Shown: one piece after another, positions 1 through 37,670 of the stretch
Layout of the letters: the number at the start of each line of letters is the position of its first letter
Position numbering within the stretch: the first letter of the stretch is position 1
Origin: Syntrophaceae bacterium
Lineage (GTDB): Bacteria > Desulfobacterota > Syntrophia > Syntrophales > UBA5619
Assembly (NCBI GenBank): GCA_003141195.1
Contig: PLLC01000011.1
Coordinates: 1-37,670, forward strand
Reading direction: 5' to 3'
DNA: 37,670 nt
The notes under the pieces: model-generated
What the model was told of the DNA's origin: nothing
Database searches by the model: none
The model's input: the letters and a program-made list of their open reading frames with translations, nothing else
Translations under genes and position numbers: made by a program

Positions 1-1
1 C

Positions 2-151
2 TTCGTCTATCTGACCTGCGGGGACCACTCCATCGTTGCCCGGATGGAGGTGCCGGAGCGCCCGCTGACTGTGGGACAGACCCTCGAGGTGGACCTGAAG
101 ATGGTAAAAACCCATATTTTCGACAAGGAGACGTCACGGACCATCGTGTAG
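2..151 (+). CDS. Sugar ABC transporter ATP-binding protein, C-terminal end (partial)
   Basis: The last 49 codons of a gene that begins before the window. The translated tail holds a run like VGQTLEVDLKMVKTHIFD followed by KETSRTIV and the stop. This matches the end of the TOBE region of MalK/UgpC/MsmX-type ATPases, where a conserved HxFD-xxT motif closes the protein. Such ATPases energise uptake by MalF/MalG-type permeases at the cytoplasmic face of the membrane. Two such permeases and a binding protein lie at 2640-5922 on the opposite strand, so this is plausibly their missing ATPase. The Walker motifs are outside the window and cannot be checked. The gene is GC-rich, like the transporter genes and unlike the AT-rich genes that follow. 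Confidence 0.8.
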   Translation, partial: FVYLTCGDHSIVARMEVPERPLTVGQTLEVDLKMVKTHIFDKETSRTIV

Positions 152-261
152 GAAATAGGGGAAATATGTATTTTAATCAATATGAACGAATTACTGCAGC
201 CTCAACCATGAGGGTAGCAACAATTTTATTTTGATGGAAGATTAAAATAGGTGAATTTTAA
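152..261. other. AT-rich leader with a small hairpin
   Basis: Base composition changes sharply to AT-rich within about 20 bases of the preceding stop. A short stem-loop (cctca/tgagg around acca, 200-213) is followed by AATTTTATTTT and could be a weak terminator for the ATPase gene. A Shine-Dalgarno-like AGGTGA precedes the next start. Confidence 0.3.
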
Positions 262-1305
262 ATGGAAAAGAGAAAATGCGGTAATTCAGACTTAGAACTA
301 TCTGTATTGGGATTAGGATGCTGGGCTTTTGGAGGTGGAAAATATTGGGGTTATCCGGATCAGGAAGATATAAATAGAACTGTAAAATGCGCCGTTGATT
401 TGGGAATTAATTATTTTGATACGGCGGAAGCTTATAATGACGGAAATAGTGAAAGTTCTTTAGGAGAAGCAATTCAGGGAATTCCAAGAGATAAATTGAT
501 CATCGGCACTAAAATAAGTCCTTCAAACACGAATCCTAAAGTTCTTATGGAACACTGCGAGGCAAGTTTAAGAAGAATTAAAACAGATTATATCGATCTG
601 TACATGGTTCACTGGCCTATAACTTTAAAGGCGATTGCGCATTTTACTGATCAAAAAGTTGAATGCCCGTCAATAAATGATGCTTTTAAAACTTTAAGGA
701 AACTTAAAGAACAGGGTAAAATCAGGTATATTGGTATCAGTAATTTTGCAAAAAATACATTGAAAGAAGTAGTTGATACAAATACAGAAATTGTTGTAAA
801 TGAACTCCCATATAATTTACTGTGCCGCGCAATTGAATATGATATTTTACCGGAATGTATCAAACAAGGCATAGGAGTGATAGGATATTTTGCGTTACTT
901 CAAGGAGTTCTGGCTGATATTTATCCTGCTTTAGATGATGTACCTGCAATGCAACGACGGACAAGACATTTCGATTCCAGAAAATGTAATGATGTTCGTC
1001 ATGGAGAGAATGGTGCTGAAGAAGAAACAAATGAGTGTTTAAAGCAGATTAGGATGATCGCTAAGGAATATGGGTTAACAATGCCTCAAATAGCCTTAAA
1101 ATGGGCGATAGCAAATAGAGAAATCTCTTGTACTTTAGCAGGTGCTCGAAATAAAGCCAAGCTTGAAGATAATGTTCATTCTGTCAAAGAACCTTTGACT
1201 AAAGATATTGTTGAAAAATTGAATAAAGTAACAGATAATTTAAAAGAAAAACTTGGGAGATCATTTGACTATTATGAAACAGTATCAAATGACAGAACCA
1301 TATAA
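262..1305 (+). CDS. Aldo/keto reductase
   Basis: A 347-residue cytosolic NAD(P)H-dependent oxidoreductase of the aldo/keto reductase superfamily, a TIM-barrel fold. The catalytic tetrad is visible as Asp53, Tyr58, Lys84 and His117. The family signatures are present too: NYFDTAEAY in the N-terminal part, GKIRYIGISNF in the middle, and a late ALKWAIAN-TLAGARN segment that in this family helps bind the cofactor phosphate. The substrate cannot be read from sequence. Its partners, a short-chain dehydrogenase and an RbsD/FucU mutarotase immediately downstream on the same strand, suggest oxidation or reduction of a free sugar or sugar lactone. The gene is strikingly AT-rich compared with the rest of the window, which points to acquisition from a low-GC donor. 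An AGGTGA ribosome-binding site supports this start. Confidence 0.88.
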   Translation: MEKRKCGNSDLELSVLGLGCWAFGGGKYWGYPDQEDINRTVKCAVDLGINYFDTAEAYNDGNSESSLGEAIQGIPRDKLIIGTKISPSNTNPKVLMEHCEASLRRIKTDYIDLYMVHWPITLKAIAHFTDQKVECPSINDAFKTLRKLKEQGKIRYIGISNFAKNTLKEVVDTNTEIVVNELPYNLLCRAIEYDILPECIKQGIGVIGYFALLQGVLADIYPALDDVPAMQRRTRHFDSRKCNDVRHGENGAEEETNECLKQIRMIAKEYGLTMPQIALKWAIANREISCTLAGARNKAKLEDNVHSVKEPLTKDIVEKLNKVTDNLKEKLGRSFDYYETVSNDRTI

Positions 1306-1360
1306 TAAATTTTCATTCTTTTTATTGGAAAAAGGAAGTCCTCATGTCTGGTCCCCTTAC

Positions 1361-1376
1361 CTGAAAATGTTTTCAG
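1361..1376. repeat. Short palindrome in the gap between the two dehydrogenase genes
   Basis: CTGAAAATGTTTTCAG forms a 7-bp stem with a two-base loop, 23 bases before the next start. It could be an operator or an mRNA hairpin; no function can be assigned. Confidence 0.3.
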
Positions 1377-1398
1377 ATATTCTATTTTAGGAGAAAAT

Positions 1399-2160
1399 AT
1401 GGGTTCGTTAATAGGGAAAAAAGCTTTTATTACCGGTGCTGGACAGGGCATAGGTAAGGCTGTCGGAGAAGAACTTTTAAAAGCCGGGTGTGATATCTTT
1501 GTCAATACGTATAAAGATCTGGAAGGCGCTGCTGAACTTGCAAGTCTTGCCAAATCAGTGGGAAGAAAAGCCGGCTATTTCCAAGCAGATTTGACCGACG
1601 AAGAATCTGCAAAAAAATGTGTACAAAATGCGGTTTCATTTCTGGGTGGTTTGGATATTTTGATTAATAATACCGGCGGACTGATCAGGCGTAAAATGAT
1701 TCATGAAGTTGATATTGAATTCTGGAAAGCGGTAATTGAGCTTAATTTAACGACAATGATGGTTGTGACAAGAGAATGTATTCCGCATCTCGGAAAATCC
1801 GGCAGTGCAAGCATTGTAAATCTTGCTTCCCTTGCAGGAAGAAAAGGTGGCCATCCTGGGTCACTTGTTTATTCAATGACCAAAGGCGCTGTTTTAACCT
1901 GGACACGGGCTTTAGCGACAGAACTAGGACCAAAAGGGATAAGAGTCAATTCTGTTGCACCGGGTTTGATCCTCGGTACGAAATTCCATAATACTTTTAC
2001 GACAAAAGAATCTGCGGAGGCTACGATAAAAACGATTCCGCTTGGTCGTGCCGGAAATGTCAACGATGTCGCCCGCCCAGTTGTTTTTCTTGCGTCAGAA
2101 TATGATGGGTTTATAACGGGTGCAACGATAGATATCAACGGTGGTGTTTTGGGATGTTGA
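1399..2160 (+). CDS. Short-chain dehydrogenase/reductase, classical SDR
   Basis: A 253-residue cytosolic oxidoreductase with every hallmark of a classical SDR: the TGAGQGIG nucleotide-binding loop at 12-19, NNTGG at 90-94, Asn116, Ser144, and the Tyr158-Ser-Met-Thr-Lys162 active-site pair. The PG motif after the active site and a C-terminal DINGG segment are also typical. Related enzymes include FabG-like ketoreductases and sugar dehydrogenases such as L-fucose or glucose dehydrogenase; sequence alone does not choose between them. The neighbouring mutarotase-family gene and sugar transporter favour a sugar dehydrogenase. AGGAG lies a few bases before the ATG. Composition is AT-rich like the genes on either side, so the three probably arrived together. 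Confidence 0.88.
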   Translation: MGSLIGKKAFITGAGQGIGKAVGEELLKAGCDIFVNTYKDLEGAAELASLAKSVGRKAGYFQADLTDEESAKKCVQNAVSFLGGLDILINNTGGLIRRKMIHEVDIEFWKAVIELNLTTMMVVTRECIPHLGKSGSASIVNLASLAGRKGGHPGSLVYSMTKGAVLTWTRALATELGPKGIRVNSVAPGLILGTKFHNTFTTKESAEATIKTIPLGRAGNVNDVARPVVFLASEYDGFITGATIDINGGVLGC

Positions 2161-2198
2161 TTTTTTGATTTTCGAAGTCCCTAAAAGAAAGGAAAATA

Positions 2199-2621
2199 AT
2201 GTTAAAAACTAAATTGCTTCATCCGGAAATTCTTCAGGCTCTGGGTAGTTCAGGCCATGGTTCGCAAATTTTGATTGCTGATGGAAATTATCCTTATATA
2301 ACCGGCTCACCGCAAGCGGCCAAGAAAGTATTCTTAAATTTAACTCCCGGATTGGTTAAAGTAATGGATGTATTGAATTTATTGGTTGATATCATTCCTA
2401 TAGAATCTGCTACTGTCATTGTTCCGCCTGACGGGCAAAAACAGGAAATTCATGATGAATTTAAAAAAGTACTGCCTCAGGAAATTAATTTAAAAGAACT
2501 AAAGCGATTTGATTTTTATGATGCTGTGAAATCACCGAATACTTCTCTTGTAATTGCTACAGGTGAACAAAGAAGATTTGCAAATATTTTGCTAACCATT
2601 GGTGTTGTAAAAAGTTCTTAA
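2199..2621 (+). CDS. RbsD/FucU family sugar mutarotase
   Basis: A 140-residue protein of the RbsD/FucU family, which interconverts anomers or ring forms of free sugars such as ribose and L-fucose. The family His is His20 in GHG, followed by Asp28. The conserved end motif GEQRRFANILLTIGV matches the GE-x-x-x-x-ANI-L signature. The RFDFYDAV segment, resembling RFAFYERA of FucU, makes it closer to FucU than to RbsD. Length matches the family (about 130-145). Together with the two dehydrogenases upstream it suggests a catabolic cassette in which a sugar is imported, mutarotated and oxidised. The gene ends 18 bases before the stop of a convergent permease gene; no clear terminator is seen between them. 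Confidence 0.82.
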   Translation: MLKTKLLHPEILQALGSSGHGSQILIADGNYPYITGSPQAAKKVFLNLTPGLVKVMDVLNLLVDIIPIESATVIVPPDGQKQEIHDEFKKVLPQEINLKELKRFDFYDAVKSPNTSLVIATGEQRRFANILLTIGVVKSS

Positions 2622-2639
2622 ATAATAGTTTCACACTCT

Positions 2640-3515
2640 TTAGCCCTTCAGGCCACTCATCACGACGGCCTGGACCACCCAGCGCTGCAGCGTGATAAAG
2701 ATGAGCAGGATGGGTAGGATGCTGATCACCGCGGCGGCGGTGAGCAGGTTATACTCGATGAAGTACATGTTGGTGAAACTCATCAAGCCCATGGTGACCA
2801 CCTTCATCGTGGGGCTGTTAATCACCACCATCGGCCAGAAGAACTCGTTCCAGTTCCACATGAACTTGATGATCAGCAGGGTGGCCATGGCCGGCTTCAC
2901 CGACGGCAGAATCACCGAGAAGAAGATGCGGAGTTCACTGCAGCCGTCGATGCGGGCCTGGTCGATGTAGTCGTTGGGAATCATCTCGATGGCCTGCCGC
3001 ATCAGGAAGACGCCGAAGACGCTGACCAAGTCTGGGGCCACGATGCCCATGTAGGTATCGAGCAGCCCGAGATGGTTCATCCAGTTGTATAGCGGCACCA
3101 CGACCGACTGGAAGGGGACCATCATGATGCCGACGACAGCGAGGAAGAAGGCATCCCGTCCGGGGAAGTGATACTTTGCAAATCCAAAGCCCGCCAACGA
3201 CGAGACCACCAGACTGCTCACGGCGGCGATCGAGGCGACGATGGTGCTGTTCAGCAGGTAGCGCAGGAAGGGTTCGCGCTTGAAGACTTCGAAGTAGTTG
3301 GTCAGGTTGAACCAGTGGTCGGGGGTGATCTGAAGCGGCACGCGCTGGATTTCGGGGGCGGTTTTCAGCGAGGTGATCGCCATCCAGAAGAAGGGGAAAA
3401 AGATCGTGATGGCGCCACAGGCTACTGCGAGGGTGATGAGCCAGCGGAAGTAAACTTGCCGGACGCTGAGGCCCGCGTGGGGAGAAACGTCATCAGATGG
3501 AGCAATGGAATTCAT
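2640..3515 (-). CDS. Sugar ABC transporter permease, MalG/UgpE type
   Basis: An inner-membrane permease of the MalG class, about 291 residues with six predicted membrane helices. The cytoplasmic EAA loop that contacts the ATPase is clear: DYIDQARIDGCSELRIFF, leading to LPSVKPA. The ATG at 3515 is preferred to a TTG four codons earlier because GGGGAAAG lies just before it and MalG proteins usually begin with a short cytoplasmic tail. It is the last gene of a binding protein - permease - permease operon on the minus strand and lies about 110 bases after the first permease. The transported sugar cannot be predicted. Confidence 0.9.
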   Translation of the reverse strand: MNSIAPSDDVSPHAGLSVRQVYFRWLITLAVACGAITIFFPFFWMAITSLKTAPEIQRVPLQITPDHWFNLTNYFEVFKREPFLRYLLNSTIVASIAAVSSLVVSSLAGFGFAKYHFPGRDAFFLAVVGIMMVPFQSVVVPLYNWMNHLGLLDTYMGIVAPDLVSVFGVFLMRQAIEMIPNDYIDQARIDGCSELRIFFSVILPSVKPAMATLLIIKFMWNWNEFFWPMVVINSPTMKVVTMGLMSFTNMYFIEYNLLTAAAVISILPILLIFITLQRWVVQAVVMSGLKG

Positions 3516-3626
3516 GTCTTTCCCCAAACCGGAATCAATATCATCACAAAAGACCCTTCCCTGCTTTGTTACCCTAGCGCCGCAGCTCCACTTCTAAGTC
3601 CCTGCACTTCCGCCCTCAGCAGTTTT

Positions 3627-4535
3627 TCAGTACTCGACGGGTTTTCGGAAGATTCGCCATTGCAGTAAGGTTACCACCAGGAGCGTGATAAAGACGAACA
3701 CCGCCATGACGGAGGCGTCGCCGAATCGGAAGAATTTGAAGGCCGTGTCATACAGCAGCATGATGACGGTCTGACTTGCGCTTGCCGGTCCGCCCTGGGT
3801 TGTGGCGTACACCTGATCGAAGATCTTGAAGTTGAAAATGAGTTCGAGAATGCAGACCATCAGGATCTGCGGGTTGAGCAGCGGCAAGGTGATGTGCCGG
3901 AGTTGCTGGACGGCATTGGCCCCGTCGATTCTGGCCGCCTCGTAATACTGCTCCGGGATCGATTGGAGCGCGGCCAGGAAGATCATGGTGTCGAAGCCGA
4001 TCCGGACCCAGACGCTCACGGCGGCGATGGCCGGGCGCACCTGGAACAGACTCTGCAACCACTTCTGGGGCGGAATGCCGACGAACGACAGGGCGTAGTT
4101 CAGGAAGCCGTAGACCGGTTCGTAGATCCATTGCCAGATGAGGGCAGCCGCGACCAGCGAGGTGGCGAAGGGCAAGAAGTACATGGCGGCCCAGACGTTC
4201 CGCCACTTGAGATTGGTGATCCGGTTGAGACCGAGTGCCACGGCGAGCGCACAGATCACCGTGGTGGGCACGGAGAAGAGCACGAGTTGGATGGTGTTCT
4301 GGACAGCGGTCCAGAAGGTGGAGTCGGTGAGGACCTTTTCATAGAGGCGCAGGCCCACGAACTGGCTCGCTCCGCCTGGGGCGATCTTGTAGAACGAGTA
4401 CATGATGGACTGGGCGAGCGGCAGGATGAAGACGGAGCCGAAGAACAGCAGCGCGGGGAGAACGAACAGGAAGCCCGCACGGTTCTGGCGATCCGAGTAG
4501 TCCTTGGGGAACGCGATGCGAAACCATTGGCGCAT
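3627..4535 (-). CDS. Sugar ABC transporter permease, MalF/UgpA type
   Basis: The partner permease of the MalF/UgpA class, about 302 residues. After a short basic N-terminus comes the first helix (AGFLFVLPALLFFGSVFILP), then the usual family layout. The EAA loop reads EQYYEAARIDGANAVQQLRHITLPLLNP, the expected coupling site for a MalK-like ATPase. The open frame extends upstream to 4685, but that extension overlaps the binding-protein gene and encodes unlikely sequence with an intergenic hairpin in it. The ATG at 4535 (MRQWFRIAF) is therefore taken as the start, with AGGGG upstream. It works with the MalG-like permease downstream and the binding protein upstream. Confidence 0.9.
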   Translation of the reverse strand: MRQWFRIAFPKDYSDRQNRAGFLFVLPALLFFGSVFILPLAQSIMYSFYKIAPGGASQFVGLRLYEKVLTDSTFWTAVQNTIQLVLFSVPTTVICALAVALGLNRITNLKWRNVWAAMYFLPFATSLVAAALIWQWIYEPVYGFLNYALSFVGIPPQKWLQSLFQVRPAIAAVSVWVRIGFDTMIFLAALQSIPEQYYEAARIDGANAVQQLRHITLPLLNPQILMVCILELIFNFKIFDQVYATTQGGPASASQTVIMLLYDTAFKFFRFGDASVMAVFVFITLLVVTLLQWRIFRKPVEY

Positions 4536-4589
4536 AGCAGCAGAGAACCCCTGATCGGGCAAGTGGGCGATTGGGCAATTGGTTGAACA

Positions 4590-4628
4590 GGCAACTTGGC
4601 AACCGGTGAGCCCGGTTGCCAAGTTGCC
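4590..4628 (-). promoter_or_regulatory. Perfect 17-bp intergenic hairpin between binding protein and permease
   Basis: The arms 4590-4606 and 4612-4628 are exact inverted complements around a five-base loop. It sits in the 112-base gap between the binding-protein stop and the permease start. Hairpins at this place in sugar ABC operons (as in malE-malF) are known to stabilise the upstream mRNA or partly stop transcription, giving more binding protein than permease. There is no U-tract, so stabilisation is the likelier role. The gap also has related GCAATTGG/CAACTTGG repeats to its left. Confidence 0.6.
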
Positions 4629-4647
4629 GAACTGCCAGGTTACTTCC

Positions 4648-5922
4648 CTAGTCCTTGAGGATGCGATCCATCCTGGCGGCAGCATCGTCCAGCAAGGGCT
4701 TCGGCTGTCCTTTTCCGAACAGGACGCCTACGACTGCCTCGCCGAAGGCCGTGGCCAACTCATTTGATTTCGGGTGGAAGTAGGTCGGCGGCACCGGCTG
4801 GGCGAGCATATCCTTCGTGGACTGGTAGTCGGGCCGAGACTTCACGTAGGCGGTATCGAGGTTTACCGTCCAGACGGGGAGTATCCCCTGGCTCTGATGA
4901 TGCTCCATGTCGTCCTTGGCATTGCTGATGAACTTGTAAAACTCCCACGCCATTTGCTTGTTCGGGCTGTTCTTGTAAACCAGGTCCGTCCAGGGGAACA
5001 GAGCCCCCGCACCGGGGCAGGTCTTTTCACAGGGCAATGCGTACACCTTGAAGTTCACATCAGGCGCGTTCTTCTTCAGCCAGCCGAAGAACCAGGACTC
5101 GCGGAAGATGACGGCGGCCCGTTTCTGGCCAAAGGCATCTTCGGGATTCCCGAACGCCAAGCTCGCCACCTTGTCCTTCAGGACCAGATTGCCAAAGAAG
5201 GTAAGAGCGGCCACCATCTGTGGGCTGTTGGCATAGCCAGTGGCCTTGTCCAAATCCGGGCTCAGCAGCCGGGCGTCCCAGGCATGGGCAAAGGGGAGGA
5301 ACTTGTCCGTGATCCCCACCGGATGGCCCTTACTGCGGATGGCAAAGCCCACCTGCGTCGGCTCACCCCCCTTGGGGTCGGCAATCGTCAGCTTCTTCAT
5401 GGCCGCCAGCCACTCGTTCATGGTCTTGGGCGGCTTGTCCGGATTCAGGCCGGCCTTCTTGAACATGTCCACGTTGATGTACATCTGCTGGAAGTTGCCG
5501 TGCTCGATGGGTATCCCGTAGCGCACGCCCTTCCACTTGCCGATGGGGATCATGTACTTCGGCAGATTCTCGTCATAGACCTTCTCCAGATCGGCGGGCA
5601 TCTTGTCGCAGAAATCGTACTGCCCGCACCACTGGTTCGCCATCCCCATGAACATGTCAGGCGCGCCACTCTTGGCCATAAAGGCCGCCAGGTACTTGGC
5701 CTCGTATCCCTGGTAAGGGATGGTGACCAGTTCAACCTCGTACCCGGTCTTTTTGGCGAATTCCTTCCCCTTGGTTTCGTACCATTTGTTGAAGTCGGGG
5801 TTCTGTTCCCAGTGGGTCCAGAAGACCAGCTTCTTCTGCTGCGCGAAGCTAGAGTCAGGGATCGTCACGGCAACCAGCACCGCTGCCAGAATTACCAGCA
5901 TCCGCCATCCACCTCGTTGCAT
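4648..5922 (-). CDS. Extracellular sugar-binding protein, ABC transporter family 1
   Basis: A 424-residue periplasmic solute-binding protein. Residues 1-27 form a signal peptide (basic start, LVILAAVLVAVTI core, SSFAQ cleavage region). The mature start, KKLVFWTHWEQNPDFNKWYE, resembles the beginning of UgpB/MalE-like family 1 binding proteins. Internal features such as GAPDMFMG and the hinge-region segments fit the same family. A strong GGAGGAGATC ribosome-binding site precedes the ATG. It is the first gene of the transporter operon, with a plausible promoter upstream. Ligand identity is unknown; the adjacent sugar-oxidising cassette hints at a monosaccharide or oligosaccharide. Confidence 0.9.
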   Translation of the reverse strand: MQRGGWRMLVILAAVLVAVTIPDSSFAQQKKLVFWTHWEQNPDFNKWYETKGKEFAKKTGYEVELVTIPYQGYEAKYLAAFMAKSGAPDMFMGMANQWCGQYDFCDKMPADLEKVYDENLPKYMIPIGKWKGVRYGIPIEHGNFQQMYINVDMFKKAGLNPDKPPKTMNEWLAAMKKLTIADPKGGEPTQVGFAIRSKGHPVGITDKFLPFAHAWDARLLSPDLDKATGYANSPQMVAALTFFGNLVLKDKVASLAFGNPEDAFGQKRAAVIFRESWFFGWLKKNAPDVNFKVYALPCEKTCPGAGALFPWTDLVYKNSPNKQMAWEFYKFISNAKDDMEHHQSQGILPVWTVNLDTAYVKSRPDYQSTKDMLAQPVPPTYFHPKSNELATAFGEAVVGVLFGKGQPKPLLDDAAARMDRILKD

Positions 5923-5997
5923 GATCTCCTCCTTATTTCTTTGAATTCATTAATAATATTGGATAAGACATTGCTTCCGACGGGTCGATGATTTTAT

Positions 5998-6026
5998 CGT
6001 GTAGCAGGTCCAATTTTGTTTGTCAA
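5998..6026 (-). promoter_or_regulatory. Candidate sigma-70 promoter for the sugar transporter operon
   Basis: On the minus strand TTGACA (6021-6026) is followed after exactly 17 bases by TACACG (5998-6003). The -35 is a perfect match; the -10 is weak (3 of 6). It lies about 75 bases before the binding-protein start. Confidence 0.4.
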
Positions 6027-6056
6027 GGGATATTCTGCGGGGTTATTCTGCATCGC

Positions 6057-6253
6057 TGACCTGCCCCCAGAACATGTACCACATTTAAAGTTAGAATTCT
6101 GCCAATTTTTATTTCTCAATGCAGATACGCCTCTGGTGTCGGAGGGCGGTAATTCAAGGGGCTGTGTGGCCTGAACGTGTTGTATTCCAATCGCCATTTT
6201 TCAATCAGTACCTGTGCTTCTCTCAATGTATAGAAGATCTCTCCGTGCAACTG
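6057..6253 (-). mobile_element. IS3-family insertion sequence remnant (right end and transposase C-terminus)
   Basis: Read on the minus strand from 6253 to 6116, the frame encodes a sequence containing EKWRLEYNTFRPHSPL and NYRPPTPEAY before a TGA. This is the well-known C-terminal end of IS3-family OrfB (rve integrase core), with the W-R-x-x-YN-x-x-RPH-L motif. About 60 bases beyond the stop lies TGACCTGCCCCC (6057 on the plus strand), a plausible terminal inverted repeat with the TG/CA ends of this family. Upstream of 6253 the homology stops abruptly, so the catalytic DDE part and OrfA are gone. The element cannot transpose by itself. It marks a past insertion or deletion between the sugar transporter and the housekeeping block. 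Confidence 0.75.
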
Positions 6254-6261
6254 AATAACCA

Positions 6262-6414
6262 TCGGCTATAAGCCGAAGGGTTCAGCGGCCGCGTCGAATG
6301 AATTCGACTACTATGCGGCCTCTTTATGAAATGTTTAAGATCGCTCATCCCTTCGGGATTTCGCAAAACTTTCTTCGCCTGAAGGCGAGGGGTTTCAACC
6401 ATCCCCGAAAGGGA
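6262..6414. other. Cluster of five short hairpins beside the IS remnant
   Basis: Within 153 bases there are five inverted repeats in series: 6262-6276 (tcggc/gccga), a nested one at 6287-6320 (ggccgc and gtcgaa paired with ttcgac and gcggcc), 6347-6359 (atccc/gggat), 6375-6388 (tcgcc/ggcga around tgaa) and 6402-6414 (tccc/ggga around cgaaa). Several have stable UUCG-, GAAA- or UGAA-like loops. No convincing reading frame covers the region. This looks like a structured RNA or an end of a folded mobile element (intron, retroelement or casposon-like). I do not recognise the family. Confidence 0.4.
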
Positions 6415-6722
6415 CACTAAATATAACAACGCATGATAGACGTTTACAGGAAATACGGGCATCGCGCATTTAATGGTCGTGTTTAACTGTTATAAATACT
6501 AATAGATTAACAATCTAAAGTCAATCTGGGATTATGGATCATTCGGTGAGAATTACAAGTGGTAATCATCAATTTTGACAAATGCCTGCCACTCAACAGT
6601 TGTAGGTGGCTTCAATAACCAGCACATGTCTTTTTGGTCAAGCAGTACGGGTTGTAATCTGCTACAAAAAAGCATCGGCCTCCCTTATTGACTACAATAA
6701 ATAATTGATGCCCTGGAGACTT
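6415..6722. other. AT-rich intergenic stretch, nothing recognised
   Basis: About 300 bases, clearly AT-richer than the rsmB gene that follows. I see no coding frame with a ribosome-binding site, no tRNA and no repeat. It may be leftover from the same decayed element as the IS fragment and hairpins. Confidence 0.4.
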
Positions 6723-8093
6723 TTAAACAGGTTTTTCGGAGGTGCGGGTGAAGACCGCCCCGAAGAAGCCGTCCGTGCCGTGGCGGTGGGGGAAGGTCCG
6801 GAAGAAGCCGTCGGCGTCGATGAGTTCCGGGGGGATCCCTCCCGGTGGGATGCGTTTAAACCCCGGTCGGGCGGCGAGGAGATCGGCGGCGACATCCTCG
6901 TTCTCTTCGGGTGTCACGGTACAGACGCAGTAGACCAGGAGGCCGCCCGGCTTCACGCAGTCCGCCGCACCACGGAGGAGGCGTTTCTGGATCTGCAAAC
7001 ATTTTTTGAGGTCCATCGGGGCGATCCGCCAGCGGATCTCCGGGTTCCGCCGGAGCGTGCCGAGGCCGGAGCAGGGGGCGTCGAGGAGGACCCGGTCGAA
7101 GGCGCCGCGAAAGGCCTCCGGCGTCCGGGCTGCGTCCCCCGGATGGGTTTCCACGATGGTCACGCCGAGGCGTCCGGCCTCCGCCGCGAGGAGACGGAGT
7201 TTGTCCGGATGGAGATCGACGGCGGTAATTTCCCCCCGGTTTTTCATGAGGGCGGCCAAGTGAAGCGTCTTTCCCCCCGCGCCGGCGCACAGGTCGAGGA
7301 TCCGTTCGCCGGGCCGCGGGGCGATGAGGCGGGAGACCAGTTGGGACGCCTCGTCCTGAACCCGGATCAGGCCGTTCCGGAAGGCGGCCGTCTCCCGGAG
7401 GCCGGCGGCGGGGGTGGGGAGGATGATGCCGTCGGGGGAGAAGCGGGCCGTTTCGGCGGTGATTCCATCTTCTGCGATCGCCGCGATCGCCTTCTCTCGC
7501 GATGTTTTCAGGGCGTTCACGCGGATGGCCAGCGGTGGGATGGTGTTGTTCGCTCGGCAGATGGCGATGGTTTCGTCGATGCCGTACCGGTCCAGCCAGC
7601 GCTCGACGAGCCAGCGGGGGTGGGAATGGAGGACGGCGATTGCCCTGCCGGGGTCCTTCGCCATGTCCGGCCAGGCGATGACATCCTTTTCCCGGAGGGC
7701 ATTCCGGAGGATGGCGTTCACCAGTCCTGCAGCGGCCGGGCAGATCTGCTTTGCGATGCCGACGGCCTCGTTCACCACGGCGAAGGCGGGGATCCGGTCG
7801 GTGAAGAGGAGCTGGTAGAGCCCCGTCCGGAGGATGTTCCGGACCGGCGTCTCCAGGGCGGCGTCATCCCCCCGGTAAAATCGGCCGATGATCCAGTCCA
7901 GGCGGCCCCGCATCCGGAGTGTGCCGTAGACGAGCTCGGTGATGAGCCTCCGGTCCTGGGGGTTTTGGATGCCCGTTCCGGAGAGGGCGGCGTCGAGGAG
8001 GGGTTCCGCATAGTCCCCCTTCTGATCGATCCGGTTCAGGATCTCTATGGCGGTGCCCCGCGCCGTCTTCGGTTTTTTCCGTTCGTCCGTCAT
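6723..8093 (-). CDS. rsmB: 16S rRNA (cytosine-C5) methyltransferase RsmB
   Basis: A 456-residue enzyme that methylates cytosine 967 (E. coli numbering) of 16S rRNA using S-adenosylmethionine. The N-terminal ~135 residues are a NusB-like RNA-binding domain, the mark of RsmB/Sun/Fmu over other RNA m5C methyltransferases. The methyltransferase core has the SAM-binding DLCAGAGGKT at 268-277, the DAPCSGLG motif with Cys341, and CVCTVTPEEN with the catalytic-type Cys391. Length is typical. The ATG overlaps the stop of a possible small frame (ATGA), suggesting translational coupling in the priA-fmt-rsmB operon. Confidence 0.95.
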   Translation of the reverse strand: MTDERKKPKTARGTAIEILNRIDQKGDYAEPLLDAALSGTGIQNPQDRRLITELVYGTLRMRGRLDWIIGRFYRGDDAALETPVRNILRTGLYQLLFTDRIPAFAVVNEAVGIAKQICPAAAGLVNAILRNALREKDVIAWPDMAKDPGRAIAVLHSHPRWLVERWLDRYGIDETIAICRANNTIPPLAIRVNALKTSREKAIAAIAEDGITAETARFSPDGIILPTPAAGLRETAAFRNGLIRVQDEASQLVSRLIAPRPGERILDLCAGAGGKTLHLAALMKNRGEITAVDLHPDKLRLLAAEAGRLGVTIVETHPGDAARTPEAFRGAFDRVLLDAPCSGLGTLRRNPEIRWRIAPMDLKKCLQIQKRLLRGAADCVKPGGLLVYCVCTVTPEENEDVAADLLAARPGFKRIPPGGIPPELIDADGFFRTFPHRHGTDGFFGAVFTRTSEKPV

Positions 8094-8248
8094 ATCCGGT
8101 TTCTTTCCCTGTGCCCCTTCATCCCTCCGCCTGCCCCTCGACGATGGCGACCGGCCTCATAAAAGCCCGCCGAGGCCCGCCGGATCCGGATCGGGGAGCA
8201 CCGGACCTGAAAGATGGTGCGCTCCAACTTTTCCAGCGCGACGTCCAC
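8090..8248 (-). CDS. Possible small protein or decayed gene between fmt and rsmB
   Basis: The 185-base gap between fmt and rsmB is GC-rich and looks coding in one frame. That frame begins in phase with fmt right after its TAG stop, has a GTG at 8246-8248, and ends with TGA overlapping the ATG of rsmB as ATGA. The first part reads like a real protein (DVALEKLERTIFQVRCSPIR, then IRRASAGFYEAG); the last 20 codons look like low-complexity GC sequence. No Shine-Dalgarno precedes the GTG. It could be a 52-residue protein, a lost C-terminal extension of fmt, or the tail of a gene otherwise deleted here. I do not recognise a family. Confidence 0.3.
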   Translation of the reverse strand: MDVALEKLERTIFQVRCSPIRIRRASAGFYEAGRHRRGAGGGMKGHRERNRI

Positions 8249-8278
8249 CTGCGTCCGGGCGGCGATGATTCGGCCGGA

Positions 8279-9217
8279 CTAACCCAGAATCTGCCCCCGG
8301 ACGACATGGCATCCCCGGAGAAAGTCGCGGATCGCCATCCGTTTCTTTCCCTCCAATTGCACCTCTTTCAAAAGAACATAACCCCTCCCCGCGGCGACAC
8401 GGAGGACGCCGGCCGTCTCCCCGGCGACGGTTCCCGGCGCCTCTGCGACGGTCGCCGGCTCTGCCGCCGCGGCGAAGATCTTGACTTGTTTTCCGTCGTG
8501 GAATGTGCAGGCGCAGGGGACGGGGGAGAGCCCCCGGATGAGCGAGACGATCTCCCGGCAATCCTTTTCCCAGCGGATCCGACCCTCCTCCCGGCCGATG
8601 CGGGGGGCGAGGGTTGCGAGGCGGTGATCCTGGGGACGCGGCAGGAGCGTTCCAGAACGCAACATGGCGAGGGCGATCAGGAGAAGATCCGCACCCATGT
8701 TTGCCAGGCGGTCGTAGAGCTCCCCGAATGTTTCCTCCGGTCCAATCAGCGTCTCCTGCTGGAGGAGGATATCGCCGGAATCCACCCCCTCGTCCATCCG
8801 CATGATCGTGACGCCGGTGGTCTCCTCGCCGCGGATGAGGGCCCGGTGGATCGGCGCCGCCCCCCGGTACTTCGGGAGGAGCGAGGGGTGGATATTGATG
8901 CAGCCCTCCCGCGGACCGTAAATGATCTCCCCGGGGAGGATCTGGCCGAAGGCCGCGACGACGACGAGATCGGGCGCGAGCGTCCGGACGGTGTCGAGAA
9001 AATCCTGGTTTCTGACTTTTTCCGGCTGGAGGACCGGGAGGCCCAGGCCCTCGGCGATGGCCTTGACGGGAGGCGACGCCGTAGCCCTGCCCCGTCCCTG
9101 CGGCCGGTTGGGCTGTGTGACGACGCCGATGACGGGCCAGCCGCCCCGCACAAGACCTTGAAGTGCCGGCACGGCAAAAGCGGGTGTTCCCATGAAAAGG
9201 ATGCGTGGTTTGGTCAT
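8279..9217 (-). CDS. fmt: Methionyl-tRNA formyltransferase
   Basis: A 312-residue cytosolic enzyme that formylates the initiator Met-tRNA with 10-formyl-tetrahydrofolate. The catalytic residues are in place: Asn108, His110 within NIHPSLLPKYRGAAP, and Asp146 in MDEGVDSGD. The C-terminal domain that grips the tRNA is complete (GRIRWEKDCREIVSLIRGLSP, then LLKEVQLEGKKRM). The gene follows priA after an 11-base gap. The peptide deformylase gene (def) that often accompanies fmt is not here. Confidence 0.96.
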   Translation of the reverse strand: MTKPRILFMGTPAFAVPALQGLVRGGWPVIGVVTQPNRPQGRGRATASPPVKAIAEGLGLPVLQPEKVRNQDFLDTVRTLAPDLVVVAAFGQILPGEIIYGPREGCINIHPSLLPKYRGAAPIHRALIRGEETTGVTIMRMDEGVDSGDILLQQETLIGPEETFGELYDRLANMGADLLLIALAMLRSGTLLPRPQDHRLATLAPRIGREEGRIRWEKDCREIVSLIRGLSPVPCACTFHDGKQVKIFAAAAEPATVAEAPGTVAGETAGVLRVAAGRGYVLLKEVQLEGKKRMAIRDFLRGCHVVRGQILG

Positions 9218-9228
9218 TTTTAGACCTC

Positions 9229-11646
9229 CTACATGAAATGGACCGGATCCACATCCACCTGGATCTCCAGCCCGCGTCCGGCGCCCTCCAGAAGTTTTTC
9301 CGCCAGGAGATGGAGGGGCCCGCTCTCCGCTCCCCGGAGAAGCATCTGCCAGCGGTAACGTCCCCGGAGACGGACGAGGGGGGATTCGGCGGGGCCGATG
9401 ACGTCCGCCTTTCCGCCGGCGATATTCGCGGCCAACTCCCGCGCCCGTTTCCCGATCTCCGCGACGGCCTTTTTCCCTTCCGCCTTTTTCGGGTAGGAGA
9501 AGTGGAGACCGATGAGACGGGAGAAGGGCGGATAGCCAAGCTCCCGGCGGAGGGGAATCTCATCCGCGTAAAAGCCGGCATAGTCGTGTTCCTGCGCCCG
9601 GCGAATGGCGTAATGGCCGGGATTGAAGGTCTGGACGACGACGCGTCCCGGCTGATCTCCCCGCCCGCCCCGGCCCGACACCTGTGTCAGGATCTGGAAG
9701 GTCCTTTCGGCCGCCCGGAAGTCCGGGATGTTCAGGGAGGCGTCGGCGGCGAGGACGCCGACCAGCGTGATCTTCGGAAAATCATGCCCCTTGGTGATCA
9801 TCTGGGTGCCGACGAGGATGTCGATCTCCCCTCGGTTGAGCCCCTGGAGGATCTTCTCCGCGTCTCCCTTCCGCGAGGTCGTGTCGCTGTCCATCCGGGC
9901 GATCCGGGCCTCCGGAAAGAGTTTTTTCGCCTCTTCCTCCACCCGTTCCGTCCCCGCCCCCTGGCTGCGGACATGATTGCCCCGGCAAGCGGGGCAGATT
10001 CCGGGAGGTTTGGCCGTGAAGTCGCAGTGATGGCATTTCAGAACCCCCAGGGCGGCGTGGTGCGTGAGCGCCAGGTCGCAGGACGGGCAGGCGAAGACGT
10101 GGCCGCAGTCCGGACAGAAGAGGAAGGTGTGGAACCCGCGCCGGTTGAGGAACAGGAGCGTCTGCTTCCGCTGCGCCAGGGTCTCCCGGAGCGCTTCGAT
10201 GAGCGCATGGGAGAGGAGGGGCGTCCGGCCCTGTTCGTCCCGTTCCGTCCTCATATCGACCACCTCGACGCGGGGGAGGGGGCGGTCGTCCACGCGGGAA
10301 GGGAGTGTGAGGTGGCGGTACCGGCCGCCTTCCGCCTGAAAAAAGGCCTGGATTCCCGGCGTTGCGGAACCGAGGATTACCGTGGCCCCCGCCAATTTTC
10401 CGCGGACCAGGGCCAGGTCCCGGGCGTTGTACCGCAGGCGGTCGTCCTGCTTATAGGAGGGGTCGTGCTCCTCATCCACGATGATCAACCGGAGGTTCCG
10501 GACCGGCGCAAAAAGGGCCGACCGGGCGCCGACGACCAGGCGGATGTCGCCGCGCCGGAGCCGTTTCCACTGGTCATACCGCACGCTCCGGGAGATGCCG
10601 CTGTGGAGGACGGCGATCTCTCTCTCCGGAAACCGTTCGCGGATGCGGGAGAGGAGATGCGTCGTGAGGGCGATCTCCGGGACGAGATAGATCGCGCCGC
10701 CGCCGTTCCGAAGGACCTCATCGACGGCCCGGAGATAAACCTCGGTCTTGCCGCTTCCCGTCACGCCATGGAGGAGGCAGGGGGAGAAACGCCCCGAGAC
10801 AAGACAGGTCCGGATTTCAGCAAGGGCTTTTTCCTGCGCCTCGTTCGGGGTGATGCTGTTTCCATTCCGTCCGATCTCCGGGGTTGGAGCCGGTCCCCGG
10901 AAGAGCTCTTTTTCACGGAGGCGGACGACGCCTTTTTGCTCCAGAGTTCGGAGAAATTCGGCCTCCCGGAGGCGGTCGGGGAGCCCGGAGACCGACGCGT
11001 CGCCCCGTTCCTGGAGGAGGGCGACGAGGGCCGCCTGCTTCGCGGTGAGTTTTATTCCGGCGGGGATGTCTGCCCGGAGGCCGATCCATTTTTCCCATTT
11101 CGGCCGGACGGCCGGACGGTTCAGGCGCTCCTCGGAGATCACGAGTCCCGATGTTTCGAGGAGATGCAGATCGCCGTACAGGTTATTTTTCCCCATCATC
11201 CGGCGCAGACGGCCAAGGGAGAGACCTTTGGGAAAGGATGCCAGCCGTTCCAGGATCTCCTTTTGTCCGGCGGAGAGGGATGGTTCCCCGATGGCCGGGC
11301 CGTCGGCCAGCCGGAGCCACCGGTCGCTCTTCACGTCGATCCCGCCGGGAAGGATCTCCCCCAGGACCTTTCCCAGGGGGTGAATATAATAGCGGGAAAT
11401 CCATTCGTAACAGGCAAGGTCCTGCCGGTCGAAGAAGGGTTCGGGATCGGGCAGGTCGATGATTTCCTTGATCGTCTGATCGGGCGTTGCTTCGGATGGA
11501 ATTTCGATGATCCAGCCGGTCAGGCGTTTCCTTCCGAAAGGGACAATAACCCGCTTTCCCAAGGCCACGGCCGAGACGAGGGTCTCGGGGACGGCATAGG
11601 TGAAGGCCTTCGCGGAGGGGATCGGAATGGCAACCCTGACAAACAT
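9229..11646 (-). CDS. priA: Primosomal protein N' (PriA helicase)
   Basis: An 805-residue 3'-5' DNA helicase that reloads the replisome at stalled forks. It has an N-terminal DNA-binding region, then the helicase core with Walker A GVTGSGKT at 294-301 and the DEEH box at 391-394. An eight-cysteine zinc region begins with CPDCGHVFACPSC and continues with CHHC and CPAC, as expected for PriA. The C-terminal helicase motifs include GTQMITKGHDFP and QVSGRGGRG. Length is in the normal range (about 730-830). It begins the priA-fmt-rsmB group on the minus strand. The long open frame on the opposite strand is a composition artefact. Confidence 0.97.
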   Translation of the reverse strand: MFVRVAIPIPSAKAFTYAVPETLVSAVALGKRVIVPFGRKRLTGWIIEIPSEATPDQTIKEIIDLPDPEPFFDRQDLACYEWISRYYIHPLGKVLGEILPGGIDVKSDRWLRLADGPAIGEPSLSAGQKEILERLASFPKGLSLGRLRRMMGKNNLYGDLHLLETSGLVISEERLNRPAVRPKWEKWIGLRADIPAGIKLTAKQAALVALLQERGDASVSGLPDRLREAEFLRTLEQKGVVRLREKELFRGPAPTPEIGRNGNSITPNEAQEKALAEIRTCLVSGRFSPCLLHGVTGSGKTEVYLRAVDEVLRNGGGAIYLVPEIALTTHLLSRIRERFPEREIAVLHSGISRSVRYDQWKRLRRGDIRLVVGARSALFAPVRNLRLIIVDEEHDPSYKQDDRLRYNARDLALVRGKLAGATVILGSATPGIQAFFQAEGGRYRHLTLPSRVDDRPLPRVEVVDMRTERDEQGRTPLLSHALIEALRETLAQRKQTLLFLNRRGFHTFLFCPDCGHVFACPSCDLALTHHAALGVLKCHHCDFTAKPPGICPACRGNHVRSQGAGTERVEEEAKKLFPEARIARMDSDTTSRKGDAEKILQGLNRGEIDILVGTQMITKGHDFPKITLVGVLAADASLNIPDFRAAERTFQILTQVSGRGGRGDQPGRVVVQTFNPGHYAIRRAQEHDYAGFYADEIPLRRELGYPPFSRLIGLHFSYPKKAEGKKAVAEIGKRARELAANIAGGKADVIGPAESPLVRLRGRYRWQMLLRGAESGPLHLLAEKLLEGAGRGLEIQVDVDPVHFM

Positions 11647-11696
11647 CCGGCTGGTCCTGAGAAAAGATGCCGGTGAAAAAAAGTTGCGCAGGCATC

Positions 11697-11746
11697 AAAA
11701 AAAATCCCTCTTCGTTCCTCCGGGACACGGGGGAATGAGGGGGATT
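11697..11746 (-). terminator. Rho-independent terminator of dksA
   Basis: On the minus strand AATCCCCCTC pairs with GAGGGATT across a GC-rich loop, followed by a run of eight T. It lies about 45 bases after the dksA-like stop and before the priA start, so it separates the two transcription units. Confidence 0.65.
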
Positions 11747-11750
11747 GGAA

Positions 11751-11769
11751 GGCGGCTTTTGTCGCCGCC
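11751..11769. repeat. Small GC-rich hairpin after dksA
   Basis: GGCGGC and GCCGCC pair around a seven-base loop between the dksA stop and its terminator. It probably adds to 3'-end stability. Confidence 0.35.
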
Positions 11770-11791
11770 CGGGATCGCAGGAGGACGGGAG

Positions 11792-12184
11792 TTATTCCCC
11801 CTTGAGCTTTTCCATCTTTTCCTGCTTCATCTTGCAGTTAATGCAGAGGGTGGTCACCGGCCTCGCCATCAGCCTCTTTTCGGAGATCGGGCCGCCGCAA
11901 ACATCGCATATTCCGAAAACGCCGTCATCCATCCGTTGGAGGGCCTCCTGCATCTTGAGGATCAGCTTTCTCTCGCGATCGCGGATCCGGAGCTCGAAAT
12001 TCCGGTCTGATTCGAGCGAGGCGCGGTCATTGGGGTCGGGGTAGTTCTCCTTCGCGCCGCTTGTCATCTCCGACACGGTTTTTCCCGCCTCTCCCAGAAG
12101 ATCGTTGATCTTCTGGGTCAGCATATATCGGAAGAATTCCAGCTTCTCGGGTTTCATGGTTGTTTTCAGCACGTCACTCCCCAT
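11792..12184 (-). CDS. dksA: DksA/TraR-family zinc-finger regulator
   Basis: A protein of about 130 residues that resembles DksA, the RNA-polymerase secondary-channel factor working with ppGpp. A long coiled-coil region (KLEFFRYMLTQKINDLL onward, then DRASLESDRNFELRIRDRERKLI) is followed by a four-cysteine zinc finger, CDVC ... CINC, with 17 residues between the pairs. The C-terminal helix is Lys/Glu-rich. The start is uncertain: ATG 12184, GTG 12172 and ATG 12157 are in frame, and GGGGAG sits best for the GTG. The longer frame to 12415 overlaps rfaE2 and is rejected. It is transcribed alone and ends at a good terminator. Confidence 0.88.
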   Translation of the reverse strand: MGSDVLKTTMKPEKLEFFRYMLTQKINDLLGEAGKTVSEMTSGAKENYPDPNDRASLESDRNFELRIRDRERKLILKMQEALQRMDDGVFGICDVCGGPISEKRLMARPVTTLCINCKMKQEKMEKLKGE

Positions 12185-12258
12185 CTCCTCATGACTGATT
12201 CGGGAACATGCTCTTACATGATCGTGGTAGGTTTGTAAAGAAAAAAATGACGGATGTT

Positions 12259-12741
12259 TCACCCCTTCCCATAGACGTGGAGAACCTTCTCCACGATGTT
12301 CGTCGTGGAGGCCCCTTCGACCACGGGGATAAGGACGACCTTGCCCCCCCACGATCGGACGGCGTCGCTTCCCACGACGGCCTCCTCCTTCCAGTCCCCG
12401 CCCTTGACGAGGCAATCCGGCCGCAGGTATTCGATCAGTTTGAGCGGCGTCGTTTCGTCAAAGAGGGTCACGTAATCGACCGCCTCCAGGGAGGCGGCGA
12501 CCTCGGCCCGCTCCCCCTGGGGGACCAGCGGCCTTTTATCCCCTTTGATTGCCCGGACGGATGCGTCGCTGTTTAGGGCAAGGATGAGGAGATCCCCCGT
12601 CTTCCGCGCCTCCCGGAGATACCGGACGTGTCCCACATGGAGAATGTCGAAACAGCCGTTCGTGAAGGCGATCTTCTGCCCTTCGCCCCGGCGGCGTTCC
12701 ACCTCGTTCTTCAATGCTTCCCAGCTTAGAATCTTCTTCAT
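12259..12741 (-). CDS. rfaE2: D-glycero-beta-D-manno-heptose 1-phosphate adenylyltransferase
   Basis: A 160-residue cytidylyltransferase-fold enzyme that makes ADP-heptose for lipopolysaccharide inner core. The nucleotidyltransferase HxGH motif is HVGH at 35-38 (FTNGCFDILHVGH), and the C-terminal KGGDW and EGASTTNIVEKV segments match RfaE domain II (HldE C-terminal half). In many proteobacteria this is fused to the kinase domain; here it is a stand-alone gene, as in several deltaproteobacteria. It shows that the cell makes heptose-containing LPS and so has a Gram-negative envelope. It lies 40 bases after comF in the rsfS-comF-rfaE2 group. Confidence 0.93.
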   Translation of the reverse strand: MKKILSWEALKNEVERRRGEGQKIAFTNGCFDILHVGHVRYLREARKTGDLLILALNSDASVRAIKGDKRPLVPQGERAEVAASLEAVDYVTLFDETTPLKLIEYLRPDCLVKGGDWKEEAVVGSDAVRSWGGKVVLIPVVEGASTTNIVEKVLHVYGKG

Positions 12742-12781
12742 CCGTCTGGTTCCTTCCGTTGAAAAAATCCGCGGCGGCGCG

Positions 12782-13549
12782 TTACTCGGGGAAAGTCGGC
12801 TCCGGCTCGGGTAGCCGATCGTGATCGTGAACCGCCCGGGCCAGCGTCAGGACGGCGACCGCCTCCGCCTGCGCCCGGATGAGGACCCGGGCGCATTCCG
12901 CAAGCGTGCTCCCCGTGGTGTAAACGTCGTCCACGAGGAGGATCCTCCGGCCGGCAATCCGCTCCGGATGCCTTACGGCAAAGGCGCCATGAACGTTTGC
13001 AGACCGAGCTTCCCGGCCCAGACCGACCTGCGGCGGCGTGAAGACCTCCCGCCGGAGCGACGTGAAATCGAGTGGAATGTCGAACCGTTTCGAGAGCTCC
13101 CGCGCCAGGATCATGGACTGGTTGAACCCCCTTTCCCGCAGCCGCCTTCGGTGCAGCGGGACCGGCACGATCCGCTCAAAGACCTTCATATCCCAGATCC
13201 CGCCGGCGAAATCGGCCATAATCCCGCCCAGGATCTCGCCGATTCCGGTCCTCCCCCGGTACTTGAAGCGGTGGATGGCCGTCAGGAGCGTTTCCTCGTA
13301 CCGTCCGACCGATCGGGCGACCGCGTAGGGTCTTTCCGCCGTGAGACAGTCGCCGCAGAGGTGATCTTCCCCTTCCGTGACGGGAAAATGGACCCCGCAG
13401 CGGGGACAGAGGGGGGAGCGGATGAAACGGATCCCGTCCAGGCAGGATGGGCAGAAGGGAAGGGAATCGTGCCGCTCCAGGAGATCATCGCAGGTGACGC
13501 AGCGGGGCGGAAAAATGAGGTCGGCGATCCCGGTCAGGATCTCTTTCAA
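12782..13549 (-). CDS. comF: ComF-family amidophosphoribosyltransferase-like protein
   Basis: A 255-residue protein with an N-terminal double zinc-ribbon (CVTCDD, CPSC, CPRCG, CGDC) and a C-terminal phosphoribosyltransferase fold with the PRPP-binding motif VDDVYTTGST. ComF proteins are needed for DNA uptake in some bacteria (ComFC) and resemble Gram-negative GntX; the enzyme activity is not settled. The start appears to be TTG at 13549, only two bases after the rsfS stop, with AGAGGGGA ahead of it. No ATG lies between there and the zinc ribbon, so the rare start is accepted. Confidence 0.9.
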   Translation of the reverse strand: MKEILTGIADLIFPPRCVTCDDLLERHDSLPFCPSCLDGIRFIRSPLCPRCGVHFPVTEGEDHLCGDCLTAERPYAVARSVGRYEETLLTAIHRFKYRGRTGIGEILGGIMADFAGGIWDMKVFERIVPVPLHRRRLRERGFNQSMILARELSKRFDIPLDFTSLRREVFTPPQVGLGREARSANVHGAFAVRHPERIAGRRILLVDDVYTTGSTLAECARVLIRAQAEAVAVLTLARAVHDHDRLPEPEPTFPE

Positions 13550-13551
13550 GG

Positions 13552-13950
13552 TTACATCCCCTCTGCCAGCGCCTTCATGGAAGCCGTTTCGTCGGGTACG
13601 GCCATCCGCTGCGCCCCGGACCAGAGCCGTTCCAGATCATAGAAGGTCCGGACGGATTCGAGAAAGACGTGGAGGATCACATCGTCGTAATCCAGAAGGA
13701 TCCACCTCCCCGCGGCTTCCCCCTCGACGCCCAGGGGCAGGATTCCCGCCTTTTTCAAGTTCTCCTGGATCGCGGCGGCGACGGCCCGGACCTGACGGTC
13801 GGACGTCCCGCTGCAGAGGATGAAGTAGTCTGCAAAGGCGGAGATCTCGCTTACGTTGAGGATGATGAGGTCCTTCGCCTTTTTTTCCAGAGAGGCGTTG
13901 ACGCACAGAAGCGCCCTCTCCCGCGAATCGTTTTCCTTTTTTTTGGCCAA
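13552..13950 (-). CDS. rsfS: Ribosomal silencing factor RsfS (YbeB/Iojap)
   Basis: A 132-residue protein that binds ribosomal protein uL14 and blocks subunit joining in starvation. The Iojap core is clear: DLIILNVSEISAFADYFILC, then the GTSDRQVRAVA segment and the WILLDYDDVILHVF motif, ending with YDLERLW. It begins a minus-strand group with comF and rfaE2. A typical partner nadD or proA is not in the window upstream; instead the next 370 bases are repeats and non-coding sequence. Confidence 0.95.
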   Translation of the reverse strand: MAKKKENDSRERALLCVNASLEKKAKDLIILNVSEISAFADYFILCSGTSDRQVRAVAAAIQENLKKAGILPLGVEGEAAGRWILLDYDDVILHVFLESVRTFYDLERLWSGAQRMAVPDETASMKALAEGM

Positions 13951-14094
13951 TCTCCCTCCTTTTCTCTTTTTGCCGGCAGGCCGGTTACGGCGGCCGTTTT
14001 CCCGCGTCTTCCGGATATTTGCGGGATGAATGTTTTTTAGTAGCAGAACAAGGGGTTTGTGTCAATGACCATCCGGTCCAATCCTCCGGTCCGA

Positions 14095-14120
14095 CAGCCT
14101 GTTGAATTAATCTCTTTGGG
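14095..14120. repeat. Stray end of the dispersed repeat
   Basis: CAGCCTGTTGAA at 14095-14106 is the inverted terminal sequence of the repeat that follows and is probably a leftover end from another copy. The 14 bases after it have no feature. Confidence 0.4.
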
Positions 14121-14240
14121 AGGCTGTTCAAAATGCCCGGATGCAAGGCTCCCGAAATCCTGAGCCGCGAGGCGTACTTTGATGTACGTTGAGCGGCGAA
14201 GGATAAGGGAAACGCCGCAGATGGGCGTTTTTCAACAGCC
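14121..14240 (+). repeat. Dispersed ~120-bp repeat, copy A (MITE-like)
   Basis: This 120-base element starts AGGCTGTTCAAAA and ends TTTTTCAACAGCC, so its ends form inverted repeats. Its reverse complement matches 17134-17255 over the whole length with only about ten differences, judged by eye. Inside there is a smaller palindrome around TGATGTACG. The layout resembles a miniature inverted-repeat element or a large intergenic palindrome. It lies 83 bases upstream of the TIM-barrel gene. The rest of the 372-base gap after rsfS (13951-14322) has no gene that I can see. Confidence 0.85.
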
Positions 14241-14322
14241 GGTCCGAACGGAAGATTGGCGGTTGTGAATGGGAACCGCTTGTGGTAAACGGGATGCTCA
14301 AGCGAACGGAGGTGCGATCCTC

Positions 14323-15117
14323 GTGCGGGAGATTCTGCAAAAAATCCAGGTTCATGTGCCCTTCTACCTCCTCCGGGAAAAGTTGTTGCCCTGGGTGCTC
14401 CGGGAAGGGATCAACCCGGAGATCGGTTTCAATCATAGTGACCTCGACCGCTTTCAGGAGGCCGATTTTCGGGAAACGGCGGAACATCTTGCCGATTCAG
14501 ACCTTTCGGTGACCTTTCACGCCCCCTTTATGGACCTCAGACCGGGGGCGCTCGATCCCCGGATCCGGCAGATCTCCCTCGACCGCCTCCGCCAGGTCTT
14601 CGACCTGATCCCCTGGTTCCGGCCCCGTTCCGTGGTCTGCCACCCCTCCTTCGACGAAAAATACTATATCTCCACCGAGGCGCGGTGGCTCGAAAACAGC
14701 CTTTCCACCTGGCGGACCCTCCTCGATTGCATCCGGGGGACGGAGACGATCATCGCCCTGGAGAACGTCTACGAACGGACCCCCCAGCCGTTGAAACTCC
14801 TCCTAAGCGCGCTTGCCTCGCCGCAGGTCCGCTTCTGCTTCGATACCGGGCACGCCAACGCCTTCGGCGGCGCGCCGCTGGGCCTTTGGATCGAGACACT
14901 GGGCGATCTCTTGGGCGAGATCCACATCCATGACAACCACGGCACAGCGGATGAGCACCTGCCGGTGGGGGAGGGGAATTTCCCTTTCCGCGAACTGTTC
15001 TCGATGGTCCGGGAGCGAAATTTCAAACCGATCCTTACCGTCGAATCCCATTCGGAAAAGAGTCTCCGGCGGATGCTGGAAAACCTCCGGGCTATGGAAC
15101 TGTTGGAGCGTTCATAG
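14323..15117 (+). CDS. Sugar phosphate isomerase/epimerase-like TIM-barrel protein
   Basis: A 264-residue member of the AP-endonuclease family 2 / xylose isomerase-like TIM-barrel superfamily. Metal-binding positions can be read as the His in FHAPF, the Glu in IALENVYE, FCFDTGHANAF, the HIHDNHG loop and the final TVES, which together match the metal sites of these isomerases. The exact reaction cannot be told. The GTG at 14323 is chosen because GGAGGT lies nine bases before it; the longer frame from 14269 has no ribosome-binding site and encodes junk. It is followed after about 200 bases by two peptide-type permease genes and bracketed by the paired repeats. Confidence 0.8.
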   Translation: MREILQKIQVHVPFYLLREKLLPWVLREGINPEIGFNHSDLDRFQEADFRETAEHLADSDLSVTFHAPFMDLRPGALDPRIRQISLDRLRQVFDLIPWFRPRSVVCHPSFDEKYYISTEARWLENSLSTWRTLLDCIRGTETIIALENVYERTPQPLKLLLSALASPQVRFCFDTGHANAFGGAPLGLWIETLGDLLGEIHIHDNHGTADEHLPVGEGNFPFRELFSMVRERNFKPILTVESHSEKSLRRMLENLRAMELLERS

Positions 15118-15135
15118 TGTGAGACTATTGCGCAA

Positions 15136-15257
15136 TTTGGAAATCGGATCCCGGAAGCGCGCATTGGAGATTTTTCGGGGCTCCCTGCCCCCGCAGCGAA
15201 GCAAGGAGGCGCAGGGTCGAAAAATGTCCAGCGCGCGGAGGGATTGCGATTTCCAAA
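15136..15257. repeat. Large imperfect palindrome, ~122 bp
   Basis: TTTGGAAATCG (15136-15146) is repeated exactly in inverted form as CGATTTCCAAA (15247-15257). Inner arms also match: GCGCGC-like segments near 15158 and 15231, and GGAGATTTTTCG against CGAAAAATGTCC. The whole gap between the TIM-barrel gene and the permease would fold as one long hairpin. Its sequence is different from the 14121 repeat, so it is a separate intergenic palindromic element. Confidence 0.7.
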
Positions 15258-15314
15258 GGTCACAATGTTTCTTTGCCCGTTGAGTGGGCGAAGATGGGGG
15301 GTAAATCGGAAACG

Positions 15315-16289
15315 ATGCTTCGCTATATTGCCAAAAGACTGCTCTTCATGATCCCCCTTCTCTTCGGGATCACGGTCATCTGTTTTACCGTGATGCACCT
15401 TGCGCCCGGTTCCCCGACCGACCTCCAGACCCAGATGAACCCGCGCGCCTCCGTGGAGATGAAGGAGCGCCTCCGGGCCATGTACGACCTGGATAAACCC
15501 CTCCCCGAGCAATATATCCGATGGGTTGGTAAACTGGCCGTCCTCGACCTCGGGGTTTCCTTTTCGACGGACCGCCGGCCGGTTGCCGACAAGATTCTCG
15601 AACGGCTGCCGATCACGATCCTGCTGAACGTGCTCTCCCTGCTCCTGATCCTGGTTGTGGCCATCCCCCTCGGGGTGCTCTCCGCCGTCCGCCAGGATTC
15701 CCTCTTCGACCGGGTCGCGGGCGTTGTCGTCTTTATCGGTTTCGCCGTCCCGACCTTCTGGTTCGCCCTCCTGCTCATGATCCTCTTCGGCGTCCACTTG
15801 GGGTGGCTCCCCATCTCCGGGATCCGCTCCCTGAATTCCGAGTATCTGCCGCCGGGGATGGCCCTCTGGGACCTGATCCGCCACCTCATTCTGCCGGTGC
15901 TCCTCGCTGCCTTCGGAGGGCTGGCCGGGCTCTCGCGTTACATGCGGGCGAACATGTTGGAGGTGATCCGCCAGGATTACATCCTGACGGCCCGGGCCAA
16001 GGGTCTTTCCGAGAGGGTCGTCATCTACCGGCACGCCCTGCGGAACGCCCTCCTTCCGGTGATCACCATCCTCGGCCTGTCGGTTCCCGGGCTTATCGGG
16101 GGGAGCGTGATCTTCGAGACGATCTTCGCTATTCCCGGCATGGGGCAGCTCTTCTACATGGCGGTTATGGCGCGGGACTATCCGGTGGTCATGGGGATCC
16201 TCTTCATCGGCGCGGTGCTCACGCTGTTCGGGAACCTGATCGCCGACGTCTCCTACGCACTGGCCGATCCGCGGATCCGGGTCTCTTAA
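15315..16289 (+). CDS. Dipeptide/oligopeptide ABC transporter permease, DppB type
   Basis: A 324-residue inner-membrane permease. The start [20 protein letters not shown] is the standard DppB/OppB beginning and is chosen over in-frame TTG 15273 and ATG 15294. The periplasmic loop has [10 protein letters not shown] and [13 protein letters not shown], as in the family. The coupling loop is [31 protein letters not shown], the EAA motif. It ends with [20 protein letters not shown], the classic DppB tail. Nickel, peptide or glutathione substrates are all possible for this family. No ribosome-binding site is strong; GGGGGG lies 15 bases before the ATG. Confidence 0.92.
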
Positions 16290-16298
16290 GAGGTTAAT

Positions 16299-17132
16299 AT
16301 GGGAAAGGATTTCCGAAAAAGATTCTGTAAGAATCGAATGGCGGTCGCGGGGAGCGTCATTGTCATCGTTCTGTTCGCCGTCTCTCTCCTCGCACCCTGG
16401 CTTGCCCCCCATGACCCGAATGCCATCGACCTCGTGAACGTCCTCGCCCCGCCCTCGGGGGGACACCCCTTCGGGACGGATCCGCTCGGGCGGGACGTGC
16501 TTTCCCGGATGATCTGGGGGGCGGGGATTTCCCTCAAGGTGGGCTTCGTCGCGACCGGGATCGCTATCCTCATCGGGACGATTCTCGGGGCGCTTTCCGG
16601 CTACTACGGCCGGTGGGTGGACGCGGTAATCATGCGGTTCGTGGACATCATGCTCTGCTTTCCGGCTTTTTTCCTCATCCTCGCCGTGATCGCGATCCTG
16701 GAGCCCTCCATCTGGAACATCATGATCGTCATCGGCCTCACCGGCTGGATGGGGGTGACCCGGCTCGTCCGGGCGGACTTCATCTCCCTCAAGGAGAGGG
16801 ACTTCGTTCAGGCGGCCCGGGCGATCGGCGCCGGGGACCTCCGGATCATCTTCCTCCACATCCTCCCGAATGCGATGGCGTCGGTCCTGGTTACGGCAAC
16901 GCTCGGTGTGGCGGGGGCGATCCTCACGGAATCCGCCCTGAGTTTCCTCGGCATCGGGGTTCAGCCGCCCACGCCAAGCTGGGGGAACATCCTCACGGCG
17001 GGGAAGGACAACATCGACATCGCCTGGTGGCTCTCCTTCTACCCGGGGCTCGCCATTCTGATTACCGTACTGGGCTACAACCTCCTGGGGGAGGGAATCC
17101 GGGACGCGCTCGACCCCAGGCTTCGACGCTAG
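16299..17132 (+). CDS. Dipeptide/oligopeptide ABC transporter permease, DppC type
   Basis: The partner DppC/OppC-type permease, 277 residues. It opens with a short cytoplasmic tail and first helix (MAVAGSVIVIVLFAVSLLAP), then the periplasmic APPSGGHPFGTDPLGRDVLSR motif that marks DppC proteins. The EAA loop is KERDFVQAARAIGAGDLRIIF leading to LPNAM, and the C-terminal YNLLGEGIRDALDPRLRR is typical. It follows dppB-like after nine bases. The binding protein and the two ATPases that complete such transporters are not beside these genes. Confidence 0.93.
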   Translation: MGKDFRKRFCKNRMAVAGSVIVIVLFAVSLLAPWLAPHDPNAIDLVNVLAPPSGGHPFGTDPLGRDVLSRMIWGAGISLKVGFVATGIAILIGTILGALSGYYGRWVDAVIMRFVDIMLCFPAFFLILAVIAILEPSIWNIMIVIGLTGWMGVTRLVRADFISLKERDFVQAARAIGAGDLRIIFLHILPNAMASVLVTATLGVAGAILTESALSFLGIGVQPPTPSWGNILTAGKDNIDIAWWLSFYPGLAILITVLGYNLLGEGIRDALDPRLRR

Positions 17133-17133
17133 C

Positions 17134-17255
17134 AGGCTGTTGAAAAACGCCCATCTGCTGCGTTTCCCTCATCCTTCGCCGTTCAACGTACCAGACAGTA
17201 CGCCTCACGGCTCAGGATTTCGGGGGCCTTGCATCCGGACATTTTTGAACAGCCT
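17134..17255 (-). repeat. Dispersed ~120-bp repeat, copy B (opposite orientation to copy A)
   Basis: This is the inverted partner of 14121-14240, beginning AGGCTGTTGAAAAACGCCC and ending TTTTTGAACAGCCT. It lies exactly between the stop of the DppC-like permease (17132) and the stop of the convergent CNNM-type gene (17267). In this position its strong fold could also act as a two-way terminator. Confidence 0.85.
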
Positions 17256-17266
17256 GTTAAAGGTCC

Positions 17267-18619
17267 CTAACGGATGGCTCCGCCGTTTTCCGGAGGCGCT
17301 GCGCCGGCGGCCAATACCTCTCGTTTTGCGATCCGAACCTTGAGGATGGCCGTCTTCGTTACCTCTTCACAGGAGATCAGATACTCCCGCCATTCGATTT
17401 TTTCCCCTTTTTCCGGGAACTTCCCCAGACGGTCGAGAATCAGACCGGCCAGAGTGTCGTAGGGGAGTCCCTCGCCGGGCGTGATGCCGAGATGTTCCTC
17501 CAGTTCATTGACGGGCAGGAGTGCGTCTACCAGCAGGCTCCCGTCCGGGAGCTTCTGCACCCGGCGCATCTCGCCGATGTCGTGCTCGTCCTCGATCTCC
17601 CCCACGAGTTCCTCCAGAAGGTCCTCCGTCGTGGCGAGGCCGCTGAGGATCCCGTATTCGTCCACGACCAGCGCCATCTGGATCCGCCTGCGTTGCATCT
17701 CCTTGAGGAGGCTGCTCACCTTCTTCCCCTCAGGGACAAAAAGAGGGACGCGGACGATCCCGGCGATGTCGAACTCTTTTTCCGTACACAGGTTTCCGAT
17801 CAGGATGTCCTTCGTGTGGACGAAACCGACCACATGGTCCATGTCACCCCGGATAACCGGATAGCGGGTGTACATATTTTCCCGGACGGTCCGGAGCATC
17901 TCTTCCCGCGGCAGCTCCAGGTTGATCGCGACGATCCGTGCCCGGGGCACCATGACCTCGCGGACAAAGGTGTGCGAGAATTCGAAGATGTTCTCGATGT
18001 AGCGGTGTTCGGTCTCGGTCAGCGCGCCTGCTTCGCTTCCCTCCGCGAGGAAATGCTGTACCTCCTCGCGAGTGACGAAGGCCTGTCCCCCCTTCGGCGT
18101 AATTCCCAGAAGCGAAAGAACGGCCCGATTGGAAAAGGTCAGAAACCGGACGACAACCGCCGCGACGACCGACAGGAGATGGATCGGCCGGGCGACGTTC
18201 AAGGCGATCCGGTCTGCGTACTGCAGACCGATGGTCTTGGGCGCCAGTTCGCCAAGGACGAGGAAGAGGTACGATATCCCCAGCACAACGATGGCGAGGG
18301 AAAGGGGCTCTGCCGCATGGCGGATGAACGGGACGGGCACGGCTTGGAGCAGGGGCTTGAGATATTGGACCGCCGCTGAACCGCCTATGGCCGAGGCGAG
18401 CGAGCCGATGACCGTGACGCCAATCTGCACGGTTGCGAGAAAACGGTGGGGGTCCTTCTGGATCTGCTCGACGAGCCTGGCCTCGCGGTTGCCGGCCGAG
18501 GCGAGGCTGGCGATCCGGCTCTTGCGTGCGGAAAGGACTGCAAGCTCGGCGCCGGCGAAAAAACCGTTGACCAAAATCAGAAGAAAAATGATCACAAATT
18601 CATTCAAGATCGGTTCCAA
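17267..18619 (-). CDS. CNNM/CorC-HlyC family membrane protein
   Basis: A 450-residue hemolysin C/CorC-type (UPF0053) protein. The N-terminal half is a DUF21 membrane domain of three to four helices with the expected GFFAGAELAVLSARKSRI and GVTVIGSLASAIGG segments. The middle has two CBS domains (from about VMVPRARIVAINLELP to GLATTEDLLEELVGEI), and the end is the CorC_HlyC small domain. Relatives act in Mg2+/Co2+ export or tolerance; the exact ion is not decidable. The start is TTG, preceded by a strong AAGGAGG, which settles it. Nothing near it suggests a specific partner. Confidence 0.9.
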   Translation of the reverse strand: MEPILNEFVIIFLLILVNGFFAGAELAVLSARKSRIASLASAGNREARLVEQIQKDPHRFLATVQIGVTVIGSLASAIGGSAAVQYLKPLLQAVPVPFIRHAAEPLSLAIVVLGISYLFLVLGELAPKTIGLQYADRIALNVARPIHLLSVVAAVVVRFLTFSNRAVLSLLGITPKGGQAFVTREEVQHFLAEGSEAGALTETEHRYIENIFEFSHTFVREVMVPRARIVAINLELPREEMLRTVRENMYTRYPVIRGDMDHVVGFVHTKDILIGNLCTEKEFDIAGIVRVPLFVPEGKKVSSLLKEMQRRRIQMALVVDEYGILSGLATTEDLLEELVGEIEDEHDIGEMRRVQKLPDGSLLVDALLPVNELEEHLGITPGEGLPYDTLAGLILDRLGKFPEKGEKIEWREYLISCEEVTKTAILKVRIAKREVLAAGAAPPENGGAIR

Positions 18620-18757
18620 GGTTCTCTCCCTCCTTGAGAGATGAAATCATGATACGTTTTCTTCCGCGATGCTCAAACCGAAGGAAAAGCCGGCCGACGT
18701 GGACGCTTGGCGGAAAATTTTACGGAGAGCCACACATTGCGGCGGCTATCCTTTCTT

Positions 18758-19432
18758 TCAGGGCTTTCCTTTTTTTCTCAATAGGTTGAGCAGCGCTTCG
18801 TGGTAATACCAGGCCAGAAGCGTGACCAGAACGCTGATTCCGAGGATGGCCACCATGGCGCTATTCTGGTCGTTGCGTGCGCAACTTCCGCTCACGGAGA
18901 GCATGATGGTGCCCAAGAGCCGTCCGGCGGTGCAGAGGATGAGGAAGGTTGTCGCCCTCATGCGGCTGAGGCCGACGATGTAGGAGAGGGCGTCCTTCGG
19001 GAAGCCGGGGATCAGAAACAGGATGAAGGTGACCGGAACGCCCCGGTGCTCCATGAAGTAATCGTACTTTTCGATGATCTGGGGGGTGATGATCTTCTCC
19101 ACGAACGGCAGGCCGAGCCAGCGGGCCAGCAGAAAGGCAAACCAGGAGCCGATGGCAAGGCCGATTGTGGAATAGAGCGTTCCCAGGATGGGTCCATAGA
19201 GATATCCGCCGATGAAACCGCTGATCTCTCCGGGAATCGGCGCGATCAGGACCTGAAGGATCTGGAGACCGATGAAAATCACTACGGAGAGGGAACCGAA
19301 GGAGCTTACGAAATGGGTGAGCTTCCTCCGGCTGAGGAAGAGGCTGTAGAGGTCGTAATGGAAGAAAAGGAAAACGCCGGCGAGGATAAGCGCAAGCAGG
19401 AGCGCAATCTTAAAGATGTCATCTCTGTTCAT
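18758..19432 (-). CDS. VTT-domain (TVP38/TMEM64, DedA-like) membrane protein
   Basis: A 224-residue inner-membrane protein with the VTT fold. Key segments are PGEISGFIGGYLYGPILGTL (re-entrant loop), GLAIGSWFAFLLARWLG and the GFPKDALSYIVGLSRM repeat. About five to six membrane segments are visible. VTT proteins have been linked to lipid scrambling and undecaprenyl-phosphate recycling; for the TVP38 branch the role is less settled. It is transcribed away from the TauE-like gene. Confidence 0.87.
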   Translation of the reverse strand: MNRDDIFKIALLLALILAGVFLFFHYDLYSLFLSRRKLTHFVSSFGSLSVVIFIGLQILQVLIAPIPGEISGFIGGYLYGPILGTLYSTIGLAIGSWFAFLLARWLGLPFVEKIITPQIIEKYDYFMEHRGVPVTFILFLIPGFPKDALSYIVGLSRMRATTFLILCTAGRLLGTIMLSVSGSCARNDQNSAMVAILGISVLVTLLAWYYHEALLNLLRKKGKP

Positions 19433-19710
19433 GGTTCCGTGACCGGTTTGACCGTGGATCTCTTTTTCCCGGGGAGCACGCAGCGCCGGGACCCTTCCGC
19501 ACCCTGTCCGTTTGCCGGAAAGGATCTGCCATGTAAATTAACAAAAGGATCGGCGATTGTAAAGCGGGATATTTCAAACAAAACAGTTGACGCCGCATTT
19601 CCGCCTGTAGTAGATCCGCAAACCTCCGGAGATGCGGGTGGGGCTCGGTGCCGGATGGAAATGCCGGGGAGGATGACTTCCCGGGGATTTTCTTCAGATT
19701 GAGGTGGGTT
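19433..19710. promoter_or_regulatory. Divergent intergenic region (VTT gene / TauE-like gene)
   Basis: Two divergent genes share 278 bases. A TTGACG is seen near 19586 on the plus strand without a good -10, so the promoters are not clear. No RNA gene or repeat is recognised. Confidence 0.3.
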
Positions 19711-20475
19711 ATGGCCGGTCTTTGGGTGGGTCTGGTTGCCGGCGTTCTGGGTGGTCTCCTCGGGGTGGGCGGCGGGTTGGTCGTGGTGCCCCTGATGACG
19801 GATGTGCTCAAATTCCGGCAGCAGGAAGCCCACGGCACCAGCCTCGTGGTTGTCGTCTTCACCGCTGTGGCGGGATCGTTCATCTACTATCTCCACGGTT
19901 CGGCGGATATTCCGGCCTCTGCGCTCCTAGCGGCGATGGCCCTCTGCACGGTCCGCTTCGGCGCGAAATACTGCTGTTTCCTGCCGGAATGGAAACTGAA
20001 GCGGTATTTCGGCGGTTTCCTCCTCTTCATCTCCCTGCTGTTGATCCTGAAGACCCTTCTGCCGCACGCCGCGGAAGACTCATTGCCGGCCTGGATCCGA
20101 TGGATCGTCCTGGTCCTCCTCGGCCTCCTGACCGGTTTCATCTCAGGGATGATGGGGGTGGGCGGCGGCAGTTTCATGATACCGATGATGGTCCTCTGCG
20201 CCGGCATCGACCAGCATACCGCCCAGGGGATCTCCCTGCTCGCCATGATTCCGGCCTCGACGGCCGGGGTGTGGACCCACTGGAAGATGGGTAATGTCCG
20301 CACAGGCATCCTGCCCGGCCTCATCGCCGGTGTGCTGGCGGGGGTCTTTGTCGGTGCAAGCTTTGCCCATCTCATCCCGGAGATGGAACTTCGTCTCATT
20401 TATGCGGTCCTCCTCCTTTACATTGCAGTTCGGTATTTACGGGCAAAATCCCGGCCTGGACCGGCTTGCATGTAG
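19711..20475 (+). CDS. TauE/SafE-family sulfite/anion permease
   Basis: A 254-residue polytopic inner-membrane protein of the TauE/SafE family. It has two halves that each begin with the family signature: GVLGGLLGVGGGLVVVPLM near residue 11, and FISGMMGVGGGSFMIPMMV in the second half. Family members export sulfite, sulfoacetate or other small organic anions; some relatives take up formate-like anions. The ATG at 19711 has GAGGTGG before it and removes 21 doubtful residues of the longer frame. It is not clearly tied to its neighbours; the oxalate block starts 225 bases later. Confidence 0.87.
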   Translation: MAGLWVGLVAGVLGGLLGVGGGLVVVPLMTDVLKFRQQEAHGTSLVVVVFTAVAGSFIYYLHGSADIPASALLAAMALCTVRFGAKYCCFLPEWKLKRYFGGFLLFISLLLILKTLLPHAAEDSLPAWIRWIVLVLLGLLTGFISGMMGVGGGSFMIPMMVLCAGIDQHTAQGISLLAMIPASTAGVWTHWKMGNVRTGILPGLIAGVLAGVFVGASFAHLIPEMELRLIYAVLLLYIAVRYLRAKSRPGPACM

Positions 20476-20612
20476 AAGACGGGCAGGGGTTGCACCGCTT
20501 CCCTCCGGTCCCATGTCACACATAATAGGTTTCGCGTTCCAACCCCGCGATTTCCTCTCCAATAAAATCATTAAACCGGACAGTTTATCTGCCCCTGACG
20601 CCGAAATATTTC

Positions 20613-20641
20613 TTGACAAACAGAATAAGGCGTAATAGGTA
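20613..20641 (+). promoter_or_regulatory. Candidate promoter of the AAA+ / oxalate operon
   Basis: A perfect TTGACA (20613-20618) is followed by a 17-base spacer and TAGGTA (20636-20641), a poor -10. It lies just before the palindromic operator and 60-90 bases before the AAA+ gene. Confidence 0.4.
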
Positions 20642-20651
20642 CAGATACCCG

Positions 20652-20663
20652 TTGGTCCAACCA
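20652..20663. promoter_or_regulatory. Candidate FadR/PdhR-type GntR operator
   Basis: TTGGTCCAACCA contains TGGT-CCA-ACCA, which matches the TGGTnnnACCA core of operators known for FadR/PdhR-class regulators (PdhR box AATTGGTnnnACCAATT). It starts about ten bases after the proposed -10, where a bound repressor would block transcription. The operon it precedes encodes a FadR-type regulator, so autoregulation is the natural reading. I found no second copy near the later genes of the operon. Confidence 0.55.
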
Positions 20664-20699
20664 GCAGTCCAATAATATAAGAATCTCTTAGGGTTTTTT

Positions 20700-22847
20700 A
20701 TGTTTGACGAGTCTCGGGTATCCGAAATTGAATTAAAAGTGGCGGAGGTTTTCATCGAAGACGTTGGCAAGGGGTTGGCGCGCTTTGACCCTGACGACGT
20801 TAAGGCCTTAGGCGCTTCTCTTGGTGATATCGTTGAGATTATTGGAGAAAAAAATACCGTCGCCAGAATTTCAGGGATTTTCCCCGAACATATTGGCAAA
20901 AAAATAATCCAAATTGACGGAAATACCCGTGAGAACGCCAGGGTTCAGGTAGGCGGCACGGTGAAGATTAAAAAGGCGCCCCGGAAAACCGCAACCATGA
21001 TCGTTCTCACCCCGATCGATTCCGGAAACTGGTGGCCTGACGAAAGCGAGGTGGGATACATCGGCAAGGTCCTGCAGGGGTTGGCGGTGATTGCCGGCGA
21101 CAAACTGAATATTCCGCTTTTCGGGGGCAAGGACCGTTTCTTTTCCGTTGATGGCACTTCGCCCTCCGGAGCGGTCATCATCAACCAGCACACCAAGTTC
21201 AAGGTCAACAAACCCGACTATACCGTAGCGGCGGACTCCCGTATTTCTTATGAAGATATCGGCGGATTGGATCGGGAGTTGAGATCCATTCGGGAGATGG
21301 TGGAAATCCCCCTGCGTTACGGGGAAATCTTCGACAGATTGGGCGTCGAGGCGCCGAAAGGGTTGCTCCTCTACGGACCGCCGGGAACCGGAAAGACCCT
21401 CATTGCCCGTGCCATTGCGGGAGAGGCAAAGCTCCACTTTATCAAAATCAACGGGCCGGAAATTATCCAAAAATATTACGGTGACAGCGAGGCCAGGTTG
21501 CGCGAGATATTTGAAGAGGCAACGCGCAAAGCTCCGAGCGTCATCTTTATCGATGAAATTGACGCCATTGCCCCGAAGCGCGCCGAGGTTGTGGGGGATG
21601 TGGAAAAGAGGGTGGTGGCACAGCTTCTGGCGCTTATGGACGGAACGGTTCCCCGCGGTCATGTTCTCGTAATCGGCGCGACCAATGTCCCGGAAATGAT
21701 AGACCCTGCGTTGCGCAGACCGGGCCGGTTTGATCGGGAAATCGGCCTCTCAGCCCCTCACTCGGACGGACGCCTGGCCATCCTGAAGATTCACAGCCGT
21801 CGTATGCCCCTTGCAACCGATATCGATCTGGATCAGATTGCACAGATTACCCACGGTTTTGTGGGGGCCGATATCGAAGCACTGTGCAAAGAAGCCGGCA
21901 TGGCTGCCGTGCGGAGATATCTGCCGGTGGGCGCTTTGGGAAATTCCGACCGTCTCCCTGTGACTCCGGAAAGCATGCGGATTTCCCGCGAAGATTTTCT
22001 GACGGCCCTCCGTGAGGTTGAACCTACGGCAACCCGTGAATTCTTTAACGAAAGGTCCACCTTGAAGCTCAGCGACATCGGCGGACTGGCCCAAATCAAG
22101 GAGACGCTCCTCTCCATTGTCGATTGGCCGCTTAAATATCCTGAACTTTTCGCTTCGGGCAAGGTCACGTCACGCGGCATCCTGCTGTCCGGCCCTTCCG
22201 GAACCGGGAAGACCATGATGGTAAGGGCTCTTGCCGGGGAAACCGGTATCAATTTTATCCCGATCAGCAGTTCCATCCTTTTTTCAAAATGGCTGGGAGA
22301 ATCGGAAAAGGCACTGCATGGGATATTCAAAAAGGCCAAGCAATCCGCTCCGACCATTCTCTTTTTCGATGAAATCGATGCCTTGGCGCCAAAACGTGGT
22401 GAAGATACAGGATCAGGGGCGGTTGAACGCGTGGCGAGCCAGTTTTTCAACGAACTGGACGGGCTGAGCGATCTGTCTCAGGTGATCGTCATCGGGGCTA
22501 CCAATCGGGAAGACTTGCTCGACCCGGCCCTGGTGCGGCCCGGCCGTCTCGATTACATTCTCAAGTTTTATGCCCCGGATGAGAGGGAGCGACGGGAAAT
22601 ATTCCGCATCAACACCCACGGGAGGCCATTGAGCAGCGACGTGGATCTTGGAGTGCTGGCAAGCATCACGGAGGGGATGGTCGGCTCACACATCGCCTTC
22701 ATATGCAAAAGGGCGACGATGCTGGCCATTGCGGACTTAATCCGGGAACAGCAGGGAAAAAACCACGAAAAGCTTTCCGTGTCCGCAGCACACTTTAAAA
22801 TGGCGATCGAGGAACTCAGAAAAAACGATGAGGCAAGGCAGTGCTGA
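20700..22847 (+). CDS. CDC48/p97-like AAA+ ATPase with two ATPase domains
   Basis: A 715-residue protein with the complete archaeal/eukaryotic CDC48 plan: an N-terminal substrate domain (about 1-180), D1 and D2 AAA+ domains. D1 has Walker A GPPGTGKT 226-233, Walker B VIFIDE 281-286, pore loop KYYG 258-261, sensor ATN and arginine fingers around 340-343. D2 has GPSGTGKT 498-505, ILFFDE 553-558, KWLG 530-533 and Arg613/Arg616. Both domains thus look active. In archaea and eukaryotes such hexamers unfold proteins; bacterial members are less common and poorly known. Its TGA overlaps the start of a GntR gene, and the oxidoreductase genes follow on the same strand. It is probably the first gene of that operon. 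Its composition is somewhat lower in GC than the housekeeping genes, so transfer is possible. Confidence 0.93.
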   Translation: MFDESRVSEIELKVAEVFIEDVGKGLARFDPDDVKALGASLGDIVEIIGEKNTVARISGIFPEHIGKKIIQIDGNTRENARVQVGGTVKIKKAPRKTATMIVLTPIDSGNWWPDESEVGYIGKVLQGLAVIAGDKLNIPLFGGKDRFFSVDGTSPSGAVIINQHTKFKVNKPDYTVAADSRISYEDIGGLDRELRSIREMVEIPLRYGEIFDRLGVEAPKGLLLYGPPGTGKTLIARAIAGEAKLHFIKINGPEIIQKYYGDSEARLREIFEEATRKAPSVIFIDEIDAIAPKRAEVVGDVEKRVVAQLLALMDGTVPRGHVLVIGATNVPEMIDPALRRPGRFDREIGLSAPHSDGRLAILKIHSRRMPLATDIDLDQIAQITHGFVGADIEALCKEAGMAAVRRYLPVGALGNSDRLPVTPESMRISREDFLTALREVEPTATREFFNERSTLKLSDIGGLAQIKETLLSIVDWPLKYPELFASGKVTSRGILLSGPSGTGKTMMVRALAGETGINFIPISSSILFSKWLGESEKALHGIFKKAKQSAPTILFFDEIDALAPKRGEDTGSGAVERVASQFFNELDGLSDLSQVIVIGATNREDLLDPALVRPGRLDYILKFYAPDERERREIFRINTHGRPLSSDVDLGVLASITEGMVGSHIAFICKRATMLAIADLIREQQGKNHEKLSVSAAHFKMAIEELRKNDEARQC

Positions 22848-23551
22848 AACCGGTCGAGAAAAAAAAGGCGTATGAGGACATCGTACAACAGATCCGAACG
22901 CTCATTGAAGAGGGGAAATTGAAGCGGAACGATCATCTCCCCTCCGAACGGGACCTGAGCGAAACCTTTCGGGTATCCCGTACCACCGTTCGGGAGGCCA
23001 TCCGCACCCTCGAATCGATGAAGCTCCTCCAGAGCCGCCAGGGGGACGGCACCTATGTTCTTGCTTCGAGCGAAGAGTCTCTGATCCACCCTTTGGCAGT
23101 GGCCCTTTTTAATGAGAAGGATGACATTCGCGACATCTTCTACATCCGGAAAATTATCGAACCTCACGTTGCCGAGCTGGCTGCGGAAAACGCCACACCG
23201 CAGGAAATTGAAGAGATGGGAAGGATACTGCAGCAGCAGGAAGAGTCTATTAGACGCGGAGAAAACATTATCGAAACCGATTCTGCTTTCCACAATCTTC
23301 TGGTCAAAGCGACGACGAATCGCGTCATGGAACGCCTCATCGCCGCTCTGATCGGTCTTTTAAAACAGTCGCGCCAAAAATATCTTACGGAAGACGAAAA
23401 TTACGAGCGGGCAACAAGATCCCTGGAAGGCCATCAGCGGGTTCTTTCTGCCATCAAAAAGGGTGATGGTAACGCCGCCCGAAAGTCGATGCTGCAACAC
23501 TTAGAAGATATAGAGGGGATTATCTTTAACAAATCGAGAGGGGGTGGTTGA
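22841..23551 (+). CDS. FadR-family GntR transcriptional regulator (FCD domain)
   Basis: A 236-residue DNA-binding regulator. The winged helix-turn-helix is at about 10-75 (LPSERDLSETFRVSRTTVRE, then QGDGTYV). The all-helical FCD effector domain follows, with DSAFHNLLV and EGHQRVLSAIKKGD carrying the Asp/His residues that bind a metal and a small carboxylate in this family (PdhR, LldR, GntR-FadR types). The effector may thus be oxalate or another C2/C3 acid, an inference from family chemistry. The GTG start overlaps the AAA+ stop by seven bases, so the two genes are probably translationally coupled. It precedes the oxidoreductase genes by 86 bases and has a candidate operator at 20652. Confidence 0.9.
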   Translation: MLKPVEKKKAYEDIVQQIRTLIEEGKLKRNDHLPSERDLSETFRVSRTTVREAIRTLESMKLLQSRQGDGTYVLASSEESLIHPLAVALFNEKDDIRDIFYIRKIIEPHVAELAAENATPQEIEEMGRILQQQEESIRRGENIIETDSAFHNLLVKATTNRVMERLIAALIGLLKQSRQKYLTEDENYERATRSLEGHQRVLSAIKKGDGNAARKSMLQHLEDIEGIIFNKSRGGG

Positions 23552-23637
23552 TGTTCCTGTCTCATGAGTTTTCCGATCTTTAGGAAACGCGGAAACAAGG
23601 ATTATCCTAATTTACCCAGAACATCAAGGAGGTGTGT

Positions 23638-24246
23638 ATGGCTAAGGTACACGAAATTACGGTTTGGGCGCGGGGAGTGATTATGGACAAGGAGGGGCGG
23701 GACGTCATCAATATTTTTGCCCAGGCCGCCCAGATGGAAGGCAAGTTTGCGCAGGCATTCGATAATTATGAAGACCTGCCGGACCGCGTGCTCGTCACCG
23801 TCCGCAAATACGTACGGCTCAGCGATGAGGAGATCGAACATAAGTACGTCTACACGAATGATAAACCGGAAGTGGTTGTCGTTATTGAGCCGACCATCGT
23901 GAAAGGCATTGATATCCTGAGAGGTATGGAAAAAGGCGGAACCCTCATCATCAATACCAACCGTTCCATTGAGGACATGCTCAAATTCATTCCCAATGCC
24001 AATCTGCTGGGTACGGTTGCCACGGTGGATGCCGACGCCATCACCGGCGTCCGAACCGTCGATTTTTCCGGTTCGGAAGGCGGTGTTGATACCTCCGGGA
24101 TCGGCAAAGGCATTGCGTCCCCCATGACCGGCGCCATTGCGAAGGTTACCGGCATGATCAAGAAAGAAAATCTCGCCAAGATCGTCAGCGATGTCTCCGG
24201 TATGGAACGGGGATACAACGAGGTCAAAATCAAGAAACTGGGCTAA
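23638..24246 (+). CDS. Oxalate/2-oxoacid:ferredoxin oxidoreductase, gamma subunit
   Basis: A 202-residue gamma subunit of the four-subunit 2-oxoacid:ferredoxin oxidoreductase family. Typical features are the start with ITVWARGVIMDKEGRDVI (a variant of the IRGHGGQG-like beginning), YDD-like contact segments, VVVVIEPTIVKGIDILRGM, and the late TNRSIE and NANLLGTVATVDADAI parts. The ATG at 23638, with AAGGAGGT just ahead, is preferred to the GTG two codons earlier. Family studies give this subunit a structural and CoA-binding role in pyruvate enzymes. The oxalate assignment rests on the alpha subunit and the OxlT gene. In the Moorella enzyme gamma and delta are fused; here they are separate genes. 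Confidence 0.87.
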   Translation: MAKVHEITVWARGVIMDKEGRDVINIFAQAAQMEGKFAQAFDNYEDLPDRVLVTVRKYVRLSDEEIEHKYVYTNDKPEVVVVIEPTIVKGIDILRGMEKGGTLIINTNRSIEDMLKFIPNANLLGTVATVDADAITGVRTVDFSGSEGGVDTSGIGKGIASPMTGAIAKVTGMIKKENLAKIVSDVSGMERGYNEVKIKKLG

Positions 24247-24324
24247 GTCCGCACCACGTATTACCGGGGCGGATCAAGACGGAAATGCTGGACTTAAACA
24301 CAATAGACGAACAAGGAGGATACC

Positions 24325-24678
24325 ATGGCAAAAGAACTTCCCGGGTACGGGACCATAGACGTTCCCAAGGATAGAGTAGTGCCTTTCGGCGCCGTCACAC
24401 CGGCGCCGGTATGCGTCCAGAATATGTTTCAAACATCAAACTGGCGGATTGTCCGCCCTGTGAAGGACGACGAGAAATGCACCCGCTGCCTGATCTGTTA
24501 TTTGTCCTGCCCGGATGCCTGCTGGGTGTACAAGGAAGAAGAAGACGTCATGGAGTGGGTCAACAACTTCTGCAAGGGTTGTCAGATCTGCATCCAGGAG
24601 TGTCCGTCCGGGGCGCTCACCGCGGCGCCTGAACTCGACTTCCCGGATGGCGTGGTTCGTTTGGATAAACCTTTCTAA
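24325..24678 (+). CDS. Oxalate/2-oxoacid:ferredoxin oxidoreductase, delta subunit (2 x 4Fe-4S)
   Basis: A 117-residue ferredoxin-like subunit. Two clusters are ligated by Cys52, 55, 58 and 62 (CTRCLICYLSCPDACW) and Cys83, 86, 89 and 93 (CKGCQICIQECPSGAL). These carry electrons from the TPP site in alpha/beta to external ferredoxin. The N-terminal ~45 residues resemble the extension of POR delta subunits. It follows gamma by 78 bases and precedes alpha by 15 bases. Confidence 0.92.
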   Translation: MAKELPGYGTIDVPKDRVVPFGAVTPAPVCVQNMFQTSNWRIVRPVKDDEKCTRCLICYLSCPDACWVYKEEEDVMEWVNNFCKGCQICIQECPSGALTAAPELDFPDGVVRLDKPF

Positions 24679-24693
24679 AGGAGGAACAATACT

Positions 24694-25875
24694 ATGGCGA
24701 AAGCAAAAATGCTGACAGGTTGCCGCGCATCTGCAGAGGGTGCAAAGGCTGCCGAAGTGGAAGTGATCTGTTCTTTCCCGATCCGCCCCTATACGGCGAT
24801 TATGATGGAGCTCGCCAAGATGGTCGCCAACGGTGAATTGAATGCGGAATTCATCCACGGCGAGGGTGAGCATGCGCAGTTATCGGTGGTATTGGGCGCC
24901 TGCGCCGCCGGCGCCCGCGCCTTTACGGGCAGTTCAGGAGTCGGGGTGACCTACGCGATGGAAATTTACAGCCCCATGGCCGGCGGCCGTTATCCCGCGC
25001 AGATGGCGATCGCCGATCGTACGCTCGATCCCCCCGGCGATTTCGGCTCCGAACACACGGATGCAATGTGTACCCGGGATAATGGCTGGCTTCTGGGATG
25101 GGCCTGCTCTCCGCAGGAGGTGTATGACAATACCCTGATTGCGTACCGCGTCGGCGAAGACCACCGCGTAATGCTTCCCCAGATGGTGTGCCAGGACGGT
25201 TATTTCATCTCCCATATTCCGGACAAGGTCGTATTGGGGGAACAGTCCCAGGTGAAGGAGTTTTTGCCCCCCTATCGGCCGATCAGCCCCCTGAGCCTGA
25301 CCCACCCGGTTTCCCACGGGCCGCAGATCCGACCGGACCAGGGCGCCCCGATGGATGCCCAGCGGGCGCAGACATTTCTCGCGGTTCCCAAGGTCATCGA
25401 AGAGGCGACGGCGGATTTCGGCCGCATCTTCGGGCGCAACTACGACCCGTTCGTGGAGCAGTACAAACTGGCGGATGCGGAAATCGCGTTCTTCATTATG
25501 GGCGCCCATGCCAACACCGCCAGGGCGGCAGTGGATCGTCTCCGCAAACAGGGAGTGAAGGTCGGTATGGCGCGGCTGCGCTGGGTTCGCCCGTGGCCTA
25601 CCCATCAGCTTGCCGCGGCGCTGGGTCATGTCAAGGCCATCGGCGTGGTTGAGACCAGCACCTCCTATGGAGGGGCCATGAGAGGCGGCAACCTGATTCA
25701 CGAGCTTCGCGCAAGCCTTTATGACCTGGATGACCGGCCTCTGGTCACATCCTTCATGGGCGGTCTTGGCGGAGAGACCATCTGGCCCGCCGATTTCGAC
25801 CACATGGCGAAGGTCCTCACGCAGGCGGTAAAGGAGAAGAAGGTCCGGAATTACGTCCAGTGGCTTGGGATGTAA
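24694..25875 (+). CDS. Oxalate oxidoreductase, alpha subunit (probable)
   Basis: A 393-residue alpha subunit of the 2-oxoacid:ferredoxin oxidoreductase family. Where pyruvate enzymes carry YPITPSS, this protein has FPIRPYT with Arg31. A second stretch gives Arg109, Asp112 and Phe117 (DRTLDPPGDFG). As I recall the Moorella thermoacetica oxalate oxidoreductase structure, Arg31 and Arg109 hold the oxalate and Asp112/Phe117 form its mobile switch loop, at these same numbers. The HGEGEHAQLSVV and FTGSSGVGVTYAME motifs are typical of the alpha family. This is the main reason for naming oxalate, not pyruvate, as substrate. An alternative is another small dicarboxylate or 2-oxoacid. Confidence 0.85.
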   Translation: MAKAKMLTGCRASAEGAKAAEVEVICSFPIRPYTAIMMELAKMVANGELNAEFIHGEGEHAQLSVVLGACAAGARAFTGSSGVGVTYAMEIYSPMAGGRYPAQMAIADRTLDPPGDFGSEHTDAMCTRDNGWLLGWACSPQEVYDNTLIAYRVGEDHRVMLPQMVCQDGYFISHIPDKVVLGEQSQVKEFLPPYRPISPLSLTHPVSHGPQIRPDQGAPMDAQRAQTFLAVPKVIEEATADFGRIFGRNYDPFVEQYKLADAEIAFFIMGAHANTARAAVDRLRKQGVKVGMARLRWVRPWPTHQLAAALGHVKAIGVVETSTSYGGAMRGGNLIHELRASLYDLDDRPLVTSFMGGLGGETIWPADFDHMAKVLTQAVKEKKVRNYVQWLGM

Positions 25876-26892
<1,017 letters not shown>

Positions 26893-26980
26893 GCCTGATT
26901 TGCACGGGAGTGAAAAAAGTCGATGCCGTAATAAACCCGGAATGCCCCCCCGGGGGTGAGGGCGAGGGTGGGAGAGGAGG

Positions 26981-26999
26981 GAGAAAAACACTTTTTCTC
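26981..26999 (+). terminator. Hairpin with T-rich arm after the beta-subunit gene
   Basis: GAGAAAAA and TTTTTCTC pair perfectly around CAC, about 90 bases after the beta stop. It resembles an attenuator or weak terminator. A GC-rich palindrome CCCCCGGGGG lies just before it at 26946-26955. OxlT may therefore be transcribed less than the enzyme genes, or from its own promoter. Confidence 0.4.
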
Positions 27000-27077
27000 G
27001 AAAACGTAAAAGTTATAGCGCTTGAAAACAGTTGACTGGAAGTTTGAAACGTTTTCCAAACAATGAGGGGGTGCTGT

Positions 27078-27169
27078 ATGAAAAAACGGTTCTTGGTGTG
27101 TAGAATTGCCGCGGTATTGGTTTTTCTCTGTTTTTGATCTGCTTTTCAATGGGAACAGCAAATGCCTGA
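27078..27169 (+). pseudogene. Vestigial signal-peptide gene, frameshifted, before OxlT
   Basis: From ATG 27078 (with GGGGGTG ahead) 19 codons encode a basic start and a hydrophobic stretch (MKKRFLVCRIAAVLVF), then TGA at 27135. If one T is restored in the run of five T, the frame continues as LICFSMGTANA and stops at 27167. The whole would be a textbook secretion signal with an A-x-A-type cleavage site and no protein after it. I read this as the remains of a periplasmic protein gene, perhaps a transporter binding protein, that lost its body. A real short peptide is less likely. Confidence 0.55.
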
Positions 27170-27213
27170 TTACATCTTAGAGAATGTACAAAAATCAAAG
27201 GGAGGAAAATACT

Positions 27214-28530
27214 ATGGAACAAGCGAAAAGCTTAGATCCAAAAGTAGTATACGGGCCTATCGTAGGCAACCGGTGGATACAATTGACCGCCGGTGTCGTG
27301 GCGATGATCGTCATATCGAACTTTCAATATGCCTTCACTCTTTTCACTCCGGGACTGAAACAGACATTTGCGGCTGTGCCCTACGCCCAAATTGCTCTCA
27401 TTTATACCGTGTTCATCTTGTTTGAGACATGGCCTGTGCCGGTCGCCGGATACTTCATCGATAAATTCGGCATCCGCAAGCTCATGCTCGTGGGAGCAAC
27501 GTGCATCCTTCTGGGATGGGTGCTGGGAGGAACAATCGCGACGTCCGTCTTTCAGCTATACATCTATTACGGCGTGATCGCCGGGACAGGTGCGGGCATT
27601 ATCTACATCGCGACGGTGGCCAATGCCGTCAAGTGGTTCCCCGACAAAAGGGGGTTGGCGGCTGGCCTGACTGCCGCAGGATTTGGAGGCGGGTCGGCGC
27701 TCACGCTCATACCCATTTCCGCCACGATCAGCAGCATGGGCTGGGCAGGCGCAATGGCCGCCTGGGGCGTCGGCCAGGGTGTCGTAGCCATCGCATGTGC
27801 CCTGATTTTACATCACCCTCCTGTAGGTTGGCTGCCTGCAGACTGGGTACAGCCCAAGGCGGTTGCGCAAACGAGGAAGCAATTTACCGGGACGCAGATG
27901 CTGTCGACGAAAGAGTTCTATCTTATGTACTTCATGTTCCTCATGGTCTGTACCGGCGGCCTGATGACGACCGGCAATCTGTCCCAGATCGCCAAGTCCC
28001 TCAATGTGTTCGACACGAAGATCATGGGTATCGCCATCGTTCCCTTCACGGCGACCATAGCGGGAGCGACCAATGCCTTTGCCCGGATCATGTGGGGCGC
28101 GATTTCAGACAGGTTTGGGCGGGAGTATACGATGGCCTTTGCCTTTGCGCTTGAAGGCGTGCTCATCTTCCTGATGACGCAGATTATGGGAAGCCCGATA
28201 GCGTTTGTTCTCCTGCTGCCCTTTGTCTTCCTTGCCTGGGGTGAAATATACGCCCTGTTCTCGGCGATAACGGGTGACGTCTTCGGTCCGAAGAACGCCT
28301 CGGGCAACTATGGCATATTGTATACGGCCAAAGGGCTGGCTTCCATTATGGCCGGGTACGGCGCGGCGCTGGTGGCCGCACATTATGCCGGCTCTTTCCA
28401 GGTGCCCTACTACATCGCAGCCATATTCGATCTCTGTGCGGCGTTCCTTGCCCTTTTCATCTTGAGGCCTATCATTAGAAAAAGAATCGCCAAGGAAGTG
28501 GAGGCAAAGATAGTGCCCGCAACGTCTTGA
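27214..28530 (+). CDS. oxlT: OxlT-like oxalate:formate antiporter (MFS)
   Basis: A 438-residue major facilitator protein with about twelve membrane helices. It resembles Oxalobacter OxlT along its length: GNRW before helix 1, QYAFTLF in the first helix, GYFIDKFGIRKLM loop, and WFPDKRGLAAGLTAAGFG. The two charged residues that bind oxalate in OxlT, Arg272 in helix 8 and Lys355 in helix 11, have counterparts Arg291 (TNAFARIMWG) and Lys373 (YTAKGLASI); spacing is 82 versus 83. It would import oxalate, possibly in exchange for formate or another product. The ATG at 27214 has GGGAGG eight bases ahead. It lies after the oxidoreductase genes and supports their oxalate assignment. Confidence 0.87.
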   Translation: MEQAKSLDPKVVYGPIVGNRWIQLTAGVVAMIVISNFQYAFTLFTPGLKQTFAAVPYAQIALIYTVFILFETWPVPVAGYFIDKFGIRKLMLVGATCILLGWVLGGTIATSVFQLYIYYGVIAGTGAGIIYIATVANAVKWFPDKRGLAAGLTAAGFGGGSALTLIPISATISSMGWAGAMAAWGVGQGVVAIACALILHHPPVGWLPADWVQPKAVAQTRKQFTGTQMLSTKEFYLMYFMFLMVCTGGLMTTGNLSQIAKSLNVFDTKIMGIAIVPFTATIAGATNAFARIMWGAISDRFGREYTMAFAFALEGVLIFLMTQIMGSPIAFVLLLPFVFLAWGEIYALFSAITGDVFGPKNASGNYGILYTAKGLASIMAGYGAALVAAHYAGSFQVPYYIAAIFDLCAAFLALFILRPIIRKRIAKEVEAKIVPATS

Positions 28531-28596
28531 GGATCAGTGTATCCCCTGTGAATCTGCAGGATAGAAACTGAAACAAGATTTTTATCTTTAAAGTAG

Positions 28597-28632
28597 GGGG
28601 AACAGAGGATCAATAAGATTCCTTTGTTCCCC
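28597..28632 (+). terminator. Terminator-like hairpin after oxlT
   Basis: GGGGAACAGAGGATC and GATTCCTTTGTTCCCC pair with one mismatch and one bulge around AATAA, followed by TTTCTT. It probably ends the oxalate transcription unit 67 bases after the OxlT stop. Confidence 0.6.
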
Positions 28633-28654
28633 TTTCTTAAAGAGGAAAGAGAAG

Positions 28655-28705
28655 ATGAAAGTTCTGATAGTCGGCGGTGCAGGCGATGTTAGAGGAGCGA
28701 AATGA
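28655..28705 (+). pseudogene. Remnant of an SDR gene start, fused ahead of the epimerase gene
   Basis: Sixteen codons encode MKVLIVGGAGDVRGAK. The first twelve are the start of an NAD-binding Rossmann protein (MKVLIVGGAG), with AAAGAGG ahead. The frame ends by TGA overlapping the ATG of the next gene, which is itself an SDR starting MNFLITGGAGSVG. The likeliest origin is a tandem pair of related genes in which recombination or deletion removed nearly all of the first. It could now act as a leader peptide coupled to the second gene. Confidence 0.6.
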
Positions 28706-29634
28706 ACTTCTTGATTACGGGCGGAGCCGGGTCGGTCGGTCGGGATCTGACCGCATCCCTGCTGAAAAAAGGACACAGGGTCAGGGTTCTGGACAAGCAT
28801 GCCGAAACGTTGGGGCCTCTTCACGATAATAAGTTGGATCTGATCCCCGGGAGGCTGGAAGACTTACAGCTTGTCCGGGGAGCGCTCCAGGGGGTGGATA
28901 CCGTCATCCACCTGGCATGGTCTTTTTCCGACGACCCGGTCGAACTCCTGGAGAGCGACCTCAAAGGGCATCTCGTATTGCTCGATGCATCCGTAACCGC
29001 AAAGGTGTCCCGTCTCTTTTATGCAAGCACCGCCGTCGTGTATGGAAAACCGGTTCACGTACCCATTACCGAAGAGGCGCCCTGTCTGGTTGAAGATGCG
29101 AGGAAACCCTTTTACGCCATTGCCAAGCTTACGGCGGAAAAACTTGCGTTGACGTACGGGAAAATGAAGGGACTGCCGGTAACGATTTTTCGCTTCTGGT
29201 GGTCCTTTGGGAAGAAGATCGGCGGAAGGCACCTCCGTGACATGATCACGCTTGCACAAGCGGGGCAGCCGTTAATGGTTCCCGACAGGGCGGGCGGAAG
29301 CTTTCTCGATCACGATGATCTGACCCATGCCCTGCTGCTTGCCGTTCAAAAACAAGAAAGCATCGGGCAGATATTGAACCTGGCCACGGTTTACATGGAG
29401 TGGCGGGATATTGCTCGAATGATCATCGAAGCCGCCGATTCATCCTCTTCCCTTGAAGTCATTCCTGCCCGGGAGTGGAAAGGGGCGCAATTTTTGTCTG
29501 ATTCCTGGGAGTTGTCGACCGCCAAAGCCGAACGGCTTATTGATTATCGCTCCCTGTTTTCTCCTTCAGTGGCGAGGCAGAGGCTTGAGAAGGCGCTCGT
29601 ACGGTGTCGTGAGGAAATCAATGTCAAGTTGTGA
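28702..29634 (+). CDS. NAD-dependent epimerase/dehydratase-family protein (extended SDR)
   Basis: A 310-residue extended short-chain dehydrogenase. The nucleotide-binding loop is TGGAGSVG at the N-terminus. VIHLAWS in the middle, YASTAVVYG and the YAIAKLTAEK active-site pair (Tyr-x3-Lys) follow, as in UDP-sugar epimerases. The sugar or other substrate is not known. It lies after the oxalate operon on the same strand, separated by a terminator. The start ATG has AGAGGAG immediately ahead, inside the remnant mini-frame. Confidence 0.82.
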   Translation: MNFLITGGAGSVGRDLTASLLKKGHRVRVLDKHAETLGPLHDNKLDLIPGRLEDLQLVRGALQGVDTVIHLAWSFSDDPVELLESDLKGHLVLLDASVTAKVSRLFYASTAVVYGKPVHVPITEEAPCLVEDARKPFYAIAKLTAEKLALTYGKMKGLPVTIFRFWWSFGKKIGGRHLRDMITLAQAGQPLMVPDRAGGSFLDHDDLTHALLLAVQKQESIGQILNLATVYMEWRDIARMIIEAADSSSSLEVIPAREWKGAQFLSDSWELSTAKAERLIDYRSLFSPSVARQRLEKALVRCREEINVKL

Positions 29635-29912
29635 GTATCCTGGAATCACTTGTAGGGGCCTTTCTGAATGCGGCCCAGGGAGAGAAGGTCGCCTTCTCCG
29701 ACAAGACCGGCAGCTACATCCACAAAGGGTCCGCGAAGTTCGATGTGCCTTTCGCCAGCGGCAAGAGCTGGCAGGGCAAACCGGAGTTGGATGACAGCGG
29801 CAAGGTCTACGAGATCCAGATTTCGGTTCCCGTCCTCTCCGAGGGGAAACCGATTGGGGTATTGGTGGTCGAGCTCAACGGAACAAAGTTGGAAGAACTC
29901 TCCAAGAAGTGA
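29631..29912 (+). CDS. Truncated Cache-domain (sensor-like) protein
   Basis: A 93-residue frame that begins with GTG overlapping the preceding stop (GTGA). The sequence from VAFSDKTGSYIHKG to VYEIQISVPVLSEGKPIGVLVVELNGTKL is the C-terminal half of a single Cache (sCache/PDC) sensor domain. Such domains bind small organic acids and normally follow a signal peptide or membrane helix, both missing here. The start seems to be a truncated break-point, with the SDR gene joined on. It may be translated by coupling but can hardly be exported. A terminator-like hairpin follows. Confidence 0.6.
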   Translation: MSILESLVGAFLNAAQGEKVAFSDKTGSYIHKGSAKFDVPFASGKSWQGKPELDDSGKVYEIQISVPVLSEGKPIGVLVVELNGTKLEELSKK

Positions 29913-29920
29913 ACAGCTTA

Positions 29921-29952
29921 CCGACGCCCGGCGCTCTCAGGCCGGGCGTCGG
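29921..29952 (+). terminator. Strong GC hairpin after the Cache fragment
   Basis: A perfect 12-bp stem (ccgacgcccggc / gccgggcgtcgg) with an eight-base loop. No clear T run follows, so it may be a terminator that relies on the stem or an mRNA-end stabiliser. Confidence 0.5.
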
Positions 29953-30027
29953 TCGTCACACCTTGGCGGCTCTCTGCTTGATCCATACCGTATGGCTCCA
30001 AGAGACCTTTGAATTGCTGTCTTCGCT

Positions 30028-30170
30028 GTCATTGCGAGGCCCTGTCATTGCGAGGCGCTTTAGCGCCGCGGCAATGGTTCGACAAGCTCACCATGACATC
30101 TTTTTTTGTCACCCTGAGCCTGTCGAAGGGTGCTTCGCTTCGATCTCAATGACGAGCCTTGTATTTTTCA
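30028..30170. repeat. Mosaic of dispersed intergenic repeats
   Basis: The 342-base gap before pckG contains two GTCATTGCGAGG units (near 30029 and 30044), an inner GGCGCTTTAGCGCC palindrome, TGGTTCGACAAGCTCACCATGACA, and CACCCTGAGCCTGTCGAAGGGTGC. These types of palindromic repeats occur in the intergenic spaces of many proteobacterial genomes; I recall them only as common repeats without a defined name. No gene is seen here. Confidence 0.55.
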
Positions 30171-30254
30171 AAGGTCTCGAACCGTCTTCGACCAGGCCGT
30201 CGGGAGACGGGACATCCTTTCCGCATGGCCGGCCGGTCGGGAAGTTCCCCGGAT

Positions 30255-32033
30255 TTACCCCAGACGTCTCCGGAGGTCGTCCAACTGCCTCCGGAGTCTT
30301 GCGGGGAGCCGGTCGCCGAACTGACCGAAATGCCGCTCGATGTCGGCCGCCTCGGCCTTCCAGGCGGAGGGATCAACCCGGAGGAGTTCCCGGAGATCGG
30401 CACCGGGAATGTCCATGCCGGTCAGGTCGAGTTCTTTCTCCCGGGGCATGAGGCCGATCGGGGTTTCGACGGCCCCGACCTTTCCCTCGACCCGTTCGCA
30501 CATCCATTTCAGGACGCGGCTGTTGTCGCCGAATCCGGGCCAGAGCCATCTTCCTTCCGGGCTTTTGCGGAACCAGTTCACGTAGAAAATCCGCGGAGCG
30601 TGCTTGCCGAAGCGGTCGCCCATCGCCAGCCAGTGCCCGAAGTAATCGGCCATGTTGTAGCCGCAGAAGGGCTGCATGGCGAAGGGGTCGCGCCGGAGGT
30701 TGCCCACGGAGCCGATGTTGGCCGCGGTCGTTTCCGAAGAGGCGGTGGCGCCCATGAAGACGCCGTGGTCCCAGGAAAAGGCCTCGTGGACCAGCGGCAT
30801 GACGCTTGCGCGGCGGCCGCCGAAGACGAAGATGTCGATCGGAACGCCTTCGGGTTTCTCCCAGTCGGGGCAGATGACCGGGCATTGCCGGGCCGGGGCG
30901 GTGAATCGGGAGTTGGCGTGGGCGGCCGGTTCGCTGCTGCCGGGGGTCCAGTCGCGTCCCTTCCAGTCGATGGCGTGGGCCGGCGCCGGGCTCATCCCTT
31001 CCCACCAGATGTCGCCGTCATCGGTCAGGGCGCAGTTGGTGAAGATCGTGTTCTCCTTCAGGGTGTCCATCGCGGACGGGTTGGAGTCGTAGGAGGTTCC
31101 GGGGGCGACGCCGAAGAAGCCATATTCGGGGTTGATTGCATAGGGTCTTCCGTCCGGACCGATCTTGATCCAGGCGATGTCGTCGCCGATGCACTCGCAT
31201 TTCCAGCCGGGTATGGTCGGCGTAAGCATGGCCAGATTGGTCTTGCCGCAGGCGGACGGGAACGCGGCCGCGATATGGAACCATTTTCCTTCCGGGTTGG
31301 TCAGGCGCAGGATGAGCATGTGTTCGGCCATCCACCCCTCCCGTTTCGCCATGGCCGACGCGATGCGGAGCGCCAGGCATTTCTTCCCCAGGAGGGCGTT
31401 TCCGCCGTAGCCGCTCCCGTAGGACCAGATGAGGTTCTCCTCCGGAAAGTGGCTGATGTATTTCTGATCGAGAGGGGCACAGGGCCAGGAGGTATCCTTC
31501 TGCCCCGGCGCGAGCGGCGCGCCGATCGAATGCAGGCAGGGGATGAACTCGCCGTCGGCGCCGAGTTTCTCGATCACCCGCGCGTCGATCCGCGTCATGA
31601 TGTGCATGTTGCAGACCACATAGGGGCTGTCCGTGATCTCGACGCCGATCTTGGCGATCGGCGAATCGACGGGGCCCATGGAAAAGGGGATCACGAAGAG
31701 GGTGCGCCCCCGCATGCAGCCCTTGTAGGACCCCTTCATCGCCGTTTTCAGCTCTCCGGGGTCGATCCAGTTGTTCGTCGGGCCGGCGTCTTCTTTCCGG
31801 GCCGTGCTGATGTAGGTACGCGATTCGAGCCGGGCGACGTCGCTCGGGTCGGAACGGAAGAGGAAACTGTTCGGACGTCCGGCGAGCGGGGTGGCCATGC
31901 CGCCGGCCACCATCTGTTTCATCAGGCGGTCATACTCCTCCCGGCTGCCGTCGCACCAGTGAACGGACTCAGGCCGGCACATGTCGGCCACTTCCTTTAC
32001 CCAGCCATTCAGTTTTGCATGTTGTACGGTCAT
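30255..32033 (-). CDS. pckG: Phosphoenolpyruvate carboxykinase (GTP)
   Basis: A 592-residue GTP-type PEP carboxykinase, which links oxaloacetate and PEP. The active-site loop [13 protein letters not shown] is clear. Other conserved parts are [55 protein letters not shown] and [22 protein letters not shown]. Length agrees with the family (about 600). In an anaerobe it may run toward PEP for sugar synthesis or toward oxaloacetate with GTP formation. It is adjacent to garR and hyi on the same strand, which suggests a shared role in C3 metabolism. Confidence 0.97.
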
Positions 32034-32129
32034 GAAAATTCTCCTACGTTTAAATTGCGGAGACAGGATATCGAACCAAAGTCTCTTTCACAAGGTTTTC
32101 AACCTATCTGACGTTTGAGCCGGCGATTT

Positions 32130-33017
32130 TTACCGGTGGAGCTCGATCCCGGCGATCTTTTCGTAGAACCGGACCAGGGCGCTGTGGTCGGCGTCCCCCA
32201 TCCCCTCATCCCGGAGCGACAGCATCATCTTCATGACCTCGTCGGTGAGCGGCGTCGGTACGGCGACCTCTTTTGCTGTGTCCAGGACGTTGTTGAGATC
32301 CTTGATGTGGAGGTTGATCCGAAAACCGGGTTTGAAATTCCGGTCCATCATCATCGGGGCCTTGGCGTTCATCACCGTGCTGCCGGCCAGGCCGCCCCGG
32401 ATCGCCTGAAAGACAAGATCCGGGTTGACGCCTGCCTTCGTGGCCAGGACCAGGGCCTCGGAGACGGCGGCGATGTTGGCGGCGACGACAATCTGGTTGG
32501 CGAGTTTCGTGACGTTGCCCGCCCCGATCTCCCCACAGAGGACGACGGAGGCGCCCATTGCCTTCATGACGGGCAGGAATTCATCGAAGTCGGACTGGTG
32601 GCCGCCGACCATGATCGAGATCGTCCCGTCGATCGCCTTCGGTTCCCCGCCGCTCACCGGGGCGTCCAGCATCCGGATCTTCTTTTCGGCGAGTCGTGCG
32701 GCGACCTCGCGGCTGACGAGCGGGGCGATGGAGCTCATATCGATCAGGATCGAGCCGGGCCGAATGGTTTCGATGATGCCGTCCTTCCCCAGGACGACCT
32801 CCTTCACCTGCGGGGAGTTGGGGAGCATCGTGATGATCACATCCGCCTTCTCTGCGACATCCTTCGGGGAGGCGCCCCTTTCCGCCCCCGCCTGCACCAG
32901 CTCATCGACCGCCGCAGCGACGATATCGTACACCACGAGCGGATACCCCGCCTTCAACAAATTCTTGCTCATGGGCTTCCCCATGATTCCCAGACCGATA
33001 AAACCGGTTTTTTTCAT
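32130..33017 (-). CDS. garR: 2-hydroxy-3-oxopropionate (tartronate semialdehyde) reductase
   Basis: A 295-residue beta-hydroxyacid dehydrogenase that reduces tartronate semialdehyde to D-glycerate. The Rossmann motif is GFIGLGIMGKPM at 5-16. DAPVSGG at 118-124 binds the substrate carboxylate, and Lys171 in GAGNVTKLANQ is the catalytic lysine. The late KDLNNVLDTAKE segment is typical of GarR/GlxR. The neighbour hyi encodes hydroxypyruvate isomerase, the usual partner, which strengthens the choice over 3-hydroxyisobutyrate dehydrogenase. Confidence 0.88.
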   Translation of the reverse strand: MKKTGFIGLGIMGKPMSKNLLKAGYPLVVYDIVAAAVDELVQAGAERGASPKDVAEKADVIITMLPNSPQVKEVVLGKDGIIETIRPGSILIDMSSIAPLVSREVAARLAEKKIRMLDAPVSGGEPKAIDGTISIMVGGHQSDFDEFLPVMKAMGASVVLCGEIGAGNVTKLANQIVVAANIAAVSEALVLATKAGVNPDLVFQAIRGGLAGSTVMNAKAPMMMDRNFKPGFRINLHIKDLNNVLDTAKEVAVPTPLTDEVMKMMLSLRDEGMGDADHSALVRFYEKIAGIELHR

Positions 33018-33145
33018 CGTTCATCACTCCGTTTCTTGAGGTTGGGTTCAGTGCGGCATTGCAAACCGCTTTTCGCGTTTCCGAAAAATAGGTATTCGGG
33101 GCCAGCGCAATTTCTTCTTACATCGACCGGTTGCGTCCTGCGGAT

Positions 33146-33931
33146 CTACAGGCGGTATCCGTGCGCTGGCAGCCATTGAAGAGAGCTCAGGGTGTCGGGG
33201 ACCGGGATATACTCCAGGGAGACGAACCCCCGAAAACCCATGCGATCGATCTCCGGGAGGAGGAACTTGAAGTCCGTCTCCCCCGTGCCGGGCTGGTGGC
33301 GGCCCGGGCAGTCGGCGATCTGGATGTGACCGATCCGGTCGAAATGGTCGCGGAGGATCGCCGTCACGTCCTCGTTCTCGCGCCGAGCGTGGTAGACGTC
33401 GAACTGCAGATAGGCGTTGGGATGGCCGATCTCCTCGAGCAGTTTGAGGACCTGTGCGCATGAGTTCAGGGCGAATCCGGGCATGTCGAGGCGGTTGACC
33501 GGCTCCACCATCAAGCGGATGCCCGCCTCGTTCATCGCCCCCGCGGCATAGCGGATATTTTCCACAAGAATTTTCCGGGTCTCTCCCGCGGATAGACCTT
33601 CATGCATCAGGCCGACGAGGCAGTTCATCCGTGCAAAGCCGAGGGTCCGCGCCGCTTCGATCCCTTTTGCGACCCCCTCGCGGAATTCCTTCTTCCTCTC
33701 CGGGATGGTCGCCGTTCCCCGGTCTCCTCCCGCCCAGTTGCCGGCGGGGAGGTTGCACAGGACGAGATGAAGGCCCGTTTTCGAGAGCTGCTCCTTGATG
33801 TCGTCCTGATTGTAATCATAAGGGAACATGAACTCCACGGCGTCGAAACCGGCCCTCTTTGCCGCGGCAAACCTCTCCATAAAGGGCATTTCCGCAAAGA
33901 GAAATGTCAGATTCGCTGCAAAATGCGGCAT
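33146..33931 (-). CDS. hyi: Hydroxypyruvate isomerase
   Basis: A 261-residue TIM-barrel isomerase that converts hydroxypyruvate to tartronate semialdehyde. The metal ligands correspond to Glu143 (MVEPVN), Asp178 (FDVYH) and Glu240 (SLEYIP), with His202-Ile-Gln nearby, as in E. coli Hyi. The conserved NLPAGNWAGGDRG stretch is specific for this family. The ATG at 33931 is preferred, because AGGAGG lies seven bases before it and MPHFAANLTFLFAE is the normal beginning; the frame extended to 34042 is artificial. It forms a pathway pair with garR. Confidence 0.9.
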   Translation of the reverse strand: MPHFAANLTFLFAEMPFMERFAAAKRAGFDAVEFMFPYDYNQDDIKEQLSKTGLHLVLCNLPAGNWAGGDRGTATIPERKKEFREGVAKGIEAARTLGFARMNCLVGLMHEGLSAGETRKILVENIRYAAGAMNEAGIRLMVEPVNRLDMPGFALNSCAQVLKLLEEIGHPNAYLQFDVYHARRENEDVTAILRDHFDRIGHIQIADCPGRHQPGTGETDFKFLLPEIDRMGFRGFVSLEYIPVPDTLSSLQWLPAHGYRL

Positions 33932-34076
33932 CTTTTTCCTCCTGTCTTTGTGTTCCGCCCGGACTGCCGGTGGATATCCAGAGGTTATCCATTGGAACAA
34001 AAACATCTTTTCCGGGGACGAGACCGTTGCTTCGGGATCCATCCGCCCCCGGCGGGAGGCGGTCCCCCTTTCGTGA

Positions 34077-34742
34077 TCAGTGGGCCTCTTCCATCGCCCC
34101 CGCGATGTACATCATCGCGAGGAGCATGAAGACGAGCGTCTGGATGCAGGAGGTGAAGATCATGAGTACGAAAACCGGCAAAGGCACCAGAAGCGGAACC
34201 AGCAGGAGGACGACCGCCAGCACGATGTCCTCCCCCATGATGTTTCCGAACAGCCGGACGGAGAGAGACAGCGGCCGGGAGAGGTGGCTGATGATCTCGA
34301 TCGGCATCATGAGCGGCGTGAGCCACCAGACCGGTCCCATGAACTGCTTGAAGTATTTGACGCCGTGGACCTTGACCCCGACGATGTGGGTCATGACGAA
34401 GACCACGAGTGCCAGCGAAACGGTCGTGTTGAGGTTCGCCGTCGGCGACTCGAAGCCGGGGATCATGCCGAGGAGGTTCGAGGTCAGGATGTAGAGGCCC
34501 AGCGTCGCAATCAGCGGGAAGAACTTCCGTCCTTCGTGTCCCATGGTGTCGGTGAGGAGGCTGTCGAACCCCCCGATGATCACCTCCATGACGTTCTGGA
34601 ATCTCCCGGGGAGGATGTTCATCCGGCGGGTGGCCAGGAAGGAGAAGAGGGCGAGCATCGCCATGACAAACCAGGTGTAGGAAACCACGACAAGATGATG
34701 TTCCTTGAGCCAGTGGCTTTCGAAAAACAGGATAGGTTCCAT
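34077..34742 (-). CDS. atpB: F0F1 ATP synthase subunit a
   Basis: A 221-residue membrane protein of the F0 proton channel. The essential arginine is in the [15 protein letters not shown] helix, and [17 protein letters not shown] is the usual preceding loop. Five membrane helices are apparent. Its ATG shares one base with the TAA of the atpI-like gene. The gene for subunit c (atpE), which normally comes next, is missing; after a 145-base gap comes hyi. Confidence 0.95.
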
Positions 34743-35146
34743 TAGTTGACCTCCTCAACGTGATCTTTCCTGGATAACACCAGAAGGGTTGTGAGCACGA
34801 TGTTCAGAACGACGACGGAGAGGCCGATGACGAGGCCGATCACATCGACGAGGTTGCGGGAAATAATCCAATAGAGCGCGATGGCCGTGATGGCCAGGCG
34901 GAGGTAGTACCGGAGCATCAAGGCTGCCCGGGCCCGGTTCAGATGTTTCTGGAAGACGCTCAGGAGGTTGCGGTAGAGCCAGTGAAAGTTGACGATGCTG
35001 ATCAGTCCCCCGAGAAGGATGCCGAGGCTGAAGCGGGTAGATCGCAGGAAAAGACTCCCCGCGACCAGTACGGCGAGCAGGATCCAGTTCGTGATCTCAA
35101 GCCTTTTTTGGAGGGGGTCTTTTTCGGTGCGGTTCACTTTTAACAC
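34742..35146 (-). CDS. atpI: ATP synthase protein I-like membrane protein
   Basis: A 134-residue protein with four membrane helices ([16 protein letters not shown], then [32 protein letters not shown] and [16 protein letters not shown]). This is the layout of ATP-synthase-I (AtpI) proteins which assist assembly of the c-ring. It appears to start at GTG 35146, overlapping the previous gene by 50 bases. Stop overlaps the start of atpB. Confidence 0.82.
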
Positions 35147-35381
35147 CCGTGATGAGCGGTTGTTCGTCCTTGAAATATGTCTTGATCAGGACATACAGAT
35201 TCCTGAAACCGGCGACGATGCCTATCAGCAGAAAAAGGAGGGTGAAATAGGGCCCCGTTCCCAGCTTCCCATCCAGCCATGTTCCCAGAAAGAGACATCC
35301 GAAGATGGCGAGGACCATGGCGATGCCGATGCTGCTCGCATAGGCCATCTGGATCGCGGATTTTTTCGTCTCCTTATCCAC
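35097..35381 (-). CDS. atpZ: AtpZ/AtpI-type F0F1 ATPase accessory protein
   Basis: A 94-residue protein with two membrane helices, QMAYASSIGIAMVLAIFGCL and a GPYFTLLFLLIGIVAGFRNL segment, the mark of the AtpZ/AtpI family (putative Mg2+/Ca2+ channel or assembly factor of the ATP synthase). GTG 35381 with GAGG before it is taken as start, because the ATG 12 codons upstream lies in a likely promoter (TTGACT 35412-35417, spacer 17, TACGAG). It heads the atpZ-atpI-atpB group. Confidence 0.75.
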   Translation of the reverse strand: MDKETKKSAIQMAYASSIGIAMVLAIFGCLFLGTWLDGKLGTGPYFTLLFLLIGIVAGFRNLYVLIKTYFKDEQPLITGVKSEPHRKRPPPKKA

Positions 35382-35590
35382 CGCGCGCCTCGTAACACAA
35401 TCGGGGTATGAAGTCAAACAAAAAAGGAAAGCGACGGTATCGCAAATAGACGACGGATCGCCCCGGCGATTCTGCGAATTTGCCCGTCTTGCTTCCGGAG
35501 TTTTTTGCGGAGCAGCACCGGAATGGTTAAACTTTTTCTAAAGAGCGTCGAGAGGACGGTTCGCCGAAAGCCCGGGACCGCTCTCCGTGT

Positions 35591-36538
35591 TCAGACAGGC
35601 GTCCCGGCGGCGGTCCGCGTTCCCCGGTACCAGTCGATGGTCTTCTTGATTCCCTCCCGGAAGTCGGTCCCGGCCCGGAAACCGAATTCCTGGAATGCCC
35701 GGTTCGTATTCAGCATCCGCCGCGGCTGCCCGTCCGGTTTGGACGCATCCCAGACGACCCGTCCCTTGAAGCCCGTCAGCTCCACGATGAGGCCGACCAA
35801 GTCCCGGATGGGGATCTCGAAACCGGCGCCGATGTTGACCGGTTCAGGCTTGTCGTAGCGTTCCGTCGCGAGGCAGATTGCCTCCGCGGCGTCCTCCACG
35901 TAGAAGAATTCCCGCGTCGCATTGCCGGTTCCCCAGACGACGATTTCTGGATCTCCCTGAGTCATGGCGTCCACGCACTTCTTGATCAGGGCGGGGATGA
36001 CGTGGGAGGAGCGGGGATCGAAGTTGTCGCCGGGACCGTAGAGGTTGACCGGCAGGAGGAAGATGGCGTTAAAGCCGTACTGCCGGCGATAGGCCTGGGC
36101 CTGGACCAGCATCATCTTCTTGGCCAGGCCATAGGGGGCGTTGGTCTCCTCGGGATAGCCGTTCCAGAGGTCGTCCTCCCGGAAGGGCACCGGTGTGAAC
36201 TTGGGGTAGGCGCAGATCGTTCCCAGGGCGACGAACTTGTCGATCTTCCGGAGATACCCCTCGTGGAGGAGCGGAACGCCCATCATGATGTTATCATAGA
36301 AAAGGGAACCGGGGTTTTCCTGGTTGAAGCCGATCCCCCCGACCTTGGCGGCGAGATGGACGACGACATCGGGGCGCTGTTCGTCGTAAAATCGCCGGAT
36401 GTCCTCCGGGCGGATCAGGTTGTAATCGGGAAGATCGGCCACGAGGATTTTATTATAGCCCCTCTCCCGGAAGGTCCGGACGAGATGTTGTCCCAGAAAA
36501 CCCTTTCCGCCGGTGATCGTGATCCTTTTTTCCTTCAT
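35591..36538 (-). CDS. fcl: GDP-L-fucose synthase
   Basis: A 315-residue extended SDR that epimerises and reduces GDP-4-keto-6-deoxymannose to GDP-L-fucose. The NADP-binding loop is [10 protein letters not shown]. The active-site Ser lies in [14 protein letters not shown] and the Tyr-x3-Lys in PYGLAKKMM. The NLYGPGDNF motif is characteristic of Fcl/WcaG. It follows gmd by 26 bases. Its product feeds capsule, LPS or other surface polysaccharide. Confidence 0.95.
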
Positions 36539-36564
36539 GCCGCCTTCTCCTTATCCGAAAATGC

Positions 36565-37593
36565 TCAGACCATCCGGTGGTTGCCGCCGGCGTATCCCGC
36601 GTCGAGGAGGATCTTCTCCTTTTCGGCGGTTTCCAGGTCCGCGGCGATCATCATGTCGATGAGCTTCTCGAAGCCGACCTTCGGCTGCCAGCCGAGGGCT
36701 TTGCGCGCCTTGGTTGCATCGCCCAGGAGGACGTCAACTTCCGTCGGGCGGAAGTAGCGGGGGTCGATGGCCACGTGCCGCTGGTAGTCGAGGCCTAACT
36801 TCGCGAAGACCTTCTCGGCGAACTCGCGGACCGAATGGGTCTCGCCGGTGGCAATGACGTAATCGTCGGGACGCTCCTGCTGGAGCATGAGCCACATCGC
36901 CTCGACATAATCCCCGGCAAAGCCCCAGTCACGCTTCGCCTCGAGATTCCCGAGGTAGAGCTTCTCTTGGAGACCGAGTTTGATCCGGGTCGCCGCCCGG
37001 GTGATCTTCCGGGTGACAAAGGTCTCCCCGCGGCGGGGGGATTCGTGGTTGAAGAGGATCCCGTTGCTGGCAAAGATCCGGTAAGCGTCCCGGTAATTGC
37101 GGACGACATAGTGGGCGTAAACCTTGGCAGCGGCGTAGGGGCTCTGGGGCTGAAAAGGGGTCGCCTCGCTCTGGGGGGGCGGCGCCGCACCGAACATCTC
37201 GCTGGAGGAGGCCTGGTAAAAGCGAGCCTGGACTCCTGTATTGCGGATCGCCTCCAGGAGGCGGAGCGTGCCGAGGCCCGTCACGTCGCCTGTATACTCC
37301 GGCATGTCGAAGCTCACCCGGACATGGCTCTGGGCGCCCAGATGGTAGATCTCGTCCGGCTGGATCTCGTGAAGGAGATCGGTGAGCTGTCCGGAGACGG
37401 CCAGGTCGCCGTAATGGAGATAGACCCGCGCTTCCGGGTCGTGAAAATCCCGGTAGAGGTGGTCGATCCGTTCGGTGTTGAAGGTGCTGGCCCGGCGGAT
37501 GAGGCCGTGGATCTCATAGCCCTTGCAGAGCAGGAACTCCGCCAGGTAGGAACCGTCCTGGCCGGTGATCCCCGTGATGAGAGCTTTCTTCAT
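36565..37593 (-). CDS. gmd: GDP-mannose 4,6-dehydratase
   Basis: A 342-residue extended SDR that catalyses the first step from GDP-mannose to GDP-L-fucose. The loop [15 protein letters not shown] is the family signature; SSSEMFG holds the catalytic Ser and Glu, and [12 protein letters not shown] holds Tyr and Lys. The GEF-like [12 protein letters not shown] and [16 protein letters not shown] segments match GMD. GGGAGG precedes the ATG. With fcl it forms a two-gene operon. Confidence 0.96.
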
Positions 37594-37670
37594 GCAGAAA
37601 CCTCCCTGAAAAGATACCCGGATCTGTCCCCTTCGGGCCAGTCCTTAGGTGAGACCTTTATCTTAGGAAA

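Follow-up and report, generated by a model that had tools for sequence, protein, structure and literature searches.

A probably laterally acquired AT-rich cassette encoding an aldo/keto reductase, a short-chain dehydrogenase/reductase and a Phe-type FucU homologue, tentatively linked to hexuronate metabolism, in a Syntrophaceae bacterium

How did three AT-rich genes encoding putative sugar enzymes come to lie beside a GC-rich sugar transporter, and which substrate might they serve? The genes are located within a stretch of 37,670 bases (here denoted the window) that makes up one entire contig (C57) of a 108-contig, 3.27 Mb Syntrophaceae assembly with a completeness of 96.3%. They encode an aldo/keto reductase (AKR), a short-chain dehydrogenase/reductase (SDR) and a protein of the RbsD/FucU family (here denoted FucU). 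All three reading frames are intact and share one strand, and the gaps between them, 93 and 38 bp, are compatible with a single operon (Table 1).

Table 1. Features of the left end of the window
Feature	Position	Strand	Evidence
Left flanking gene, final 49 aa, truncated by contig end; possible ABC ATPase C terminus; outside cassette	2-151	+	
AT-rich insert overall, stop codon to stop codon of flanking genes	152-2639	.	GC in 50-bp bins, GC3, codon usage
Aldo/keto reductase (AKR), 347 aa	262-1305	+	PF00248, E 1.2e-62
Short-chain dehydrogenase/reductase (SDR), 253 aa	1399-2160	+	PF13561, E 8.3e-54
RbsD/FucU-family protein (FucU), 140 aa, R-R-F replacing usual Tyr motif	2199-2621	+	PF05025, E 5e-32
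Sugar-type ABC transporter, two permeases and binding protein; outside cassette	2640-5922	-	PF00528 x2, PF13416
Integrase-core (rve_3) transposase remnant, between rsmB and ABC transporter	6116-6262	-	

A first-pass annotation had described the trio as far lower in GC than its flanks, with abrupt ends, and had proposed GC and codon usage as a check. Both measures set the trio sharply apart from the neighbouring genes. The GC content of the AKR, SDR and FucU genes is 0.35, 0.43 and 0.35, and their GC at third codon positions (GC3) is 0.23, 0.33 and 0.24, as against 0.79-0.85 in both permeases, the binding protein, rsmB, fmt and priA. For codon usage, ten other ORFs of the window served as a reference set, and the mean difference in codon frequency from this set was computed. 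The trio differed by 0.29-0.33 and the transporter genes by 0.10-0.14, a host-like value; leaving out each of the ten reference ORFs in turn gave 0.06-0.13, less than half of any value in the trio. The GC content shifts within ~50 bp at each border of the AT-rich block and the breaks coincide with gene ends on both sides, the left one coming after the stop codon at 149-151 and the right one falling in a gap of 18 bp (2622-2639). We sampled 20 stretches of this assembly in 1363 windows of 500 bp; their mean GC was 0.578, and 0.2% of them had a GC of 0.36 or less and 2.5% a GC of 0.43 or less, indicating that AT-rich stretches are present in the assembly but rare. We noticed further AT-rich runs (<0.45 GC) in L075 (1000-3000), L077 (15000-16500), L078 (15250-17000), L092 (1-1750) and L093 (5750-7000), so the trio is perhaps not the sole foreign insert of the assembly.

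The distribution of the genes agrees with their composition. A search of 60 relatives, including 10 congeners, gave no FucU, and the SDR, at E<=1e-70, was found in none of the 296 other genomes of the phylum sample. Homology to five congeners beside rsmB ends at window positions 6695-6748, and positions 1-6694 have no match in the DNA beyond rsmB of these congeners (~0.4 to 12 kb examined). We therefore regard positions 1-6700 as a variable tract and the trio as an AT-rich insert within it. The searches with FucU, the SDR and this tract did not reveal the same composition and order in relatives, in line with the transfer suspected at first pass, and the conclusion that the trio is a laterally gained, small foreign operon is well supported. 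It provides a clear case of the gain of a small catabolic operon, two of whose three genes are missing from the examined relatives, whatever its substrate. In the rsmB genes of two congeners (L069 and L070) the match reads through one in-frame TGA each, which may be a sequencing error, a pseudogene or recoding.

An AT-rich block could also be an assembly chimera. The assembly is fragmented, with a contamination of 3.48%, the block lies close to a contig end, and its borders carry no repeats of at least 14 nt such as transposon ends or a target-site repeat. However, a chimera needs two joins, each at a gene end and with the next gene 18 bp away on the right, and the coincidence of the composition breaks with gene ends on both sides argues against it; the assembly also contains no second copy of the block. 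We consider this explanation very improbable.

Several vehicles of transfer were considered and rejected. Transposon ends found no support, given the lack of border repeats of this length, nor did tRNA-linked integration, as ARAGORN detected zero tRNA genes in the window; a transposase remnant lies 3.5 kb away from the trio. Searches for a plasmid-borne donor gave zero matches for the SDR (at 1e-60) and for the ABC binding protein (at 1e-30), a single haloarchaeal match for the AKR (35.7%) and two actinobacterial matches for FucU (41-45%). At 1e-90, the AKR was found among 395 sampled Bacteroidota genomes in the seed genome only, indicating that it is uncommon in that phylum. A promoter scan detected 13 promoter-like sites as compared to 8.2 +/- 2.6 in shuffled sequences, and a terminator scan one terminator-like site as compared to 1.6; neither count is informative.

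In the first-pass annotation the genes on the two sides of the trio, an ATPase and permeases, may be parts of one transport system, but the case for this arrangement is weak. As the contig begins where the window does, all that remains of the left flanking gene is a tail of 49 residues, which has no Pfam match and one weak match as an ABC ATPase (7x0q, E 0.058). Moreover, this gene and the permeases are convergent and hence do not form one operon. Of the 60 relatives, five have matches to the ABC binding protein, and these are distant (25-29% identity, with one of 44% over 63 residues). Where the reading frames of the binding protein and the first permease overlap, we noticed a perfect inverted repeat of 17 nt around a loop of 5 nt (4590-4628), which also gave a self-match in the search of the own genome.

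The three proteins belong to known families. Both oxidoreductases match their superfamily profiles. Residues D53, Y58, K84 and H117 of the AKR, which we take to be the catalytic tetrad, are invariant in 7 aligned sequences, and the protein scores below every NCBIfam equivalog cut-off. Likewise, N116, S144, Y158 and K162 of the SDR, presumably its catalytic residues, are invariant in 11 aligned sequences; its best NCBIfam model gives 208.2 bits, slightly below the cut-off of 215. Among solved structures, the SDR is closer to the uncharacterised protein 4yqy (193 bits) than to 4tkl (133 bits), a reductase of the unsaturated uronate DEH; such DEH reductases are among its better solved matches, but not the nearest. 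FucU shares with the RbsD/FucU mutarotases the family match (PF05025, 111.7 bits, curated cut-off 25), the predicted fold (pLDDT 89.8; best match FucU 3mvk, Foldseek probability 1.00, TM 0.79) and residues H20, D28 and N129, invariant across 29 aligned sequences. It falls below the equivalog cut-offs for L-fucose mutarotase (NF011949, 40.2 versus 141 bits) and for RbsD D-ribose pyranase (NF008761, 48.6 versus 93 bits). It differs from these enzymes in its C-terminal motif, R125-R126-Phe127, where all five solved relatives listed (5 of 7) have a Tyr that we assume to be functional in FucU/RbsD enzymes.

To learn in which company such genes occur, we scanned a species-genome collection with FucU as query, which yielded 37 loci and passes over loci with a diverged FucU. 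A window-like SDR (at least 45% identity) is present in the fetched stretch of 13 of these, adjoining FucU in 11 and one gene off in two (L024 and L033). Seven of the 13 carry a homologue of the gluconokinase GntK, six an alginate lyase homologue (PL6 or PL7), four TRAP subunits and two an anion-symporter-like (ACS-like) MFS transporter. The GntK of L046 passes the TIGR01313 model (152 versus 113.75 bits), and the ACS-like MFS scores 197 bits against TIGR00893, the model that it matches best and whose cut-off is 395. In loci of this alginate/TRAP type (Paraglaciecola, Vibrio and others), the SDR is 55-70% identical to that of the window and at most one gene from a Phe-type FucU; the window cassette, in contrast, has no gluconokinase, TRAP or lyase gene and carries the AKR instead. 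Six loci (L038, L045, L046, L048, L049 and L051) combine an alginate lyase homologue, SDR, Phe-type FucU and GntK homologue, a set for which we found no description in the open-access literature searched.

In four Bacteroidota genomes relatives of the AKR cluster with an MDR dehydrogenase, a GFO/IDH oxidoreductase and an ACS-like MFS, with GH29 fucosidases beside or farther along the cluster and GH78 in two loci; in one of these genomes (G062) FucU lies on a separate contig from the AKR cluster. In L015, FucU, two MDR dehydrogenases and the AKR are consecutive. The Bacteroidota/Fibrobacterota clusters L015 and L017-L019 resemble the window in their AKR (54-60% identical) and Phe-type FucU, but their genomes have no window-like SDR at E<=1e-60, and their MDR, GFO and fucosidase genes are missing from the window cassette. 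Elsewhere, an AKR relative (48%) adjoins TRAP DctP (G077), and the FucU of L032 is preceded by an enolase-superfamily gene and a KDPG-type aldolase. A genome-wide search for AKR and SDR (E<=1e-60) covered the 22 genomes behind 24 loci; for the other 13 loci (L038-L049 and L051) the fetched stretch was searched. AKR was found in 6 of the 22 genomes and SDR in 6, with both in a single genome, on different contigs, so their co-occurrence does not show a shared pathway. All three genes were adjacent in none of the related loci examined, and the trio is thus an association of known families in a combination unseen in those loci.

The fucosidases keep alive the proposal of the first-pass annotation that the trio oxidises a free sugar, as far as the sugar is concerned. 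An oxidative fucose pathway with AKR, SDR and mutarotase is known in Xanthomonas, and the window resembles it in having a mutarotase homologue and oxidoreductases of the same superfamilies. In a corresponding module for L-fucose or another 6-deoxy-hexose, FucU would be the mutarotase, the AKR an aldose 1-dehydrogenase forming the lactone and the SDR a later keto-deoxy-aldonate dehydrogenase. Besides the clustering of AKR relatives with GH29 (and in two loci GH78) and FucU, this agrees with the nearest solved relatives of FucU, which are L-fucose mutarotases among the matches listed. However, the three genes between the flanks include no lactonase or fuconate dehydratase, and one fragment above the cut-off of the enolase-superfamily model is the only dehydratase-type candidate elsewhere in the assembly. 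The relatives of the SDR, moreover, accompany TRAP, gluconokinase and alginate lyase genes, and the Phe-type FucU of the window speaks against fucose as well (see below). We regard the 6-deoxy-hexose module as a serious but rather unlikely alternative. Oxidation of a free sugar is one possible reading; the evidence of the related loci is no weaker for sugar acids, and their gluconokinase, TRAP and alginate lyase genes possibly indicate reduction.

Across the 37 loci the C-terminal motif of FucU has Phe in 23 and Tyr in 14. A window-like SDR or AKR accompanies 20 of the 23 Phe-type proteins (13 with SDR in the stretch, five with AKR and, by the genome-wide search, L028 and L032; the exceptions are L022, L023 and L030) and none of the 14 Tyr-type proteins, nine of which were checked genome-wide. 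A search with three representatives detected FGGY kinase or fucose-isomerase-like genes in 5 of the 14 Tyr loci and in none of the 23 Phe loci, and 7 of the 14 Tyr loci carry an AKR of a different clade. In the FucU tree, where many forks are weak and the position of the window protein is not firm, the Tyr rows form two groups, one including the Phe row L022. The motif split thus follows ancestry in part and the Phe/Tyr counts are not independent events. Of the leads that come from this locus, we find the branch of Phe-type mutarotases the most promising.

Our tentative preference, to which we give not quite an even chance, is that the trio is a laterally gained operon that serves to break down a free aldose by redox steps, the likeliest substrate being a hexuronic acid. 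We infer the substrate class, the direction, the order of steps and the membership of all three proteins in one pathway. FucU would speed the exchange between ring forms of the sugar, the SDR would form the aldonate by reducing the sugar acid at its aldehyde end, and the substrate of the AKR would be either that aldehyde or the aldonate formed from it. Among the relatives of the alginate type, the SDR would convert L-guluronate to D-gluconate, followed by gluconokinase. Reduction of L-guluronate at C1 yields D-gluconate, which fits the presence of that kinase. We prefer a hexuronate because of the sugar-acid company of the related loci (TRAP, ACS-like MFS, gluconokinase and alginate lyases), the motif and the activity of a DEH reductase on gluconate. 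According to one study, the DEH reductase SpsADH, an SDR related to that of the window, oxidises D-gluconate to L-guluronate in vitro, with weak activity (Km 12 mM, 2 U/mg), and in the studies cited there other DEHU reductases showed no gluconate oxidation at 1 mM (PMC6011931). A reductive branch for L-guluronate is missing from the section of a review that deals with this acid (PMC6353982, section 9). We found nothing in the open-access literature searched on a guluronate reductase, dehydrogenase or catabolism, which is not proof of absence in print, and no description there of a reductive route from L-guluronate through D-gluconate to 6-phosphogluconate.

Several observations run counter to the hexuronate reading. 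The GntK model TIGR01313 finds no match in the assembly, GH29 and GH78 genes lie near the AKR relatives, and the ACS-like MFS scores under the TIGR00893 cut-off. The SDR is nearer to 4yqy than to 4tkl and SpsADH is slow on gluconate; to these are added the partial ancestry of the motif split and the single genome with both AKR and SDR.

The alginate lyase homologues in 6 of the 13 SDR loci, KduI in L033 and the DEH reductases among the better solved matches would also fit a variant pathway for lyase products, in which the SDR is itself a DEH reductase and FucU aids the opening of the unsaturated uronate, like KdgF. Yet the window cassette has no lyase, the nearest SDRs are not DEH reductases, and the kinase identified in the SDR loci examined is gluconokinase rather than KDG kinase, which was outside the search. 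This variant seems to us decidedly improbable. Extending the preferred hexuronate reading to the whole branch, FucU proteins with R-[RK]-F might be hexuronate mutarotases coupled to SDR/AKR uronate reductases, with gluconokinase completing a reductive route from L-guluronate through D-gluconate to 6-phosphogluconate, and the window might bring the two types of enzyme together in a mobile unit; we put this forward as speculation that is unlikely to hold in full. If the uronate reading is true, it would give one branch of the mutarotase family a function and a diagnostic motif, and would suggest a step in the metabolism of free guluronate, or of acids like it, that can be put to the test.

Farther along the window, positions 20700-22847 (plus strand) encode a 715-aa Cdc48-type AAA ATPase with CDC48_N, CDC48_2 and two AAA modules, a type of protein better known in archaea and eukaryotes.
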